DNA from: Glaciimonas sp.
GTDB lineage: Bacteria; Pseudomonadota; Gammaproteobacteria; Burkholderiales; Burkholderiaceae_D
Direction: 5' to 3'
Length of the DNA stretch: 64,000 nt
Assembly (NCBI GenBank): GCA_012927625.1
Contig: JABBOV010000003.1
Coordinates: 310,001-374,000, forward strand
Shown: piece by piece, positions 1 through 64,000 of the stretch
How positions within the stretch are numbered: the first letter of the stretch is position 1
Layout of the letters: every line of letters begins with the position of its first letter
Notes under the pieces: model-generated
What the model was told of the DNA's origin: nothing
Database searches by the model: none
Seen by the model: only the letters and a program-made list of their open reading frames with translations
Position numbers and translations under genes: made by a program

Positions 1-126
1 GATGCCGAAGAAAATGGCATGCGCGATTGAAAAGATGCCCGCATAGCCCATGATGAAATTGAGCGTGATCGCCAGCACCGCATTAATGCAGATCAGCGTG
101 GCGAGATTGAGGATATAAGCAAACAT
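1..126 (-). CDS. Branched-chain-type ABC transporter permease, LivM-like (partial, cut by window edge)
   Basis: The reading frame starts at the ATG at 126 and runs off the left edge. The visible 42 residues are hydrophobic and include the segment NFIMGYAGIFSIAHAIFFGI, which matches the first membrane helix and the conserved GYxGxxSxxHAxFxGI stretch of LivM-type permeases. The start lies 13 bp after the stop of the LivH-like gene, so the two are co-transcribed and would form the paired inner-membrane channel of one importer. Only the N-terminus is present, so the family call rests on this motif and on gene order. Confidence 0.8.
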   Translation of the reverse strand, partial: MFAYILNLATLICINAVLAITLNFIMGYAGIFSIAHAIFFGI

Positions 127-139
127 GATTGGAAGCCTC

Positions 140-1012
140 TCAGGAAGCAATCGCGCGACCGAAGAAACCGGAAGGACGGAACAGGATGAACAGGAACAGC
201 ACGATGAAGGTGACCGCTTCGCTCCACTGCGGCTCGAAATGCAGCAGCGCCAAGTTTTCCGCCATACCCAGCAACAGGCCGGCGCAAGCCGCGCCGCGAA
301 GGCTGCCGACGCCGCCGACGATAGTGGCCGCCAGACTTATCAGCATCACGTGGTGGCCGATGGCCGGGTCCAGGCCTGCGCCGGCCGAAGATAGAATCGC
401 CGCCGGCACCACCAGCAAGGAGCCGAGCGCGAAGACAATGGTCGACAGCCGGCGCGGGCTCAATCCGTAGGCGCGGATCAATTCCGGATTTTCAGATAAG
501 GCGCGCAAGCCCATGCCGACGTGGGTGTGCATCAGGAAGAATTGCAGGCCGAAGAAAAACAGCAGTGCCACGACGATCGCGATTCCCGACAACGGCGACA
601 CATACAGTCCCGACACGATTTCGATGCTGCGGCTGAGCGGGGTCGCGACTGATACGAAACTGCGGCCGAATATCATGCCGATCACATTTTGCACGACGAT
701 ACCAATGCCGAACGACGCTACGAACAACGTAAAAAACGACCCTTCATGCGCCTGAATCGGCGCATAGACGAAGCGATCCAGCAGGATGCCGAACAGGACC
801 GCGGCAAAGGTCGCCGCCAGAATCGCCGGCAGCCAGTGGATATGCGCTACCGAATAGGTATAGTAAAAAACATAAGCCGCGATGGTGAACGCCGAACCGT
901 GGGCGAAATGGAAGACCTTGGTGGAGCCGAAAATCAGCGAAAAGCCGACCGCGATGAGTGCATACTGCGCACCCACCTGCAGGCCGTTGATCAAAAGCTG
1001 TAATAGCAACAT
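140..1012 (-). CDS. Branched-chain-type ABC transporter permease, LivH-like
   Basis: A 290-residue integral membrane protein of normal LivH length. It begins MLLLQLLINGLQVGAQYALI, the usual first helix of LivH permeases, followed by GFSLIFGSTKVFHFAHGSA, the conserved loop. The C-terminal LFILFRPSGFFGR ending is also typical. It should form the inner-membrane channel with the LivM-like partner for an amide, amino-acid or organic-acid substrate delivered by the periplasmic protein encoded just upstream (gap 15 bp). The surrounding CoA-thioester genes suggest a carboxylic acid rather than leucine as substrate; that is inference from context. The transporter type is well supported, the substrate is not. 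Confidence 0.9.
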   Translation of the reverse strand: MLLLQLLINGLQVGAQYALIAVGFSLIFGSTKVFHFAHGSAFTIAAYVFYYTYSVAHIHWLPAILAATFAAVLFGILLDRFVYAPIQAHEGSFFTLFVASFGIGIVVQNVIGMIFGRSFVSVATPLSRSIEIVSGLYVSPLSGIAIVVALLFFFGLQFFLMHTHVGMGLRALSENPELIRAYGLSPRRLSTIVFALGSLLVVPAAILSSAGAGLDPAIGHHVMLISLAATIVGGVGSLRGAACAGLLLGMAENLALLHFEPQWSEAVTFIVLFLFILFRPSGFFGRAIAS

Positions 1013-1027
1013 GAGCCTGACCCTTGG

Positions 1028-2158
1028 TTACTTGACGCCGGCGGTGCTAACGACCTTGCCGCCCTTGCCATCGACTTCGTTGACTTGCATCGGCATGACG
1101 ACCGTGCCGTTTTCCGCAATGGTGACCTTGCCGCCGACCAGATCGAAGGTCTTGGTTTCGATGCGTTGCGCGAGAAGATTTTCACCGGTAATGGGTTTTC
1201 CCTTCTTCTGCAACTGGCTCGCCAGCAGGGCGAATAACCGGACCGCGTTGTAGTAATTGGCAATATAGGCGGTCGGCATCTTGTTGTATTTCTTTTTGTA
1301 GTCGTCGACAAAACGCTTGGTGATGGGATCCTGCGAATTCCAGTCGATGAACTGCGTGGTGTAAAGCGAACCCAGCGCTTCCGGCTGTGCGTTGACTTCA
1401 GGCACCGAGAACGCGGTGTAGCTGGCCAGCAACTGCTTGATGCCGGCGTCGCGGAACTGCTTGATGATCTGCAACTGCTGTGATCCGTAGGACGCGATAT
1501 AAATCACGTCGGGATTGGCGGCCCGGACGCGGGCCGCGATGCCGCCGAACTGTTGGGTCGTAGCCGGCACCGACAATGCTTCGATCAATTGTCCGCCTGC
1601 AGCCGGCAAAGTGGCTTCCATTTCCTTGCGAATGGACTGACCGAGCGGATCGTCGACATACACCAGCACGAAACGTTTGACTTTGCGCTCCGTGACCAGG
1701 TAGGGAATGATGGCGCGCACTTCATAATTGGCCAGCGGGATGATGTTCCAAAAGTAAGGGCCGAGATCGGCCAAGTCCGGGCCGACGCCGCCACCGTTGA
1801 CGGCGACCGTCTTGGTACGGGCCGAAATAGTCGAGATCGCTTTGGACACGCCGGTAAACGCCGACAAAACGTAAGGCACTTTTTGAACATTCACCAGCTT
1901 GTTCATGCCGATAACGCCTTTTTGCGGCAAGGCCTGACTGTCTTCATACTGGATGGATAGTTTGCCGCCGAGCAAGTTGTCGGCATTGATATGATCCCGC
2001 GCCAGGTTCGCGCCGGAACTGAAAATGTCGCCGTATGAGGCATTCAATCCGCTCATCGGAAACAAGGCGCCGATGGTGATATCCGTTGCATGCACCTGCG
2101 CTGCGCACATCGCACCCACCATCAGCGCAGCAGTTAAAACCCGTTTGAATATAGACAT
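1028..2158 (-). CDS. ABC transporter substrate-binding protein (LivK/AmiC-type)
   Basis: A 376-residue periplasmic binding protein. The N-terminus has a clear Sec signal peptide with cleavage likely after AQVHA (about residue 24), followed by TDITIGALFPMSG, the first strand and loop of type I periplasmic binding folds of the Leu/Ile/Val group. It lies directly upstream of the LivH and LivM permease genes and downstream of the enoyl-CoA hydratase gene with an 87-bp gap. It should capture the substrate that the operon enzymes then degrade. The ATPase genes of this importer would lie beyond the left edge. Ligand unknown; an aromatic or branched acid is plausible from the enzymes next to it. Confidence 0.9.
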   Translation of the reverse strand: MSIFKRVLTAALMVGAMCAAQVHATDITIGALFPMSGLNASYGDIFSSGANLARDHINADNLLGGKLSIQYEDSQALPQKGVIGMNKLVNVQKVPYVLSAFTGVSKAISTISARTKTVAVNGGGVGPDLADLGPYFWNIIPLANYEVRAIIPYLVTERKVKRFVLVYVDDPLGQSIRKEMEATLPAAGGQLIEALSVPATTQQFGGIAARVRAANPDVIYIASYGSQQLQIIKQFRDAGIKQLLASYTAFSVPEVNAQPEALGSLYTTQFIDWNSQDPITKRFVDDYKKKYNKMPTAYIANYYNAVRLFALLASQLQKKGKPITGENLLAQRIETKTFDLVGGKVTIAENGTVVMPMQVNEVDGKGGKVVSTAGVK

Positions 2159-2245
2159 GTTTATCTCCTTAATTATGTTTTAAGAACTTTTTTACTAGTA
2201 CATCTGCCACATGGTTTTCCTTGTTTCCGGCACGATTGGAACCGC

Positions 2246-3037
2246 TCAGGCGCCTCGAAATTGTGCAACTCTTTTTTCGCGAAACGCGGCGCTCCCTTCG
2301 CGATAATCGTCTGTATAGCCCAGCGCGCGCTGCGAGGCGATCTCCAGATCCAGTTGCTGTGCGAGTGTATTTCCGGGCGCAGCGTAAATGGCTCGCTTGC
2401 TCAGGCCCAGCGCTTTGGTGGCCGAATGCGCCAGTTGATCGATCAGCGCCTGCGTTTCGGACAGGAATGCATCGTCGTCAACGCAGCGCCAGATCAAACC
2501 CCATTGCTCGGCGCGGGCGGCATCCAGTTTTTCGTTGAGCATTGCGAGGCCGATAGCGCGTGCAGGGCCGATCAGCTGCGGTAAAAATTGCGTTGCGCCG
2601 GCATCGGGCAACAGCCCGAGTTTGCTGAACCCCTGCAAAAAGTAGGCGGACTTGGCGGCGATGACGATATCGCAAGCCAGCGCCAGCGTCGAACCCACGC
2701 CGGCGGCGAGCCCGTTGAGCGCGCACACCACAGGCACTGGCAATGCGCGCAATTTCAACACCAGCGGCTTGCAATAGGTTTCCAGCGATTGGCCGAGATC
2801 GCGCGGCTTGTCGTCTGTGCTCGGCACGCGGTCGCTTTGGTCCTGTCCGGCGCAAAAGGCGCGCCCGACGCCGGTGAATACCAAGACGCGCAAGCCGGGG
2901 TCGTGTTCCACACCGGCTATGACCGCGGCAATTTTTTCATGCATGCGGTCATTGAGGCTATTGAGCCGTTCCGGCCGGTTGAGCGTAATACGCGCAACGC
3001 CGTCTGCATATGAAAACAAAATCCCAGAATCATTCAT
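2246..3037 (-). CDS. Enoyl-CoA hydratase/isomerase family protein (PaaG-like)
   Basis: A 263-residue crotonase-fold enzyme of normal length. Visible features are the FCAGQD oxyanion-hole segment near residue 62, the second oxyanion segment GLAAGVGSTLALACD, and LGLLPDAGATQFLPQLIG. The Asp of the LPDAG segment is the catalytic residue of PaaG-type isomerases, whereas the paired glutamates of classical hydratases are not evident. Members interconvert enoyl-CoA double-bond isomers, hydrate enoyl-CoAs or, in PaaG, isomerise ring-epoxide CoA thioesters. It sits between the lyase gene and the transporter genes in a single-direction operon. Isomerase activity is favoured, but the exact substrate cannot be told. 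Confidence 0.88.
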   Translation of the reverse strand: MNDSGILFSYADGVARITLNRPERLNSLNDRMHEKIAAVIAGVEHDPGLRVLVFTGVGRAFCAGQDQSDRVPSTDDKPRDLGQSLETYCKPLVLKLRALPVPVVCALNGLAAGVGSTLALACDIVIAAKSAYFLQGFSKLGLLPDAGATQFLPQLIGPARAIGLAMLNEKLDAARAEQWGLIWRCVDDDAFLSETQALIDQLAHSATKALGLSKRAIYAAPGNTLAQQLDLEIASQRALGYTDDYREGSAAFREKRVAQFRGA

Positions 3038-3106
3038 CGTGTCTCCGCTCGTTTAAATAAACGCCGCCGGCCGATTAGCTGCCGGCCCATCACAGGTTGC
3101 CGCAAT

Positions 3107-3886
3107 CTACTCGCGCAGGTGAGCGCTGGCCTCGGCCTCGATGCGGTGCCAGATCTCGTGCGCCATCGGTGTTTCGGATTCTTCCATAATGTGCCCGACC
3201 AGCCCAATGGCGCGGGCCATCACGCCGAAGCCACGCACGATCTTCCACGGAAAACCAAACTCACAACAGATCGCGCCGATTGCCCCTGTGGCGTTGATCG
3301 GCAAAACCTTGCCCGATGCGCGTTCGGCCTCGGCGGCGATCAGTTGTATCAGTTCGATGTAGCGACCTTTCATGCCGTTTTCTTCGGCAATCTGGAACAG
3401 CCGCGGCGTGCGCGGATCGATCGGTTTGTGCACCGGATGCCCGATGCCGGGAATGATCTGCTTGCGCTCGCGGAATGCCGCGACGGTGCGTACCGCCAGC
3501 GCGTTCAGATCGGCGTCGTCGCCGGCACCGGCCAATGCGTCGTATAACATTTTTGCCGCACCCTCCGTGGTGCCGACAAACACCGTACCCAGGCCGCACA
3601 AGCCGGCGGCGACGGCTGCTTGCAGGGATTCGGGCGCGCCGGCATAGGTCAGGCGGGCAACCAGCGCACTCGGCGTAATGCCGTGTTCGACCAGGGTGAT
3701 CAGCATTGCGTTGAATACGCGTGACTGGTTTTGCGTGGCGGTTTTCCCGGTCAATTGAAAATAGGCGAAATCGCCGAGATTCATGTGGCCCAGTATTTCA
3801 TTTGGCAAGTCCTTGCCGCGTATCGTAATACGGTCGGGTGTGCTGAAGCCGATGTCGGACCGAATTATTGCTGCTTTGCGAGTCAT
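3107..3886 (-). CDS. Citryl-CoA lyase / short citrate-synthase-fold protein
   Basis: A 259-residue protein with the citrate synthase fold signature but far shorter than housekeeping citrate synthases (about 430 residues). It covers the large-domain core: LVEHG (His68), the GAPESLQAAVAAGLCGLG segment, and IPGIGHPVHK with His150 and His153 in the position of the catalytic oxaloacetate-binding histidine. Short members are annotated as citryl-CoA lyases or as uncharacterised condensing/cleaving enzymes. In this operon it more likely cleaves a 3-hydroxy-acyl-CoA type intermediate than runs the TCA cycle. The start at 3886 follows a gap of only 36 bp from the MaoC gene stop. Fold confident, reaction inferred. 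Confidence 0.8.
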   Translation of the reverse strand: MTRKAAIIRSDIGFSTPDRITIRGKDLPNEILGHMNLGDFAYFQLTGKTATQNQSRVFNAMLITLVEHGITPSALVARLTYAGAPESLQAAVAAGLCGLGTVFVGTTEGAAKMLYDALAGAGDDADLNALAVRTVAAFRERKQIIPGIGHPVHKPIDPRTPRLFQIAEENGMKGRYIELIQLIAAEAERASGKVLPINATGAIGAICCEFGFPWKIVRGFGVMARAIGLVGHIMEESETPMAHEIWHRIEAEASAHLRE

Positions 3887-3922
3887 ATCAATATCTCCGA
3901 AATTACCAGACTGGTACGAAAT

Positions 3923-4822
3923 TCATGCGCCGATATCGGCGATACCGTTGCTTAAAACGATCTTGTCGCGGTCCACTACGCGCGACTGAAAATAAACCCG
4001 CTTGCTGCCGCCTTGGCCGCCTTCGCTGTCTTCGTTAGCGCGCCAGAACTCGGTGCGTATCGTTTCTCCGGGAAATACCGGCGAAGAAAACCGCGCCTCC
4101 AGCGATTGCAAGCGCTCCGGCCGGTAGTCGCAACACATTTTCAGTATTGCGTGGCAAGCGACACCGTAGGTACCTAGGCCATGCAGGATCGGTCTTGGAA
4201 AACCTGCCGCTTTTGCCGCCTGCGGATCCGCATGCAGGGGATTCATGTCGCTGGACAGGCGATACAGCAGGGCCATCTCGGGCCGCGTACTCATATCGCA
4301 CGATTGATCGGCGGGACGGGACGGCATCGCAGGTCGGGCTGGCCATGCATCGCTGGGCTGCCCGGCGATGCTGAATCCGCCCTCGGCGCGACAGAACGAT
4401 ACTTGCTCCACCGTCGCCAGCATTGCGCCGCTTTTCTTGTCGATCACCTGGCGCTCGACCACCACCAGCGCGCCTTTATCGGTGCCTTTATCCACCACGC
4501 CGGTGACGCGTGAGCGGCCGATGACGACGCCGCTACTGGGCAGGGAGCGATGCAGGCGAATTTTTTGTTCTCCATGGACAACTTTACTCAAGTCAATGCC
4601 CGACGCCGGGACGCCCATCCATAGTCCGGGGTGGCCCAAAATGACGGCCATGCTGGGTACAGCCTGAAGATCGCGTTCGTAGACGAAACGTAATTCGTCG
4701 GCGTCGATCGGGTCCTTGCCCAAGCCGAGCGCGAGCGCATACAGAATCGTATCCTTCTCGGAATAGCGGTGTTCCAACTCGGGGAACACCCAGTTCTTCA
4801 GCTTGAAATAATCGATTGCCAT
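3923..4822 (-). CDS. MaoC family hydratase (2-enoyl-CoA hydratase 2-like, double hotdog)
   Basis: A 299-residue protein with two hotdog halves. The C-terminal half carries the hydratase 2 motif SSDMNPLHADP (Asp192, Asn194, His197) followed by AGFPRPILHGLGTYG, the catalytic signature of R-specific enoyl-CoA hydratases such as the hydratase part of peroxisomal MFE-2. The start is set at 4822 (MAIDYFKLKN) because a GGAAAAAAC ribosome-binding stretch precedes it; the frame is open 111 bp further upstream but would run into the SDR gene. With the SDR encoded next to it (34 bp away), it resembles a split MFE-2: one protein hydrates, the other oxidises the 3-hydroxyacyl-CoA. Confidence 0.88.
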   Translation of the reverse strand: MAIDYFKLKNWVFPELEHRYSEKDTILYALALGLGKDPIDADELRFVYERDLQAVPSMAVILGHPGLWMGVPASGIDLSKVVHGEQKIRLHRSLPSSGVVIGRSRVTGVVDKGTDKGALVVVERQVIDKKSGAMLATVEQVSFCRAEGGFSIAGQPSDAWPARPAMPSRPADQSCDMSTRPEMALLYRLSSDMNPLHADPQAAKAAGFPRPILHGLGTYGVACHAILKMCCDYRPERLQSLEARFSSPVFPGETIRTEFWRANEDSEGGQGGSKRVYFQSRVVDRDKIVLSNGIADIGA

Positions 4823-4856
4823 GTTTTTTCCGTAGCGCCGCAGATCCGTGCCGGTA

Positions 4857-5777
4857 TCAGACCGGATCCCAACTGAATACGTCTGCCGAGCGGTCGAGCG
4901 GGATAAAGCTTTGCCTGAGCGCCGGTATCGCATGCGCGCCGATACTTTCCGGGGTCCAGCCTTCGGAACGGTGTACCGAACGCACCGGCCGCGGCTGACT
5001 CATCAGAAAAATTTCATTATTCCTTACTGTAAATATTTGTGCGTTGACGTCACGGGCGTCATCGCTGGCCAAATACACCGCCAACGGCGCAATTTTTGCC
5101 GGCGTCATTTGCTTGATCTTGTCGACGCGGGCCTGCTGTTCTTGATCCTTGATCGGAATCGAGCTGATCATGCGGCTCCATGCAAACGGCGCAATGCAGT
5201 TGGAGCGAACATTGAACCGCTGCATATCGAGCGCAATCGATTTGGACAAGGCCGTCAGGCCCAGCTTGGCCGCCGAGTAATTGGCTTGCGCAAGATTGCC
5301 GATCAGCCCCGAGGTCGACGTCATGTGGATCAGCGATCCGCCGGCCTGCTCCTTGAAATGCAGCGCCGCTGCTTTGCTGATGAAATAGGCACCGTACAGA
5401 TGCACTTTGAGCACTGCATCCCATTCGTCGGTACTCATTTTATGAAACAGACTGTCGCGCAGGATGCCGGCATTATTGACCACGCAATCTATCCGTCCGA
5501 ATGTATCAACTGCGGCTTCGACCACCTTGGCGGCGCTGCCGGCTTCGGCCACGCTGTCGCTGTTGGCCACGGCTTTGCCGCCCAATGCCTTGATCTCATC
5601 GACGACCTGTTGCGCCGGACCGCCGCTGAGTCCCTCTCCATGCAGCGAAGCGCCGATGTCGTTGACCACGACCCTGGCGCCATGCTGCGCCATCGCCAGC
5701 GCGATATCGCGACCGATCCCGCCGCCTGCGCCGGTGACGACCACCACTTTCCCCTCTACTATGTTCTGAACTGTCAT
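4857..5777 (-). CDS. SDR family oxidoreductase (3-hydroxyacyl-CoA dehydrogenase type)
   Basis: A 306-residue classical short-chain dehydrogenase with TGAGGGIG (residues 15-22) for NAD(P) binding, NNAG (101-104), a catalytic Ser around 154-156, and YSAAK with Tyr167 and Lys171. It is about 50 residues longer than a minimal SDR, and the length and sequence resemble the dehydrogenase part of MFE-2. It is the first gene of the minus-strand operon and has a good ribosome-binding site (AAGGAAAA). It should oxidise the (R)-3-hydroxyacyl-CoA made by the MaoC protein encoded next. The operator-like palindrome at 5887-5901 lies about 110 bp upstream. Confidence 0.88.
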   Translation of the reverse strand: MTVQNIVEGKVVVVTGAGGGIGRDIALAMAQHGARVVVNDIGASLHGEGLSGGPAQQVVDEIKALGGKAVANSDSVAEAGSAAKVVEAAVDTFGRIDCVVNNAGILRDSLFHKMSTDEWDAVLKVHLYGAYFISKAAALHFKEQAGGSLIHMTSTSGLIGNLAQANYSAAKLGLTALSKSIALDMQRFNVRSNCIAPFAWSRMISSIPIKDQEQQARVDKIKQMTPAKIAPLAVYLASDDARDVNAQIFTVRNNEIFLMSQPRPVRSVHRSEGWTPESIGAHAIPALRQSFIPLDRSADVFSWDPV

Positions 5778-6237
5778 GCTGATTTTCCTTGATCTCGATT
5801 TTGACTACTTTATTTGCTGTCCGAAGCAGCACTGGGAGATATAGTCTGGAATCAAAGATTAAGTGTCAATAGCGAGGAAAGTAGTGTTCCGTACATCGGA
5901 ATAATATTGATTGATGGATCTGGGACTTTTCGCCTTGGATGCTCCTTGTTACAGCGTATTTTTTTCATGCGCATGGAAAATATCGCATTGCAGCAATTTT
6001 TTCACTCTTGCAAGCGTCTGTCTCTGAAAGTTATAGCACCTCCGACGGGGCTCCCGATAGAAGCGGCGACTACGCCGAATTTACTGCGTCCAACCTGAAT
6101 TAGAATTACAATTCCAAAGTACGGATCATAATTTTATGTTGGATTGACGTTTTTAGGCCACTGTTGCATGGTTGCCTACAGCATGTTTTTGCTTAAAAAA
6201 TAATGAAAAAAAACGTCACCAGAAGGGGAGTGTGCAC
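5778..6237. other. Gap between the catabolic operon and the transposon remnant
   Basis: No convincing gene. The left part should hold the promoter of the minus-strand operon and contains the 5-5-5 palindrome at 5887-5901. The right part (about 6050-6237) leads into the Tn3 transposase remnant, which has an AGAAGGGGAG ribosome-binding stretch before its ATG. I looked here for a 38-bp Tn3-type terminal inverted repeat and did not recognise one. Confidence 0.5.
5887..5901. promoter_or_regulatory. Operator-like palindrome TTCCG-N5-CGGAA
   Basis: A perfect inverted repeat, TTCCGTACATCGGAA, lies 110 bp upstream of the SDR start codon in the operon's promoter region. IclR-family regulators bind short palindromes of about this size and spacing, and two IclR genes lie at 10-11.8 kb. 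Assignment to either IclR protein is inference. Confidence 0.5.
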
Positions 6238-6976
6238 ATGATTGCAAAAACTGCCGCGCAATTTCCGCGCCAGCACATCCTCTCGATAAGATGGCTTCTA
6301 GAAAACACGCCGCCCCATATTGTCGGTCTGCTGCAAGGAGAACCGACGAAGTGGCATTGGAGCGAAGACGAACTGAAAATACAATGTTCGTTATCTGTCG
6401 AGGTATTGTCGCTACTGCCAGGACGCACCGATAGCGGACGGCTCGGATATGCAATTTTGCTGAAATTCTTTCAATTCCAAGGGTTTTTTCCAAGGCATCA
6501 AAAAAGCACCTCTCACGAAATTCCGGCCTACTTTGCGCAGGCAACCAATTCGGCACCAGCGGATTTCGATGTTTATGACTGGAGCGGGCGGCACCGGCCA
6601 GCGACACTGCAAACAGTTTCTGTGTTTTTTGGGACTAGGCCGTGCATCAGGCGAGAATTTGCAGTGACTACGCACATGGCTGACCGCCGGAGTATTGGCA
6701 CTGGACGTTCCATTAAAGCGGTTACTGGAAGTGGCGGTCGAGTGCTTTGCCCAACAGTCGCTGGCGCCGCTTGATCCGGCTCCATTGGAATGTTTGCTTC
6801 GATCAACCATTCATGCTCTCGAGATAACGCTATTCCAATCCATCGCCAGCCTGTTGAGCGCCGAAAGCAAGGCATCAATACACGCACTATTGACGGTCAA
6901 AGATCCAACCGTCGCTGACAAAAATAGTACTGCCGAGCACTTCATCCGTAATATTTCCAAAGGAGAAATACCTTGA
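6238..6976 (+). pseudogene. tnpA: 5' remnant of a Tn3-family transposase (TnpA, DUF4158 N-terminal region), frameshifted
   Basis: The first 130 codons read as the DUF4158 region at the N-terminus of Tn3-family transposases: RWLLENTPPHIVGLLQGEP, then RLGYAILLKFFQFQGFFPRH and the typical YDWSGR. In the T6 run at 6625-6630 the frame shifts by +1. The new frame continues as FLGLGRASGENLQ, meets a TGA at 6665-6667, then resumes as LRTWLTAGVLALDVPLKRLLEVA, again matching DUF4158. It ends at a TGA at 6974-6976 that overlaps the TTG start of cheW. The remaining roughly 750 residues, including the DDE catalytic core, are absent. It cannot make an active transposase. Confidence 0.8.
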
Positions 6977-7473
6977 ACACTGCAAGCAATCTCGTCAAAA
7001 CTGCTAATGCTCCAAACATTGCAGGAGTGGAATTTCTGGCCTTCACTTTGGGCCAGGAAGAGTACGGCAGTGATATACAGAAAGTGCAGGAATTGCGCGG
7101 TTACGATACCGTCGCCTGCATGTCCAATGCGCCCGAATTCATCAAGGGTGTGGTCAATCTGCGCGGCATCATCGTGCCAATCATCAATATGCGCATCAAT
7201 TTCAATTTTGACACGCCGACCTGCGGCCAGTTCACGGTGGTCATCATCCTCAACAGCAGTGAGCACGTGATGGGCATCGTGGTCAACAACTTGTCGAACG
7301 TAATCACGTTGGCTCCCCAGCAGATCAAGTCCACACCTGAAATGAGTGCGGCGCCCGATACAAATTATCTGATTGGCCTTGGTGCGGTCGAACAACGGAT
7401 GCTGATTTTTGTCGATACCGACAAGCTGAGGTTCAGCGGTGAGATGGGGCTGATTGAAAATCCTGCCGCATAA
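6973..7473 (+). CDS. cheW: CheW chemotaxis coupling protein
   Basis: A 166-residue CheW. The core GVEFLAFTLGQEEYGSDIQKVQELRGY and GVVNLRGIIVPIINMR are the conserved first beta-barrel strands and the signature around the receptor/CheA contact. The start is a TTG at 6973 preceded by AAAGGAG at good spacing; no closer ATG fits. CheW links receptors to the CheA kinase. It lies 53 bp before the chemoreceptor gene, so the pair forms a small module. No cheA, cheY or cheR is in the window, so it must work with a system encoded elsewhere. Its placement between tnpA and tnpR remnants suggests it arrived as transposon cargo. Confidence 0.92.
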   Translation: MNTASNLVKTANAPNIAGVEFLAFTLGQEEYGSDIQKVQELRGYDTVACMSNAPEFIKGVVNLRGIIVPIINMRINFNFDTPTCGQFTVVIILNSSEHVMGIVVNNLSNVITLAPQQIKSTPEMSAAPDTNYLIGLGAVEQRMLIFVDTDKLRFSGEMGLIENPAA

Positions 7474-7526
7474 CGCGAAAGTTATGCCACAAAATTAAGC
7501 TCGTCAATCGCAACAGGGGAAGAAAA

Positions 7527-9257
7527 ATGAATATTGCAAATTTAAAAATCGGCACGCGCCTAGGATTTGGTTTCGGTCTGATTCTCATGCTGCTTGCCGG
7601 CGTAGCAGCATTGGGCATCAACAGCATGAGCAAAACCGACGATGCGCTTCATCATATCGTCGACGTCAATGTCAAAAAGATGGCATATCTAGATGATATG
7701 AAAGGATCGGTGCATATCGTGGCGCGCGTAGAACGCACTGTCGCCATGTTATCGGACGAAAGAGAAGCCAATATCCAAAAGAAAAAAATCGACGAAGCGC
7801 GTGAAGCCTACAACGCAGCCTTTTCCTCGCTTGAGAAAATGCCGTTGGACGAAGCCGGCAAGACTTTCGTCGCCAAGATCAAGGAAGACCAAGTCTCCAC
7901 TCGACCGCTCAACGACAAATTCATGGAAATGGCGAAAACGGACAAAGATGGCGCAGTGCAATTCCTATTGAAGGAAGCCGGACCGGCAACCACCAAATGG
8001 CAGGATGCGATGCACCAGTTCACTCAATTGCAACGGGAAAAGAACAAGAAGGAGGAGGAATCCGCGATAGAAAATTATAATTCCGCTCGCCTGCTAATGC
8101 TGGCCTTGGCTACCATCGCCTTGTTTGCCGGAGCAGGCATTGCCTGGTTCGTCAGCCGCTCAATCACGCAGCCGATCTATCAAGCGGTCAAAGTTGCGAA
8201 AACGGTGGCCGCCGGTGATCTCACTAGCCATATCGAAGTTAGTTCAACGGACGAAACTGGTCAACTGCTGCAGGCACTTAAAGACATGAACGGCTCGCTG
8301 CAAAACATTGTCAGCCAAGTGCGCACAGGGGCCGACACTATTGCCACCGCTTCCGGCCAGATTGCCAGCGGAAATATGGACTTGTCTTCCCGTACCGAAC
8401 AACAAGCCAGTTCACTGGAAGAGACTGCATCGTCAATGGAGGAGCTAACCACCACTGTCAAGCAGAATGCCGACAACGCACGTCAAGCCAATAACTTGGC
8501 GAGAGCTGCATCGGACGTAGCAAGTAAAGGTGGAGCAGTTGTTTCAGAGGTAGTCGGCACGATGGATTCGATTAACGAATCGGCAAAGAAAATCGTCGAT
8601 ATTATCAGCGTCATCGATGGCATTGCGTTTCAAACCAACATCTTGGCCTTGAATGCTGCAGTGGAAGCTGCGCGCGCTGGCGAGCAGGGGCGCGGCTTCG
8701 CGGTGGTTGCAGCGGAGGTGCGTAATCTGGCTCAACGTAGCGCAGGCGCGGCCAAGGAAATCAAAACATTGATCGGCGATTCGGTTGAAAAAGTAGCGGC
8801 AGGCAGCAAGCTGGTCGACCAAGCAGGAGCGACAATGAATGAAGTTGTGGAAAGCGTAAAGCGCGTGACCGACATAATCAGCGACATTGCCGCAGCCAGC
8901 CAGGAACAAACTGCCGGAATTGAGCAGATAAACTTTGCCATTACGGAAATGGACAATGTGACACAGCAAAATGCTGCACTGGTGGAAGAGGCAGCGGCTG
9001 CTGCCGGAGCGCTGCAAGACCAGGCAGACAATCTGGCTCAAGTAGTAAATGTATTCAAAACAGATGGGGCGCATATGATGGCCGCTACTCCCATTAAATC
9101 AAACCGCCCAGATCAGCGCAATACTGCCGTTCACCCGAAGTTGGGAGCGCACAATACAAATCGTCCTGTGCTCAATATCAAAAAGCCTTTGAAACAGGTG
9201 GCGAATGCGTCTTCTGCCATTACTGGCAACGGCGCCTCTGAGTGGGAGGAATTTTGA
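7527..9257 (+). CDS. Methyl-accepting chemotaxis protein with C-terminal CheR-binding pentapeptide
   Basis: A 576-residue full-length chemoreceptor. A first membrane helix spans about residues 10-30, a four-helix-bundle type periplasmic region follows, and a second helix (LLMLALATIALFAGAGIAWF) lies near 189-210. A HAMP domain follows from about 211. The signalling tip ILALNAAVEAARAGEQGRGFAV (split here as ILALNAAVEAA and GEQGRGFAV) lies near residues 371-395. The last five residues are EWEEF, a xWxxF tether for CheR/CheB, showing that the gene is not truncated. A GGGGAAG ribosome-binding stretch precedes the ATG. The ligand is unknown. Full length contrasts with the shortened mcp reported on Tn1721. 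Confidence 0.93.
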   Translation: MNIANLKIGTRLGFGFGLILMLLAGVAALGINSMSKTDDALHHIVDVNVKKMAYLDDMKGSVHIVARVERTVAMLSDEREANIQKKKIDEAREAYNAAFSSLEKMPLDEAGKTFVAKIKEDQVSTRPLNDKFMEMAKTDKDGAVQFLLKEAGPATTKWQDAMHQFTQLQREKNKKEEESAIENYNSARLLMLALATIALFAGAGIAWFVSRSITQPIYQAVKVAKTVAAGDLTSHIEVSSTDETGQLLQALKDMNGSLQNIVSQVRTGADTIATASGQIASGNMDLSSRTEQQASSLEETASSMEELTTTVKQNADNARQANNLARAASDVASKGGAVVSEVVGTMDSINESAKKIVDIISVIDGIAFQTNILALNAAVEAARAGEQGRGFAVVAAEVRNLAQRSAGAAKEIKTLIGDSVEKVAAGSKLVDQAGATMNEVVESVKRVTDIISDIAAASQEQTAGIEQINFAITEMDNVTQQNAALVEEAAAAAGALQDQADNLAQVVNVFKTDGAHMMAATPIKSNRPDQRNTAVHPKLGAHNTNRPVLNIKKPLKQVANASSAITGNGASEWEEF

Positions 9258-9287
9258 TCTAGCTGACAACATGAAGCACAACCTTGT

Positions 9288-9315
9288 GTTGCACAAACGA
9301 ACGCGCTTGTGCAAC
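9288..9315. repeat. Inverted repeat between the chemoreceptor and resolvase-like genes
   Basis: GTTGCACAA (9288-9296) and TTGTGCAAC (9307-9315) are perfect 9-bp arms separated by 10 bp. The position directly upstream of the resolvase gene is where Tn3-family elements carry their res site, so this may be one resolvase-binding subsite. A transcript hairpin is an alternative. No poly-T tract follows. Confidence 0.55.
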
Positions 9316-9319
9316 GATT

Positions 9320-9889
9320 ATGCTTATCGGATATGCCAACGCCCCAAACGACGATCAAGAAACCGCCACGCGAGAATTTGCTCTTAAACAGGCAAGGTGC
9401 AAAAAAATATTTTCTGAAATTGCATCCGGCGGTCAACGGGATCGTCCGCAACTCATGCGTGCGTTGGATCAGCTACGCGCTGGCGATGTGTTGGTGCTCG
9501 GGAAGCTTGACCGGCTGTCACGCTTATTGAAGAATTTGCTGAAGATCATGGAGCGGATCGACCGACTCAGTGCCAGTTTTCACAGCTTGGCCAAAGCAAT
9601 CGAGACTGCGACTCCAGCCGGACGTATGATGATGCAGATGATAGGATCATTTGGGGAATTTGAACGGTCCATGATCCGGGAACGCACCAGAGCAGGACTG
9701 GAGTCGGCGCGTAAGCAAGGCCATATCGGCGGACGGAAACCAAAACTCGACGCATATCAACAGCAAGAAATCGTCGCAATGGTCATTCCCGGCCAGAAAA
9801 CGACTGCTGAGACGGCTCGATTATTCAATATTCACCCGGCAACCGCTTCCCGTCTATTGGACTCGCAACCTCAACATGTAAAAGGGTAA
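9320..9889 (+). CDS. tnpR: Serine recombinase (Tn3 resolvase/invertase family) lacking the catalytic serine
   Basis: A 189-residue protein of normal resolvase length, starting MLIGYANAPNDDQ. Family members read GYARVSTDDQ here, so the conserved Arg and the catalytic Ser are replaced by Asn and Pro (codons AAC and CCA). Other active-site elements remain: KLDRLSR (Asp and two Arg), GEFERSMIRERT with the Glu-Arg pair, and a C-terminal helix-turn-helix (TAETARLFNIHPATASRLL). The frame is intact. The frame is open 36 bp further upstream from a TTG, but the ATG at 9320 matches the family start. Strand cleavage should not be possible. DNA binding, for example as an autorepressor, could persist. Confidence 0.85.
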   Translation: MLIGYANAPNDDQETATREFALKQARCKKIFSEIASGGQRDRPQLMRALDQLRAGDVLVLGKLDRLSRLLKNLLKIMERIDRLSASFHSLAKAIETATPAGRMMMQMIGSFGEFERSMIRERTRAGLESARKQGHIGGRKPKLDAYQQQEIVAMVIPGQKTTAETARLFNIHPATASRLLDSQPQHVKG

Positions 9890-9954
9890 ATTGGCGCACT
9901 GAAAATTGTGTAGTGGTTTTTGCAGCTACGTGCACATTACCCCTAGAATGACGA

Positions 9955-9984
9955 GATGGAGATGGATATGGATATGGATATGGA
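9955..9984 (+). repeat. Hexanucleotide tandem repeat (GATGGA/TATGGA, five units)
   Basis: Five consecutive 6-bp units: two GATGGA then three TATGGA. It lies between the resolvase-like gene and the first IclR gene and makes up the start of a short open frame. Changes in unit number would keep that frame but alter leader length. Confidence 0.8.
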
Positions 9985-10069
9985 GACAATCATGAAATTC
10001 TTGGATCTGCGTGTTTCGGGTTTCATGTGCATGCATGCGGCTTGCCGGCACGACAAGAGCCGCCCGTGA
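9956..10069 (+). CDS. Possible 37-residue leader peptide with Met-Asp repeats
   Basis: An ATG-initiated frame of 37 codons starting MEMDMDMDMETIMKFLDLR, encoded at its start by the hexamer repeat. Its TGA (10067-10069) overlaps a GTG at 10066 that is the preferred start of the first IclR gene, forming GTGA, the arrangement typical of translational coupling. The ribosome-binding site is weak (GACGAG). I do not recognise the peptide. It may be a leader frame controlling IclR synthesis or simply chance; low to moderate confidence. Confidence 0.35.
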   Translation: MEMDMDMDMETIMKFLDLRVSGFMCMHAACRHDKSRP

Positions 10070-10956
10070 GCGCGCTTGCAGAAAGCCATAAGGCGAAGTC
10101 GACGCCACGCAAGCCTACGGTGCCGCAGATGGAAGTGCGCATCGTCTTGCGCGCGCCGCGCGCATCAAATCATGGGCGCCCTGCGAGCACCGGTAAATTG
10201 ATAGTGCCGATAGAGCGCGGCTTTGCAGTGCTCGACGCATTCCTTGAGCAGGAACAGTGGCTGGCCAATCAGGAAATCGCGGAACGCACAGCGATTCCGA
10301 AGGCGACTGTATCACGCCTGACGCGCACCTTAACCGACCTGGGATACCTGACACATTCGGAAACACTGAGGAAATACCGGCTAGCGTCGGCGGTGCTCAA
10401 TCTTGGCTATGCAGCAATGGCGGATACAGATGTGGTGTCTCTGGCGCGGCCGCTAATGCAAGATTTTGCGGATGACAACGGCGTATTCGTCGCCGTGGCT
10501 GGGCGTGACGGGCTGGACATGATCCTGTTCGAAAACTGCCATAGCGCATCGACTCTCGCAACAATAGGACTGAGTGTGGGGGAACATATGCCGATCGCTG
10601 CATCGCCGCTGGGATGGGCGCTGCTGGCGGGCTTGCCGGAAGCAGAGCGTTCCTATTTGCTGGACCACCTGCGGCCTTATCACAAGCGCGACCGCTGGGT
10701 ACTACTGCGACAGCGTATCGTGGAAGCGTCAGATCAGGTGGCAGAAAAAGGGTATTGTGCATCCACCGGAGACTGGGGTGCGGACATCACCGTCGTCGCC
10801 GTGCCGTTGAACGTGGAGGGACGTTTGCCAATGGCGCTGGTATGTGCAGGATCGCCTCGGCTGACCAACAGAAAAAAACTCGACGAGCAATTGGGACGAA
10901 AGTTGGTTGCTCTAGTCAATGTGTTAAAAAAACGCGCGGTGGCGGTAGATGGCTGA
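10066..10956 (+). CDS. IclR family transcriptional regulator (first of a pair)
   Basis: An IclR-type regulator of about 296 residues. A winged helix-turn-helix begins at IVPIERGFAVLDAFLEQEQWLANQEIAE and continues with IPKATVSRLTRTLTDLGYL. The effector domain follows (ARPLMQDFADDNGVFVAVAGRDGLDMI and GYCASTGDWGADITVVAVP). The start is uncertain: GTG 10066 gives a short unstructured N-terminus and couples with the leader frame, GTG 10027 adds 13 residues, and ATG 10129 is also possible. Its end overlaps the next IclR gene by 8 bp, so both are co-expressed. The natural target may be the minus-strand operon at 1-5777, now separated by the transposon remnant. Confidence 0.88.
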   Translation: MSALAESHKAKSTPRKPTVPQMEVRIVLRAPRASNHGRPASTGKLIVPIERGFAVLDAFLEQEQWLANQEIAERTAIPKATVSRLTRTLTDLGYLTHSETLRKYRLASAVLNLGYAAMADTDVVSLARPLMQDFADDNGVFVAVAGRDGLDMILFENCHSASTLATIGLSVGEHMPIAASPLGWALLAGLPEAERSYLLDHLRPYHKRDRWVLLRQRIVEASDQVAEKGYCASTGDWGADITVVAVPLNVEGRLPMALVCAGSPRLTNRKKLDEQLGRKLVALVNVLKKRAVAVDG

Positions 10957-11833
10957 GGACGCGATGAAGCCAACCGTGCAACGCAGGGCCGGCACACCCG
11001 ATCCGCAGTTATCGGAGCAGATTTCGGTGCGCGGTCAGGACGCCGGTGTCGCCGTCGGCGCGAGCACAACCACCCAGACGCTTGAGCGCGCCCTTGGACT
11101 ACTCAAGGCTTTTCGCGGTAGCCCCAAACCGCTGACGCATGCGGAGTTAGTGCGCCGCACCGGTTATTCCAAGGCATCGATATCGCGCGTGGCCGCCACT
11201 TTGGTGGTGCTCGGTTATCTTGATCGGGCGCTCGACGGCGTTCGCTTCCAGATCGGTGTGCGCGGGCTGAGGATCGGCCGCCGCTATTTATCGAATAGCC
11301 TCCTCACGCGGCTGGCTAAACCAATCATGCAACAACTGGCCGACCGCAATAATGTGTCCGTCGGGCTGGCTGTGGCCAATCAGCTCGACATGATTTATAT
11401 CAAGTACTGCAACAGCGGCAGAATCGCCACGTTACGGCTGGGCGTCGGGCGGACGGTACCGATGGAGCTCAGTTCCATCGGCCGGACGTATGTATGGGCG
11501 CAGCCGCCTGCGCGGCGTCAACGCTTGTTATTCGATATCCTGAAAAAAATAGGGTCGCACGGGCCGGCGGTGGTTGCGAAGATGGAACATGCCTTCGAAG
11601 ACTTGGACAAGTACGGCTACTGCATGGCAGCGGGCGAATATCAGCGCGACACCTTCGCCGTCAGCGTTCCGGTCTGGCTCGGGGATCCTCCTGTTGTCAT
11701 GGCGTTGAATTGCAGCGCGGTTTCCTACGTGCCGGACCTGGAAAATATCAGAAAGGTATTGGCACCTACTCTACAGAGCACTGCGGAGAAATTGATCGAC
11801 GTAATGTCTACCATCGATAGCGCGCTATTTTAG
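10949..11833 (+). CDS. IclR family transcriptional regulator (second of a pair)
   Basis: A 294-residue IclR-type protein. After a roughly 35-residue unstructured N-terminus come the helix-turn-helix (TLERALGLLKAFRGSPKPLTHAELV, then YSKASISRVAATLVVLGYL) and the effector domain (LAKPIMQQLADRNNVSVGLAVANQLDMIYIKY, GYCMAAGEYQRDTFAVSVP). It overlaps the upstream IclR gene by 8 bp. The two proteins look only distantly alike, so they may sense different compounds or form a mixed regulator. Paired IclR genes beside aromatic or CoA-thioester operons are a known arrangement, but the effector is unknown here. Confidence 0.9.
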   Translation: MAEDAMKPTVQRRAGTPDPQLSEQISVRGQDAGVAVGASTTTQTLERALGLLKAFRGSPKPLTHAELVRRTGYSKASISRVAATLVVLGYLDRALDGVRFQIGVRGLRIGRRYLSNSLLTRLAKPIMQQLADRNNVSVGLAVANQLDMIYIKYCNSGRIATLRLGVGRTVPMELSSIGRTYVWAQPPARRQRLLFDILKKIGSHGPAVVAKMEHAFEDLDKYGYCMAAGEYQRDTFAVSVPVWLGDPPVVMALNCSAVSYVPDLENIRKVLAPTLQSTAEKLIDVMSTIDSALF

Positions 11834-12121
11834 GGACGCCGCGCGTTTCCGGGGCATCCAGGCCTATAGCCATGTGAACCGATACGACTGGTCTCCATTT
11901 CACCTTCCGCCCATTCAATGCCGGTTGTTGATAGGCGTTGTTGCATAAATCAAAATTGGGTCAAAGCGTCCCATTTTTTGCTGTTTTCTAGATATAGACG
12001 GACATTTGCATGCCTGGATTTGTCATTTTGCTAAGTGCAGACAAGCTGATCCATGCCTCTGTTTTTTGCTGTTGCAGCGCGCACTTTCATGGTGTTGCCG
12101 AAAATGCAGGCCGAGCTGGCT
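11834..12121. other. Gap between convergent regulator genes, with a possible IS5-family end
   Basis: No gene. At 11934-11951 the sequence GGCGTTGTTGCATAAATC resembles terminal repeats of IS5-family elements as I remember them. No transposase frame follows and no matching opposite end was recognised, so at most a scar remains. No strong terminator was seen for either convergent gene. Confidence 0.3.
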
Positions 12122-13060
12122 TTATTTTTCATCAATAGTTTTGGGATTTTGCTCGATGCGCTGCTGGCTAAGCTCCGCCGGCCTACAGATAAAATCCACC
12201 AGTTCGCGTGCATATAGCGGCAGCGCATCAAGTTTTTGCACCACGACGCTACGCTCCCGTACCGCCCAAGGCTCGGTCAGGTCAACCAGTGCCAACTGCA
12301 TGAAGCGACTGTGACGCAATGCGGCTGACTGCGGCAGAATCCCGATCCCAATATTGGTTTCGATCATGCGGCACATCGCTTCAAAACTACGCACCTGAAT
12401 CCGCAACTTCAGGCGCTGGCCGCTTTCGGACACTATCCGGCTCAGGAAATGATGCAAGGTGCTGCCCTCGTGCAAACCGATATGCTCGTATTCGAGCGTT
12501 TCTGCGAACGCGATGCGTTCTTTGCCCGCCAACGGGTGTTCCAGTGCGCTCGCCAGCACCAGTTTATCGGTGGAAAAATTCAGTATCTCCAGTCCATCAC
12601 CCTGAATCGGGCCGGCCACGATGCCGATATCAGCGGTTCCGTCCCGAATTGCGCGCACGATTTCCTGATTGAGCCGTTCCTCAAGCGCGACGTTGACATG
12701 CGGATGCGTGGCAAGGAACGAGCGCAGTACTTCCGGCATGAACTCGGTCACTGCAGTGGTATTGGCGAAGATGCGGATATGCCCCTTGATGCCATTGTTG
12801 TACTGCTGCATATCGCTTTTGCAGCGTTCAACCTGTTGCATGAACAATTGCGCATGATGCAACAAGGTCATGCCGGCAGCCGTTAATTGCACTCCGCGAC
12901 TCTCGCGATAGAGCAGCTTCATGCCAAAACGCGTTTCCAGTTCCTTGATCCGATTACTGGTGGCCGCCAGCGACAGATGCATCCGCTCGGCGCTACGCGT
13001 CAAACTGTGAAGTTCACCGATAGTAATCAGCAGGCGCAGGTCGGTCAGATCGAAAAGCAT
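12122..13060 (-). CDS. LysR family transcriptional regulator of the adjacent operon
   Basis: A 312-residue LysR regulator. The N-terminal helix-turn-helix reads LRLLITIGELHSLTRSAERMHLSLAATSNRIKELE, and the effector domain follows with RIFANTTAVTEFMPEVLRSFL. The start is placed at 13060 because AAGGAGCGCCTGAGC directly precedes this ATG; an in-frame upstream extension to 13162 lacks such a site. It is transcribed away from the plus-strand catabolic operon beginning at 13222. The 161-bp gap should hold the shared operator region. LysR proteins in this position usually activate the divergent operon in response to a pathway intermediate. Confidence 0.92.
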   Translation of the reverse strand: MLFDLTDLRLLITIGELHSLTRSAERMHLSLAATSNRIKELETRFGMKLLYRESRGVQLTAAGMTLLHHAQLFMQQVERCKSDMQQYNNGIKGHIRIFANTTAVTEFMPEVLRSFLATHPHVNVALEERLNQEIVRAIRDGTADIGIVAGPIQGDGLEILNFSTDKLVLASALEHPLAGKERIAFAETLEYEHIGLHEGSTLHHFLSRIVSESGQRLKLRIQVRSFEAMCRMIETNIGIGILPQSAALRHSRFMQLALVDLTEPWAVRERSVVVQKLDALPLYARELVDFICRPAELSQQRIEQNPKTIDEK

Positions 13061-13221
13061 GCTCAGGCGCTCCTTGTTTTTTAAATATACGTCTAATAAC
13101 AGTAAAACAGAATTCACCGCAGCCAAAGGCACCCTTCCAAAAATGCAGATTGTCATCGCCACTGACGTGGCACAGACTATCCATCATTAATGAACCAACC
13201 CGGCACTGCGCCCGATATACG

Positions 13222-14121
13222 ATGGAATCTGTGTCATTTGACTTGGAATTGATGCAACAGTGGGTCGGACGCCAGGAAGTGCGCACCGATCTGATCGATG
13301 CCACGCTTGCGGCCGCGCTCGCTGCGACGCTGGATCATACTACTGCCCCACAACCGGGGTCGGCATTGCCGCCATTGTGGCACTGGATCTATTTTTGGAC
13401 TCATTGCCGAGAATCCGAAATCGGCGCTGATGGCCACCCGCAACGGGGTGGGTTCTTGCCGCCGATACCATTGCCGCGCCGGATGTGGGCGGGAGGACGT
13501 CTGACCTTTCCGGCAGTGCTGCCGATTGGGGCCGCCGTCACCCGCAGCTCTAAAATCAAGAGTGTCACCGGCAAAAACGGCCAAAGCGGCCAGCTGGCGT
13601 TCGTTACGGTACAGCATGAAGTTGCCGCCGATGGCATCATTGCCATCACCGAAGAACACGACATCGTTTACCGCAATATGCCGCCCCTGCCGCAATCTCT
13701 GCCGCAATCCAGTGCAATTGCACCAGCGCCAAAACCGGCCCCAACCGAAGCACTCTGGCGGCGCACTGTGACCCCCGATCCGGTTTTGCTGTTCCGCTAC
13801 TCTGCCCTGACCTTCAATGGCCATCGCATCCATTACGACCGCAGCTATGTGACCGGGGTTGAAGGCTATCCTGGCCTGATCGTCCACGGCCCGCTGATTG
13901 CGACGCTGCTGGCTGATCTGGTACGCCGCCATCTGCCGGATGCTCGCCTGACCGAATTCAATTTCCGCGCAGTCGGCCCTTTGTTCGACATCGAGCCATT
14001 TACCTTGTGCGGACAACCCGACGCAGACGGCCGCAGCGTGCAACTGTGGGCGCAGAATGCGCGCGGCGAATTTGCGATGCAGGCCGAGGCAAAGCTTGCC
14101 GGCCCGCTCATTAAGCAATAA
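13222..14121 (+). CDS. FAS1-like / mesaconyl-C4-CoA hydratase-type protein
   Basis: A 299-residue double-hotdog protein. The N-terminal half carries LPPLWHWIYFWTHCRESEIGADGHP, found in mesaconyl-C4-CoA and itaconyl-CoA hydratase-like proteins. The C-terminal half carries FRYSALTFNGHRIHYDRSY and YPGLIVHGPLIATLLADL, the hydratase signature with His and Asp. The start at ATG 13222 fits the family N-terminus; the frame is open upstream but less likely. It is the first gene of an operon with a CoA-transferase and a CitE-like lyase. The expected reaction is hydration of a C5 unsaturated dicarboxyl-CoA to a citramalyl-CoA. Family call firm, substrate inferred. Confidence 0.82.
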   Translation: MESVSFDLELMQQWVGRQEVRTDLIDATLAAALAATLDHTTAPQPGSALPPLWHWIYFWTHCRESEIGADGHPQRGGFLPPIPLPRRMWAGGRLTFPAVLPIGAAVTRSSKIKSVTGKNGQSGQLAFVTVQHEVAADGIIAITEEHDIVYRNMPPLPQSLPQSSAIAPAPKPAPTEALWRRTVTPDPVLLFRYSALTFNGHRIHYDRSYVTGVEGYPGLIVHGPLIATLLADLVRRHLPDARLTEFNFRAVGPLFDIEPFTLCGQPDADGRSVQLWAQNARGEFAMQAEAKLAGPLIKQ

Positions 14122-14148
14122 TTTAACCCATAATTCAGGAGACATAAG

Positions 14149-15309
14149 ATGTTGGCACCAACGGACAAGTTTCAAGAGATACGCGATGCAGTGCGCGCAT
14201 TGTGCGCGGAATTTCCACCCGAGTATTTTCGCCGCATCGACCAGGAGCGCGGTTATCCAGAGCAGTTCGTTGACGCGCTGACCAAAGCCGGCTGGCTGGC
14301 CGCGCTGATCCCACCGGAATACGGCGGCTCCGGCCTGGGCCTGACCGAAGCCTCGGTGATCATGGAAGAGATCAACCGCTCGGGCGGCAATTCGGGCGCT
14401 TGCCACGGCCAAATGTACAACATGGGCACGCTGTTGCGGCACGGCTCGGAGCGGCAAAAAAACGAATATCTGCCCAAAATTGCCAGCGGGGAATTACGGC
14501 TGCAGACCATGGCCGTGACCGAACCTTCCACCGGCACAGATACCACGAAAATCAAGACCACCGCGGTCAAAAAAGGCGACCGCTATGTGATCAACGGTCA
14601 AAAGGTCTGGATTTCACGGGTGCAGCATTCCGACCTGATGATTTTGCTGGCGCGCACCACGCCGCTGGCAGAAGTACAGAAAAAATCCGAGGGCATGTCG
14701 ATTTTCCTGGTCGATCTGCGCACAGCCATCGGCAACGGCCTCACGGTGCAACCGATCCTGAACATGGTGAACCATGAGACCAATGAACTGTTCTTTGAAA
14801 ACCTGGAAATCCCGGCGGAAAATCTGATCGGCGAAGAAGGTCAAGGATTCAAGTACATTCTTGACGGCCTGAATGCGGAACGCGCGCTGATCGCCGCCGA
14901 ATGCATCGGCGACGGCTACTGGTTCATCGACAAGGTGACCAAATACGTGAACGAACGCATCGTTTTCGGGCGGCCGATCGGCCAGAACCAGGGCGTGCAG
15001 TTCCCGATTGCAAAAGCCTACATCAACCTAGAAGCCGCCAACCTGATGCGCTACAAGGCGTGCGAATTGTTCGATGCGCATCAACCGTGCGGCACCCAGG
15101 CCAACATGGCGAAACTATTGGCCGCCGACGCATCGTGGGAAGCTGCCAACGCCTGCCTGCAATTTCATGGCGGCTTCGGCTTTGCGCATGAATACGATGT
15201 CGAGCGTAAATTCCGTGAAACCCGGTTGTATCAGGTCGCGCCAATCTCGACCAACCTGATCCTGTCGTATGTCTCCGAGCATGTGCTCGGCCTGCCGCGC
15301 TCATTCTGA
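14149..15309 (+). CDS. Acyl-CoA dehydrogenase
   Basis: A 386-residue flavoprotein of standard length. It contains MAVTEPSTGTDTTKIKTTA, the FAD/substrate loop, VINGQKVWIS, and the C-terminal LQFHGGFGFAHEYDVERKFRETRLYQVAPISTNLI segment typical of the family. The ATG follows CAGGAGACATAAG, a strong ribosome-binding site. It oxidises an acyl-CoA to an enoyl-CoA and passes electrons to electron-transfer flavoprotein. It lies 27 bp after the hydratase gene. In a C5-dicarboxylate scheme it could make the unsaturated CoA ester that the hydratase uses, for example from a methylsuccinyl- or glutaryl-type CoA; this is inference. Confidence 0.92.
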   Translation: MLAPTDKFQEIRDAVRALCAEFPPEYFRRIDQERGYPEQFVDALTKAGWLAALIPPEYGGSGLGLTEASVIMEEINRSGGNSGACHGQMYNMGTLLRHGSERQKNEYLPKIASGELRLQTMAVTEPSTGTDTTKIKTTAVKKGDRYVINGQKVWISRVQHSDLMILLARTTPLAEVQKKSEGMSIFLVDLRTAIGNGLTVQPILNMVNHETNELFFENLEIPAENLIGEEGQGFKYILDGLNAERALIAAECIGDGYWFIDKVTKYVNERIVFGRPIGQNQGVQFPIAKAYINLEAANLMRYKACELFDAHQPCGTQANMAKLLAADASWEAANACLQFHGGFGFAHEYDVERKFRETRLYQVAPISTNLILSYVSEHVLGLPRSF

Positions 15310-15336
15310 ACACATTCCTACTTGAGAGACAACATC

Positions 15337-16515
15337 ATGCGACCACTGGACGGCATTACCGTCATCACCCTCGAACACGCGATTGCGGCACCGTTCTGCA
15401 CCCGCCAACTGGCCGATCTCGGCGCGCGCGTGATCAAGGTCGAGCGCCCCGGCGTCGGCGATTTTGCCCGCGCTTACGATCAACGGGTGCGCGGATTGGC
15501 TTCGCACTTCGTCTGGACCAACCGTTCCAAGGAAAGCCTGACGCTCGACGTCAAGCATGCAGAAGCCGGCAGCATTCTGGTGCAATTGCTGGAAAGCGCC
15601 GACGTGCTGGTGCAAAACCTCGCACCTGGCGCTGCTGCCCGTCTCGGTTTGTCTTACGAAGCGCTACGTGCGAGATTCCCGCGATTGATCGTCTGCGACA
15701 TTTCCGGCTACGGCGCCAACGGTCCTTATCGTGACAAAAAGGCGTACGACTTATTGATCCAGAGCGAATCGGGTTTCCTGTCGATTACCGGCTCACCGGA
15801 CGAACCGGCCAAGGCCGGCTGCTCAATCGCCGACATCGCCGCCGGCATGTATGCGTACACCAATATCCTGGCCGCATTGATTCAGCGCGGCAAAACCGGC
15901 CAGGGTTGCAATATCGACGTATCGATGCTGGAAAGCATGGTCGAGTGGATGAGCTATCCGCTGTACTACGCCTTCGATGACGCTACGCCGCCGCCGCGTG
16001 CCGGTGCCGCGCACGCGACGATTTACCCTTACGGCCCATTCACGGCCGGCGATGGCAAGATCGTCATGCTGGGGCTGCAAAACGAGCGTGAATGGCGACT
16101 CTTTTGCGACAAGGTATTGCTGCAGCCGACGCTGACCGATGACCCGCGTTTTTCATCCAATTCGCAACGCACCGCAGCGCGTCAGGAATTACGCACCATC
16201 ATTATTGATGCATTTTCCAAACTTAGCGCCGAACAGGTGATCGAACGGCTGGACGCCGCCCAGATCGCCAACGCAAGGATGAACGACATGCACGACTTGT
16301 GGCAACACGCGCAACTGAAAGCACGGGAGCGCTGGGTGGAAATCGATACACCTGCGGGGAAAATCCCGGCCCTGCTGCCACCCGGCGTCCCCAATACCTA
16401 TAGTGCGCGCATGGATGCGGTGCCCGCTCTGGGCGAACATACCGATGCGATCCTGGGCCGACTCGGCTACGACACCGCCGCGATAGCCGACTTGCGCTCG
16501 CACGGCACCATTTGA
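15337..16515 (+). CDS. CaiB/BaiF family (type III) CoA-transferase
   Basis: A 392-residue protein starting MRPLDGITVITLEHAIAAP, with LGARVIKVERPGVGD, WTNRSKESLTLD and GYGANGPYRDKKAYDLLIQ. These are hallmark segments of family III CoA-transferases, and NIDVSMLESMVEW lies at the active-site region. These enzymes move CoA between carboxylic acids. In this operon it most likely activates the imported acid using succinyl-CoA or a product CoA ester. The start is set at 15337 rather than 15322 because it matches the family N-terminus. It is 27 bp downstream of the dehydrogenase and 24 bp upstream of the MmgE/PrpD gene. Confidence 0.9.
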   Translation: MRPLDGITVITLEHAIAAPFCTRQLADLGARVIKVERPGVGDFARAYDQRVRGLASHFVWTNRSKESLTLDVKHAEAGSILVQLLESADVLVQNLAPGAAARLGLSYEALRARFPRLIVCDISGYGANGPYRDKKAYDLLIQSESGFLSITGSPDEPAKAGCSIADIAAGMYAYTNILAALIQRGKTGQGCNIDVSMLESMVEWMSYPLYYAFDDATPPPRAGAAHATIYPYGPFTAGDGKIVMLGLQNEREWRLFCDKVLLQPTLTDDPRFSSNSQRTAARQELRTIIIDAFSKLSAEQVIERLDAAQIANARMNDMHDLWQHAQLKARERWVEIDTPAGKIPALLPPGVPNTYSARMDAVPALGEHTDAILGRLGYDTAAIADLRSHGTI

Positions 16516-16539
16516 CAGCGCCTACGAAAGGACAGACCC

Positions 16540-17895
16540 ATGACTGATCACCCCAGTAAAACCCTCGCCAGCTTCGCAGCTAATTTGCGCTTTGATGATA
16601 TTCCCGACTCCGTGGTGCGGCGCGCCGAAGACCTTTTCCTCGACTGGATTGGTTCCGCCTTGGCCGGCAAAGGCGCACGTCCGGTAGAAACCATCAACTG
16701 GTTTGCCCAGCAAATGGGGCCAGCCAACGGCAGCTCCGAAATCCTGATCTCGCGCCGCCAGACCACGCCGCTGTTTGCCGCAATGGTCAACGCCGCATCG
16801 TCGCATTTTGCCGAACAGGACGATGTCCACAACGGCTCGGTCTTTCATCCGGCCGCCGTGGTGTTCCCGGCAGTGCTGGCGGTGGCGCAGTCGATTGGCA
16901 GTTCCGGGCGCGATTTGCTCACCGCGGCAGTGGCTGGCTATGAAGTCGGGATACGCGTGGGCGAATTCCTCGGCCGCTCGCATTACAAAATCTTTCACAC
17001 CACCGGCACCGCAGGAACTGTTGCTGCCGCCGCCGCGGTGGGCCGTTTGTTGCAACTGACGCCGGAACGGATGCTGGATGCTTTCGGCTCAGCCGGCACC
17101 CAGGCCGCAGGGCTGTGGGAATTTTTACGCGACGCTGCCGATTCGAAGCAACTGCATACGGCCAAGGCTGCAGCGGATGGCTTGACGGCGGCCTATCTGG
17201 CAAGCCAGGGCTTCACTGGCGCCAAACGGATTCTCGAGGGCGCGCAAGGCATGGCTGCCGGCATGTCGACCGATGCCGATCCGGGCCGGCTTACCGATCG
17301 ACTGGGCGTACGCTGGGCACTGGTCGAAACCTCATTCAAATTTCACGCGTCTTGCCGCCACACTCACCCGGCGGCCGATGCGCTGCTAAAAATCGTGGTC
17401 GAAAACAACTTGCTGCCTGAGCAGATCGCGCGCGTTACCGCGCATGTCCATCAGGGAGCGATCGACGTATTGGGGCCGGTTCAGAACCCGCAAACTGTTC
17501 ATCAGGCGAAGTTCTCGATGGGCACGGTACTTGGGCTGATCGCCCTAGTCCGGCGCGCCGGTGTAAATGAGTTCGAAACCCTGTTCAACGATCCGCGCAT
17601 CGTAAGCTTTCGAGACAAGGTCACCATGGTGCTCGACCCTGAAGTCGATCAAGCCTACCCATCGCGCTGGATCGGCAAGATCACGCTGGAAACCCACGAT
17701 GGACGGATATTGCAGAGCCGTATCGATGAACCGAAAGGCGATCCGGGCAACACGCTGACCCGCGCCGAACTGGAACAAAAGGCGTTGCGACTGGCAGAGT
17801 TCAGCGGTGCGGCCACGGTGGCAGAGATGAAAGCAGCGTTCCAGCGCATCTGGAATCTGGTGCATATCGACAAGATCGAACGGTTCTTCGGATGA
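16540..17895 (+). CDS. MmgE/PrpD family protein (2-methylcitrate dehydratase / cis-aconitate decarboxylase family)
   Basis: A 451-residue member of the MmgE/PrpD family, which includes 2-methylcitrate dehydratase and cis-aconitate decarboxylase. Visible segments are SHFAEQDDVHNGSVFHPAAV, GYEVGIRVGEF, FHTTGTAGTVAAAAAVGRLL and KFHASCRHTHPAADALL, which hold the conserved Asp, His and Lys/His active-site positions. An AAAGGA ribosome-binding site precedes the ATG. The gene overlaps the next by 4 bp (ATGA), so the two are tightly coupled. Beside hydratase, CoA-transferase and CitE-like genes, a role in making or isomerising a C5 dicarboxylate is attractive, but dehydration and decarboxylation cannot be told apart here. 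Confidence 0.88.
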   Translation: MTDHPSKTLASFAANLRFDDIPDSVVRRAEDLFLDWIGSALAGKGARPVETINWFAQQMGPANGSSEILISRRQTTPLFAAMVNAASSHFAEQDDVHNGSVFHPAAVVFPAVLAVAQSIGSSGRDLLTAAVAGYEVGIRVGEFLGRSHYKIFHTTGTAGTVAAAAAVGRLLQLTPERMLDAFGSAGTQAAGLWEFLRDAADSKQLHTAKAAADGLTAAYLASQGFTGAKRILEGAQGMAAGMSTDADPGRLTDRLGVRWALVETSFKFHASCRHTHPAADALLKIVVENNLLPEQIARVTAHVHQGAIDVLGPVQNPQTVHQAKFSMGTVLGLIALVRRAGVNEFETLFNDPRIVSFRDKVTMVLDPEVDQAYPSRWIGKITLETHDGRILQSRIDEPKGDPGNTLTRAELEQKALRLAEFSGAATVAEMKAAFQRIWNLVHIDKIERFFG

Positions 17896-18752
17896 TAGAC
17901 ATGCAAACCACGATTGCCCGTTCCTACCTGTTCGTCCCGGCCAACCGCCCGGAACGTTTTGCCAAAGCCTGCGCTGCCGGGGCCGATGCCGTAATAGTCG
18001 ATCTGGAAGATGCGGTTCCTTCGCCCGAAAAGATTGCGGCGCGGAACGCACTGGCGGCCTGGCTGTCGCCTGCGCAACCGGTGTTGGTGCGCATCAACAG
18101 TGCAGACAGCGCATGGTTTCGGGACGACCTCGCGCTGTGCGCGCTTGCCGGCGTTAGCGGCATCGTGCTGCCAAAGGCAGAGCACCTCGACCAGATCGAC
18201 GCCATCGCTGCGCTACGACCTGATATCGTGGTTTTGCCCTTGATAGAAACAGCCCGAGGGTTTTCGAATGCCGACCAAATCACCCGGCATCAGTGCGTGC
18301 AGCGGTTGATGTTTGGCGCGATCGATTTCCAGTTTGATCTCGGCATTGACGGCGATACCGATGCATTGCTGTATTTCCGCTCGCAACTAGTGTTGTTGTC
18401 GCGCCTGGCCGGAATTCAAGCCCCGGTGGATGGTGTGACCACCGCAATCAACGATTCCGGCCGGCTACGTGTCGACACTTTGTACGCCCGTCGCCTCGGC
18501 TTCGGCGGCAAGCTTTGCATCCATCCCAACCAGATCGTTCCAGTCAATAATTGCTTTTACCCCAGCGCGGAAGAAGTTGCATGGGCGCAGCAAATTCTGG
18601 CAGCGGCATCCGCCGCGCGGGGTGCTGCCGTTGCGGTTGACGGCAAGATGGTGGACCTGCCCGTAATGCGCAAGGCACAGAAAATTATCGACGAGGCAGC
18701 GCACAAAATAGAACAGGAGAAGCCAATCCCGATAAACACGAATTCGCAGTAA
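17892..18752 (+). CDS. HpcH/HpaI-CitE family CoA ester lyase
   Basis: A 286-residue CitE-like lyase. The motifs RSYLFVPANRPERFAKACAAGADAVIVDLEDAVP, VRINSADS, LPLIETARGF and LMFGAIDFQFDLGIDGD carry the conserved Arg, the Glu-Asp metal site and the CoA-binding loop of citramalyl-CoA, malyl-CoA and citrate lyase beta proteins. It starts with ATG 17892 overlapping the PrpD stop; ATG 17901 is an alternative. The expected reaction is cleavage of a citramalyl-CoA-like ester to acetyl-CoA and pyruvate. It is the last enzyme gene before the TRAP receptor. Confidence 0.9.
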   Translation: MIDMQTTIARSYLFVPANRPERFAKACAAGADAVIVDLEDAVPSPEKIAARNALAAWLSPAQPVLVRINSADSAWFRDDLALCALAGVSGIVLPKAEHLDQIDAIAALRPDIVVLPLIETARGFSNADQITRHQCVQRLMFGAIDFQFDLGIDGDTDALLYFRSQLVLLSRLAGIQAPVDGVTTAINDSGRLRVDTLYARRLGFGGKLCIHPNQIVPVNNCFYPSAEEVAWAQQILAAASAARGAAVAVDGKMVDLPVMRKAQKIIDEAAHKIEQEKPIPINTNSQ

Positions 18753-18814
18753 AACGCCATGTCGCAAGACTAAGACGCTGTCGCACGACACCCATAAAAA
18801 CTAAGGAGACAACC

Positions 18815-19819
18815 ATGCATAAAATTCATCCCATCCTGTCCGGCCTGTTCGCACTCGCACTAAGCACTGGTGCACTGGCGCAACAGCCGATCGTCATCAA
18901 GTTCAGCCATGTGGTCGCCAACGATACGCCAAAAGGCCAGGGTGCCGAGCGCTTCAAGGAACTGGCCGAGAAAGCCACCAGCGGCCGCGTCAAGGTCGAG
19001 CTTTATCCAAACAGCACTCTCTACAAAGACAAGGAAGAGCTGGAGGCACTGCAACTTGGCGCAGTGCAAATGCTGGCGCCGTCCTTGTCGAAGTTCGCAC
19101 CGCTTGGCGTCAAAGAGTTCGAGCTATTTGATTTGCCCTATATTTTTCCTGGCAAGGATGTACTGAACCGGGTCACGGAAGGTCCGATCGGCAAGAGTCT
19201 TTTCAAGAAACTTGAATCAAAAAATATTGTTGGATTGGCTTATTGGGACAACGGTTTCAAGCAGATGACATCGCATAAACCGATGCACGATCCGAGCGAT
19301 TTCAAAGGGCTGAAAATGCGCATCCAGTCATCCAAGGTACTCGATGCACAGATGCGCGCACTCGGCGCCAACCCGCAAGTGATGGCATTTTCCGAGGTCT
19401 ATCAAGCCTTGCAAACCGGTGTGGTGGACGGTACGGAAAACACACCATCCAATATCTACACGCAGAAAACCCATGAAGTACAAGAGCATCTGACCGTCTC
19501 GGATCATGGCTATATCGGTTATGCGGTAATCGTCAACAAGAAGTTCTGGGACAGTCTGCCCGCCGACATTCGCACCGAGCTCGAAGGGGCGATGAAAGAA
19601 GCAACCAAGTACACCAACGCCATTGCGCAGCAGGAAAACGACAAGGCGCTGAACAATATCAAGCAATCCGGCAAAACCACTGTTTATACGCTGAATGCGA
19701 AAGAAAAATCGGAATGGCGCAAAGCACTGTTGCCGGTGCAAAAAGAAATGCAAGGACGCATAGGGAAGGACTTGATCAATGCCGTCAATAAGGAATCCGC
19801 TACACTAGGCTATAAGTAA
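18815..19819 (+). CDS. TRAP transporter solute-binding protein (DctP family)
   Basis: A 334-residue periplasmic receptor with a signal peptide ending near LSTGALAQQP (residue 23). It contains IKFSHVVANDTPKGQGAERFKELAEK, then KMRIQSSKV with the conserved Arg that binds the substrate carboxylate, and FSEVYQALQTGVVDGTENTPSNIY. TAAGGAGACAACC before the ATG is a strong ribosome-binding site. DctP proteins capture organic acids for a membrane pair DctQ/DctM. No such genes follow, so this receptor is an orphan in the window. Operon position suggests that it binds the dicarboxylate degraded by the preceding enzymes. Confidence 0.93.
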   Translation: MHKIHPILSGLFALALSTGALAQQPIVIKFSHVVANDTPKGQGAERFKELAEKATSGRVKVELYPNSTLYKDKEELEALQLGAVQMLAPSLSKFAPLGVKEFELFDLPYIFPGKDVLNRVTEGPIGKSLFKKLESKNIVGLAYWDNGFKQMTSHKPMHDPSDFKGLKMRIQSSKVLDAQMRALGANPQVMAFSEVYQALQTGVVDGTENTPSNIYTQKTHEVQEHLTVSDHGYIGYAVIVNKKFWDSLPADIRTELEGAMKEATKYTNAIAQQENDKALNNIKQSGKTTVYTLNAKEKSEWRKALLPVQKEMQGRIGKDLINAVNKESATLGYK

Positions 19820-19899
19820 CGGCAAGGACGACCAATCGCATCCGGCAACTTGGCATTGCGCAAGTGCCGGATGCGGTATTTTCAATAAGGATACTCACC

Positions 19900-20607
19900 A
19901 TGCAAATCACGATTCCTGATATCAACCAAGTTTGTGAAGAACACCAGCTGTTTGCCGGCCTGCTGCCGGAGCAGGCGCGCATCCTTGAATTGGGCTGCGG
20001 CAAGGCAGAGAAGACCCGCGCCATCGCTAAAGATAACAAGGTGGCTTATCTGCTGGCGCTCGAAACTGACGCCATCCAGCATGCGATCAATCTGACATAC
20101 ACCGACCTGCCCAAGGTGCAATTTGGATTAGGCGCGGCCGAGGCCATCCCTGCCGCAAACGCCAGTTTCGATATCGTCATGATGTTCAAATCCCTGCATC
20201 ATGTGCCTTTGGAAAAGCTCGACCAAGCTTTCACTGAAATCCATCGTGTGCTAAAACCAGGCGGATTGGCATACATTTCAGAACCGATTTTTGCCGGCGA
20301 ATATAACGAAATACTCCGATTGTTTCATGATGAAAGCAGCGTGCGGCAAGCGGCATTCTCTGCAGTCGAACGCGCGATTAGTGCAGGCTGGTTCGACTTG
20401 GTGGAGCAAAAATTCTTTCTATCGCCGTTACGCTATCGCGACTTTGCACAGTTTGAAGATACGGTAATCAAGGTAACCCACTCGCAACACCAATTGACGG
20501 CAACGCTCGAGGCAGAAGTCCGCGACAAATTCAACGCCCACATGACTGCGGAGGGAGCCAAATTTCTCGCGCCGATCCGGGTTGACCTGTTGCGAAAAGC
20601 CGCTTAA
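19900..20607 (+). CDS. Class I SAM-dependent methyltransferase
   Basis: A 235-residue methyltransferase of the UbiE/COQ5-like type. Motif I is ARILELGCGKAEKTRAIA, followed by an acidic residue at the end of strand 2 (LALETD), then SFDIVMMFKSLHHVPLEKLDQAFTEIHRVLKPGGLAYISEP, covering motifs II and III. The start at 19900 follows AATAAGGATACTCACC. The gene is separated from the TRAP receptor gene by 80 bp and precedes dbpA by 91 bp. Substrate cannot be inferred. It may be independent of the catabolic operon. Confidence 0.85.
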   Translation: MQITIPDINQVCEEHQLFAGLLPEQARILELGCGKAEKTRAIAKDNKVAYLLALETDAIQHAINLTYTDLPKVQFGLGAAEAIPAANASFDIVMMFKSLHHVPLEKLDQAFTEIHRVLKPGGLAYISEPIFAGEYNEILRLFHDESSVRQAAFSAVERAISAGWFDLVEQKFFLSPLRYRDFAQFEDTVIKVTHSQHQLTATLEAEVRDKFNAHMTAEGAKFLAPIRVDLLRKAA

Positions 20608-20698
20608 TGCCCTGGTTTTTCCTTTTCATCCTGCGCCTGAAACGCCCCATCTGTTAGACTGCCCTCCCCCTTATCCCTCTACGCCGGCGTGCATACTC

Positions 20699-22084
20699 AT
20701 GATGGAACCCACCTCTTTTTCCAGTTTGGCCCTGTCACCGGCAATGCTCTCCAACCTCGATAGCCTCGGCTATCACACGATGACGACGATTCAGGCGCAC
20801 AGCTTGCCGCTGATCCTGGAGCAGCGCGACCTGATTGCGCAAGCCAAGACCGGCAGCGGCAAGACCGCAGCATTTGGCATCGGCATCCTGGCAAAACTGA
20901 ACCCGAGCTATTTCGCAATCCAGGCGCTGGTGCTGTGCCCGACGCGCGAACTGGCCGATCAAGTGGCCAATGAGTTGCGCCGACTGGCCCGCTTTGCCGA
21001 CAATATCAAGGTTCTGACGCTATGCGGCGGCGCGCCGATGCGCCCGCAAATGGCTTCGCTGGAGCATGGGGCGCATATTGTGGTCGGTACGCCGGGACGC
21101 ATACGCGACCATATCTCGCGCGGCAGCATCAACTTGAATACCGTACAAACGCTGGTGCTGGACGAGGCCGACCGCATGACCGACATGGGCTTTTACGAAG
21201 AAATTTCCGGCATCGTCAGCGCCTGCCCGGCACGCCGCCAGACGCTGCTGTTTTCCGCCACCTACCCGGACGATATCCGCAAGGCCAGCGCCGAATTCCT
21301 GCGCCAGCCGGCCGAAGTCAAGGTCGAGGCGCAACATGCCGACAGCCAGATCGAGCAACGTTTTTTTGAAGTCGCCTACGACGACCGCAATGCTGCCGTG
21401 GCGCGCCTGCTGCACCATTACCGGCCGGTATCGACGCTGGCCTTCTGCAATACCAAAATCCATTGCCGCGAACTGGCGGCCGAACTACGGGCGCAAGGTT
21501 TCTCCGCACTGGCTTTGTACGGCGAGCTGGAACAACGCGAACGCGATGAAATTTTGCTGCAATTTGCCAACCAGAGTTGCTCAGTACTGGTGGCTACCGA
21601 CGTCGCCGCGCGTGGTCTGGATATCCAGACGCTGGGCGCAGTGATCAACGTTGACGTCTCGAAAGATACCGAAGTACATATCCACCGCATCGGCCGCACC
21701 GGGCGCGGCCATGAATCCGGCTTGGCGCTGAGCCTGTGTGCGCCGAACGAAAAAAAATGGGTCAAGCTGATCGAGCAATACCAGAACGGGCCGGTCAGCT
21801 GGTTTAACCTGGCACAACTGGAGCCGGCAGCAGGCGACATGTTGCAAGCACCGATGATGACGTTGTGCATCATGGGCGGCAAGAAAGACAAACTGCGTCC
21901 CGGCGATCTGTTGGGCGCATTGACTGGCGAGGTCGGCCTGACCAAAGACCAGGTCGGCAAAATTAATGTATTTGAATTCATGACCTATGTGGCGCTGGAC
22001 CGGCACATTGCCGACAAGGCATTTGCCAAACTATCCGGCAGCAACATCAAGGGCCGACAGTTCAAGATGCGATTTATTTCTTAG
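20699..22084 (+). CDS. dbpA: ATP-dependent RNA helicase DbpA
   Basis: A 461-residue DEAD-box helicase, matching E. coli DbpA length. The motifs are AKTGSGKTAAFGIG (I), PTRELADQVANELRR (Ia), GTPGRIRDH (Ib), VLDEADRM (II), LFSATYP (III), STLAFCNTK (IV), VATDVAARGLDI (V) and HRIGRTGRG (VI). The C-terminal 75 residues (MTLCIMGGKKDKLRPGDLLGALTGE) form the DbpA RNA-binding domain that recognises 23S rRNA hairpin 92. It acts in assembly of the large ribosomal subunit. The start is taken at ATG 20699; a second ATG follows at once. Likely its own transcription unit. Confidence 0.93.
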   Translation: MMEPTSFSSLALSPAMLSNLDSLGYHTMTTIQAHSLPLILEQRDLIAQAKTGSGKTAAFGIGILAKLNPSYFAIQALVLCPTRELADQVANELRRLARFADNIKVLTLCGGAPMRPQMASLEHGAHIVVGTPGRIRDHISRGSINLNTVQTLVLDEADRMTDMGFYEEISGIVSACPARRQTLLFSATYPDDIRKASAEFLRQPAEVKVEAQHADSQIEQRFFEVAYDDRNAAVARLLHHYRPVSTLAFCNTKIHCRELAAELRAQGFSALALYGELEQRERDEILLQFANQSCSVLVATDVAARGLDIQTLGAVINVDVSKDTEVHIHRIGRTGRGHESGLALSLCAPNEKKWVKLIEQYQNGPVSWFNLAQLEPAAGDMLQAPMMTLCIMGGKKDKLRPGDLLGALTGEVGLTKDQVGKINVFEFMTYVALDRHIADKAFAKLSGSNIKGRQFKMRFIS

Positions 22085-22174
22085 GCTCCTCTTTCAAGCA
22101 GGCTATTGCGACAAGGCAAGCTGCTAAAATCATTGCCAGATAAATCACAATCGATAACAGGAACAGGGCGCAGC

Positions 22175-22945
22175 ATGAAACGAGTCATCTTTAATCAAAA
22201 GGGCGGAGTCGGCAAATCGACCATCGCAGTTAATCTGGCTGCGATTGCCGCCCATCAGGGCAAAAAAACGCTGCTGATCGATATTGACCCACAGTGCAAT
22301 TCCAGCCGCTATCTGTTAGGCGACGCGGCCCGGGAAGTTAGTCCTACGTTAGCGGAGTATTTTGAACAATCGCTGAATTTCGTAATTTTCCCGAAGCCGG
22401 CCAACAGCTACGTACACCAAACCCGCTTCGAGAATCTAGCGCTGATTCCATCGCACCCTGAAATCGGTGAGATGCAGTCGAAGCTGGAATCGCGTCACAA
22501 GATTTACAAATTGCGCGATGCATTGAAAGAACTGGCGCAGGAATACGAAGAAATTATCATCGACACGCCGCCCGCCTACAATTTTTTCACGCAGTCGGCA
22601 CTGATCGCCGCCGACTGTTGCCTGATCCCATTCGATTGCGACGATTTCTCGCGTCAGGCGCTATATACGCTCATGAACAATGTGCAAGAAATCAAGGCCG
22701 ACCACAACCCGGAGTTGACGATTGAGGGCATCGTCGTCAATCAGTTCCAGCCTCGCGCCAGCCTACCGCTACGGATGGTCAATGAGCTGATAGCCGAGGG
22801 CTTGCCGGTGCTCGACAGCAAATTATCCAGCTCGATCAAGATTCGTGAATCGCACGAACAATGCCTGCCGATGATCCACCTCGATGCGCGCCATAAATTG
22901 AGCCTGGAATTTTTGGCGCTGTATCAGGAGTTGCAATCGGTTTAG
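22175..22945 (+). CDS. ParA family ATPase (orphan)
   Basis: A 256-residue Walker-type ATPase with the deviant Walker A KGGVGKST at residues 9-16, then [18 protein letters not shown] and [19 protein letters not shown] (Walker B region). ParA proteins position DNA or protein cargo on the nucleoid. No parB or other partner gene is next to it: dbpA lies upstream and the Tim44-like gene is convergent. It is probably an orphan ParA that positions another cargo rather than the chromosomal partition protein. The start is set at 22175 ([11 protein letters not shown]) because it fits the family. A copy of the dispersed repeat begins about 33 bp after the stop. Confidence 0.88.
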
Positions 22946-22978
22946 TTTCTGACCGGTGCAATTATAGTTACTACTTGG

Positions 22979-23049
22979 TGTATTTTTATATCCCGCAATG
23001 AATACATGCGTAGAGTGCAGAATATTTAAGCATACCCCATCTATTTTAA
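22979..23049 (+). repeat. Dispersed AT-rich repeat, copy D (divergent)
   Basis: Shares the order TATTTTTATA, then CAATGAATACATGCGTA, then an ATACCCC-type block and a terminal TATTTTA with copies at 43303, 50044 and 60541 (reverse). It lies shortly after the parA stop codon. No open frame or known element type is recognised. Confidence 0.65.
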
Positions 23050-23080
23050 TGTAATTGTTGGTTGGCATTAGCCCAAAAAA

Positions 23081-23114
23081 AACCTCTCACGCCGCAGCTT
23101 GAGAGGTTTTTTTA
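23081..23114. terminator. Bidirectional terminator between parA and the Tim44-like gene
   Basis: AACCTCTCA (23081-23089) and TGAGAGGTT (23100-23108) form a 9-bp stem. T runs follow on the plus strand and an A run precedes it, so it can work in both directions for these convergent genes. Confidence 0.88.
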
Positions 23115-23147
23115 TGCCAACATGCGCGGCATAAGCCGCGCACCGGA

Positions 23148-24080
23148 TCAGGATAGTTGCTGAATCCCCGCCAGAATCCAGCCGCCTTGACCATCCACAG
23201 GCTTCGACAGGTTCCAGACCTCGGCAAAAGCTTCCGCCGGGGCCTGCTCGGCTTCCTTGATCATGCCGCTGAACTTGACGCTGGCCAGATACGTAGTGCT
23301 GGTGGTTTCGATCCCCAGCAATTCGGCATCCAGCGTAACGACGTCGGTGACATTCGCCGTTGCGCCGCGTTCCTGCAATTGCAACTTCAGTTCACCAAAC
23401 ATTTCCGGCGTAGTGAATTCGCGAATATCGTTGGTGTCGGCGCGATCCCAGGCCGCTTGCAGACGGATATAGTAAGTTTTGGTGGTACGCAAAAATCCGG
23501 GTACGTCGAAGTCGGACGGAATGCTCCAGGTCGCTTGTCCGGCGCTGGGGGAACCCGAGGCGAATGGCGCCGATTGCAGCGCAGCAGGCTGCGACAGCGG
23601 TTGTGCCTGAGCATCCATGCGCGAACCGATTTCGGGCGTACTGTTGCCGGCATTGTAGGCACCGGCATAGGCTGGCTGCGCATCCGCCGCGCCGTTCTTG
23701 TACCGCATCCACATCCGGTAGATGAACATTGCTGCTATCGCAAACAGCGCCACCATCAACAGAGTACTGATCATGCTGCCCAATGCGCCGCCCATGCCGA
23801 AGTGCGACAACATTGCACCCAAGCCGAGGCCCAGCAAGGCACCGCCCAGGATACCTTTCCAAGGGCTGGCCGGTTTGGCTGCAGCCGCCGCGCCGGGGGT
23901 TGCGGCAGGCTTGGCAGCGTTGGCCGCCTGGCTTTGTTGTGCCGGCGCCTGACGCGAGACATTGCTTGATTGTTTGCCGAACGAACTACTTCCGCCTCCC
24001 ATGCGCCGGGCTTCCGCCTGTGGAATCGTCAGTGCCAGCGTACTGGCCACCATGACAAGGGCAAGCAAGATTTTTTTCAT
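23148..24080 (-). CDS. Tim44-like domain membrane protein
   Basis: A 310-residue protein. A signal-like N-terminus (MKKILLALVMVASTLALTIP, then QAEARRMGGGSSSFGKQS) is followed by an Ala/Pro/Gln-rich linker, one or two membrane segments around residues 80-120 (GGALLGLGLGAMLSHFGMG and MISTLLMVALFAIAAMFIY), and a C-terminal Tim44/MBA1-fold domain from about residue 185. The start, with the MGGGSSFG-type segment after the signal, is typical of this bacterial family. Function is not firmly known; an envelope role is inferred from topology. Confidence 0.85.
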   Translation of the reverse strand: MKKILLALVMVASTLALTIPQAEARRMGGGSSSFGKQSSNVSRQAPAQQSQAANAAKPAATPGAAAAAKPASPWKGILGGALLGLGLGAMLSHFGMGGALGSMISTLLMVALFAIAAMFIYRMWMRYKNGAADAQPAYAGAYNAGNSTPEIGSRMDAQAQPLSQPAALQSAPFASGSPSAGQATWSIPSDFDVPGFLRTTKTYYIRLQAAWDRADTNDIREFTTPEMFGELKLQLQERGATANVTDVVTLDAELLGIETTSTTYLASVKFSGMIKEAEQAPAEAFAEVWNLSKPVDGQGGWILAGIQQLS

Positions 24081-24227
24081 GTGAACAACTCCTGGTTAAG
24101 TTATATCCGATACGCCAAACGGCGGCACCGGGGGTAATCAAAGTCGCATAAAGAGCGCAATTATAGTGGGTTTAATCTTTTCTAAAAATAGAAGTTAACT
24201 TGAATATAACGTCATAAAAACGGAAAT

Positions 24228-24830
24228 TTAATCCAACTCAGCGGCACGTCCGATATCAAGTCTGCGGTAATCGCAATCGACACTATGGTCGTTGACCATG
24301 CCGATGGCCTGCATGTACGCGTAGATGATGGTCGAGCCGATAAATTTAAAGCCGCGTTTGGCTAAATCCTTGGAAAGTCGATCCGACAATGGCGTTTTGG
24401 TCGGGGCTTGCCTCTGATCGACCCCGGCATTCTTGATCGGTTTGCCATCGACAAAAGCCCATAAATAAGGATCGAGGCCGCCGACTTCTTCGCGCAGCCG
24501 TAAATACGCCTGTGCATTGGAAATGGTGGCGGCTATTTTGAGGCGGTTGCGCACGATGCCGGCATCCGCCAGCAGCGCGGCGACCTTGAGCGCGTCGTAG
24601 TGGGCAATCTTGTCGGCGTCCCAGTCATCGAATGCGGCGCGGTAGTTGTCGCGCTTGTTGAGGATAATTTCCCAGCTCAGCCCCGCTTGGGCGCCTTCCA
24701 GGTTGAGCATCTCGAACAACCGCACTTCATCGTGACAAGGCACGCCCCATTCGTGGTCATGATAGACAAGGTACCGCGGGTTGGACAAGTTAGCCCACGC
24801 GCAGCGCTGAACTGCGGCGGGAGCATTCAT
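24228..24830 (-). CDS. tag: DNA-3-methyladenine glycosylase I
   Basis: A 200-residue TagI. It has RCAWANLSNPRYLVYHDHEWG at the start, with the Cys and His that bind zinc, the catalytic region FEMLNLEGAQAGLSW (Glu45 at the position of the E. coli active-site Glu38), and the C-terminal zinc ligands in NDHSVDC. It excises 3-methyladenine from alkylated DNA in base excision repair. Its start overlaps the end of the DAHP synthase gene by 4 bp, so the repair gene is translated from the same transcript. Confidence 0.95.
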   Translation of the reverse strand: MNAPAAVQRCAWANLSNPRYLVYHDHEWGVPCHDEVRLFEMLNLEGAQAGLSWEIILNKRDNYRAAFDDWDADKIAHYDALKVAALLADAGIVRNRLKIAATISNAQAYLRLREEVGGLDPYLWAFVDGKPIKNAGVDQRQAPTKTPLSDRLSKDLAKRGFKFIGSTIIYAYMQAIGMVNDHSVDCDYRRLDIGRAAELD

Positions 24831-25894
24831 GTGCGCTGGCGTAGCAACGCCGCGGCCTCGCGAATCATCTTTTCGGTGGTTTCCCAGTCGATGCAGGCGT
24901 CGGTCACCGAGCAGCCGTACTTGAGCTGCGACAAATCATCGGGAATCGGCTGATTGCCGGCCACGATATTCGATTCGATCATCACGCCGACCAGCGATTT
25001 GCTGCCGTTACGCACTTGCTGCATGACATCAGCCATCACCAGCGGTTGCAGGGCCGGTTTCTTATAGCTGTTGGCATGCGAACAATCGACAACTATATTG
25101 GCTGGCAAGTCGGCCTTGGACAGTGCTTGCTCGGCCATCGCCACTGACACGGTATCGTAATTGGGCCGTCCATCGCCGCCGCGCAACACCACATGGCCGT
25201 GCCGATTGCCGTGGGTGCGCACGATCGCAACCCGGCCCTGGCCGTTGATCCCAAGGAAAGAATGCGAACGCGAAGCCGATAAAATGGCGTTGATGGCAAT
25301 GCTGATATCGCCATCGGTGCCGTTCTTGAAGCCGACCGGGGTCGACAGACCGGATGACATTTCGCGATGGGTTTGCGATTCGGTAGTGCGTGCGCCAATG
25401 GCGGTCCAGGCAATCAGGTCGCCCAGATATTGCGGCGAGATCGGGTCCAGCGCTTCGGTACCGGTCGGCAGACCGAGTTCGCACACATCGAGCAAGAACT
25501 GGCGCGCTTTTTTCATGCCTTGGTCGACGTGGAAGGAATCGTCCATGTCGGGGTCGTTGATGTAGCCTTTCCAGCCGGTGGTGGTGCGCGGTTTCTCGAA
25601 ATACACCCGCATCACCAGCAACAGAGTGTCGGCAACCTCATCTTGCAAGGCTTTCAGGCGGCGCGCGTAATCCAGTCCGGCCACCGGATCATGAATCGAA
25701 CAGGGGCCTACCACCACGAACATTCGCGGATCGCTACGCTCGAGAATATTGCGCAGTGCTTCCCTGCCGCGCATCACGCTGGCAGCAGCCAGATCGGTCA
25801 GCGGCAAGCGTGCATGCAACTCTTCCGGCGTAGGCATGGCATCAAAGGATGAAATGTTAATGTTTTCAAGATCAAGTGAGGAGGTGGCAGTCAT
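24827..25894 (-). CDS. 3-deoxy-7-phosphoheptulonate (DAHP) synthase, class I
   Basis: A 355-residue class I DAHP synthase, the size of E. coli AroF/G/H. It contains VVGPCSIHDPVAGLDYARRL, MRVYFEKPRTTTGWKG, GLPTGTEALDPISPQYLGDLIAW, and NIVVDCSHANSYKKPALQP with the metal ligands. It condenses phosphoenolpyruvate and erythrose-4-phosphate, the first step to chorismate and aromatic amino acids. Which amino acid feeds back on it cannot be decided by eye, so no suffix is given. It is followed with a 4-bp overlap by tag and lies divergent from the deacetylase gene. Confidence 0.94.
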   Translation of the reverse strand: MTATSSLDLENINISSFDAMPTPEELHARLPLTDLAAASVMRGREALRNILERSDPRMFVVVGPCSIHDPVAGLDYARRLKALQDEVADTLLLVMRVYFEKPRTTTGWKGYINDPDMDDSFHVDQGMKKARQFLLDVCELGLPTGTEALDPISPQYLGDLIAWTAIGARTTESQTHREMSSGLSTPVGFKNGTDGDISIAINAILSASRSHSFLGINGQGRVAIVRTHGNRHGHVVLRGGDGRPNYDTVSVAMAEQALSKADLPANIVVDCSHANSYKKPALQPLVMADVMQQVRNGSKSLVGVMIESNIVAGNQPIPDDLSQLKYGCSVTDACIDWETTEKMIREAAALLRQRT

Positions 25895-26279
25895 GCTGTT
25901 TTCTAATCAGGAGTGGGCAAGGAACGAATAATGGTGCGTCTGCAACCGAGAGGGTTGCTGGGCCAGGCATAGTGTAGCTGCTCTGGAATTTTACGTTACG
26001 AGCTCGTCGCGAAGTTAATTTTACCGGGGGTATAAACAAAAATGCATTCATTACCGCATTATTTAATTAACATTTTAAAAATACATATTAGAGTATGTTT
26101 TTAATAAAAAACCAACTGTTAATGTTCAGACGATAGCATCGGCAGCGCTGTATTCCGCGACGCAGCATTTTTGAAAGAAATCCGTGACTTGCGCCATATT
26201 AAGCCGGGCCTCAGATACAGTATCTACAATAGAAAAACGGAAAAACAACAACAATCCGATTAACAGACAGGAGACACGC
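25895..26279. other. Divergent promoter region between DAHP synthase and deacetylase genes
   Basis: 385 bp with no convincing gene. It is AT-rich at about 26030-26110. A possible degenerate copy of the dispersed repeat lies at 26016-26083 in reverse orientation (same order of a TATTTTT-type start, an AATAATGCGGTA core and an ATACCCCC block), but identity is low. A CAGGAGA ribosome-binding site at about 26268 serves the TTG start at 26280. Confidence 0.45.
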
Positions 26280-27206
26280 TTGCTGCCGGCTTATATTTCC
26301 CACCCAGATTGCATCAAGCATGACATGGGCGATCAAAACCCTGAATGCCCTGAACGTATAGGTGCAATCAGTGACCATTTATTAATCAAGGGCTTGCTCG
26401 ATTACATGATGCCGTACCAAGCGCCGCTGGCGACCGAACATCAACTGGCACAGGCCCATTCGACACTCTATATTCACGAGCTGGCAGCGCATGTGCCAGA
26501 CAGCGGATTTTACCGGGTCGATCCAGATACATGCATGAATCCGCACACGTATCAGGCGGCATTGCGCGCCGCCGGGGCGGCAGTACTGGCGACCGATCTG
26601 GTCATCAGCGGGGAGGCGCCAGTGGCCTTTTGCAACGTGCGTCCACCCGGGCATCATGCCGAACGCGCCGCGGCCAACGGTTTCTGTTTCTTCAACAACG
26701 TAGTGGTCGGCATGCGTCACGCGCTCAATGTGCACGGCTTGGAGCGGGTGGCGCTGGTGGATTTTGACGTACACCACGGCAACGGCAGCGAAGACATCCT
26801 GCACGACGACCCGCGCACGCTGATGTGCTCCACCTACGAGATTGGCCTCTATCCATTTTCAGGCGCAATCCCGCGCGGGCCGAACATGGTCAACGTCGGA
26901 CTGGCGACTCGTTCCGGCGGGCAAGCCTTTCGCGACGCGGTTGAAACCCACTGGATTCCGGCGCTGGATGCATTCCAGCCGCAGATATTATATATTTCGG
27001 CCGGATTCGACGGCCACCGCGAAGATGATATGGGCAACATCGGCCTGGTGGAGGCCGATTACGCCTGGGTCACGCAGCAACTGGTCGCAGTTGCCAAGCG
27101 CCACGCCCAGGGCCGCATCGTCTCCTGCCTGGAAGGCGGCTACGTACTGTCGCCGCTGGCGCGCAGCGTCGCTGCCCACGTCCGAGTACTGATTGGCGCC
27201 GATTAA
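26280..27206 (+). CDS. Histone deacetylase family protein (class II-type, AcuC/Apah-like)
   Basis: A 308-residue HDAC-fold hydrolase. It has NPECPERIGAI near the start, RPPGHHAERAAANGFCFFNNV with the tandem catalytic His, DFDVHHGNGSEDI with the zinc-binding Asp and His, and ISAGFDGHREDDMGNI with the second zinc Asp. The preferred start is the TTG at 26280 because CAGGAGA lies at correct spacing and the length then fits the family; the frame extends further upstream without a good site. Family members remove acyl groups from lysine or polyamines. The next gene, 24 bp on, encodes a GNAT fusion, so the pair may control protein acylation reversibly. Confidence 0.9.
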   Translation: MLPAYISHPDCIKHDMGDQNPECPERIGAISDHLLIKGLLDYMMPYQAPLATEHQLAQAHSTLYIHELAAHVPDSGFYRVDPDTCMNPHTYQAALRAAGAAVLATDLVISGEAPVAFCNVRPPGHHAERAAANGFCFFNNVVVGMRHALNVHGLERVALVDFDVHHGNGSEDILHDDPRTLMCSTYEIGLYPFSGAIPRGPNMVNVGLATRSGGQAFRDAVETHWIPALDAFQPQILYISAGFDGHREDDMGNIGLVEADYAWVTQQLVAVAKRHAQGRIVSCLEGGYVLSPLARSVAAHVRVLIGAD

Positions 27207-27230
27207 TTTTCTCTAAAGAACGCAAACCCT

Positions 27231-29909
27231 ATGGATATGTATCATCTGACGCCGCTGTTTTCCCCCCAATCGATTGTGGTATTCGCAGGCGATACCGAGG
27301 CTCCCGATACCCAGACTACGCACGCCAGGCTGCTGATACGGCAATTAAAAAGTGGCGGCTATGCGGGTCCGCTGACTTTTCTCGACATCAATATGCGCGG
27401 CACGCTGGCCGATCTGGCACAGGCACGAGCCGATCTGGCAATTATCGCGCTGCCCAGCGCACAATTGGCGGCGGCACTGGAAGTGGCCGGCCGGATCCAA
27501 TGCAAGGCTGCGCTGATCGTCTCCAGCGGGGTTGATGCCATACTGGCGGCCGAGTTGCACGCAATCGCGCACCTGCACGCCATACATTTGCTGGGGCCGA
27601 ACTGTCTGGGTTTCCAGCGTCCTAAATCCGGCATCAACGCCAGCGTACTAGGGGCGATGGCCAAGCCTGGATCGCTGTCGCTAGTGTCGCAATCGGGTGC
27701 GCTAACCGCATCGGTGCTGGACTGGGCCGATAAGAACGGTATCGGCTTCGCCTCAGTGGTTTCGCTCGGCGCCAACACTGCGGTCGATATCGCTCAAGTG
27801 CTGAATTACCTGGCGACCGACCGCGAAACCCTGAGCATCGTGGTGTATATGGAAGGCATCCGCGATGCGCGACGCTTCATGAGCGCGCTACGGGCGGCTG
27901 CCACTGCCAAACCGGTGATCGTGATGAAGTCGGGCCGCCAGCCGGCCGGTTCCCGAGCCGCCTTGACCCATTCCGGCGCGATTGTCGGCAGCGATGAAGT
28001 GTTCGATGCCGCCTTGCGGCGCGCCGGCGCAGTGCGGGTGCGCACTTTCGCCCAACTGTTTTCCGCTGCCAAATGTCTGGCCTCGCGCTACCAACCGGTC
28101 GGCCGGCGATTGGCCGTCATCACCAATGGCGGCGGCCCGGGCGTGCTGGCGGCCGACTGGGCCAGCGACCTGGGCCTGACGTTGAGTGCGCTCTCGGCCG
28201 ACGCCGCCAGTGCATTGCAATCACAGTTGCCGGCGCTAGCGACACTGCAAGGCTTGGTCGACCTGACGGAAGAAGCCGACGCCAGCCACTACCGGGCCGC
28301 GCTTAGCGCCTGCGCGGCCGATGGAACTATCGACGGCATTCTGGTGATTCTGTCGCCCAAGCCTGAACTCGATGTGAATGCCATCGCGCAAGCCCTGGCC
28401 GAATTGCAACCGGGCATCTGCAAGCCGCTGATCACCTGCTGGATGGGGGATGCGCAAGTGGCCGAAGCGCGCGGCATTCTGAGCGACGCCGGCATTCCGA
28501 CCTTTCGCACCCCGGAAGCAGCGGTAGATGCCTTCAACAACATCGCCTCGTTCTACCGCAACCAGCAATTGCTGCTGCAAACGCCGCCGCCACTGACGCA
28601 TCTGGCGCAACCCGATGTCGAAGGCGCCCGCATCCTGATTGAAAGCGTGCTGGCCGAACGCCGCAACGTCCTCACCGAAATGGAATCGAAGGCATTGCTG
28701 GCGGCCTTCCATATTCCGCTGACCAAGACGATTCTGGCCCGTTCGGCCACAGAAGCGATCCTGATTGCCAATCAACTGGGTTACCCGGTCGCACTGAAAA
28801 TCGACTCGCCCGACATTTCGCACAAATCCGATGTGCATGGTGTGGCGCTGAATGTATCCAATGCCGCATCGGTGCGCGATATCTGGCAGGACATGATGGC
28901 AACCGTCGCCCGCTTGCGGCCGGATGCCCATATCAACGGCGTGACAATCCAGAACATGTCGGGCAAACCGGAGGGCCGAGAACTGTATATCGGCGTGACC
29001 ACCGATATACCGTTCGGGCCGGTGATCTCTTTTGGCGCCGGCGGCACCATGATCGAACTGATCGCCGACCGCGCGGTGGAACTGCCGCCGCTGAACCAGT
29101 TCCTGGCCCAGCATCTGATTGACCGGGTGCGCTCGGCTGAGATGCTGGGCGCCTGGCGCGGTCTGCCAGGTGCCAACAGGGAGTCGCTGGAGCAGATCCT
29201 GCTACGGGTATCGGAAATGGTCTGCGCGCTACCGCAATTGCGAGAAATGGATATCAATCCGGTAATTGTCGACGCCGACGGTGCGCTGGTAGTCGATGCC
29301 CGTATCATCATCGATCAAGATTCACCCAGGGCGCATAAATATGGTCACCTGGCAATTCTGCCCTACCCATCCAATTACGAGCAAGAGTGGCCGATGCGTA
29401 GCGGCGGCAGATATACCGTGCGCCCGATCCGCCCTGACGATGCCGAGATGATCCAGACTTTCGTGCGTGAATTGTCGCCCAATAGCCGCTACATGCGGTT
29501 CATTTCTTCGATGCGCGAACTACCTTCACGGATGCTGGCACGCTACACGCTGATCGATTACGACCGCGAAATGGCACTCATAGCAGTACATCATGTCCGT
29601 GCTGCCGGCCCGGACGGCGGCATCAAGGAAACCCAGCAGATGATCGGCGTTTCACGCTACATCACCAACCCGGATTTGCGCAGTTGCGAATTTTCATTGG
29701 CGATTGCCGATGCATTCGGCGGTCAGGGTTTGGGTTCGCGCATGATGTTGTCGATCATGGATTTCGCTCGCAACAAGGGCTTGTCGCAAATCGAGGGTTT
29801 GGTGCTGAGTAAAAATGCGGCGATGCTGAAGCTCATGCACAGTCTGGGTTTCACGGTTAAACCTTACCCGGAAGACCCGGATCTGCGTTTGTGCACCAAA
29901 CTATTGTAA
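27231..29909 (+). CDS. ADP-forming acyl-CoA synthetase-like / GNAT fusion (Pat/YfiQ-type protein acetyltransferase)
   Basis: An 892-residue protein, close to E. coli PatZ (YfiQ, 886). Domains in order are a CoA-binding Rossmann domain (about 1-130), succinyl-CoA-synthetase-like flavodoxin domains (about 150-440, with LTHSGAIVGSDEVFDAALRRAG), an ATP-grasp domain (about 480-690, ALKIDSPDISHKSDVHGVALN, INPVIVDADGALVVDARI), and a C-terminal GNAT domain (about 730-892, RPIRPDDAEMIQTFVREL, GQGLGSRMMLSIMDFARNKG). PatZ-type proteins acetylate acyl-CoA synthetases and other targets from acetyl-CoA. Whether the ligase part is active is not decided here. Co-transcription with the deacetylase supports a reversible acylation role. 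Confidence 0.9.
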   Translation: MDMYHLTPLFSPQSIVVFAGDTEAPDTQTTHARLLIRQLKSGGYAGPLTFLDINMRGTLADLAQARADLAIIALPSAQLAAALEVAGRIQCKAALIVSSGVDAILAAELHAIAHLHAIHLLGPNCLGFQRPKSGINASVLGAMAKPGSLSLVSQSGALTASVLDWADKNGIGFASVVSLGANTAVDIAQVLNYLATDRETLSIVVYMEGIRDARRFMSALRAAATAKPVIVMKSGRQPAGSRAALTHSGAIVGSDEVFDAALRRAGAVRVRTFAQLFSAAKCLASRYQPVGRRLAVITNGGGPGVLAADWASDLGLTLSALSADAASALQSQLPALATLQGLVDLTEEADASHYRAALSACAADGTIDGILVILSPKPELDVNAIAQALAELQPGICKPLITCWMGDAQVAEARGILSDAGIPTFRTPEAAVDAFNNIASFYRNQQLLLQTPPPLTHLAQPDVEGARILIESVLAERRNVLTEMESKALLAAFHIPLTKTILARSATEAILIANQLGYPVALKIDSPDISHKSDVHGVALNVSNAASVRDIWQDMMATVARLRPDAHINGVTIQNMSGKPEGRELYIGVTTDIPFGPVISFGAGGTMIELIADRAVELPPLNQFLAQHLIDRVRSAEMLGAWRGLPGANRESLEQILLRVSEMVCALPQLREMDINPVIVDADGALVVDARIIIDQDSPRAHKYGHLAILPYPSNYEQEWPMRSGGRYTVRPIRPDDAEMIQTFVRELSPNSRYMRFISSMRELPSRMLARYTLIDYDREMALIAVHHVRAAGPDGGIKETQQMIGVSRYITNPDLRSCEFSLAIADAFGGQGLGSRMMLSIMDFARNKGLSQIEGLVLSKNAAMLKLMHSLGFTVKPYPEDPDLRLCTKLL

Positions 29910-29932
29910 AAGACTACAAGGCAAAATGGGGG

Positions 29933-30658
29933 TTAAAACCGTTCATACCCCAGCAAATAACGCCATTGGCCGACCGCCAAGCCGGCCAATGGCATGCGCC
30001 CAATACGAATGCGCCGCATAGCGTCCACTGTCAAGCCGACGGCCTTGCACATGTGAGCGATTTGACCGTCTTGTGGGCCTTTGACGGCGAAGCGCAACCG
30101 GCTTTCACTCTGCCAACTGACATTAATCGGTGCCAGCGGTCGGCCGTTGAAGTACAAACCATGATTGAGCAAGGCAAGCCCATTCGACACTAACTCACCA
30201 CTGACATCGACGATGAATTCCTGCTCTATTCTGGCTCCATCCTCAATCAATTTGCGCTTGATCCGCCAGTCTTGGGTGAACACCATTAACCCGCTGGACG
30301 ACGCATCCAAAGCATTCGTCAGACTCAAATTAATCAGATGCCGTTTCAAAAAACGCATATCGGAACGATCATCAACGATGTGATTTTCAGTGGTAATGTA
30401 GGCTGGCAGGGCCTGCTTTTCAACCTGAACTCCGATCCCAACCGGCTTATGCAGCAGAATCGTGACAGGCAATGCCGGGAACAGAGTGGCGCACGGCAGG
30501 CGCTCCACAATCTGTTGCGGTAGCACCCTGAAGCCGGATTCCTCGATCACCTGCCCATCTACCAGAATCCAGCCACCTTCAATATATTGCTCTGCCTCAC
30601 GCCGCGAACAGGGGACAATCTCGGCGACACGTTTGGCCAAGCGAACGGATTCTGTCAT
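29933..30658 (-). CDS. rluF: 23S rRNA pseudouridine synthase (RluF/RsuA family)
   Basis: A 241-residue RsuA-family enzyme. The N-terminal S4 RNA-binding domain reads LAKRVAEIVPCSRREAEQYIEGGWILVDG, and the catalytic domain carries LLHKPVGIGV and LTNALDASSSGLMVFTQD, where the Asp of LDASSSG takes the place of the catalytic Asp in the usual RLDxxTSGLL. The Arg of the common motif is replaced by Ala here, a notable variation. The S4 start and size match proteins annotated as RluF (U2604 of 23S rRNA), but RluE- or RsuA-like activity remains possible. Convergent with the acyltransferase gene, 23 bp apart. Confidence 0.82.
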   Translation of the reverse strand: MTESVRLAKRVAEIVPCSRREAEQYIEGGWILVDGQVIEESGFRVLPQQIVERLPCATLFPALPVTILLHKPVGIGVQVEKQALPAYITTENHIVDDRSDMRFLKRHLINLSLTNALDASSSGLMVFTQDWRIKRKLIEDGARIEQEFIVDVSGELVSNGLALLNHGLYFNGRPLAPINVSWQSESRLRFAVKGPQDGQIAHMCKAVGLTVDAMRRIRIGRMPLAGLAVGQWRYLLGYERF

Positions 30659-30757
30659 GGTAAAGATCGAATGAATTTGAATCGCGCATTGTAACCGCCG
30701 CCAGCGCGAGAACGCGTCAAACCAAGTTGAATCGCTTATGTCGCATCCATGTCGGGT

Positions 30758-30979
30758 TTATATCGATATGGCGGCAAGCAGACGATGCGCCAAGGCCTTG
30801 GCCTCATCCAGTGCTTCATTAGAAGAGCTAGAAACTGCTTCGACGTTATGTCGCACTTCAGTATGTCCAGCATTCGTCTGGCTCTTCAGCAGCACTGTGC
30901 CCTGAAATTGATCATGGCCCAAAATGATCACATCAACCTCAGCCTTGGAATTATTTTTTGTGTAACTAAGCAGCGTCAT
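30758..30979 (-). CDS. Small hypothetical protein (73 residues)
   Basis: A 73-residue frame starting MTLLSYTKNNSKAEVDVIIL. It has a near-ideal ribosome-binding site (AAGGAG with 7 bp spacing), which argues for a real gene. The sequence looks like a compact alpha-beta protein ending in an amphipathic helix (NEALDEAKALAHRLLAAISI). It has no signal peptide or membrane segment and I do not recognise a family. It sits alone between rluF (same strand, 99 bp) and a gene-poor stretch. Confidence 0.6.
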   Translation of the reverse strand: MTLLSYTKNNSKAEVDVIILGHDQFQGTVLLKSQTNAGHTEVRHNVEAVSSSSNEALDEAKALAHRLLAAISI

Positions 30980-31512
30980 GTTTCGCTCCTTGACGATCGG
31001 AATGCATGAAATAAACGATAAGGCGATACCGTTTGAACGTGTAATCCCTAGGTTGACCTGGCGCGGCTTGGATTATGATCCGGCACAGGCGGTTCACCCA
31101 AAGGCTCTGGTAGGCGATCCGGCAGCTCAGGCTCTTCTACGGGCTCGGGGGTCGGAGCCTGGTGATCACAAATTAGGCCACTGACATTCTTTCGCATTTT
31201 AAACATACATCCCTCGTCAATATGTTAACGCTCTGCTCTAGCATCGCCATCTAAATCGACATTGAAACCGCACACACATCACTACCATAGCCTCCGGTAG
31301 ATGCACGTTTCGGCACTCGGAACGCCTAAACTACCCAGACCGATTTACACACATCACTGTGATCGCTGTAATGCCAATCGGGATAGAGCCCCTAGCCGCC
31401 AAACGAACAATATCATTTTTTTGTACATTAATCGTGAACACGAAAGCAAAGCCCGCGCAGAGCAATACGACAAGCGAAGCTGGCAAAGTACACGATTAAT
31501 TTAAAGATGGAA
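30980..31512. other. Gene-poor stretch between the small protein and the lipoprotein gene
   Basis: About 530 bp. A 68-codon plus-strand frame (about 30978-31184) exists but has no ribosome-binding site or family features. I see no RNA gene, palindrome of note or mobile-element end here. Confidence 0.4.
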
Positions 31513-31992
31513 TCAATAACGATAGACGCGGTTGCCCTCGATGCGCACACGATTGCCAATACGCAAGTCGGCAATGCCATCTTGGTTTATGGTTTGATAG
31601 CCACCATTATTCAGGCGCACTCTGATCTGATACATATCGCGCGTCTGGGTTCGATTATTTTGTTCTATCTGGTTGCCAGCCATTGCACCTCCTACCAAGC
31701 CAGCTATCGTAGCAACCGTCCTACCAGTGCCTCCACCGACTTGATTCCCGAGCAGGCCACCCACTACGCCACCCGCCACGGCACCAACACCCACACCGCT
31801 ACCGCCGGCATTGGCTTGCACCATTTGAATTGAATCAATGACACCGAATTCACTATATTGGGGCTGAGAGGATTGTGCGCCAGCAGGATAATAAGGCTGC
31901 GAAACCGGCATCTGGTTATAAGGGCTGGCACAGCCACTTAGGACTACTGCTGCAATAACAAAAGTTGCGACGACCGTATAGTTTGTTTTCAT
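31513..31992 (-). CDS. Glycine-zipper 2TM outer-membrane lipoprotein (SlyB/Pcp-like)
   Basis: A 159-residue lipoprotein. The N-terminus MKTNYTVVATFVIAAVVLSGC ends in a lipobox with Cys21 as the lipidated residue (written here with the Cys included as the 21st residue only by position). A Tyr/Gln/Pro-rich linker follows, then the glycine zipper GGSGVGVGAVAGGVVGGLLG (residues about 85-104) and the second zipper helix around AGLVGGAMAGNQIEQN. The C-terminal domain reads YQIRVRLNNGGYQTI. The SlyB/Pcp family sits in the outer membrane and supports envelope integrity. It is a single-gene unit with its promoter in the 280-bp gap upstream. Confidence 0.9.
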   Translation of the reverse strand: MKTNYTVVATFVIAAVVLSGCASPYNQMPVSQPYYPAGAQSSQPQYSEFGVIDSIQMVQANAGGSGVGVGAVAGGVVGGLLGNQVGGGTGRTVATIAGLVGGAMAGNQIEQNNRTQTRDMYQIRVRLNNGGYQTINQDGIADLRIGNRVRIEGNRVYRY

Positions 31993-32121
31993 GATTTCTC
32001 CTGTTTATAGACCTCTTTTATATTAGACATCGAACCCGTAAAAGAAGCTATGCATAATGCGTAAGGACTGCAACAAATGGTAACAATTTTGGCCGCCAAT
32101 CTTGCAACGAAAAAAGCCGGA

Positions 32122-32156
32122 TAAAAAAAAGCCCGCGAACCTTTCGGCGCGGGCTA
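32122..32156 (-). terminator. Rho-independent terminator of prfC
   Basis: On the minus strand AGCCCGCG pairs with CGCGGGCT across a short loop and is followed by a run of eight T residues, about 115 bp after the prfC stop codon. Confidence 0.85.
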
Positions 32157-32272
32157 AATCCAATCCTTTTAAAGAGTTGGAGGAGACAAACTCATGATAT
32201 CGCAGTGCAACATATGTGTCTTCTCAAAATTTGTGATGTCGGATATTTCGAGTCAAAATAGCCGATTCTGGA

Positions 32273-33943
32273 TCAAGCAAGTTTTACTGCATGCTCCCGC
32301 GTTGCATGGAATGTCAATTGCGGCCAGCGTTCCTGGGTTAGCTTGAGATTAATGCCGGACGAAGCCAAATAAGCCAGATTTCCGGCAGCGTCATGAGCGA
32401 GATTATGTCCTGCAGATGATTTCTCAAAATCGGACAGCATCCGCTTGTCTTCCGCAGTCACCCAGCGCGCACTGCTGATACTGGTTCCTTCGAACACCGC
32501 ATCGACCCCATATTCATTTTTCAAGCGACTGGCAACCACTTCGAACTGCAACACGCCGACCGCACCCAAAATTAAATTACCGCCAAGAGTCGGCTTGAAG
32601 ACCTGAACCGCGCCTTCCTCGCCCAATTGCTGCAATCCTTTGTGTAATTGCTTTATCTTGAGTGGGTTCAGTATCCGTACGCTACGAAAAAAATCCGGTG
32701 CAAAATAGGGAATTCCAGTGAATTGCAGCAATTCACCTTCGGAAAAACTATCCCCAATCTGCATATTGCCGTGATTCGGCAAACCGATGATATCGCCAGC
32801 GTACGCTTCTTCCACCTGCTCCCGACTGGAAGCCATGAAAGTAACCACATTCGAGACTCTAATCTCTCGATTCAGGCGCAGATGCTTGATCTTCATGCCC
32901 CGCTCGAAGTGACCAGAACACACGCGTAAAAAAGCAATTCGGTCCCGGTGTGCCGGATCCATATTGGCTTGAATTTTGAAGACAAAGCCGGAGAACGGGA
33001 CTTCTGTCGGCACCACCGATCGCACGGTGGCATCTCGGGCCAGCGGTGCAGGCGCCCACTCCAGCAGCACATCAAGAATTTCGCGCACGCCAAAATTATT
33101 GATTGCGGAGCCAAAAAATACGGGGGTTTGCGTACCTGCGAGATATGCGTCAAGATCAAACGGATGTGAGGCCCCATGGACCAGTTCGACTTCCATCTTG
33201 AGTTGCTCTATCTCAAGCGGGAACATTTTTACCAAGCGAGGATTATTTATACCCTTGATGATGTCGAATTCCTGATCGGCACGTTCTGAGCCGGCAGCAA
33301 ACAGCCTGATCTCGTCGAGAATCAAGTGATACACACCCCGGAAAGTTTTACCCATGCCTATCGGCCAAGTAATTGGCGCGCACTGGATGTTGAGTACAGA
33401 CTCGACCTCGTCCAGTAATTCCAGAGGATCTCTGGTCTCACGGTCCATCTTATTCATGAAAGTCAGAATCGGCGTGTTGCGCATCCGGCAAACATTGAGA
33501 AGTTTGATGGTCTGCGCCTCAACACCCTTGGCAGCATCAATAACCATTAACGCTGAATCGACCGCAGTCAAAACACGATAAGTATCTTCAGAAAAATCCT
33601 GGTGGCCCGGAGTATCCAGAAGATTCACAACATGATCGCGATACTCGAACTGCATCACAGAACTGGCAACTGATATGCCGCGCTGTTTTTCAATCTCCAT
33701 CCAATCCGAAGTCGCGTGGCGACCGCTTTTTCTGGCTTTCACTGTGCCTGCAAGTTGAATCGCACCTGAAAATAACAACAATTTCTCAGTCAATGTGGTC
33801 TTGCCGGCATCTGGATGTGAAATGATGCCAAAAGTGCGACGGCGCATCACTTCATGCGCAATCTGTCCAGTGGACACCTGCCGGATCACAGGTACAGAGT
33901 TATCAATAGTTTCAGTGACTAAGGTATCGGTGGTGGTAGACAT
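32273..33943 (-). CDS. prfC: Peptide chain release factor 3
   Basis: A 556-residue translational GTPase, about 27 residues longer than E. coli RF3 (529) because of an N-terminal extension. The G1 motif lies in [19 protein letters not shown], followed by [14 protein letters not shown] (G2), [16 protein letters not shown] (G3) and [21 protein letters not shown] (G4), the last stretch being typical of RF3. It recycles RF1 and RF2 after peptide release and aids post-peptidyl-transfer quality control. It lies as a separate unit upstream of the translation cluster with its own terminator. The ATG at 33943 was kept; an internal start near MRRRTFGII would give the standard length. Confidence 0.95.
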
Positions 33944-34202
33944 GGTGATGACCTGAAAGGCGTAAAGCTAGTAGCATTATTCATTCTTAATGCCTGAAAA
34001 ATTGTGCCAAACGCGTCAACCTCTGACGCCGTATCTGGCTACTCCTGTGATGCAAGAACAAACAGGTCAAGGTTATTGCGCTTAAATCAATCGCTATCGC
34101 GCTACCGCGAGACGACAATGAAAAATCTCTCATTTGTGGTCCGATGGAGTGTGCAGTTGAACAGGAAATCGCAATTTCCTAAATACGCGATCCGCTTGGC
34201 AG

Positions 34203-34610
34203 TTATACCTGCAAGAGAAACAGTATTTCCTTCAACTCGGTGCGGATACCAATTAGTTTCTCATTAAGCATCAAATTCAAATGAGCTTCGACACCGTCTG
34301 AATTTGCAACATTCTCGACTACAACCTCAACCTTTCGACCGCCCAGTTTATTGCGAGCACCATTGATGGTAAACCCCTGCTCGTACAATAACTCGCGTAT
34401 ATGCCGGATCAGCAAAACTTCGTGGTGCTGATAATAACGCCGGTTACCCCGGCGCTTGATAGGCTTCAACTGGGTAAATTCCTGCTCCCAGTAGCGCAAA
34501 ACATGCGGTTTAACACCACACAAATCACTGACTTCACCAATAGTGAAATATCGTTTCGCCGGAATTGGAGGCAAAACGACCAGCTCTTGCTTATTGACTC
34601 GATCATTCAT
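34203..34610 (-). CDS. MerR family transcriptional regulator (ihfA-linked)
   Basis: A 135-residue MerR-type protein with the helix-turn-helix RYFTIGEVSDLCGVKPHVLRYWEQEF and the wing RRGNRRYYQHHEVLLIRHIREL, followed by a short coiled tail. It corresponds to the MerR-like gene regularly found directly after ihfA in many proteobacteria. The start is ATG 34610; a TTG three bases upstream is less likely. It follows ihfA by 16 bp and ends the translation-related operon. Its target and signal are unknown, and it has no cysteine-rich metal-binding motif. Confidence 0.88.
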   Translation of the reverse strand: MNDRVNKQELVVLPPIPAKRYFTIGEVSDLCGVKPHVLRYWEQEFTQLKPIKRRGNRRYYQHHEVLLIRHIRELLYEQGFTINGARNKLGGRKVEVVVENVANSDGVEAHLNLMLNEKLIGIRTELKEILFLLQV

Positions 34611-34626
34611 CAATGAATCTCAGGCC

Positions 34627-35040
34627 TCAGGCGGCGTAGATTGAAGACTTAGCGCTAACATCATCAACCATGTCCTTGAGTTTTTGGCTTGCATGAAAAG
34701 TGACCACACGCCGCGCAGTAATCGGAATCTCTTCACCTGTTTTCGGGTTACGCCCTGGTCTCTGCGGCTTATCTCTTAGCTGAAAATTACCGAACCCGGA
34801 CAATTTGACTGCCTCGCCACGCTCAAGAGCATTGCGTATTTCGTCAAAAAAAGTTTCTACCATATCTTTTGCTTCACGCTTATTCAAACCGACCCGCTCG
34901 AAAAGAAGTTCTGCCAACTCTGACTTGGTCAAAGTTGGCAGAACTTTCTCAGCTTGAGAACGTGCCCTTGCTTCGAGCTTCGCCCGATTAAGATCCGCGT
35001 CCAAAACGGACTCAAGTTTGACAGAATTCACGTTATTCAT
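34627..35040 (-). CDS. ihfA: Integration host factor subunit alpha
   Basis: A 137-residue DNA-bending protein. The core [33 protein letters not shown], then [24 protein letters not shown] with the conserved Pro that inserts into DNA, and [17 protein letters not shown] match IhfA. An N-terminal extension of roughly 40 residues, partly charged ([18 protein letters not shown]), precedes the core, longer than the 99-residue E. coli protein. IHF alpha pairs with IHF beta to bend DNA. It follows pheT by 20 bp in the conserved pheST-ihfA order, so its supply is tied to that transcript. Confidence 0.93.
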
Positions 35041-35060
35041 TTCGGAGTTCCCACCTGGCC

Positions 35061-37502
35061 TCACGCACGCAACTTTACATCATGCTTTTCTTTGGCCGCC
35101 GCAACAAAGGCCGTCATCGCGGCATCAATACGATCATCCTTCAGAGTAGATTGAGTATCTTGCAAGGTAAAACGGAAGGCAAGGCTTTTTTCGTTGTTTT
35201 CCAACCCCTTGCCACGATATTCATCAAATAAAACAATGGCTTGTGCAATGCTACAGGCGCTGTCTGCAGTTATTTTCGCATTGAATACATCTAGAATATC
35301 CTGCGCTATAACGTGGTTTTTTACTACTAGTGCCAGATCTCGTGTAACTGCTGGAAACTTTGAGGTTTCAGAATATAAAGGCAGTTTTCGTAACTGCAAA
35401 ACATCGGCATCAAGCTCAAAGACGATCGGAGCCAACGGCAATTCATACTTTTGTTGCCAACGCGGGTGTAGTTCGCCAAGATAACCGATAATTTTTCCAT
35501 CGAGCTCAATCTGCGCACTGCGCCCAGGGTGCAGCGCCGGATGTACGGCGTTCACAAAACGCGCTATCCGCGGCGATAGTATCGCCTCCAGATCCGCTTT
35601 GAGATCAAAATAATCGACATTACGTGATGCCTGTCCCCATTGCTCGTCTATCACTAAGCCATAGGCTAAGGCGGCCACCCGTTTTGGCTGCTCATAACCG
35701 GCCACGCTCAAGCCACCATCTTGCACTGCTGAGTTGCGCAAATATACCGCACTGATTTCGAATACGCGTATCCGATCCATTTTACGGTTTAAGTTATATC
35801 GTACATTTGCAACCAAGCTTGGAATAAGCGACGAGCGCATCACACTCAACTGGCTAGCAATTGGATTCTGGAGTCTGATTGGCGTCGTATTACCCGAAAA
35901 ATCGGACTCCCAACTTTCTTCAACGAAACTGAAATTAACTACTTCCTGATAATCCAGATCAGCCAATTGTCTGCGCACAGTAAACAACGAACGGGTGCTT
36001 TCAGGCGCGATCAACATCGAATTTAGCGCAACTGGTGGCAAGGCGGGTATATTTTCATAGCCATACACGCGCACGACTTCCTCGATCAAATCCTCTTCGA
36101 TTTCAATATCAAAACGATAGGATGGCGGTGTCACGAAAAAAACTGTACCGTCACCACTCGACTCACGCTTAAAGACAAAATTCAAACGGGTGAAAATATC
36201 AGAAATCTGGTCTTCAGAAATCGCAATACCGATAACCTTCGTAGCGCGGGTTACTCGTAAGCGTACCGGTTTACGTAACGGCAAGTTAATGACTTGATCA
36301 TCAATCGGGCCAATCGCAGTTTGATCTTTCTCTCCGCATATCTCGACGATCAAGGCAGTGATGCGTTCAATATGCTCAACGGTGGTTCCAAAATCTACGC
36401 CGCGCTCAAAGCGGTGCGCAGCGTCCGTTGAGAAATTGTAACGACGCGCCCTACCCTGTATCGCCTGCGGCCACCAGAATGCGGCTTCCAGGTAGATGTT
36501 CCTGGTATCCAGAGAAACTGCGGTAGAATCACCGCCCATAATGCCCGCTAATGATTCAATTTCAACATCATCGGCAATCACGCCGACCCACTCGTCAACG
36601 GCAACCGTATTGCCATTCAAGAGTTTCAGGGATTCTCCTGGCTGGCCCCAACGTACATGCAAACTACCGTGAATTTTATCCAGATCAAATACATGTGAAG
36701 GGCTCCCAAGTTCAAGCATCACGTAGTTTGAAATATCAACTAGAGCTGAAATCGACCGCTGACCGCTACGTTCCAGACGTTGCTTCAGCCAGTCTGGCGT
36801 CAACGCCCTAGCATTCAAGCCGCGAATGATACGGCCAGCGAACCTGCCGCACAAGTCCGGGGCGGAAACCACAACTGGCAGCGTGTCCTGCATTGTTACC
36901 GCCACAGGATTAAAAACCGGCAACTTGAGCGGAGTACCCGTCAATGCCGAAACTTCGCGCGCTACGCCTAGGACTGACAGGCAATCGGCCTTATTCGGCG
37001 TTAGTTTAATCGTGAACTTAAGGTCATTAAGATCGTAATAATCGCGGAAATTTTGCCCGACAGGTGCATTTTGCGGCAATTCCAGCAACCCGCCCTGATC
37101 TTCAGAAAGTTTCAGCTCGCGCGCGGAGCACAACATGCCCTGCGATTCAATTCCGCGCAGTTGACCGATTTTAATTTCTAACAGCTTGCCATCAGCGCCT
37201 GAAGGTAATATGGCTCCTGCCATCGCACACGGGACCTTCAGTCCCACATGCACATTCGGCGCTCCACACACGATATTTAGAATCGTACCTGTCCCAACAT
37301 CAACTTGACAAACATGCAGTCGATCCGCATTTGGATGTTTGACAATATCGATGATCTCTCCAACTACTACACGTGAAAATGGAGAGGCAACAGCTTCAAT
37401 TTCCTCCACTTCCAGACCAGACATTGTAAGCAAATGCGCCAATTCATCCGAAGTCATCTTCGGATTTACCATCGTGCGGAGCCAACTTTCGGAGAATTGC
37501 AT
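35061..37502 (-). CDS. pheT: Phenylalanyl-tRNA synthetase beta subunit
   Basis: An 813-residue PheT of standard length. It begins [21 protein letters not shown], and the tRNA-binding EMAP-like domain follows ([31 protein letters not shown]). The B3/B4 editing region and the B5 domain come next. The C-terminal ferredoxin-fold anticodon-binding domain is present ([37 protein letters not shown]). With PheS it forms the alpha2-beta2 enzyme that charges and proofreads tRNA-Phe. It starts 72 bp downstream of the pheS stop. Confidence 0.96.
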
Positions 37503-37574
37503 AGTTCAACCGTGAAAATGTACGATGCAAGGGCGATTCCGTAGAAAAATCGGAACTGGAACCGCCCAGCATAT

Positions 37575-38591
37575 TTAATTAAATTGCTTAAGAAAGCGCA
37601 GGTCACCTTCATAAAACAGGCGTAAATCGTTTATGCCGTAACGCAACATGGTTAGACGTTCCAAGCCGGAGCCAAACGCAAAGCCAATGAATTTCTCAGG
37701 ATCAAGCCCCATATTGCGCACTACCGTCGGATGCACCTGTCCGGAGCCCGAAACCTCTAGCCAACGTCCTTTCAATGGACCGCTACCAAAGGCAATATCG
37801 ATTTCCGCCGAAGGTTCGGTAAAGGGAAAGTAAGACGGACGAAAACGCACCTGTAAATCATCGGTTTCGAAAAATGCTTTGACGAAATTCAAATACACAC
37901 CCTTCAGGTCAGCAAAGCTGATGTTTTCTGCAATCCATAGTCCCTCGATCTGATGGAACATGGGCGAATGTGTCGCGTCGCTATCAACGCGGTAAGTGCG
38001 ACCAGGGGCAATAACCTTAATCGGCGGCGTGTGCATGCGCGCGTAACGTACTTGCATTGGACTCGTATGCGTACGTAACAGCAGCGGCTTACCTTCCGTA
38101 TCATTGCCATCGATATAGAATGTATCCTGCATCGAACGCGCCGGATGATTTTCAGGACTATTCAGCGCCGTGAAATTGGTCCAGTCAGTCTCTATTTCCG
38201 GCCCATCAGCAACGTCAAACCCAATCGAGCGAAAAATTTCCTCCACCCGCTCCCAAGAACGCATAATGGGATGCATTCCTCCCATCCCGCGCCCGCGGCC
38301 TGGCAAAGACACATCGATTGCCTCGGCATTCAACCGTTCCTGCATCTGTGCATCGGCAAGGGCATCGCGCCGTGCATTAAGTTCTTTTTCTATTCGTGTT
38401 TTGGCGGCATTAATGACAGCACCTTGCGTCTTGCGTTCGTCTGGCGCAAGTTTGCCCAAGCCCTTCATCAGCTCGGTAATTTGCCCCACTTTGCCGAGGT
38501 ATCTCGCCTTTGCGTTTTCCAGGGCCGCAGCGTCTGCTGCGTTTAAAAAATCTGCTAGCGCCTGGCTTACAAGTTGCTCTATGAAATTCAT
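37575..38591 (-). CDS. pheS: Phenylalanyl-tRNA synthetase alpha subunit
   Basis: A 338-residue class II synthetase. It contains [23 protein letters not shown] (motif 1 region), [36 protein letters not shown] (motif 2), [19 protein letters not shown] and [19 protein letters not shown] (motif 3). It starts at ATG 38591 ([12 protein letters not shown]), which matches the usual PheS N-terminus. The frame is open back to 38702, but this upstream part covers the intergenic hairpin. It catalyses phenylalanine adenylation and transfer to tRNA-Phe. The 116-bp gap from rplT carries a strong hairpin that may attenuate pheST. Confidence 0.96.
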
Positions 38592-38630
38592 GCGGTTTTC
38601 CCGCTCCAAAAAAAGAAGCCGAAAATGAAA

Positions 38631-38659
38631 CGGGGCACAGGTAACATACCTCTGCCCCG
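38631..38659 (-). promoter_or_regulatory. Hairpin between rplT and pheS, possible pheST attenuator
   Basis: On the minus strand CGGGGCA-G-AGGTA pairs with TACCT-G-TGCCCCG around a TGT loop: a 12-bp stem with one G-G mismatch. A T-rich stretch ending in seven T residues follows within 25 bp. In E. coli this gap holds the pheM leader and attenuator. No clear Phe-rich leader peptide precedes the hairpin here. Confidence 0.65.
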
Positions 38660-38707
38660 CTAATTTTTGCAGCACCACTGTCCAGTGATATCTGCGCCTC
38701 ACACCAA

Positions 38708-39067
38708 TTATGCGGCGAGGTTGGCTTTCACTTGATTCACAATAGCAGCAAACGCCGCCTTGTCCATTACTGCCATATCGGCCAGTACCTTGCGGTCCAA
38801 CTCGATCGATGCTTTCTTCAGGCCATTCATGAATACGCTATATGTCACGCCATGTTCACGGGACGCTGCATTAATACGCGCGATCCATAAAGCACGGAAA
38901 ACACGTTTCTTGTTGCGACGATCGCGATAAGCGTATTGCCCCGCCTTCATGACAGCTTGCTTGGCTACACGATAAACTTTGCTGCGCCGTCCCCGGTAGC
39001 CTTTGGCTTGATCGAGGACTTTCTTATGACGGGCCCGTGCTGTGACCCCACGTTTTACTCTAGGCAT
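38708..39067 (-). CDS. rplT: 50S ribosomal protein L20
   Basis: A 119-residue L20 with the canonical start [20 protein letters not shown] and the conserved [27 protein letters not shown] segment. It binds 23S rRNA early in large-subunit assembly. In enterobacteria L20 also represses translation of its own operon by binding the leader of rpmI. It follows rpmI by 26 bp and precedes the pheS hairpin. Length and order are standard. Confidence 0.97.
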
Positions 39068-39093
39068 AGTAGCTCCTTAAATTGAGTGTGAGG

Positions 39094-39291
39094 TTAAGCG
39101 TTCGGCAGCATGCGCATAACGGAAACCACGTCATGAGCATGAACATTTGTAACACCGCGCAAGTGGCGTTTAATTTTCGTGGTTTTTTTGGTCAAAATGT
39201 GGCGCTTGAACGCGTGACCGCATTTAATCGTTCCACCTGCACGTACACGAAAGCGCTTTTTCGCGGCACTCTTTGTTTTCATTTTAGGCAT
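39094..39291 (-). CDS. rpmI: 50S ribosomal protein L35
   Basis: A 65-residue L35. It starts [20 protein letters not shown] at 39291 and ends with [11 protein letters not shown] longer upstream frame is open but is not part of the protein. L35 is a late-binding component of the large subunit. It lies between infC and rplT in the usual order, 153 bp after the infC stop. That gap contains a hairpin that could serve operon autoregulation. Confidence 0.97.
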
Positions 39292-39413
39292 AACTACATC
39301 TGTCCCTTGGACAGCTCCATTTTTAACATGATTGCAGGTGGCAACAATTTCGTTACACTTGGATGCCTGCTCCCACTTGTTTTGCTGTGAATCATAGCCC
39401 ACAGCATCTATTC

Positions 39414-39436
39414 CAGGCGCTCATAAAAAGCGCCTG
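39414..39436 (-). promoter_or_regulatory. Hairpin between infC and rpmI
   Basis: CAGGCGCT and AGCGCCTG form a perfect 8-bp stem with a 7-nt loop, starting 8 bp after the infC stop on the minus strand. No T tract follows the stem; the T run is in the loop. It could be a processing or L20-type control structure rather than a terminator; the role is inferred. Confidence 0.5.
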
Positions 39437-39444
39437 ATAGAAAT

Positions 39445-39966
39445 TTATTTTTTCTTCTTCGGCGACAGTACCATAATCATCTGACGCCCTTCCATCTTAG
39501 GAAACTGTTCAACCTGACCATACGGCTCCAAGTCAGACTTTAATCGCTCCAACATACGAAAACCAATATCCTGATGGGCCATTTCTCGACCCCGGAAACG
39601 CAAAGTAATCTTTGTTTTATCACCATCGTCAAGGAACTTGATAAGATTTCTGAGCTTGATGTTGTAGTCGCCATCGTCTGTGCCCGGTCGAAATTTTACC
39701 TCTTTGATCAGAATAACTTTTTGTTTTTGCTTTGCTTCGTGGGCTTTCTTCTGCTCCTGATATTTGAACTTGCCATAGTCCATTAGGCGGCAAACAGGAG
39801 GCTGAGCAGTAGGTGCGATCTCCACCAAATCTACATTCGCTTCCTCAGCCATACGAAAAGCTTCAGCCAAGGTAACGATACCGATAGGCTCGTTTTCAAC
39901 TCCACTTAAACGCACTTCAAGTGCGGTAATTTCGCCATTAATGCGATGCGACTTATCAGTAGCTAT
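39445..39966 (-). CDS. infC: Translation initiation factor IF-3 with an ATA start codon
   Basis: A 173-residue IF-3. The N-terminal domain starts (I/M)[19 protein letters not shown], and the C-terminal domain ends [15 protein letters not shown]. No ATG, GTG or TTG fits the family N-terminus: the first such codon (GTG at 39915) would remove 17 conserved residues. The codon at 39966-39964 on the minus strand is ATA, preceded by AAAGGA at suitable spacing. IF-3 rejects non-standard start codons, so an ATA start gives negative self-control, as the ATT start of E. coli infC does. The gene follows thrS by 59 bp. Confidence 0.93.
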
Positions 39967-40025
39967 TGCAGTTTCCTTTAAATATCAAATAATCCGGCCC
40001 TGCAACTACGCTGCAAAGTGATAAC

Positions 40026-41933
40026 TCAGGTTTTAGAATCAATCGCATTATTCAACCGATTTACCAATTCGCTAATTGACATCACACCTTGATCGAGGTT
40101 GCCTCGCGCACGCACAGCCACCGTGTTGCCTTCACGCTCTTTGTCACCCACAACAATTATATATGGCACTTTCTGAACTGAATGCTCGCGTATTTTATAG
40201 GTAATTTTCTCATTGCGCAAATCGGTGCGTACTCTAAACCCTTGTTTTTTCAGCTCTTGTGCGACAGCTTGCGCATATTCAGCTTGAGCATCAGAAATAT
40301 TAAGAACAACTACTTGCTCCGGAGCCAGCCACAATGGCAAGGCACCCGCATGATTTTCTATCAACATTCCTATGAATCGCTCCAGAGATCCTAGAATAGC
40401 CCGATGCAACATCACAGGTATTTTACGAGTATTGTCTTCTGCTACATATTCAGCCCCCAAACGGACTGGCATGGAAAAATCGACTTGCATTGTTCCGCAT
40501 TGCCAAGGCCGTCCAATGGCGTCCTTCAATGTATATTCAATTTTTGGACCGTAAAATGCACCTTCTCCTGGCGATATTTCATATTCGCATCCTGAACGTT
40601 TAAGAGATTCAATCAGCGCACTCTCAGCCTTATCCCACAACTCATCAGCACCGACGCGCTTTTCAGGTCTTGTTGCAATTTTATAAATTATTTCCTTAAA
40701 CCCAAAGTCGGAATACACTTTTTGCAAAAGAGCTGTATAGACAACGCACTCGTCCAGAATCTGATCGTCCGTACAAAAAATATGACCATCATCCTGCGTA
40801 AAACCGCGCACACGCATCATGCCGTGCAGTGAACCAGAAGGTTCATTGCGATGGCATTGCCCAAATTCACCATAACGCAAAGGCAATTCACGATAAGAAC
40901 GCAAGTTCGATCGAAATATCTGTATGTGCCCAGGGCAATTCATTGGCTTTAATGCGTATGACCGATTTTCAGACTCGGTGGTGAACATATTTTCTTTATA
41001 GTTCTCCCAGTGCCCTGACTTTTCCCACAAGCTACGATCAAGGATTTGCGGCGCTTTAACCTCCTGATAACCGTTATCCTGATACACCTTACGCATATAC
41101 TGCTCAACCTGCTGCCACACAGTCCAACCTTTCGGATGCCAAAAGATCAGTCCAGGCGCCTCTTCCTGAAAATGAAATAAGTCAAGCGCACGTCCTAATT
41201 TACGATGGTCGCGCTTTTCAGCCTCTTCAAGCATGTGCAAATAGGCTTCCTGCTCATCTTTTTTAACCCAGGCAGTCCCGTAAATACGCTGCAGCATCTC
41301 GTTTTTGGAATCCCCGCGCCAGTACGCCCCAGCAAGTTTCATTAACTTGAAAACTTTCAATTTGCCGGTGGACGGCACGTGAGGGCCACGACACAAATCC
41401 GTAAAGCTCCCCTCTGTGTATAACGATACGTCCTGATCTTGCGGAATCGATTCAATAATTTCAGCTTTGTACGACTCCCCTATCGACTTAAAGTAGGCAA
41501 CCGCCTCATCGCGAGGTAAAACCTTGCGAGTGATTAGCTCGTCCTTTTTGGACAATTCAGTCATTTTTTGTTCAATTACTGATAAATCTTCAGGAGTGAA
41601 CGGGCGCTTATATGAAAAATCGTAGTAAAAGCCATTATCAATTACTGGGCCGATTGTTACCTGCGCATCTGGGAATAATTCCTTGACCGCATGTGCCAGC
41701 AAATGGGCTGTCGAGTGCCGAATAACCTCAAGCGCATCAACATCCTTGTCGGTAACAATAGCTAAATCGGCATCGTTGACAATAAGATACGACGTATCTA
41801 CCAGGCGTCCATCGACCTTGCCAGCCAATGCAGATTTTGCGAGCCCGGAGCCGATGCTCAGGGCAACTTGGGCAACTGTTACCGGCGCATCATATTGACG
41901 CTGCGAACCATCGGGAAGTCGAATTGAAATCAT
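40026..41933 (-). CDS. thrS: Threonyl-tRNA synthetase
   Basis: A 635-residue ThrRS. The N-terminal TGS domain begins [15 protein letters not shown], the editing domain has [16 protein letters not shown], and the class II core has [52 protein letters not shown] and [20 protein letters not shown]. The anticodon-binding domain is C-terminal. The start is ATG 41933 with TTGGAG eight bases ahead; the extra four codons upstream begin with that TTG and are not used. First gene of the translation operon. Confidence 0.97.
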
Positions 41934-42010
41934 TTTGTTCTCCAAGTCATCATGAAATTGATGTCAACGCTAGATTGCTACATTTATTGGGCAAGGAAAT
42001 ACAGGCGTAA

Positions 42011-42035
42011 AAAAGCGCGGATTAACCGCGCTTTT
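42011..42035 (-). terminator. Terminator after tRNA-Val
   Basis: AAAAGCGCGG and CCGCGCTTTT form a perfect 10-bp stem with a 5-nt loop. Read on the minus strand it ends in six T residues. It lies about 110 bp after the 3' end of tRNA-Val and upstream of thrS, so it should isolate the two transcripts. Confidence 0.88.
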
Positions 42036-42146
42036 CAATGCTACCGAGAGGAATCTTAATTTTAATCTACTGCTTACAAGCAGGATTAATGGCTTGCAAC
42101 AATTTATTAAAAATTTTGTTTCCCGTAGAACGGTGCCAATACTCGT

Positions 42147-42223
42147 TGGTAGGCACGATTGGACTCGAACCAACGACCCCTACCATGTCAAGGTAGTGCT
42201 CTAACCAGCTGAGCTACGCGCCT
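42147..42223 (-). tRNA. tRNA-Val (anticodon GAC)
   Basis: A 77-nt cloverleaf. The acceptor stem pairs AGGCGCG with CGTGCCT, the D arm has GTAGCTCAGCTGGTTAGAGC, the anticodon stem-loop CTACC-TTGACAT-GGTAG gives anticodon GAC, and the T loop is GGTTCGAGTCC. CCA is encoded. A Pribnow box lies just upstream at 42233-42238. Confidence 0.96.
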
Positions 42224-42600
42224 AAAAGAACGATTATAACAGAGGAATTATTTCATTTGCCAGATCTTTCTTCAAGCCAGTATTTCTCATTTCAAAAATT
42301 GCCATCCCGGCTTGAGCGATGTGACGCCGGGCGCCTTGAGCATGAAATGCGAGCTCTCATCGAGAAACAAATAATGCTGAAGCAAAATCGGCAGATGTTC
42401 GAAAAACAGAGCGTGCGGCCCACGGATTGCGATAAGGCACCTTACTATCGCAAGCTGTCATGGTGAGCTCGCACCAACTCGCCTTATAAGGCATCACATC
42501 GCGCACTAAATGCATTTCTTGTAAGCAGATGCATCACTTGTTGTCTCGCGTCAGAACTCTTCTATATATTGAGTATGCACAACATCGTTTGGAGATTGGT
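42224..42600. other. Gap between tRNA-Val and the YXWGXW protein gene
   Basis: 377 bp. It holds the tRNA promoter at the left end. A 69-codon plus-strand frame (42257-42466) has no ribosome-binding site or recognisable features and is probably chance. The last 80 bp should hold the promoter of the next gene. Confidence 0.45.
42233..42238 (-). promoter_or_regulatory. -10 box of the tRNA-Val promoter
   Basis: TATAAT on the minus strand, 10 bp before the tRNA 5' end. A matching -35 is weak (CTGGCA-like, 19 bp upstream), so only the -10 is claimed. Confidence 0.55.
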
Positions 42601-43032
42601 ATGAAACGTATTCTTTGTAATGCCGCAGCTATTGTTGCTCTCAGTACTGCTGCCTTTATCCCTATGCAAGCGGTGGCGCAAGTAGGTATTAATATCGTTA
42701 TTGGTAACGCACCTCCGCCGGTGCGTTATGAAGTCGTTCCAGCCCCACGCCGAGGATATGAATGGGCACCTGGTTATTGGAATTGGAATGGCCGAAAGCA
42801 TATTTGGGCTCGAGGTCATTGGGAACGCGTACGCGCCGGTCAGTACTACCAGCGTCCTGAATGGCAACAAGACAATGACGGCTGGCGTCTGAACCGCGGC
42901 GGATGGCAACGCGGCGAACGCCGTGACAACCGTAATGAAAACGAAAATCGAGGCAAGGGTCATGGTGATCGTAACCATGATGGCGAGCCAAATCGTCAAG
43001 ACCACAGGCCAAACGACGCGCGCCGCAATTAA
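42601..43032 (+). CDS. YXWGXW-repeat secreted protein
   Basis: A 143-residue exported protein. The signal peptide is MKRILCNAAAIVALSTAAFI, with cleavage likely after AVAQ (residue 24). The mature part contains the YXWGXW-type repeats: GYEWAPGYWNWNGRKHIWARGHW and then WQQDNDGWRLNRGGWQRG. The C-terminal 35 residues are rich in Arg, Asn, Asp, His and Gly and look disordered (NRNENENRGKGHGDRNHDG). GGAGATTGGT precedes the ATG. The family is widespread in Proteobacteria without a known function. Followed by a clear terminator. Confidence 0.87.
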   Translation: MKRILCNAAAIVALSTAAFIPMQAVAQVGINIVIGNAPPPVRYEVVPAPRRGYEWAPGYWNWNGRKHIWARGHWERVRAGQYYQRPEWQQDNDGWRLNRGGWQRGERRDNRNENENRGKGHGDRNHDGEPNRQDHRPNDARRN

Positions 43033-43062
43033 GTTGGCAGTACAGATGGCAAAGCTACCTCG

Positions 43063-43088
43063 AACCGCTCCAAATTGGGGCGGTTTTT
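43063..43088 (+). terminator. Terminator of the YXWGXW gene
   Basis: AACCGCTCC and GGGGCGGTT pair over 9 bp (one G-T) with an AAATT loop, followed by a T-rich stretch, 30 bp after the stop codon. Confidence 0.8.
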
Positions 43089-43302
43089 AACTGGATACGC
43101 CACGCTTTGAATCGCCGTGTTCGCCGACTTGGGGCGAGCTTGCTGGTAGTATTTAACGAACTTCTCATGTCGCTGCTAATTTTGCCGGTGCCCATCATAG
43201 TGCAAAGCAATATCCACGTAAGGCACGAAAAAAAGGGCAATGGGGTTGCAGGGACAAAAACCAAAAGTCAAGCGAGGCTTCCATACATTTCCATTATCGA
43301 TT

Positions 43303-43372
43303 GAGTATATTTAATATAGTCAATGAATATGTGCGTAAAATACCATAAAAATAACGATACTCCCTATTTTTA
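43303..43372 (+). repeat. Dispersed AT-rich repeat, copy B
   Basis: Contains TATATTTAATATAG, then CAATGAATATGTGCGTAAA, and ends with CGATACTCCCTATTTTTA. The last block is identical over 17 bp to reversed copy C at 60541-60606. It lies about 270 bp downstream of the YXWGXW gene and 475 bp upstream of icmF. Confidence 0.8.
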
Positions 43373-43711
43373 CAAAAAACGCCGAATTACAAATCTGGTT
43401 CGTTCCTGCTGGATTTTTCGTGGGCCATGCGCATCTACACCACTGGTCAACTGAGTGGTTGATTGCTTCGGCCCTGATGCAATAACCGCCCACCGTCAAT
43501 TCTTTTGAAAACCATGCCAGGTTTCGAAGTGCGAAAAGTGGCGACTTATAGGTAAATAAAAAAACGTGAAAAGCGGATTGCAACTGCGTGCAAAAAATTG
43601 ACTGATGCACGACTGGTACACATCTGTTTTTTGTACATCACTTGATAGCCTGAAAGACTGCAATCCTGACGACAGGCAAACTGTTTTTTTCGCGCTATAC
43701 TCAAACTTTTG

Positions 43712-43731
43712 TGACGTTTACGTAAACGTCA
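43712..43731. promoter_or_regulatory. Perfect 20-bp palindrome upstream of icmF (operator)
   Basis: TGACGTTTACGTAAACGTCA reads the same on both strands. It lies just after a TATACT -10-like box (43696-43701) and is followed by another half-site (AAACGTC, 43735-43741). Position over the likely transcription start suggests repression. The sequence resembles sites reported for regulators of branched-chain amino-acid and fatty-acid degradation (LiuR-type, from memory); the regulator is not in the window. Confidence 0.75.
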
Positions 43732-43778
43732 TGCAAACGTCGCATAAGAGCGCACTACACCTCGCCCCGGAGACCACC

Positions 43779-46700
43779 ATGACTGATCTGTCCATCGCTG
43801 ACAAGCTTACTGCATACAAACCTGCCAACAAGATTCGCTTCGTTACCGCAGCTTCCTTGTTCGATGGTCACGATGCGTCGATCAATATCATGCGCCGCAT
43901 CTTGATGTCCAATGGGGCGGAAGTGATTCACCTCGGACACAACCGTTCGGTCGATGAAATCGTCACCGCTGCGTTGCAAGAAGATGCGCAAGGCATCGCC
44001 ATTTCCAGCTATCAGGGCGGCCATGTCGAATACTTCAAGTACATGATCGACTTGCTGCGGGAACGTGGCGGTGCGCATATCAAAGTGTTCGGCGGCGGCG
44101 GCGGTGTCATCGTGCCGGAAGAAATCGCCGATTTGCATGCGTATGGCGTGACCCGCATTTTCAGCCCGGAAGATGGCCAAAGCATGGGGTTGGTCGGCAT
44201 GATCCTGTCGATGATCCAGGCCTGCGATATCGATCTGTCGGCCTTTGCCCCGACCGAACTGGCCGCGCTGGAAAGCGGCGATATTACCTCCAGGCACCGG
44301 CCGTTGGCGCAACTCATTACCGCGCTGGAAAATGACAAAGACGGCGACAAGGTCAGCGTCAAATTAAAGGAACAATTGCACGCAGCGGCAGCCGCACTGC
44401 GCACCCCGACACTCGGCATTACCGGCACCGGCGGCGCCGGCAAATCCTCTTTGACCGATGAGCTGATCCGTCGCATCCGCATTGATCAGGATGACACACT
44501 GAATATCGCACTGATCTCGATCGATCCATCGCGTCGTAAATCGGGCGGCGCGCTGCTGGGCGACCGCATCCGCATGAATGCGATCAATCCGTGGGGCGGC
44601 AAGGAGGGTGCGCCAGTACGGGTTTTCATGCGCTCGCTGGCCACGCGCGAAGCCGGTTCCGAAATCTCGCAGGCGCTGCCGGACGTAATTGCCGCTTGCA
44701 AAGTAGCCGGCTTTGATCTGGTCATTATCGAAACTTCCGGCATCGGCCAGGGAGACGCCGCCATCGTGCCGCATGTGGATGTCAGCACGTATGTGATGAC
44801 GCCGGAATTCGGCGCCGCCTCGCAACTGGAAAAAATCGACATGCTCGATTTTGCCGATTTCATCGCGATCAATAAATTCGACCGCAAAGGCTCACAAGAC
44901 GCGCTGCGCGATGTCGCCAAGCAATACCAGCGCAACCGCGAACTGTGGACTTTGCGTCCGGATGACATGCCGGTGTATGGCACCCAGGCGTCGCGCTTCA
45001 ACGACGATGGCGTAACCGCGCTGTATCAGGGTTTACTGCCAAAACTGATTGAGCACGGCCTGAAAGCCAATGCCAGCAAACTGCCACCCATCGCCGCCAA
45101 ATTTTCCAGCAGCAAGAACGTGATCGTGCCACCGGCACGCAGCCGTTATCTGGCTGAAATCGCCGATACGCTGCGCGGTTATCACAAATCTACCCGCAAA
45201 CAAGTGCTGCTGGCGCGCGAGCGGCAGCAGTTGCAGGAAGCCCGGCGCATGCTGAGCGCCGCCGGCAAGAACGCTGATTTCGACGACCTGATCGCCGAGC
45301 GCGACGCCAGCCTCGACGCCGCTTCCAAAAAGCTGCTGAAGATGTGGCCCGACATGCAAAAGTCGTATGCCGGCGACGAATACGTAGTCAAAATCCGCGA
45401 CAAGGAAATCCGCACCCAACTGGTTTCCAGCTCCATGTCCGGCACCAAAATCCGCAAAGTCGCGCTGCCGAAGTTCGAAGACCACGGCGAAATCCTACGC
45501 TGGCTGATGCTGGAAAACGTCCCCGGCTCGTTCCCGTTCACCGCTGGCGTGTTCGCCTTCAAGCGCGAAAACGAAGACCCGACCCGCATGTTCGCCGGCG
45601 AAGGCGATCCGTTCCGCACCAATCGTCGCTTCAAATTGGTATCTGAAGGCATGGACGCCAAGCGCCTGTCGACTGCCTTTGACTCGGTCACGCTATACGG
45701 TGCCGACCCGGCGATCCGGCCCGACATCTACGGCAAAGTCGGCAATTCCGGCGTCTCGATTGCGACTCTGGACGATATGAAAGTGCTGTACGACGGGTTC
45801 GATCTGTGCAGCCCGTCCACCTCGGTTTCGATGACCATCAACGGCCCGGCTCCGACCATCCTGGCGATGTTCATGAACACCGCGATCGACCAGCAACTCA
45901 ACAAGTTTCGCAGCGACAACAGCCGCGATGCGACCGCTGACGAAGCTGCCAAAATCCGCGTCTGGGTCTTGCAAAACGTCCGCGGCACAGTACAGGCCGA
46001 CATCCTGAAAGAAGACCAAGGCCAAAACACTTGCATCTTCTCGACTGAATTCAGCCTCAAAGTAATGGGCGACATTCAGGAATATTTCGTCCACCACCAG
46101 GTGCGCAACTTCTATTCAGTCTCGATCTCCGGTTATCACATCGCCGAAGCCGGTGCCAATCCGATCTCCCAACTGGCGTTCACGCTATCGAACGGCTTCA
46201 CATTCGTCGAAGCCTATCTGGCACGCGGCATGCACATCGATGATTTCGCACCCAACCTATCATTCTTCTTCAGCAATGGGATGGACCCGGAATACACGGT
46301 TCTGGGACGCGTCGCGCGCCGTTTGTGGGCGGTGGCAATGCGCGACAAATACGGCGCCAACGACCGCAGCCAAAAGCTGAAATACCACATCCAGACTTCC
46401 GGCCGCTCGCTGCATGCGCAGGAAATCGACTTCAACGACATCCGCACTACGCTGCAAGCGCTGATCGCGATTTACGACAATTGCAACAGTCTGCACACCA
46501 ACGCCTTCGATGAAGCGATCACCACCCCGACCGACGAATCGGTGCGCAGGGCGTTGGCAATTCAATTGATCATCAACCGCGAATGGGGTCTGGCCAAGAA
46601 CGAAAACCCGATCCAGGGCAGCTTCATCATCGAAGAATTGACCGATCTATTGGAAGAAGCGGTATTGCAGGAATTCGAACGCATCGCCGAACGCGGCGGC

Positions 46701-47081
46701 GTGCTGGGCGCAATGGAAACTGGCTACCAGCGCGGCAAAATCCAGGAAGAATCGATGCACTACGAACACATGAAGCACGACGGCACGCTGCCGATCGTCG
46801 GCGTCAACACTTTCCGCAACCCGAAAGCCGGCGGCACCCCGCAAAAAATCGAACTGGCGCGCTCGACCGAGGCCGAAAAGCAGTCGCAGCTGACTCGCCT
46901 GGCCGATTTCCAGGCCCGCCACGCCAACGAGGCACCACAAGCGTTGGCCGCATTGCAGCAAGCCGCAATCAACAATGAAAACGTGTTCGAGAAACTGATG
47001 GATGCGGTACGCGTGTGTTCGTTGGGGCAGATCACCACCGCACTGTTTGAAGTGGGGGGGCAGTATCGAAGGAATATGTAA
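43779..47081 (+). CDS. icmF: Fused isobutyryl-CoA mutase IcmF
   Basis: An 1100-residue fusion, close to characterised IcmF proteins. Domains in order are a B12-binding domain (about 15-140, with DGHDASIN as the DxHxxG cobalamin motif), a MeaB-like GTPase chaperone (about 190-420, Walker [10 protein letters not shown] near residue 213), a linker, and the substrate-binding mutase barrel (about 550-1100, [25 protein letters not shown]). It interconverts isobutyryl-CoA and n-butyryl-CoA (or isovaleryl/pivalyl-CoA) with adenosylcobalamin, with the G domain guarding the cofactor. The start at 43779 follows GGAG; an ATG at 43731 is possible. A solo gene with terminator, probably controlled through the palindrome at 43712. 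Confidence 0.95.
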
Positions 47082-47098
47082 GTAGCTGAACTGCAAAA

Positions 47099-47129
47099 CA
47101 AAAAACCCGGACTTGTTCCGGGTTTTTTG
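47099..47129. terminator. Terminator of icmF
   Basis: AAAAAACCCGG and CCGGGTTTTTT form an 11-bp stem with a 7-nt loop (ACTTGTT) just after the icmF stop. The A and T runs allow termination in both directions. Confidence 0.88.
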
Positions 47130-47169
47130 TTGGGGGATGCAGCACCTGGTCACAACAAGAATTCAGGTA

Positions 47170-47200
47170 CGTAGGGCGGAAAAGCGCAGCGCCTTCCGCC
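47170..47200 (+). repeat. REP-like repeat GTAGGGCGGAAAAGCGCAGC, copy 1
   Basis: GTAGGGCGGAA-AAGCGCAGCG-CCTTCCGCC: an imperfect palindrome. Two more copies, in other orientation or shortened, lie at 47392-47413 and 48071-48105, framing the vapBC pair. Such GC-rich repeats are common in intergenic DNA of beta- and gammaproteobacteria. Confidence 0.75.
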
Positions 47201-47391
47201 ACACATGCGGCAATTGCCAGTTTTCCTACAAAGAGAAATGACAATACCACCCAAACACCGGACGCGCCCGGCATTGGGCATTGCCAGAATTTTGCATGTA
47301 CATGCGGCGGAAGGGTGGAGCAGGGGTTTCGGATCGCATGTGATCCGCCTGCGAAACGGTATCCGCTTGCAAGCGGATATGCGCCCTGCAA

Positions 47392-47413
47392 GGCTGCGCT
47401 TTTCCGCCCTACC
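47392..47413 (-). repeat. REP-like repeat, copy 2 (half, inverted)
   Basis: GGCTGCGCTTTTCCGCCCTACC is the reverse complement of the left half of copy 1 with small changes. It lies 24 bp beyond the vapC stop. A perfect 18-bp palindrome (ATCCGCTTGCAAGCGGAT, 47361-47378) and a GATCCG hairpin lie just to its left. Confidence 0.65.
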
Positions 47414-47436
47414 GAGCTTGGCCTTTCCTTAGCAAG

Positions 47437-47808
47437 TTAATGCGACAGGCTTGCTGACAAACCAAGCCGAGCACTTGCCGCAAGCAGACGCTTATCACGC
47501 GTCCATAGCAACGCGCCGGGTGAAAGCCGCACAGCAGCCAATAAGTGAGCATCGATATAGCCAATCCCGATTCCGAACAGTCCATGTTGAGCGATGAAAT
47601 GCATAACTTCCTCATCGGTGGCAACCCCCGCTTGTGGCAAGTCTTGCAGAGAACTCAAGACCATATCGCGATTCTTCAAGTTGCCCAATGCCAGTTCGCC
47701 CGTCACGAACCGGTGACCCAGCACTTGGCCCGCGTTCAAAAGTCCCGTTAACCCCGCATCACCGTACCGCAAGTGGTCGATCCAGACCGACGTATCAACC
47801 AGAATCAC
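47437..47808 (-). CDS. vapC: VapC toxin (PIN-domain ribonuclease)
   Basis: A 123-residue PIN-domain protein. The acidic active-site residues are present: Asp5 in MILVDTSVWIDHL, Glu38 in TGELALG, Asp86 in GYIDAHLL and Asp105 in WTRDKRL. VapC toxins cleave specific RNAs, often tRNA or rRNA, when freed from the antitoxin. Its start overlaps the antitoxin stop by 4 bp (ATGA), the normal vapBC arrangement with antitoxin first. All catalytic residues are intact, so it should be active. REP-like repeats lie on both sides of the pair, which may reflect module mobility or chance. Confidence 0.92.
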   Translation of the reverse strand: MILVDTSVWIDHLRYGDAGLTGLLNAGQVLGHRFVTGELALGNLKNRDMVLSSLQDLPQAGVATDEEVMHFIAQHGLFGIGIGYIDAHLLAAVRLSPGALLWTRDKRLLAASARLGLSASLSH

Positions 47809-48002
47809 GCTGGCTCCGACTGGCGTCGTGGGATGGCATCCAGCAAAGGTTCCGAGCCTCCCAATAAGGCCAGCCGTTTGGCGCTCTCGCGCTGAATTAA
47901 TGCCTTGAGAGCTTCGCGCACTAAAGCAGTCTTTTCCATTGGGCCGGTAAAAGACTGGGCTTTTTCAAGCAATGCATCATCAAGTACAAGTGTGGTGCGC
48001 AT
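47805..48002 (-). CDS. vapB: VapB antitoxin (ribbon-helix-helix)
   Basis: A 65-residue antitoxin starting MRTTLVLDDALLEKAQSFTG, the N-terminal ribbon-helix-helix DNA-binding part, followed by a helix KTALVREALKALIQRESAKRL and a flexible tail that should wrap the toxin. The start at 48002 is set by GGAGAG 7 bp upstream; the frame is open 60 bp further but without a site. It neutralises VapC and, as a complex, represses the operon. The promoter should lie in 48003-48070 before REP copy 3. Confidence 0.88.
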   Translation of the reverse strand: MRTTLVLDDALLEKAQSFTGPMEKTALVREALKALIQRESAKRLALLGGSEPLLDAIPRRQSEPA

Positions 48003-48344
48003 ATCGCTCTCCGTAGATTTATGCACAAATTTTAGCATCAAATGATGCCAAACTAAATGCATTGCGTTGCAAGGCGGAATAAGCGCAGCGCTTTTCCGCC
48101 CTACCTAACTTTAATCCCTTACAACAACGCCGCAAAAAACACAAGCCCCTGAAATTTCACTGATCTAAGAAATAGCACGATCGGTCAAAAATATTGCCGC
48201 ACAGTGTCCGCAGCGCACTTTGTCCAGCTAAAATACCAAAGTGCTTGCGCTGGACAGCTCCCCTGATATCTCCGGTGCAAGCCGTCCGACCAGCCTGGCA
48301 CCGCCGCCAAACATCGACCAGATCAACCTAGCGCAAGGAATTAC
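48003..48344. other. Divergent gap between vapBC and the fadD-like gene
   Basis: 342 bp. It carries REP copy 3 at 48071-48105. The rest should hold the promoters of both divergent units. I see no gene or strong operator palindrome here. Confidence 0.45.
48071..48105 (+). repeat. REP-like repeat, copy 3
   Basis: AAGGCGGAATAAGCGCAGCG followed by CTTTTCCGCCCTACC, a variant of copies 1 and 2 with both arms present. It lies in the promoter region upstream of vapB. Confidence 0.7.
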
Positions 48345-50027
48345 ATGAACAACAGCCCGTGGCTGCAGTACTACCCAGCCGGCGTGCCCGCCACCATTGA
48401 CGTCAGCAAATACAGTTCCATCGTGGCCCTGCTGGAAGAAAGCTTTAGCCTGTACCGGGCGCGCCAGGCTTACGTTTGCATGGACACGCCGATCACGTAC
48501 GGCGACATCGACACACTCTCTGCCGCACTCGGCGCCTGGCTGCAATCACGCGGCCTGCAACGCAATGACCGCGTTGCGGTGATGCTGCCCAACGTGTTGC
48601 AGTATCCAGTTGCGGTGGCGGCCATCCTGCGCGCCGGCTTTATCATCGTCAATGTCAATCCGCTGTACACCCCGCGCGAGTTGGAACACCAGTTGCGGGA
48701 CGCCGACGTGCAGGCAATCATCATTCTGGAGAACTTTGCCAGCACTTTAGAGGAAGTGCTCCAACACATGTCGATCAAGCACATTTTGCTGGCCAGCTTG
48801 GGCGACATGCTCGGTGCCATCAAGGGCGGGATCGTCAATTATGTGCTGCGCAAGCGCAAGAAAATGGTACCGGCTTATGCGCTGCCCGGCGCGGTGCGCT
48901 TCAACCACGCGCTCAAGCTGGGCCGCGCGCTGCGGTTGCAACGACCGGATATCAAAGCCGATGACGTCGCCGTGCTGCAATACACCGGTGGCACCACAGG
49001 CGTATCCAAGGGCGCGACACTGCTGCACAGTTGCATCCTGGCCAATCTGCTGTCCACCCAAGCCTGGATGCAACCCGGCCTCGACCGCAAACCGATCGAC
49101 GGCCAGTTGACGCTGATTTGCGCGTTGCCGCTGTATCACGTGTTCGCCTTCGTCACTTGCGGCCTGCTCGGCATGCGCACCGGCGGTTTGGTGGTCTTGA
49201 TCCCAAACCCGCGCGACATTGCGGCCACGGTCAAGACGCTGTCGAAGTATCCGCTGCAGTTCTTCCCGGCGGTCAATACCCTGTTCAATGCGCTGGCCGA
49301 CAACGCGGAGTTCGCCAAGCTCGATTTTTCGCAATTGTCGATGACGGTCGGCGGCGGTACTTCGGTGCATGAATCGGTGGCGCAAAAATGGCTGGAAATT
49401 ACCGGCTGCCCGATTGCCGAAGGCTACGGCCTGTCCGAAACCGCTTCCGCCGTGATTTGCAATCCTGCCACGCTGGTGAAGCACAGCGGCACCATCGGCT
49501 TGCCGATGCCGAGCGTCGAAGTGCGCCTGCTGGACGACAACGGTTTGGATGTGGACGTCGGCGCACCCGGCGAAATCGCGCTGCGCGGGCCGCAAGTGAT
49601 GCGGGGCTACTGGCAGCGGCCGCAAGAAACGGCCGATGCGATGACGCCCGACGGTTACTTCAAGACCGGCGATGTCGGCGTCATGGATGAGCGCGGCTTC
49701 ATCAAGATCGTCGACCGCAAAAAAGACATGATCCTGGTGTCCGGCTTCAACGTCTATCCGAACGAAATCGAAGAAGTGGTCGGCGCCCATCCAGACGTAC
49801 TCGAATGCGCGGTGATCGGCTTGCCGGACGAGCACTCGGGCGAAGCGGTCAAATTGTTCGTGGTGAAACGCAATCCGGCACTCACCGTCGAGGCACTCAA
49901 GGAATATTGCAGCCACCAATTGACCGGTTACAAACGCCCGAGGCAGATCGAATTTATAAAGGAACTGCCGAAGACCAACGTTGGCAAGGTTCTGCGCCGC
50001 CAGTTGCGTGACCACAAAGGCGCTTGA
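48345..50027 (+). CDS. fadD: Long-chain fatty-acid--CoA ligase (FadD-like)
   Basis: A 560-residue AMP-forming acyl-CoA ligase matching FadD in length and N-terminus. It contains LQYTGGTTGVSKGATLLH (P-loop-like AMP-binding motif), GYGLSETASAVICN, GYFKTGDVGVMDERGFIKIVDRKKDMILVSGFNVYPNEIEE and a C-terminal PKTNVGKVLRRQLR with the catalytic Lys. It activates fatty acids with ATP and CoA at the inner membrane for beta-oxidation. AAGGAATT precedes the ATG. It is monocistronic and followed 17 bp after its stop by a dispersed repeat copy. Confidence 0.92.
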   Translation: MNNSPWLQYYPAGVPATIDVSKYSSIVALLEESFSLYRARQAYVCMDTPITYGDIDTLSAALGAWLQSRGLQRNDRVAVMLPNVLQYPVAVAAILRAGFIIVNVNPLYTPRELEHQLRDADVQAIIILENFASTLEEVLQHMSIKHILLASLGDMLGAIKGGIVNYVLRKRKKMVPAYALPGAVRFNHALKLGRALRLQRPDIKADDVAVLQYTGGTTGVSKGATLLHSCILANLLSTQAWMQPGLDRKPIDGQLTLICALPLYHVFAFVTCGLLGMRTGGLVVLIPNPRDIAATVKTLSKYPLQFFPAVNTLFNALADNAEFAKLDFSQLSMTVGGGTSVHESVAQKWLEITGCPIAEGYGLSETASAVICNPATLVKHSGTIGLPMPSVEVRLLDDNGLDVDVGAPGEIALRGPQVMRGYWQRPQETADAMTPDGYFKTGDVGVMDERGFIKIVDRKKDMILVSGFNVYPNEIEEVVGAHPDVLECAVIGLPDEHSGEAVKLFVVKRNPALTVEALKEYCSHQLTGYKRPRQIEFIKELPKTNVGKVLRRQLRDHKGA

Positions 50028-50043
50028 TCCTATACTACGATTT

Positions 50044-50114
50044 GTATTTTTATGTACAGCAATGAATATATGCGTAGCTATCGGTATTTTTTAATATACT
50101 CCCTATAAATTTAT
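50044..50114 (+). repeat. Dispersed AT-rich repeat, copy A
   Basis: TATTTTTATGTACAG, then CAATGAATATATGCGTAG, then TATTTTTTAATATACTCCCTA: the same block order as the copies at 22979, 43303 and 60541 (reverse). It lies immediately downstream of fadD. Confidence 0.78.
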
Positions 50115-50199
50115 ATAAAAAATTAAACCGATATGCTGCGGATCGTAGATATTTTGCGTATGATACGGTCTTTTCACGTTCATGCAGCCGCGCCGTAAA

Positions 50200-50300
50200 T
50201 GCGAATTTATTCGCACTCTTCCTTATTCCATACGGACTAATGCGAATAAATTCGCACCTGCAAAATAATGGCAAACCATCGCGGCTAAAGCTGCTCCTAC
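50200..50300. repeat. Cluster of short palindromes and a REP-like hairpin
   Basis: TGCGAATTTATTCGCA (50200-50215) and TGCGAATAAATTCGCA (50241-50256) are perfect 16-bp palindromes differing only in the centre. They are followed by TCGCGGCTAAAGCTGCTCCTAC (50279-50300, shown by position), close to REP hairpins of pseudomonads. All lie between fadD and hpt (convergent). Confidence 0.65.
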
Positions 50301-50315
50301 ATAAAGCCAACGATA

Positions 50316-50885
50316 TTATTTTTTCGGCGTTATCGCCCAAATACTGCCGAGGTTGCGCCAGTAACCGTAAGCATCCATACCGTAACCGATGACGAATTTG
50401 TTGGGCAGCACCAGGCCGACATAATCCGCCGCGACCGGCTTGATCTTGCCGGTATCCTTGTCAGAGAACACCGCCAGTAATACTTCTTTGGCGCCCATGT
50501 CCAGCAGTCGTTGTTTGACGTGCGCCAAGGTTTCGCCTTCGTCGAGGATGTCGTCCAGCACGATCAAAGTGCGGCCGCGGACATCGGCCCGCGGCTCGAC
50601 TTTCCACTCGATGTGACCGCCCTGATCACGGTTACCGTAGCGGGTGACGTGGATGTAATCGAATTCGAGCGGGAATTTCAGGCGCGTCAGCAATTGGCCT
50701 GCGAATACGACTGCGCCGCCCATCACACCCAGCACTAACGGATAGGCGTCGCTATCAGCATGGTCAAAACGTGCATTCAGGTCGGCGGCGATCCGGTCCA
50801 CCGCCGCCTGGACTGCGGCTTCATCAAAAATCAGTTCAGCATTGGCGAGAAGTTTTCGGGCCTGTTGTGCGTGGGATTGCGGCAT
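50316..50885 (-). CDS. hpt: Hypoxanthine phosphoribosyltransferase
   Basis: A 189-residue purine salvage enzyme. The PRPP-binding motif TLIVLDDILDEGETLAHV contains the two acidic residues and the following loop, and LVLGVMGGAVVFAGQLL and FPLEFDYIHVTRYGN match the flexible loop region of HPRT. It converts hypoxanthine or guanine plus PRPP to IMP or GMP. The start at 50885 (MPQSHAQQARKLLANAELIF) gives the family length; an upstream extension to 50936 is less likely. Annotated as hypoxanthine- or hypoxanthine-guanine type; specificity cannot be decided here. Confidence 0.9.
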   Translation of the reverse strand: MPQSHAQQARKLLANAELIFDEAAVQAAVDRIAADLNARFDHADSDAYPLVLGVMGGAVVFAGQLLTRLKFPLEFDYIHVTRYGNRDQGGHIEWKVEPRADVRGRTLIVLDDILDEGETLAHVKQRLLDMGAKEVLLAVFSDKDTGKIKPVAADYVGLVLPNKFVIGYGMDAYGYWRNLGSIWAITPKK

Positions 50886-50994
50886 ACGGTAATCTCGCTG
50901 ACGGTAAAAATGACGGGAATGGAATTGTGCCACCAAATCCGTAACGGCAACACCGCTTCAATTGCCCATTAGCCGTCTGCTTTGAATCCACCAG

Positions 50995-52245
50995 TCACTC
51001 ATACTTGCGCGCATCTTCGATCACAATGCCGTCGTTGGGCAGCGTGCCGAGCGTCGTTTGTTGCACCTGGCCGCGCAATTTTGTGACATCGCGGATAGTC
51101 TCGACGATGGCTTGGGTAACAACCTCCGACAGTGCTTCTGCTGCTTCGCAGTGCAGCGTCATGATGTCATTGGCCATGACGCCGGAGATCACCAGCCGCG
51201 CCTTGGCTATTTCCGGGTGGCGGTTGAGGATTTGCGCCACTTGCGACGGATGCACGAACATCGCGCGCACTTTGGTGGTCTGGTCGGCACGGCCCATCCA
51301 GCCTTTGATGCGGGTATTGGTGCGACCGCACGGCGAAATGCCCGGCAGAGTCGCCGACAGGTCGCCGGTGCCGAAACGGATCAGCGGGTAATCGGGATTG
51401 AACGAAGTGACGACAATTTCGCCGACTTCACCGGCCGAAACCGGGTCGCCAGTGCCGGGGCGCACGATTTCCAGCAGGATATCTTCATCGAGCATCATGC
51501 CGGGATTGACCTGGCCCTCGGTTTCGGTCTCGAAAGCGATATTGCCGATGTCGGCCGACGCGTACAATTGCAGCACATGCGGCACGCCATGCTCTTGCAA
51601 CCATTGGCGCAGCGACGGCGGCAGTGCTTCAGCGCCGACCAGCGCACGCTGCAAGCATTTGATATCGGCCCCCATTTCCAGCGCTTTTTCGATGATGATC
51701 TTGAGAAAGCTCGGGGTGCCGACATACGCATCAGGCTTGAGCGCAACAATCGCCTGCACCTGCATTTCAGTCTGGCCGCTGCCTGCCGGTATGACTGGGC
51801 AACCGAGCTGCGCCGCTGCGCTTTCGACCATGAAAGCGGCCGGCGTAAAGTGGTAGGAAAAGCAGTTTTGCACCACTTGGCCGGCACGCATGCCCAGCGC
51901 GTACATCGGCCGCGCAAAACGCCACCAATCCTGGCCCTGCCCTTCCGGGTCGAAAATCGGCCCCGGCGACATGAACAAATGGCGCATCCGTGCCGGCGCT
52001 ATGGTGGTCATCGCGCCGAATGGCAACGACTGCCGCTGCAAGTCATGCAGGTCCGATTTGCGCGTCACCGGCAATTGTGCCAGCGCAGTGCGCGAAGTAA
52101 TGTCGGCGGCCACCGTCTGGCCCAGAATGCGCTGCCAGCCGGGAGCCTGTTGCGCTAACGCAATCAGTTTTGGCAAGCGCAGCATCAGCTCGCATTCGCG
52201 GGCGTCGGGCGCACGGATTTCTAGTGCATCAAGATATTGGGACAT
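50995..52245 (-). CDS. Phenylacetate--CoA ligase family protein (PaaK-like)
   Basis: A 416-residue adenylate-forming enzyme of the PaaK type. It has the shorter length and layout of phenylacetate-CoA ligases: MSPGPIFDPEGQGQDWWRFA in place of the usual SSGTTG loop, YASADIGNIAFETE, LLEIVRPGTGDPVSAGEVGEIVVTSFNPDYPLIRFGTGDLS and GRADQTTKVRAMFVHPSQV. The weakly conserved glycine-rich loop is notable. It should activate an aromatic or related acid. It is the last gene of the operon running down from 59678, 109 bp after livF, with a REP palindrome in between. Confidence 0.85.
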   Translation of the reverse strand: MSQYLDALEIRAPDARECELMLRLPKLIALAQQAPGWQRILGQTVAADITSRTALAQLPVTRKSDLHDLQRQSLPFGAMTTIAPARMRHLFMSPGPIFDPEGQGQDWWRFARPMYALGMRAGQVVQNCFSYHFTPAAFMVESAAAQLGCPVIPAGSGQTEMQVQAIVALKPDAYVGTPSFLKIIIEKALEMGADIKCLQRALVGAEALPPSLRQWLQEHGVPHVLQLYASADIGNIAFETETEGQVNPGMMLDEDILLEIVRPGTGDPVSAGEVGEIVVTSFNPDYPLIRFGTGDLSATLPGISPCGRTNTRIKGWMGRADQTTKVRAMFVHPSQVAQILNRHPEIAKARLVISGVMANDIMTLHCEAAEALSEVVTQAIVETIRDVTKLRGQVQQTTLGTLPNDGIVIEDARKYE

Positions 52246-52315
52246 GGGAAACCTATTTCAGGGGCGCAAGCGCTAGTGAGCAGGGGGAAAATCGCGTGGA
52301 GTAGTGCCGGGAAAA

Positions 52316-52341
52316 GTAGGGTGGCGCCATGCGCACCCTAC
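52316..52341. repeat. REP-like palindrome between livF and the PaaK-like gene
   Basis: GTAGGGTG and the nearly matching CGCACCCTAC flank a GCGCCATG centre. It is a compact GC-rich hairpin 14 bp downstream of the livF stop, and of a different family from the repeats near vapBC. Confidence 0.7.
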
Positions 52342-52354
52342 AACACTACGACTA

Positions 52355-53158
52355 TCAGGCCAGCCAGCGTTTGCGCCGGCGGTAGAACTTCATGTCGCGA
52401 AAACTGGTGCGTCCGGCACCGGAGACGCCGAGATAAAACTCTTTCACGTCTTCGTTGGTGGCCAGATCGCTGGCTTTGCCTTCCATCACGACCCGGCCGT
52501 TTTCCAGGATGTAGCCGAAGTCGGCGTAACGCAGCGCCACCATGGTGTTTTGTTCGGCCAGCAGGAAGGATACGTTTTCCTTGCTGTTGAGGTCTTTGAC
52601 GATTTCGAAAATCTCTTCGACGATCTGCGGCGCTAATCCCATCGATGGTTCGTCGAGCAGGATCATCGACGGTTTGGCCATCATCGCGCGGCCAATCGCG
52701 CACATTTGCTGCTCGCCTCCAGAGGTATAACCGGCCAGTGATTTGCGGCGGGTTTTCAGACGCGGAAAGTAGTCGTAAATCTTTTCCAGCGCGTCTTTCA
52801 CCTCGGCATTGCTGATCTCACGGGTATAAGCGCCGGTCAGCAGATTATCTTCAATCGACAAATGGGCGAAGCAATGGCGGCCTTCCATAACTTGGATCAC
52901 GCCGCGCTTGACCAGGCCGTTCGGCGTCAGCTGATCGACCCGTTCGCCACGGTATTCGATGCTGCCCTTGGTAACATCGCCGCGTTCGGCCGATAGCAGA
53001 TTCGAAATAGCTTTCAGGGTGGTGCTTTTGCCGGCGCCATTAGCGCCCAGCAAGGCCACGATTTTGCCTTCCGGCACCTCCAGCGACACGCCTTTGAGGA
53101 CCAGAATCACGTGGTTATAAATGACTTCGATATTGTTGATGCTTAGTCCTGCGCTCAT
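52355..53158 (-). CDS. livF: Branched-chain-type ABC transporter ATPase, LivF
   Basis: A 267-residue ATPase. It has Walker A GANGAGKSTT, the signature SGGEQQM, Walker B MILLDEPSMGLAP and the LivF-specific LAEQNTMVALRYADFGYIL. The C-terminal extension (VSGAGRTSFRDMKFYRRRKRWL) is longer than in E. coli LivF (237). It powers import together with LivG. It lies 109 bp after the substrate-binding protein gene, with a strong hairpin in the gap. The surrounding ligases point to an aromatic or branched acid as substrate. Confidence 0.93.
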   Translation of the reverse strand: MSAGLSINNIEVIYNHVILVLKGVSLEVPEGKIVALLGANGAGKSTTLKAISNLLSAERGDVTKGSIEYRGERVDQLTPNGLVKRGVIQVMEGRHCFAHLSIEDNLLTGAYTREISNAEVKDALEKIYDYFPRLKTRRKSLAGYTSGGEQQMCAIGRAMMAKPSMILLDEPSMGLAPQIVEEIFEIVKDLNSKENVSFLLAEQNTMVALRYADFGYILENGRVVMEGKASDLATNEDVKEFYLGVSGAGRTSFRDMKFYRRRKRWLA

Positions 53159-53229
53159 GTCGGCTCCGCTTGTTGCTACACTTTTGCTGTGTTTTTTTGC
53201 TGGCTGGTTGCTGCACGCATTGGCTCTGA

Positions 53230-53255
53230 GCGGCGAGCCGATCCCGGCTCGCCGC
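53230..53255 (-). promoter_or_regulatory. Hairpin after the substrate-binding protein gene
   Basis: GCGGCGAGCC and GGCTCGCCGC form a perfect 10-bp GC-rich stem with a 6-nt loop, 12 bp after the stop codon. No T run follows. Such hairpins after binding-protein genes often protect that part of the transcript and raise its level above the ATPase genes. Confidence 0.65.
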
Positions 53256-53267
53256 GCATGATACGGA

Positions 53268-54602
53268 TTACTTCATGCAACCCGGAGTGATGCCTTTTTC
53301 TTTTGCATACTTGGCTGCGCTCGCCTTGAACAACGGATGGATCAGATTTTTGTTGCCTTCGATCCAGTCTGACACCATGACCCATTTGCTGCCATCCCAT
53401 TGCTGGATCTTGATCTTGCCCGAGCCTTCATGGTTTTGGCAGGAAGTCTTGATTTCAGGCAATAAACCGGTTGCGCCCAGTTGCTTCAAACGCGCATTGT
53501 TCAAGTCGAGGTTTTCCAGCGCCCAGCGCATCTGTTCGCCGGTGATAACTTTGCCCTTGCCGAATTTCGCCTGCGCGTTGCGGATGGCTTCAACGGTGAC
53601 AATCGCAATCGATACGCCGCGGTTGTACAGCACCGAGCCGACCTTGTTCTTGTCCTGCATATTGCCCTTGTTGGCGCCATACACCACCGACTTGATGCCG
53701 GCAATGGCTGGCGGTGCGTCGCCGGCAACATTCCATGTGGCGCTCATGTAACCCTTGGCGGCTGCACCAGCGGGCACCGTATCTTCTTCCGAGCCGGCCC
53801 ACCAGGAGCCGATGATCTGGTCGCGCGGGTAGCCGACTTTCTGCGCCGCTTTCAATGCGGTCTGGTTCATTACGCCCCAACCCCAGAAAATCACATAATC
53901 CGGTTTTTCCTGGCGAATCCTGAGCCATTGCGCGCCCTGCTCGTTGCCGGGATGGGCAACAGGAACCTGCATCACTGTGAACTTGCCCAGCGCAGCTTCG
54001 GCTTCCAACGCCGCGATAGGCTCTTTGCCGTAGGCCGAATCGTGATACATGTAGGCGATTTTTTTACCGGCCAGCGAGCCTTTGTTTTTCGACGCCAGAA
54101 ACTTGACGATGGCCGATATCTGCATCTGATACGTGGTCACCAGCGGAAACGCCCACGGGAACACGGTGCCGTCCACTGCATCGGTGCGGCCGTAGCCGGG
54201 GAACAGCAGAGGTACTTTATCCTGGACTGATTTTTCGATCAGCGCGTAGGTGATGCCGGTCGCCATCACGTTGTAGACGGTACCGTGCGCAACGGGGTCT
54301 TTAGCCTTCAGGCGCTCGTAGCACTCGACGCCCTTGGCGGTGTTGTATTCTGTTTCGCATTCTTCCCATGTCAATTTGACGCCATTGATGCCGCCTTCTT
54401 TCATGTTGACGTACGTCATGTAGTCAATCATGCCGCCGTAATAGGCCTGACCGTTGGCGCCGTAAGGGCCGACGCGATAGCTCGGCAGAGCAATGAACTG
54501 TTCTTTCTCCTGCGCTTGCGCTTGGCTGATTGGCAGCATTGTAGATACAACAACGGTGGCTACAGCGGCTGTAGCCAGCAAGATTTTTTTAAGTGGTTTC
54601 AT
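53268..54602 (-). CDS. ABC transporter substrate-binding protein
   Basis: A 444-residue periplasmic binding protein. The signal peptide (MKPLKKILLATAAVATVVVS, then TMLPISQAQA) is cleaved near residue 31. The mature part starts EKEQFIALPSYRVGPYGANG, and segments such as KLTWEECETEYNTAKGVECYERL and ADYVIFWGWGVMNQTALK-type stretches place it in the branched-chain group with the larger size of the aromatic-acid subgroup. AAGGAGACACGC before the ATG is strong. It delivers substrate to the LivH/LivM channel encoded upstream in the operon (LivM stop 69 bp before). Ligand not known. Confidence 0.9.
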   Translation of the reverse strand: MKPLKKILLATAAVATVVVSTMLPISQAQAQEKEQFIALPSYRVGPYGANGQAYYGGMIDYMTYVNMKEGGINGVKLTWEECETEYNTAKGVECYERLKAKDPVAHGTVYNVMATGITYALIEKSVQDKVPLLFPGYGRTDAVDGTVFPWAFPLVTTYQMQISAIVKFLASKNKGSLAGKKIAYMYHDSAYGKEPIAALEAEAALGKFTVMQVPVAHPGNEQGAQWLRIRQEKPDYVIFWGWGVMNQTALKAAQKVGYPRDQIIGSWWAGSEEDTVPAGAAAKGYMSATWNVAGDAPPAIAGIKSVVYGANKGNMQDKNKVGSVLYNRGVSIAIVTVEAIRNAQAKFGKGKVITGEQMRWALENLDLNNARLKQLGATGLLPEIKTSCQNHEGSGKIKIQQWDGSKWVMVSDWIEGNKNLIHPLFKASAAKYAKEKGITPGCMK

Positions 54603-54671
54603 GCGTGTCTCCTTCATATTTATAAACGGATAAGCGTGCTGCAAAGTACGTGGTGCGGGTAAAAATTAAGG

Positions 54672-55748
54672 TTAATGCGGGAAAGGCCATAAGCGCAGTT
54701 TCTCTTTGGCTATTTGCCATAAGCGTGCCAAGCCGTGCGGTTCGACAATCAGGAAGAAAATAATCAGGCCGCCAAACATCATCATTTGAATATGTGACAC
54801 GCTGGAACTTCGTAGCGACAGGTGCAGAAACTCCGCCAGCGGCGGCAGAAAATTATCGAGCAAAATCGGCAACAACAAAATAAATGCGGCACCCAAAAAC
54901 GAGCCGAGGATGCTGCCAACGCCGCCGATAATAATCATGAATAGAATCTTGAATGAAAGGTCGAGCGAAAAGCCATCGGGCTCGACCGAACCGAGATAAC
55001 AAAACGCGTACAGCGCACCCGCCATTCCGCAATAAAACGAACTGACCGCAAACGCCAGCAACTTGGTGCGCATCAGTGGAATGCCGATCACTTCGGCGGC
55101 CACATCCATGTCGCGTACCGCCATCCAGGCGCGACCGGTGCTGGAGCGCACCAGATTTTTCGCCAGCAGCGCCAATACCGAGACGATTGCCAACACGAAC
55201 AAATATTTTTGCATCGGAGTGTCGATTGCATAGCCAAACATTTCCAGCTTTTGCGCACTGATTACGCCGGAGGAACTGTTATTCGAAAACCAGGAAAATT
55301 TGGTCAATACCCACACCACGAAAAATTGCGCGGCCAGCGTTGCCACCGCCAGATAAAAACCCTTGATGCGCAACGAGGGCAAACCGAACAGCACGCCCAC
55401 CGCCGCCGCGCACAGCCCGCCCATCACGAACGACAGCAAAATCGGCATGCCTTCGATGCGCAGCTGGAAGTTATAGGCGGCATACGCGCCCACCGCCATG
55501 AAAGCCGCCGAGCCGAGCGACAACTGGCCGCAATAGCCGGTCAGGATATTCAAGCCCAAAGCGGCCAGTGCGAAAACCAGGAATGGAATCAGCAAGGCTG
55601 AAAACCAGTACTCGCTGGCCACCAGCGGCACCACCAGAAAGGCCACCGCCAGCAACAGGCCGACGCCGATACGGTCCTGGCGAATCGGGAAAATCTGACT
55701 ATCGGCTACATACGAAGTCTTGAACTGGCCGGTTTCACGGTAAAGCAT
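54672..55748 (-). CDS. livM: Branched-chain-type ABC transporter permease, LivM
   Basis: A 358-residue permease with about ten membrane helices. It contains LNILTGYCGQLSLGSAAFMAVGAY, the conserved LivM loop, LPSLRIKGFYLAVATLAAQF and SFKILFMIIIGGVGSILGSFLGAAF. The start is ATG 55748 with AAGGAGAA ahead; a GTG at 55754 is too close to that site. It pairs with LivH, whose gene ends 113 bp upstream. That gap contains a perfect 24-bp inverted repeat. Confidence 0.92.
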   Translation of the reverse strand: MLYRETGQFKTSYVADSQIFPIRQDRIGVGLLLAVAFLVVPLVASEYWFSALLIPFLVFALAALGLNILTGYCGQLSLGSAAFMAVGAYAAYNFQLRIEGMPILLSFVMGGLCAAAVGVLFGLPSLRIKGFYLAVATLAAQFFVVWVLTKFSWFSNNSSSGVISAQKLEMFGYAIDTPMQKYLFVLAIVSVLALLAKNLVRSSTGRAWMAVRDMDVAAEVIGIPLMRTKLLAFAVSSFYCGMAGALYAFCYLGSVEPDGFSLDLSFKILFMIIIGGVGSILGSFLGAAFILLLPILLDNFLPPLAEFLHLSLRSSSVSHIQMMMFGGLIIFFLIVEPHGLARLWQIAKEKLRLWPFPH

Positions 55749-55800
55749 GGGCACTTCTCCTTGGCGCGCAAGCCGCGCTTGCTACGCTGTTGTTTGTCCA

Positions 55801-55853
55801 GTAGTGCAGGCCTCTGTGCCTGCAACCGATGCAGGCACAGAGGCCTGCACTAC
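55801..55853. repeat. Perfect 24-bp inverted repeat between livH and livM
   Basis: Arms 55801-55824 and 55830-55853 are exact reverse complements over 24 bp with a 5-nt loop (ACCGA). The core GCAGGCCTCTGTGCC is GC-rich. It lies inside the operon, 8 bp after the livH stop and 52 bp before the livM start, without a T run. Confidence 0.92.
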
Positions 55854-55861
55854 TTATTGCG

Positions 55862-56776
55862 TCACACCCTATCGATATGTTTTTCGCCAAACAGCCCTTC
55901 CGGCCGAAACAGCAGAAAAATCAGTGCAAACACGTACGGGAACCAGCCTTCGATACCACCGAAATTGCCCCCGAACATATCCTGCATCACCGGTGGAATA
56001 TAAATTTCCGCCAGCTTCTCGGAAGCACCGATGATCAGGCCGCCGACAATTGCGCCCGGCACTGAAGTGAAGCCGCCCAGAATCAGCACCGGCAAGGCTT
56101 TCAACGCAGTCATGGTGAGCGCAAACTGCACCCCGTTGCGCGAGCCCCACAACAACCCGGCGACCAGCGCCACAAAGCCCGCCACACCCCAGACGATGGC
56201 CCAGATATGCTGCAGCGGAATACCCAGTGACAAGGCGGCCTGATGATCATCCGCCACCGCCCGCAATGCGCGGCCGATTTTTGTTTTCTGAAAAAACAGC
56301 GTCAGCACCGTGACCAGCAGAAGTACGGTGCCGGAGGCAAACAGGTCGAATTTGGAAATAATCAAGCCGGTGCTTTCCATGATGGCGTTGATCGGTTCAT
56401 CGACGATACCCAGATTGATCGCACGCACATCGCTGCCGAACAGTAGCGGGCCCAGCCCTTCGAGGAAAAAAGTCAGTCCGATGGTAGCCATGAACAGCGT
56501 GATCGGCGGTTGGTTGACCAACTTGCGTAGCACAAAACGTTCGGTCGCCAAACCCATGACCAACATCACACCAAAGGAGCCGATGATGGCAATCCATATC
56601 GGCAAGCCCATGTCGATCAAGCCTACCACCGCCAGCGCAGCGAAATACACCATCGCACCCTGGGCAAAATTGAACACGCCGGAAGCCTTGTAAATCAGCA
56701 CAAAGCCCAGCGCGACGAGTGAGTACATCAAACCCGAGAGCAGGCCGTTGATGGTGACTTCAAAAAAGAATTGCAT
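55862..56776 (-). CDS. livH: Branched-chain-type ABC transporter permease, LivH
   Basis: A 304-residue membrane protein. It starts MQFFFEVTINGLLSGLMYSL and has ALGFVLIYKASGVFNFAQGAMVYF, the typical LivH loop, RALRAVADDHQAALSLGIPLQHIW and GGFTSVPGAIVGGLIIG. It ends LIFLLFRPEGLFGE. With LivM it forms the inner-membrane channel. It lies 102 bp after livG, with a CCCTCTCCCG palindrome in the gap. Confidence 0.93.
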   Translation of the reverse strand: MQFFFEVTINGLLSGLMYSLVALGFVLIYKASGVFNFAQGAMVYFAALAVVGLIDMGLPIWIAIIGSFGVMLVMGLATERFVLRKLVNQPPITLFMATIGLTFFLEGLGPLLFGSDVRAINLGIVDEPINAIMESTGLIISKFDLFASGTVLLLVTVLTLFFQKTKIGRALRAVADDHQAALSLGIPLQHIWAIVWGVAGFVALVAGLLWGSRNGVQFALTMTALKALPVLILGGFTSVPGAIVGGLIIGASEKLAEIYIPPVMQDMFGGNFGGIEGWFPYVFALIFLLFRPEGLFGEKHIDRV

Positions 56777-56822
56777 CGTTTTATCCTTTTAACGTAAAAG
56801 CCGCGTAGCGACTCACTTCGCT

Positions 56823-56848
56823 CCCCTCTCCCGCTTGCGGGAGAGGGG
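56823..56848. repeat. REP-like palindrome between livG and livH
   Basis: CCCCTCTCCCGC and GCGGGAGAGGGG form a 12-bp perfect palindrome with a TT centre, followed by TTGGGGGAGAGGG. This repeat type is widespread between genes in beta- and gammaproteobacteria. It lies inside the operon. Confidence 0.8.
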
Positions 56849-56878
56849 TTGGGGGAGAGGGCAGCCAAGAGATGAGAG

Positions 56879-57691
56879 CTAGTGCGAGGTGCCGAGATAG
56901 GCTTTGATCACTTCAGGATTGCGCATGACCTCATCCGGCGTGCCATCACCGATTTTTTTGCCGTAGTCAAGCACCACTACGCGGTCCGAAATATCCATCA
57001 CAACACCCATGTCGTGTTCAATCAGCACGATGGTGGTGCCGAACTGGTCGTTCACGTCCAGAATGAAACGGCACATATCCTGTTTTTCTTCCACGTTCAT
57101 GCCGGCCATCGGTTCGTCCAGCAGCAACATGCTGGGCTCAGCGGCTAACGCGCGCGCCAGCTCGACCCGTTTTTGCAAGCCGTAGGGCAAGCGCCCGACC
57201 GGCGTCTTGCGGATGTGCTGGATTTCCAGGAAGTCGATCACTTCCTCGACCTTTTGGCGATGTTCGATTTCTTCTTTCCTGGCAGGCCCAATCCACAGCG
57301 CATTAGCCAGAAATCCAGAGCGCATTTTGGTATTGCGCCCGGTCATGATGTTGTCCAGCACCGACATGCCTTTGAACAGTGCGATATTCTGGAAAGTACG
57401 CGCAATCCCCTGGCTTGCGGCCCTGGCCGGGTCCATCTCGTGGCGGCGCTTGCCGTGAAACACAATGTCACCCAACTGCGGGTGATACACGCCATTAATC
57501 ACGTTGAGCATCGAACTCTTGCCGGCGCCGTTGGGGCCGATGATGGCGCGGATTTCGTGCTGTTTGACATCGAAGGAAATATTCGTCAGCGCCTTGACGC
57601 CGCCGAACGAGAGTGAAATTCCTTGCAGGTCGAGTATCACTTCACCGATTTTGCGTCCACCGGCCACGCCAATATTATTTTCAGTCGTCAT
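56879..57691 (-). CDS. livG: Branched-chain-type ABC transporter ATPase, LivG
   Basis: A 270-residue ATPase. It has Walker A GPNGAGKSSM, the LivG-type insertion GIARTFQNIALFKGMSVLDNIMTGRN, the signature region LPYGLQKRVELARAL (LSYG type changed to LPYG), and Walker B MLLLDEPMAGMN. The start is ATG 57691 (MTTENNIGV); the open frame extends upstream to 57781 into the ligase gene, so a later start is preferred. It forms the ATPase pair with LivF. It follows the ligase gene by 25 bp. Confidence 0.92.
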   Translation of the reverse strand: MTTENNIGVAGGRKIGEVILDLQGISLSFGGVKALTNISFDVKQHEIRAIIGPNGAGKSSMLNVINGVYHPQLGDIVFHGKRRHEMDPARAASQGIARTFQNIALFKGMSVLDNIMTGRNTKMRSGFLANALWIGPARKEEIEHRQKVEEVIDFLEIQHIRKTPVGRLPYGLQKRVELARALAAEPSMLLLDEPMAGMNVEEKQDMCRFILDVNDQFGTTIVLIEHDMGVVMDISDRVVVLDYGKKIGDGTPDEVMRNPEVIKAYLGTSH

Positions 57692-57716
57692 AAATGCTGA
57701 TGTCCCTATCTCTGGT

Positions 57717-59678
57717 TTACGCGGCTTTATGGAGTGAAGGGAAGGTCTTGGCGTCGCGGATTTGCAGATCGGCGCTGACATTGCCTTGCCGTCCGTCTTC
57801 GAATTTCACCAGGGTCTCTATGAACTGGCTGGATTTGCCTGCATACAAGGCGTCGATTAACACCGCGTATTTTTCGGCGATGAAATTGCGCCGCACCTTG
57901 CGGGTGCGAGTCAGCTCATCGTCGTCTGGATCAAGTTCCTTGTGCAGTACCAGAAAGCGGTGTATCTGGGTACCGGACATCATCGCCTCGGTGGCCAGAT
58001 CGGCATTCACCTTTTCGATGCACTCGTTGATCAGGTCGTAGGTTTCTTTCTTGCCGGCCAGATCGGCGTAACCGGAATAGGCAATGCCGCGCCGTTCCAG
58101 CCAGTTGCCGACCGCGGCGATATCGACGTTGATAAAAGCGCATACGGTATCGCGCTGGTTGCCGAAGGCGACCGCTTCCTTGATGAAAGGGAAGAATTTA
58201 AGTTTATTTTCGATGTAATTCGGCGCAAAAATGTCGCCTTTGTGCATCTTGCCGACATCGGCCGCGCGGTCGATGATTTTCAGATGGCCGTCGTCGTCGA
58301 AAATACCGGCGTCGCCAGTGTGGAAGTAACCTTCCGCATCTATCACCTCGGCGGTGGCGTCCGGGCGCTTGTAGTATTCCTTGAGCATCGCGACCGATTT
58401 AACCAGCACTTCGCCCTTCTCGGAAAGCTTGACTTCGACTCCTGGCGCCGGCAGGCCGACGCTGTCGAACTTGATATTGCCGTCCGGTTGCAAGCAGACA
58501 TAAGCGCAGGTTTCGGTGGCGCCGTACAACTGCTTCAGATTGACTCCAATCGAGCGATAGAAACGGAACAGGTCGGGACCGATGGCAGCGCCGGCGGTGT
58601 ACGCGACCCGCACCCGGCTGAGTCCCAGCACGTTTTTCAGCGGGCCGTAAATGCACAGATTGCCGACCGCATATTGCAACCGGTCCAGCATCGAGATCGG
58701 CTTGCGATCCAGGATATCGACCCCAACCCGTCGCGCCACTTCCATGAAGTAATGGAACATCCAGCGCTTGATGGCACCGGCGTCTTCCATCCGGATCATC
58801 ACCGAAGTCAGCATGTTTTCAAACACCCGTGGCGGCGCAAAATAATAGGTCGGGCCGATTTCGCACAAGTCGTTCAAAACGGTTTCGCTCGATTCCGGGC
58901 AATTCACGGTGAAACCGACCACCAGCGTTTGCGCATAGGAGAACAGGTTGTCGCCGACCCATGCCATCGGCAGATAGGACAGGATATCTTCGTCTTCGGT
59001 GAGCTTGTCGAACGAGGCTCCGCCAGTCGCCGCGGCGATCAGCGCCGCATGGGTCTGGCAAACGCCTTTTGGCTTGCCGGTAGTGCCGGAGGTGTACAGC
59101 ATGACGGCAACATCATCGGATTGGCCGGCGTTGACGGTATCCATAAAGAAAGTCGGATGGGCGTGATCATAGTCACGGCCGAGCTCTTGCAGCTTGCGGT
59201 AAGAGATGAGTTCCGATTGCGCGTAGTGGCGCATGCCGCGCTCGTCTTCGAATGCGATGTGGGCCACGCCCGGATATTGGGCCTTGAGCTCCATGAGCTT
59301 ATCGACCTGCTCCTGGTCTTCCACTACCGCGAAGGAAATTTCCGCATTCTCGAGCACATACGCCATGTCAGCGGCGGGCGCATCTTGATACAACGGCACC
59401 GCAATTCCGCCCAGGCATTGTGCGGCAATCATTGCCCAGTACAGGCGGGGCCGGTTGTCGCCGACAATCGCCAGGTGCATGCCACGTTGAAAGCCTTGCG
59501 CTGCCAGACCGCAGGCCAGCGCACGCACTTCTTCATTGACCTGGAGCCAGCTCCAGGTTTGCCAGATGCCCAGGTCTTTTTCCCGGTAAGCTGGTCTGCC
59601 TGGACGCGTTTGTGCGTGTTGCAGCAATAGCCGGGGAAAAGTAAGTCCCCCCGGACTCTGTTTTGTCTCCACCATCAT
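57717..59678 (-). CDS. AMP-dependent long-chain acyl-CoA ligase (FadD15/FACL-like)
   Basis: A 653-residue adenylate-forming ligase, longer than FadD and of the type found in long-chain acyl-CoA synthetases. It has VMLYTSGTTGKPKGVCQTH, LKQLYGATETCAYVCLQ, GYFHTGDAGIFDDDGHLKIIDRAADVGKMHKGDIFAPNYIENKLK and a C-terminal RTRKVRRNFIAEKYAVLIDALY. It is the first gene of the ligase-livG-H-M-K-F-ligase operon. This order with two ligases recurs in Burkholderiales, supporting uptake plus activation of one acid. The start ATG ATG lies after AGAGGTTGG. Confidence 0.9.
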   Translation of the reverse strand: MMVETKQSPGGLTFPRLLLQHAQTRPGRPAYREKDLGIWQTWSWLQVNEEVRALACGLAAQGFQRGMHLAIVGDNRPRLYWAMIAAQCLGGIAVPLYQDAPAADMAYVLENAEISFAVVEDQEQVDKLMELKAQYPGVAHIAFEDERGMRHYAQSELISYRKLQELGRDYDHAHPTFFMDTVNAGQSDDVAVMLYTSGTTGKPKGVCQTHAALIAAATGGASFDKLTEDEDILSYLPMAWVGDNLFSYAQTLVVGFTVNCPESSETVLNDLCEIGPTYYFAPPRVFENMLTSVMIRMEDAGAIKRWMFHYFMEVARRVGVDILDRKPISMLDRLQYAVGNLCIYGPLKNVLGLSRVRVAYTAGAAIGPDLFRFYRSIGVNLKQLYGATETCAYVCLQPDGNIKFDSVGLPAPGVEVKLSEKGEVLVKSVAMLKEYYKRPDATAEVIDAEGYFHTGDAGIFDDDGHLKIIDRAADVGKMHKGDIFAPNYIENKLKFFPFIKEAVAFGNQRDTVCAFINVDIAAVGNWLERRGIAYSGYADLAGKKETYDLINECIEKVNADLATEAMMSGTQIHRFLVLHKELDPDDDELTRTRKVRRNFIAEKYAVLIDALYAGKSSQFIETLVKFEDGRQGNVSADLQIRDAKTFPSLHKAA

Positions 59679-59851
59679 CCAACCTCTTATGTGTATTGCG
59701 GCTGCCAGTTTCAGACAGCGCGCTTACGTTGGTCTTACAGTGTCCGTTACTTCAACGCACCGTGTATTTATGGGATGATAGTAGGCCGCTTGATACAGTG
59801 CTGCTGTCATCTCAAGGACAATTTCACTGACTTTTGATATTGCGACGCACC

Positions 59852-60541
59852 ATGACAATTCCCCGTTCCAGCTTAGTAGATGCGCTGCGCCAGACTATAT
59901 GGGCGCAATGTTTAACCCCGCTGCAGATGCAGCATGTCGAAGCTAACATTATCGAACAACAGGTTCCGGCCGGTGGTTACGTCTGTCACAGAGGCGAAAA
60001 AGTCGAAGTCTGGACCGGCGTCATTGATGGCCTGGTCAAAATCAACAACCTTTCCCTGAACGGTAAATCGGTGACGTTTACCGGCGTACCTACCGGCGGC
60101 TGGTTCGGCGAAGGCTCGCTGCTCAAGGATGAGCGACGCAAATATGACGTCATGGCTTTGCGCGACAGCAGGATTGCACGCATGCCCGGCAGTACGTTCC
60201 GCTGGCTGCTCGATCACAGTTTGCCGTTTACGCAGTTCTTGCTGATGCAGCTCAACGAGCGACTTGGGCAATTCATCGCCACCGTCGAATACGACCGCTT
60301 GCTCGATGTCGACGCGCGCGTGGCGCGCTGTCTGGCCAGCATGTTTAATCCGCACCTGTATCCGGGCAGCGCCAGCCATTTGCAAATTTCACAAGAGGAA
60401 ATCGGCTACTTGTCCGGTACCTCCCGCCAGCGCGCCAACCAGGCGCTGCAGGTACTGGAAAAAGCCGGCTTGTTGCGGGTCGATTACGGCGGCATTCTGA
60501 TCATCGATGTGGATGGCTTACGAACCTTCCACGAATCTTAA
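59852..60541 (+). CDS. Crp/Fnr family transcriptional regulator
   Basis: A 229-residue regulator. A cyclic-nucleotide-binding fold comes first (GGYVCHRGEKVEVWTGVIDGLVKINN, TGVPTGGWFGEGSLLKDERRKYDVMALRDSRIARMP), then a C-terminal helix-turn-helix (LQISQEEIGYLSGTSRQRANQALQVLEKAGLLRVDYGG). No N-terminal cysteine cluster is present, so it is not an FNR-type oxygen sensor. It lies divergent from the ligase-liv operon with a 173-bp shared region and is a candidate regulator of it. The start is ATG 59852; the frame is open for six more codons. Confidence 0.88.
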   Translation: MTIPRSSLVDALRQTIWAQCLTPLQMQHVEANIIEQQVPAGGYVCHRGEKVEVWTGVIDGLVKINNLSLNGKSVTFTGVPTGGWFGEGSLLKDERRKYDVMALRDSRIARMPGSTFRWLLDHSLPFTQFLLMQLNERLGQFIATVEYDRLLDVDARVARCLASMFNPHLYPGSASHLQISQEEIGYLSGTSRQRANQALQVLEKAGLLRVDYGGILIIDVDGLRTFHES

Positions 60542-60606
60542 AAAATAGGGAGTATCGTATTATTTACCATTTTTTACGCATATTTCTATGCTATATTAAA
60601 AAATAC
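60541..60606 (-). repeat. Dispersed AT-rich repeat, copy C (reverse orientation)
   Basis: On the minus strand it reads TATTTTTTAATATAG, then ATATGCGTAAAAA and CGATACTCCCTATTTTT, matching copy B closely. It starts exactly at the crp-like stop codon and ends 12 bp before the start of the DUF2520 gene, so it fills nearly the whole gap and replaces any ribosome-binding site there. Confidence 0.8.
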
Positions 60607-60618
60607 AGATAACAGTAT

Positions 60619-61473
60619 ATGCAAATATCAAAAATCGATCAGGATCTGAAGCCAAGCTTGAATATCATCGGTTGCGGCCACGTCGGCAGCGTTATGGGGC
60701 GCTTGTTTGCACAACAAAACGTGTTCCTGGTACAGGATGTGCTGACCCGCTCAAGCGCCAGCGCCAGCGACGCGGTGGCGTTTATCGGTGCCGGTCGGGC
60801 TTGCGCGGATATTGCGGAATTGCGGAGTGCCGATGTCACGCTGCTAGGCGTGCCGGACGACCAAATCAGTGCGGCTTGCACGGCGTTGGCAGCAACGGGT
60901 TTGCTGAACGAAAATAGTACCGTATTCCATTGCAGCGGCGCGCTGTCGTCGGCAGCACTATCGGCTGCCATCGCTTGTGGTGCTGCCGTGGCAAGCGTGC
61001 ATCCGGTGCGCAGTTTTGCCGATGCCGAGACAGTGGCACAGCAATTTGCCGGCACTTTTTGCGGCGTCGAGGGCGACCCTCGCGCGTTGCAGTTATTGCA
61101 GCCGGCTTTGCTGGCGATTCGCGTTCAACTAGTGGCGCTGGATGCAGATGCCAAAACGCTGTATCACGCAGCGTCCGTATTTGCCTGTAATTACCTGACG
61201 ACTCTTATTGATACTGCGTTGCGGGCTTACATTGCTGCTGGCATTACGCCCGATCTGGCGCGCCAGATGGCGCAACCGCTGATTTCCGAAACCCTCGCCA
61301 ACATTTTCAAGCTTGGCCCCGAACAGGCACTAACCGGGCCGATTGCGCGCGGTGATCTGGTCACCGTAGCCCAACAGCAAGCTGCAGTCACGGCCTGGGA
61401 TAGTACGGCTGGAAGCTTGTATAAGGCACTGGCCGATGCCACCAAACAGCTGTCGCAACGGCGCAGTGCTTGA
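60619..61473 (+). CDS. DUF2520 Rossmann-like protein
   Basis: A 284-residue protein. The N-terminal Rossmann part is LNIIGCGHVGSVMGRLFAQQ with the GxGxxG-type loop, followed by VTLLGVPDDQISAACTAL and VFHCSGALSSAAL. The C-terminal helical DUF2520 domain contains LYHAASVFACNYLTTLIDTAL and GPIARGD. The family resembles F420/NADP-linked dehydrogenases but has no proven reaction. No ribosome-binding site is visible before the ATG, where a dispersed repeat copy lies. A later in-frame start is therefore possible, or translation may be weak. The next gene is convergent. Confidence 0.85.
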   Translation: MQISKIDQDLKPSLNIIGCGHVGSVMGRLFAQQNVFLVQDVLTRSSASASDAVAFIGAGRACADIAELRSADVTLLGVPDDQISAACTALAATGLLNENSTVFHCSGALSSAALSAAIACGAAVASVHPVRSFADAETVAQQFAGTFCGVEGDPRALQLLQPALLAIRVQLVALDADAKTLYHAASVFACNYLTTLIDTALRAYIAAGITPDLARQMAQPLISETLANIFKLGPEQALTGPIARGDLVTVAQQQAAVTAWDSTAGSLYKALADATKQLSQRRSA

Positions 61474-61498
61474 CGCGCTCCAAAGCGAATTCCTAATC

Positions 61499-62422
61499 TC
61501 AACAGATTTTTGGCAACACCGGATCGACGTGAGTCATCAGATTGAGCACATCATGGCGGGCCATCACGCGCTGGCGTGCATCCACTGCGATGTCGTGGCC
61601 TTGCGCTACTGTCATGCCAGCATCCAACTCCAAATGTACATCGACGATGGCCAAGTCGCCCACCCGGCGCGTGCGCAAGTCGTGCAACCCTAGGATTCCG
61701 GGAGTCTCGCGCAACGTCTGATCGATGGCGGCAATTTCTTCTGCAGACACCGCGCGATCCATCAAGTCATGCAAGGCATTCCAGGCAAAGGTAGCGCCCA
61801 TCCGTGTCACCATCAGGCCAACCACCAGTGCCGCGATCGGGTCGAGCAACGCAAAACCCAGCAGGTTGCCGCCAATCCCAATCGCCACCACCAACGAAGA
61901 CGCCGCATCCGAACGGGCATGCCAGGCATTGGCCACCAGCAGCGAGGATCGCAGGCGCTTGGCAACGGCCAGCATGTAGCGAAACAGTAACTCTTTCGCC
62001 AGCAAAGCGCCCAGCGCCACATACAGCGCAACCATATGGACTTGGGGGATCGCATGCGGCGCTTCGATCTTGACAAAGGCCGCCCACAGCATGCCCAACC
62101 CGACCGCCAGCAACAGGCCGCCCAGCACCAGCGACGCCGCATTTTCATAACGATGATGCCCATAATGATGATCGGCATCGGCAGCCTTGCTACTGTGTCG
62201 GCTGGCTAACAGGACGACGAAATCAGCCACCAAATCCGAGAGCGAATGGATACCGTCGGCAATCAACGCCTGCGAACCGGCGAACAGGCCGGCCGTGACT
62301 TGCAGTGCAGTCAATATCAGATTGACGAAAACGCTAACCAGAATGCTGCGCCGCGCCGCTTGTTGTTTGTGCGGCGTATTGTGCTCGTGGTCTTCGGGAA
62401 GTTTAATCAAGGATGGCTGCAT
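61499..62422 (-). CDS. Cation diffusion facilitator (CDF) metal exporter
   Basis: A 307-residue CDF transporter with six predicted helices. Helix 2 carries ADGIHSLSDLVADFVVLL with the metal-binding His/Asp set, followed by the His-rich loop ADADHHYGHHRYENAASL. Helix 5 has WHARSDAASSLVVAIG with the second set. A cytoplasmic C-terminal ferredoxin-like domain follows (HDLRTRRVGDLAIVDVHLELDAG). It exports divalent metals such as Zn, Fe or Mn from the cytoplasm by proton antiport. The start at 62422 (MQPSLIKLPEDHEHN) is preferred. No metal regulator gene is next to it. Confidence 0.92.
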   Translation of the reverse strand: MQPSLIKLPEDHEHNTPHKQQAARRSILVSVFVNLILTALQVTAGLFAGSQALIADGIHSLSDLVADFVVLLASRHSSKAADADHHYGHHRYENAASLVLGGLLLAVGLGMLWAAFVKIEAPHAIPQVHMVALYVALGALLAKELLFRYMLAVAKRLRSSLLVANAWHARSDAASSLVVAIGIGGNLLGFALLDPIAALVVGLMVTRMGATFAWNALHDLMDRAVSAEEIAAIDQTLRETPGILGLHDLRTRRVGDLAIVDVHLELDAGMTVAQGHDIAVDARQRVMARHDVLNLMTHVDPVLPKIC

Positions 62423-62557
62423 GGGATTCCGATACTGATGTAGTGTTGTGTAGGCTAATTGCAACAATTCAGACGACTGCCAATTAAGAACGAAGCAGTA
62501 CGCTTCTACAGCACTACTTCGATTTAAAAATCTCTTGTAGCGGGCTGAATAGTTAAG

Positions 62558-62893
62558 TTATTTAATAATTTTTTCTTTGGCCGCAAGCCCGGCTTTTTGA
62601 TCTGCAGGCAAAGCGATTTCCGGCTTGACAACCTCGATCTTGTTTTCACGCATATAGCCATCCATTTCTTTCCAGCCGCTGAAAACAGCAGCCCGTCTGG
62701 TGTCGGGATTGCGCGTAAAACAATCTTCAATTCCCCTGCCTGCGTAACGGCAGGCGCCGCCGGTGGCGCTGGATTCCGCATCGCGACTTGCCGCTTCTAT
62801 GGCCGGATCGGTAAAACCGAGCCGATCGCAGGCAGATAAAAACAGGCTCATAGCCAGCCCAACGCCGAGAATATACCAGAGCCGAATTTGCAT
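62558..62893 (-). CDS. Small predicted lipoprotein
   Basis: A 111-residue protein. The N-terminus MQIRLWYILGVGLAMSLFLS ends in a lipobox (LSAC, Cys22), so it should be lipidated and exported. The mature part has two Cys (GGACRYAGRGIEDCF) that may form a disulfide and a Lys-rich C-terminus (QKAGLAAKEKIIK). I do not recognise the family. It lies 135 bp upstream of the CDF gene on the same strand. Confidence 0.7.
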   Translation of the reverse strand: MQIRLWYILGVGLAMSLFLSACDRLGFTDPAIEAASRDAESSATGGACRYAGRGIEDCFTRNPDTRRAAVFSGWKEMDGYMRENKIEVVKPEIALPADQKAGLAAKEKIIK

Positions 62894-63020
62894 ACATGCG
62901 CCAGAAAAGTGGAGTTAATCGGCTGATTTTATCCTGTCACGCCGGCAAAGTGAAATTCTACGCTTTGAATCACGCCTGTCTGGCCACCTCTACTGCTTTG
63001 CTACCTGCGGTAAATGCAGT

Positions 63021-63596
63021 TCAGGGACGCCGCTCGACCTCGTCTATTACTGCCGACAGCATTTTCCGCACATCGGACTGCACCATCGCGCGACCCAGCA
63101 GCAAGGGCACGAAAAAATCCGGCTCCATACTGCCGCGATAGGTAATCAGGGTGCTGGCGCCAGTAACCGCGCCAGAGTCCACGGGCGTCAGTTCCCAGCG
63201 CGAGGCGTAGTGCTTCATGTTGCCCGTAACCAGCTCCACATCGAGGGTCGAAAACGGATGTTCTGTCACACGCACCACCAGATGGATTGCTTGCCGCATG
63301 ATTAAAAAGCCGGCGCTGCCCCGTTGTTCGAGGATGGCTTCATCGCCGCAACGCGAAAGCAGTGTCGAAGATAGCAGGTCAGGCACAAATTCAGGCAGCC
63401 GGCCGTAATCGGTCAGCACCGCCCAAGTCCGCTGCGGCGTGGCGCGAACCAATCCGCTCACCTGTATCTCGAACAAAATGCGGCCTTTTTCATGGTTGCG
63501 CTTGACGCTGACTGCAAGACTGCCATTTGACGCCCCTACTTTCCTCCATACCAGTGCGGTACAGGTAATAGCCAAAAGAAGGAAAAAATATGTCAT
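63021..63596 (-). CDS. SRPBCC / cyclase-like lipid-binding fold protein, membrane-anchored
   Basis: A 191-residue protein. An N-terminal hydrophobic segment (MTYFFLLLAITCTALVW) acts as anchor or signal, followed by a SRPBCC (START-like) domain: ILFEIQVSGLVRATPQRTWAVLTDYGRLPEFVPDL is the typical first part of polyketide cyclase/COQ10-like proteins, and FVPLLLGRAMVQSDVRKMLSAV is the C-terminal helix. It probably binds a hydrophobic ligand at the envelope. The start is uncertain: ATG 63596 has no clear ribosome-binding site and an in-frame TTG at 63641 would add 15 residues. Confidence 0.78.
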   Translation of the reverse strand: MTYFFLLLAITCTALVWRKVGASNGSLAVSVKRNHEKGRILFEIQVSGLVRATPQRTWAVLTDYGRLPEFVPDLLSSTLLSRCGDEAILEQRGSAGFLIMRQAIHLVVRVTEHPFSTLDVELVTGNMKHYASRWELTPVDSGAVTGASTLITYRGSMEPDFFVPLLLGRAMVQSDVRKMLSAVIDEVERRP

Positions 63597-64000
63597 CAGG
63601 ATAGGGTAGCCGATGCGTGGCAATATGCAAGCAGGTAGCAACCCATTTTGCTGTGTCGATTCTTTAAAGCTCTCGTCAAGTTGCTTGCCTAATACATGGA
63701 AATTTCAGCAAAATTCGACAAATCGCTTTAGCGCGCAAGGGTATGCGGGGTGAATCATAAAAAACAGCCAAAGCTATCTTTTATGATTCATGCAGTGCCT
63801 ATTTGTACACCGTGACCGGCTCGTTTTTGTATTCTGGCACTGCATGTCCATCGCCGCCCGCCCATCACGTTAGTCGATGTCGAAGAACCGATACACGCCA
63901 GTTCGCCTTTTTCGAGAGGCAACAACAACTTATCGATAGATGCCACCAAGGACTGTGTCAATTCTGCTGATGTTAGCTATCTACTTAAGTAGTCGACCAG
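63597..64000. other. Right-edge stretch with inverted repeats and no assignable gene
   Basis: TGAATCATAAAA (63751-63762) pairs perfectly with TTTTATGATTCA (63779-63790), and CATGCAGTGCC (63789-63799) with GGCACTGCATG (63836-63846). Several short frames on both strands between 63800 and 64000 are open, including a minus-strand frame ending VPEYKNEPVTVYK, but none can be named within the window. It may be the end of a gene or a decayed element. Confidence 0.4.

Follow-up and report, generated by a model that had tools for sequence, protein, structure and literature searches.

A cheW-chemoreceptor pair enclosed by the ends of an apparently dead Tn3-family element in Glaciimonas

Can a chemoreceptor gene travel on a transposon together with its own adaptor? 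The question is raised by a locus in a Glaciimonas sp. genome, which a sequence-only reading had described as a mobile taxis module that adds a sensory input to its host. We examined the window around it, i.e. the whole 64-kb stretch of DNA that was analysed. The proposed gene order, a tnpA remnant followed by cheW, a gene for a 576-residue receptor and a resolvase gene, was confirmed by matches to DUF4158, PF01584, the receptor domains and PF00239. The locus can be described as a 3,719-bp Tn3-family element with the order IRL - tnpA remnant - cheW - mcp - tnpR - IRR, in which cheW, the receptor gene and the resolvase-family gene share one strand and all lie downstream of the tnpA remnant. Its features, in window positions, are as follows.

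6220..6224, no strand: left flank, CAGAA, a possible degenerate 5-bp target duplication (weak evidence)
6225..6262, plus strand: left terminal inverted repeat, with a GGGG start, overlapping the start of tnpA
6238..6930, plus strand: 5' remnant of tnpA (Tn3 family, DUF4158), a pseudogene
6973..7473, plus strand: cheW, 166 aa, TTG start; PF01584 at 96.7 bits, alignment with the solved CheW chains 2ho9 and 8c5v
7527..9257, plus strand: full-length chemoreceptor, 576 aa, with a 4HB ligand-binding domain, HAMP, an intact signalling hairpin and C-terminal EWEEF
9288..9315, no strand: candidate resolvase-binding subsite upstream of tnpR, a perfect 9-bp inverted repeat with a 10-bp gap
9320..9889, plus strand: tnpR-like serine resolvase gene (ATG at 9320, open frame from 9284); PF00239 at 117 bits
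9906..9943, minus strand: right terminal inverted repeat, with GGGG at 9940-9943 on the minus strand
9944..9948, no strand: right flank, TAGAA, possible degenerate target duplication, compared with CAGAA

Elements of the Tn3 family have terminal inverted repeats of about 38 bp that start with GGGG, a TnpA of some 1,000 aa that includes a DDE domain, and a 5-bp target duplication. Terminal repeats of 38 bp, which the sequence-only reading had advised looking for, are indeed present at 6225-6262 and 9906-9943. They are identical at 27 of 38 positions with one gap, each is the best partner of the other within the window, and a search of the draft genome found terminal repeats at these two places only. 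The left repeat begins with GGGG only when a one-base gap is allowed. A matching repeat adjoins a fragment of a related tnpA on an unrelated Nitrosomonas plasmid; the right end agrees with that repeat at 34 of 38 positions (BLAST E 3e-5) and the left end at 28 of 38 (ungapped, from 6224). It should be noted that the end pattern used for the scans was defined after the sequences had been inspected, and that a general repeat finder with a 16-nt minimum missed the terminal repeats. The two 5-bp flanks share four of five bases, an imperfect target duplication. GC content is about 48-54% inside the element. In the preceding 5 kb it is 52-62%; on the other side it is 56-60% over 10.2-11.7 kb, and is low again (50-55%) at 11.7-13.2 kb. 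Promoter-like sites are not enriched (four observed versus a mean of 4.3 in shuffles).

Judged by their sequences, tnpA and tnpR both appear dead. The DUF4158 profile, proposed earlier as a check on the 6238-6960 region, matches the open reading frame at 6238-6699 with 37.6 bits (cut-off 27.4), and a genome search with the same profile led back into the window (contig C10, 316421-316702, 38.1 bits). About 215 of some 1,000 tnpA codons are left; the homology continues in a different frame from about 6590, runs into a stop at about 6665 and extends to about 6930, and a full-length transposase with its DDE domain is not encoded. Residues 14-124 of the remnant share 50% protein identity with the Nitrosomonas plasmid fragment. 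In TnpR, the alignment places Asn, Pro and Asn at resolvase positions Arg8, Ser10 and Thr11, in the numbering of gamma-delta resolvase. Ser10 is the catalytic serine (nucleophile) of resolvases, which the window TnpR lacks, and R-V-S-T is kept in all six other resolvases aligned with it. Upstream of tnpR, the single 9-bp palindrome at 9288-9315 was seen, and the three subsites of a res site were not identified.

The cheW and mcp frames are both open. CheW contains the CheW domain and scores 177.6 bits against the equivalog NF007903, below the cut-off of 260. The receptor bears out the earlier description of a complete protein with a CheR/CheB tether: it has 4HB_MCP_1, HAMP and MCPsignal domains, an intact signalling tip and the C-terminus EWEEF. 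According to the available text of PMC7390727, the residues that predominate at positions 2 and 5 of the CheR/CheB pentapeptide are W and F, respectively. The host genome encodes FlhA and cheR-cheD-cheB, has four matches to the CheA dimerisation domain, and carries another cheW on contig C21 and a CheA gene on contig C6. The receptor is most likely a membrane protein whose four-helix-bundle domain would bind a small ligand, and it is predicted that CheW most likely couples it to CheA, with the C6 protein as the likely kinase; the EWEEF tail should allow adaptation by CheR and CheB. We infer expression of the pair, array membership and ligand binding, and the addition of a sensory input to the host, as first suggested, is plausible.

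We consider it probable that the locus is a Tn3-family element that has died around a cheW-mcp pair which was retained and still works. Most of tnpA would have given way to this pair, of chromosomal type, which shares its two flanking ends with tnpR. We infer that the element moved into this site once, by a transposase that would have been self-made or supplied in trans; tnpA and the resolvase nucleophile would have been lost after insertion and the cheW-mcp pair kept. Given that transposase and resolvase look non-functional, the cargo appears to have outlasted its vehicle. As for the mobile module of the sequence-only reading, the pair does lie within a Tn3-type element with matching ends, but current mobility finds no support: tnpA and TnpR appear dead, and our searches gave no second copy. 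Our judgement of this reading covers the dead element and the retained working pair and excludes the time of capture, on which we lean slightly towards the pair having been aboard at arrival.

The time of capture is all that separates this reading from its strongest rival, and the two are not exclusive. According to that rival, which deserves serious consideration without being what we expect, the Tn3 element inserted and decayed, and a deletion or recombination on this chromosome later brought in cheW-mcp, which has at no time travelled as cargo. The pair replaces most of tnpA, which is not the usual passenger position, as most Tn3 passenger genes sit apart from the transposition genes (available text of PMC7157771); this and the lack of a second copy of the whole unit suit late entry, while the position of the pair wholly within both ends and the source of the nearest pair among the matches listed, another genus, do not.

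The whole unit was seen only once: the draft genome itself, the genomes of the order, and the plasmid, genome-contig and viral sequences scanned with the end gave no second copy, so that capture before and capture after insertion look alike. The order tnpA-cheW-mcp-tnpR was sought separately through cheW, tnpA, the DNA of the pair and the repeats. The end pattern occurs in three of 399 genomes of the order, including the present one, and cheW-mcp was not seen inside the ends in the other two. In genome G656, an end starting GGGGTAGTGTGCACATAGCTG agrees at 30 of 38 positions; about 0.8 kb further in lies a resolvase that is 30% identical to the TnpR of the window, with no tnpA match found in the 12 kb examined; in the Nitrosomonas records and a Nitrosospira contig, a single end was seen in the stretches examined. 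The end pattern matched four genome_contigs stretches and one viral stretch; the matches in Flavobacterium (L095), Sphingomonadaceae (L096) and the viral stretch (L099) have no GGGG start and were rejected as chance. Four of 392 genomes of the family, counting the present one, have a relative of tnpA, with 29% identity in the three others. The middle fragment of tnpA had no match in a plasmid tblastn search, and 50 genome_contigs stretches matched CheW, none of which was confirmed. The flank search took in 12 genomes, again with the present one. DNA of the SDR flank matched in five of the 11 others, with long matches of about 890 bases confined to G061 and G001, whereas DNA of the IclR flank matched in none of the 11, so that no empty site could be demonstrated. 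The two flanks were not found together at the DNA level in three genomes of the same genus.

It is unlikely, in our view, that the whole module is decaying, cargo included, and forms no functional receptor complex, a rival that is not exclusive with late entry. Besides the dead tnpA and tnpR, it can draw on CheW: measured as dN from six shared relatives, the window CheW lies 1.5 to 1.9 times as far as the CheW of an IS26-flanked pair. Among 95 positions with conservation of 95% or more in 32 relatives, the window CheW departs at 22, and it may therefore be losing function. However, the CheW of genome G039 is also fast, the window CheW lying only 1.0 to 1.5 times as far from the same six relatives; both cargo frames are open, and the receptor, its signalling tip intact, is not accelerated (dN to G001 of 0.216 for the window versus 0.209 for G039). 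Against the G039 pair, dN/dS is about 0.30 for cheW and about 0.10 for mcp, both below 1.

The G039 pair, from another genus, is the closest among the matches listed (76% DNA identity) and exists without tnpA or tnpR; the cheW-mcp pair itself is therefore not a Tn3 invention. We examined 30 cheW loci from genomes of the family (29 matches in other genomes and the C21 copy); cheA is absent from 11 of them, and such loci are thus common there. None has a TnpA or TnpR match within 1.5 kb of cheW, and four cheW-mcp pairs from one genus occupy shared chromosomal neighbourhoods, as would suit an ordinary chromosomal pair that happens to lie between unrelated Tn3 remains, but the lower GC than in the near flanks and, above all, the pairing of two matching, correctly oriented terminal repeats found nowhere else in the draft genome make this highly improbable.

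The window CheW belongs to a supported lineage of cheA-less cheW-receptor pairs, one of which is flanked by IS26 copies on plasmids from human isolates. A more far-reaching reading, which we offer as doubtful, is that this separate CheW lineage and its own receptor move and evolve together as a plug-in cassette, which unrelated vehicles (Tn3-type ends; IS26) have mobilised on at least two occasions, with CheW preferring its partner receptor; given that the host's motB-cheY-cheA-mcp run contains no cheW, detached pairs would supply the adaptor to the whole array.

The usual view is that receptors plug into a host array that is conserved, and receptors borne on transposons are already on record. 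With a receptor and its adaptor aboard together, a mobile element could sidestep a mismatch with the host CheW, and private coupling of CheW paralogues and receptors becomes open to direct test. The relic would also represent cargo outliving its transposon, the transposition genes apparently dead and the receptor still constrained, and the pair of the same CheW lineage on human-isolate plasmids extends the point past the Glaciimonas genome.

A literature search for cheW with Tn3 found no report of such a combination, and the one paper that contained all three terms sought deals with them separately; by our searches, a Tn3-borne receptor with its own CheW is new in the literature covered, while Tn3-borne receptors as such are already known (Tn1722, mcpT-2). 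Tn1721 and Tn1722, like the window element, belong to the Tn3 family and carry a chemoreceptor gene along with tnpR, tnpA and 38-bp inverted repeats, although their ends differ from those described here. In the available texts, Tn1722 encodes an MCP whose overexpression interferes with chemotaxis (PMC5756416), and both transposons are able to transpose (PMC5736529), unlike the window element, which is without tnpA function; cheW, present here, is not mentioned in those texts. In the IS26-bracketed pair of enterobacterial plasmids (NZ_AP018757, NZ_CP137189; CP035636 among the matches listed), cheW likewise lies directly upstream of the receptor gene, with no cheA in the 18 kb seen, and its CheW, of the same lineage, is 66% identical to the window CheW; its receptor has a PAS domain, whereas that of the window has 4HB. 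The mcpT-2 transposon we take to be of a different group (Tn4651 type). The mcpT-2 gene of pWW0, pGRT1, pPB and strain W619 is an MCP gene within transposon structures (available text of PMC7765201), where the figure legend gives the receptor alone, whereas the window receptor is accompanied by cheW. AerB, a receptor of the Vibrio cholerae island VSP-II, was acquired horizontally, couples with the CheW of its host and alters taxis (PMC8248653); it is borne on an island and, in the available text, no CheW of its own is mentioned, whereas the window receptor comes with one. Finally, TIMEs, non-autonomous Tn3 derivatives, share with the window element Tn3-derived ends and the lack of a transposase, and can be moved in trans; according to the available text of PMC13367494, they are miniature elements (MITEs, 50-500 bp), whereas the element described here spans 3.7 kb and carries genes.

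The Tn3-family element in the window follows the order claimed by the sequence-only reading, namely a tnpA remnant, cheW, a 576-residue chemoreceptor and a resolvase gene, all on the + strand:

6225-9943: Tn3-family element, flanked by CAGAA (left) and TAGAA (right)
6238 to about 6930, +: 5' remnant of a Tn3-family tnpA (DUF4158 match)
6973-7473, +: cheW (CheW domain above cut-off)
7527-9257, +: chemoreceptor gene (mcp), 576 residues (4HB_MCP_1, HAMP and MCPsignal above cut-offs)
9284-9889 (open frame, ATG at 9320), +: serine-resolvase gene, tnpR (Resolvase domain above cut-off)

The DUF4158 profile bears out the identity of the tnpA remnant, its score of 37.6 bits exceeding the cut-off of 27.4. 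A plasmid of Nitrosomonas has a tnpA fragment related to the remnant (50% identity), and the letters next to that fragment also precede tnpA in the window and, reversed, follow tnpR. A pattern built from these already-seen Nitrosomonas and window sequences has two matches in the window, at 6230 (+) and 9913-9937 (-), and none in 100 shuffles; given that it was chosen post hoc, the remaining tests of the ends carry greater weight. The left (6225-6262) and right (9906-9943) ends are each other's best partner across the whole window (26/38, ungapped), the next-best partners reaching 22/38 and 24/38, respectively, and none of 1,000,000 random pairs scored above 25/38. Among 72,556 plasmid records searched with the right end at E up to 10, the Nitrosomonas record is the sole match (E 3e-5; 34 of 38 positions identical). 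With up to 3 mismatches, these two ends are the only occurrences in the draft assembly of the own genome (25 contigs; completeness 97.8%). Three of 399 genomes of the order have a match, namely G713, G656 and the own genome itself, and one end (31/38) was found on a Nitrosospira contig. The proposed 38-bp terminal inverted repeat is thus present, and the paired ends set the element's limits. The putative target duplication is imperfect (CAGAA versus TAGAA), the genomes compared showed no empty site, and the proposition that the element once moved as a unit rests on its two ends. A short DUF4158 fragment, accompanied by one Tn3-type end, recurs in two Nitrosomonas stretches, L097 and L038 (about 4831-5253 and 5961-6383, respectively), and is annotated as a gene in L038. 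Outside the right end, short tandem GGATAT repeats were seen by eye at 9955-9985, before an IclR-family gene.

Homology to tnpA shifts frame near 6590, runs into a stop near 6665 and ends near 6930, at about position 200-215 of a ~1,000-residue protein; cheW and mcp occupy the interval from there to tnpR. TnpR, 59% identical to a Rhodoferax and 55% to a Paraburkholderia resolvase, retains the resolvase domain and a KLDRLSR motif. Ser10 and Arg8 are catalytic residues of the serine resolvase family. On alignment, TnpR reads YANAPN, versus YARVST in gamma-delta resolvase and YVRVST in the DNA-invertase 4m6f; 3uj3, aligned together with these two, has Ala at the serine position. In a further alignment with six resolvases, among them the Rhodoferax and Paraburkholderia ones, all six keep R-V-S-T. 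Hence, of the mobile module suggested earlier, the Tn3-type ends enclosing cheW-mcp stand, but with tnpA broken and the TnpR active-site motif altered (no Arg8/Ser10), the transposition vehicle appears dead. Elsewhere in the own genome (L031, C1:8000-20000), an IS21-like istA/istB pair (7399-9724, named by eye) interrupts another Tn3-type tnpA at 6323-11728; a resolvase lies at 2495-3055 and a different end-like repeat near 11780. In Paraburkholderia fungorum (L113, NZ_CP099649.1, 1-3657), a relative of the window TnpR (55% identical) is flanked by a Tn3 transposase gene and by annotated CheB (large) and response regulator genes.

The cargo, cheW and mcp, looks alive, though unevenly. Among the matches listed, the best pair elsewhere belongs to another genus (G039; 76% DNA identity over 7030-9072), and dN/dS against it is about 0.10 for mcp and 0.30 for cheW, values that are rough because dS is near or above 1. 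The two receptors are about equally distant from genome G001 (dN 0.216 for the window and 0.209 for the G039 counterpart). Measured from six shared relatives, the dN of the CheW in the window amounts to 1.5 to 1.9 times that of the CheW lying between IS26 copies on enterobacterial plasmids, and to 1.0 to 1.5 times that of the G039 CheW. Of 95 columns conserved to at least 95% across 32 other CheW rows, it deviates at 22, compared with 0 to 9 for each of those rows counted likewise. Such divergence would fit either specialisation or relaxed constraint.

CheW relatives (E 1e-30 or better) are found in 332 of 383 host-family genomes, mostly 1-5 per genome. The context of 30 loci (29 matches from other genomes and the own copy on contig C21; up to 1.5 kb each), a sample biased toward the window's kind because best-scoring matches were taken, shows cheA adjoining cheW in 19 and absent in 11. 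A receptor adjoins cheW in nine of these 11; the exceptions are L067, close to a contig edge, and L068, where no receptor is seen. No TnpA or TnpR match occurs within that distance at any of the 30 loci. In a tree of 34 CheW rows, the window CheW groups with seven others (support 99/96), all from loci without cheA; these seven still group when the window row is left out (99/97), and the rebuilt tree with it gives 100/97. Its position inside the group is unsure owing to a long branch and atypical composition. Six further loci without cheA, including the C21 copy, fall outside the group, so the absence of cheA is not confined to this lineage. Four of the seven belong to one genus and align as common chromosomal neighbourhoods, and one is the IS26-bracketed pair on Phytobacter and Citrobacter plasmids. 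In L025 (NZ_AP018757.1) and L028 (NZ_CP137189.1), plasmids from human isolates, one conjugative and one mobilizable, a CheW of the window's lineage and a PAS (Aer-like) receptor lie between two IS26 copies (7952-10268 in both). Four plasmid records carry at least 80% of this stretch, whereas none of 5,426 E. coli genomes does at that threshold; by listing, CP035636.1 and NZ_CP041047.1 have it whole or for the most part.

The host genome has flhA and matches the dimerisation domain of CheA at four places; cheR-cheD-cheB lies on C10. Contig C6 carries a run motB-...-cheY-cheA-mcp, and upstream of motB there is a motA-like frame (named by eye). No cheW match was found in the 19 kb taken around this run (L090, C6:12000-31000; run at 7687-13697), and mcp (7687-9381) and cheA (9550-11664) leave no gene-sized gap between them. 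At E 1e-30 or better, the genome has only two CheWs, that of the window and that of a detached cheW-mcp pair on C21; three weaker matches lie elsewhere. The C21 pair is syntenic with one in G003, a genome of the same genus (DNA identity 94-96%). Judged by gene content, the window CheW is thus an addition to a detached CheW found also elsewhere in the genus, in a genome whose C6 run has no cheW. A second chemosensory cluster (L083, C19:285000-304000; 3566-14436) comprises cheA, two distant cheW, receptor-like matches, cheR, cheD and cheB.

Most likely, the receptor would join flagellar arrays via its own CheW or that of C21, and would be adapted via its EWEEF tail. In published work, an island-borne receptor is able to bind host CheW and alter taxis (PMC8248653), and extra adaptors are argued to be able to serve particular receptors (PMC4742279). 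Tn1722 likewise bears an MCP (PMC5756416) and mcpT-2 is another transposon-associated MCP (PMC7765201). Relative to both, and within the open-access literature searched, three points are new: the receptor has a CheW partner, its vehicle appears dead, and a CheW of this lineage also lies between IS26 copies.
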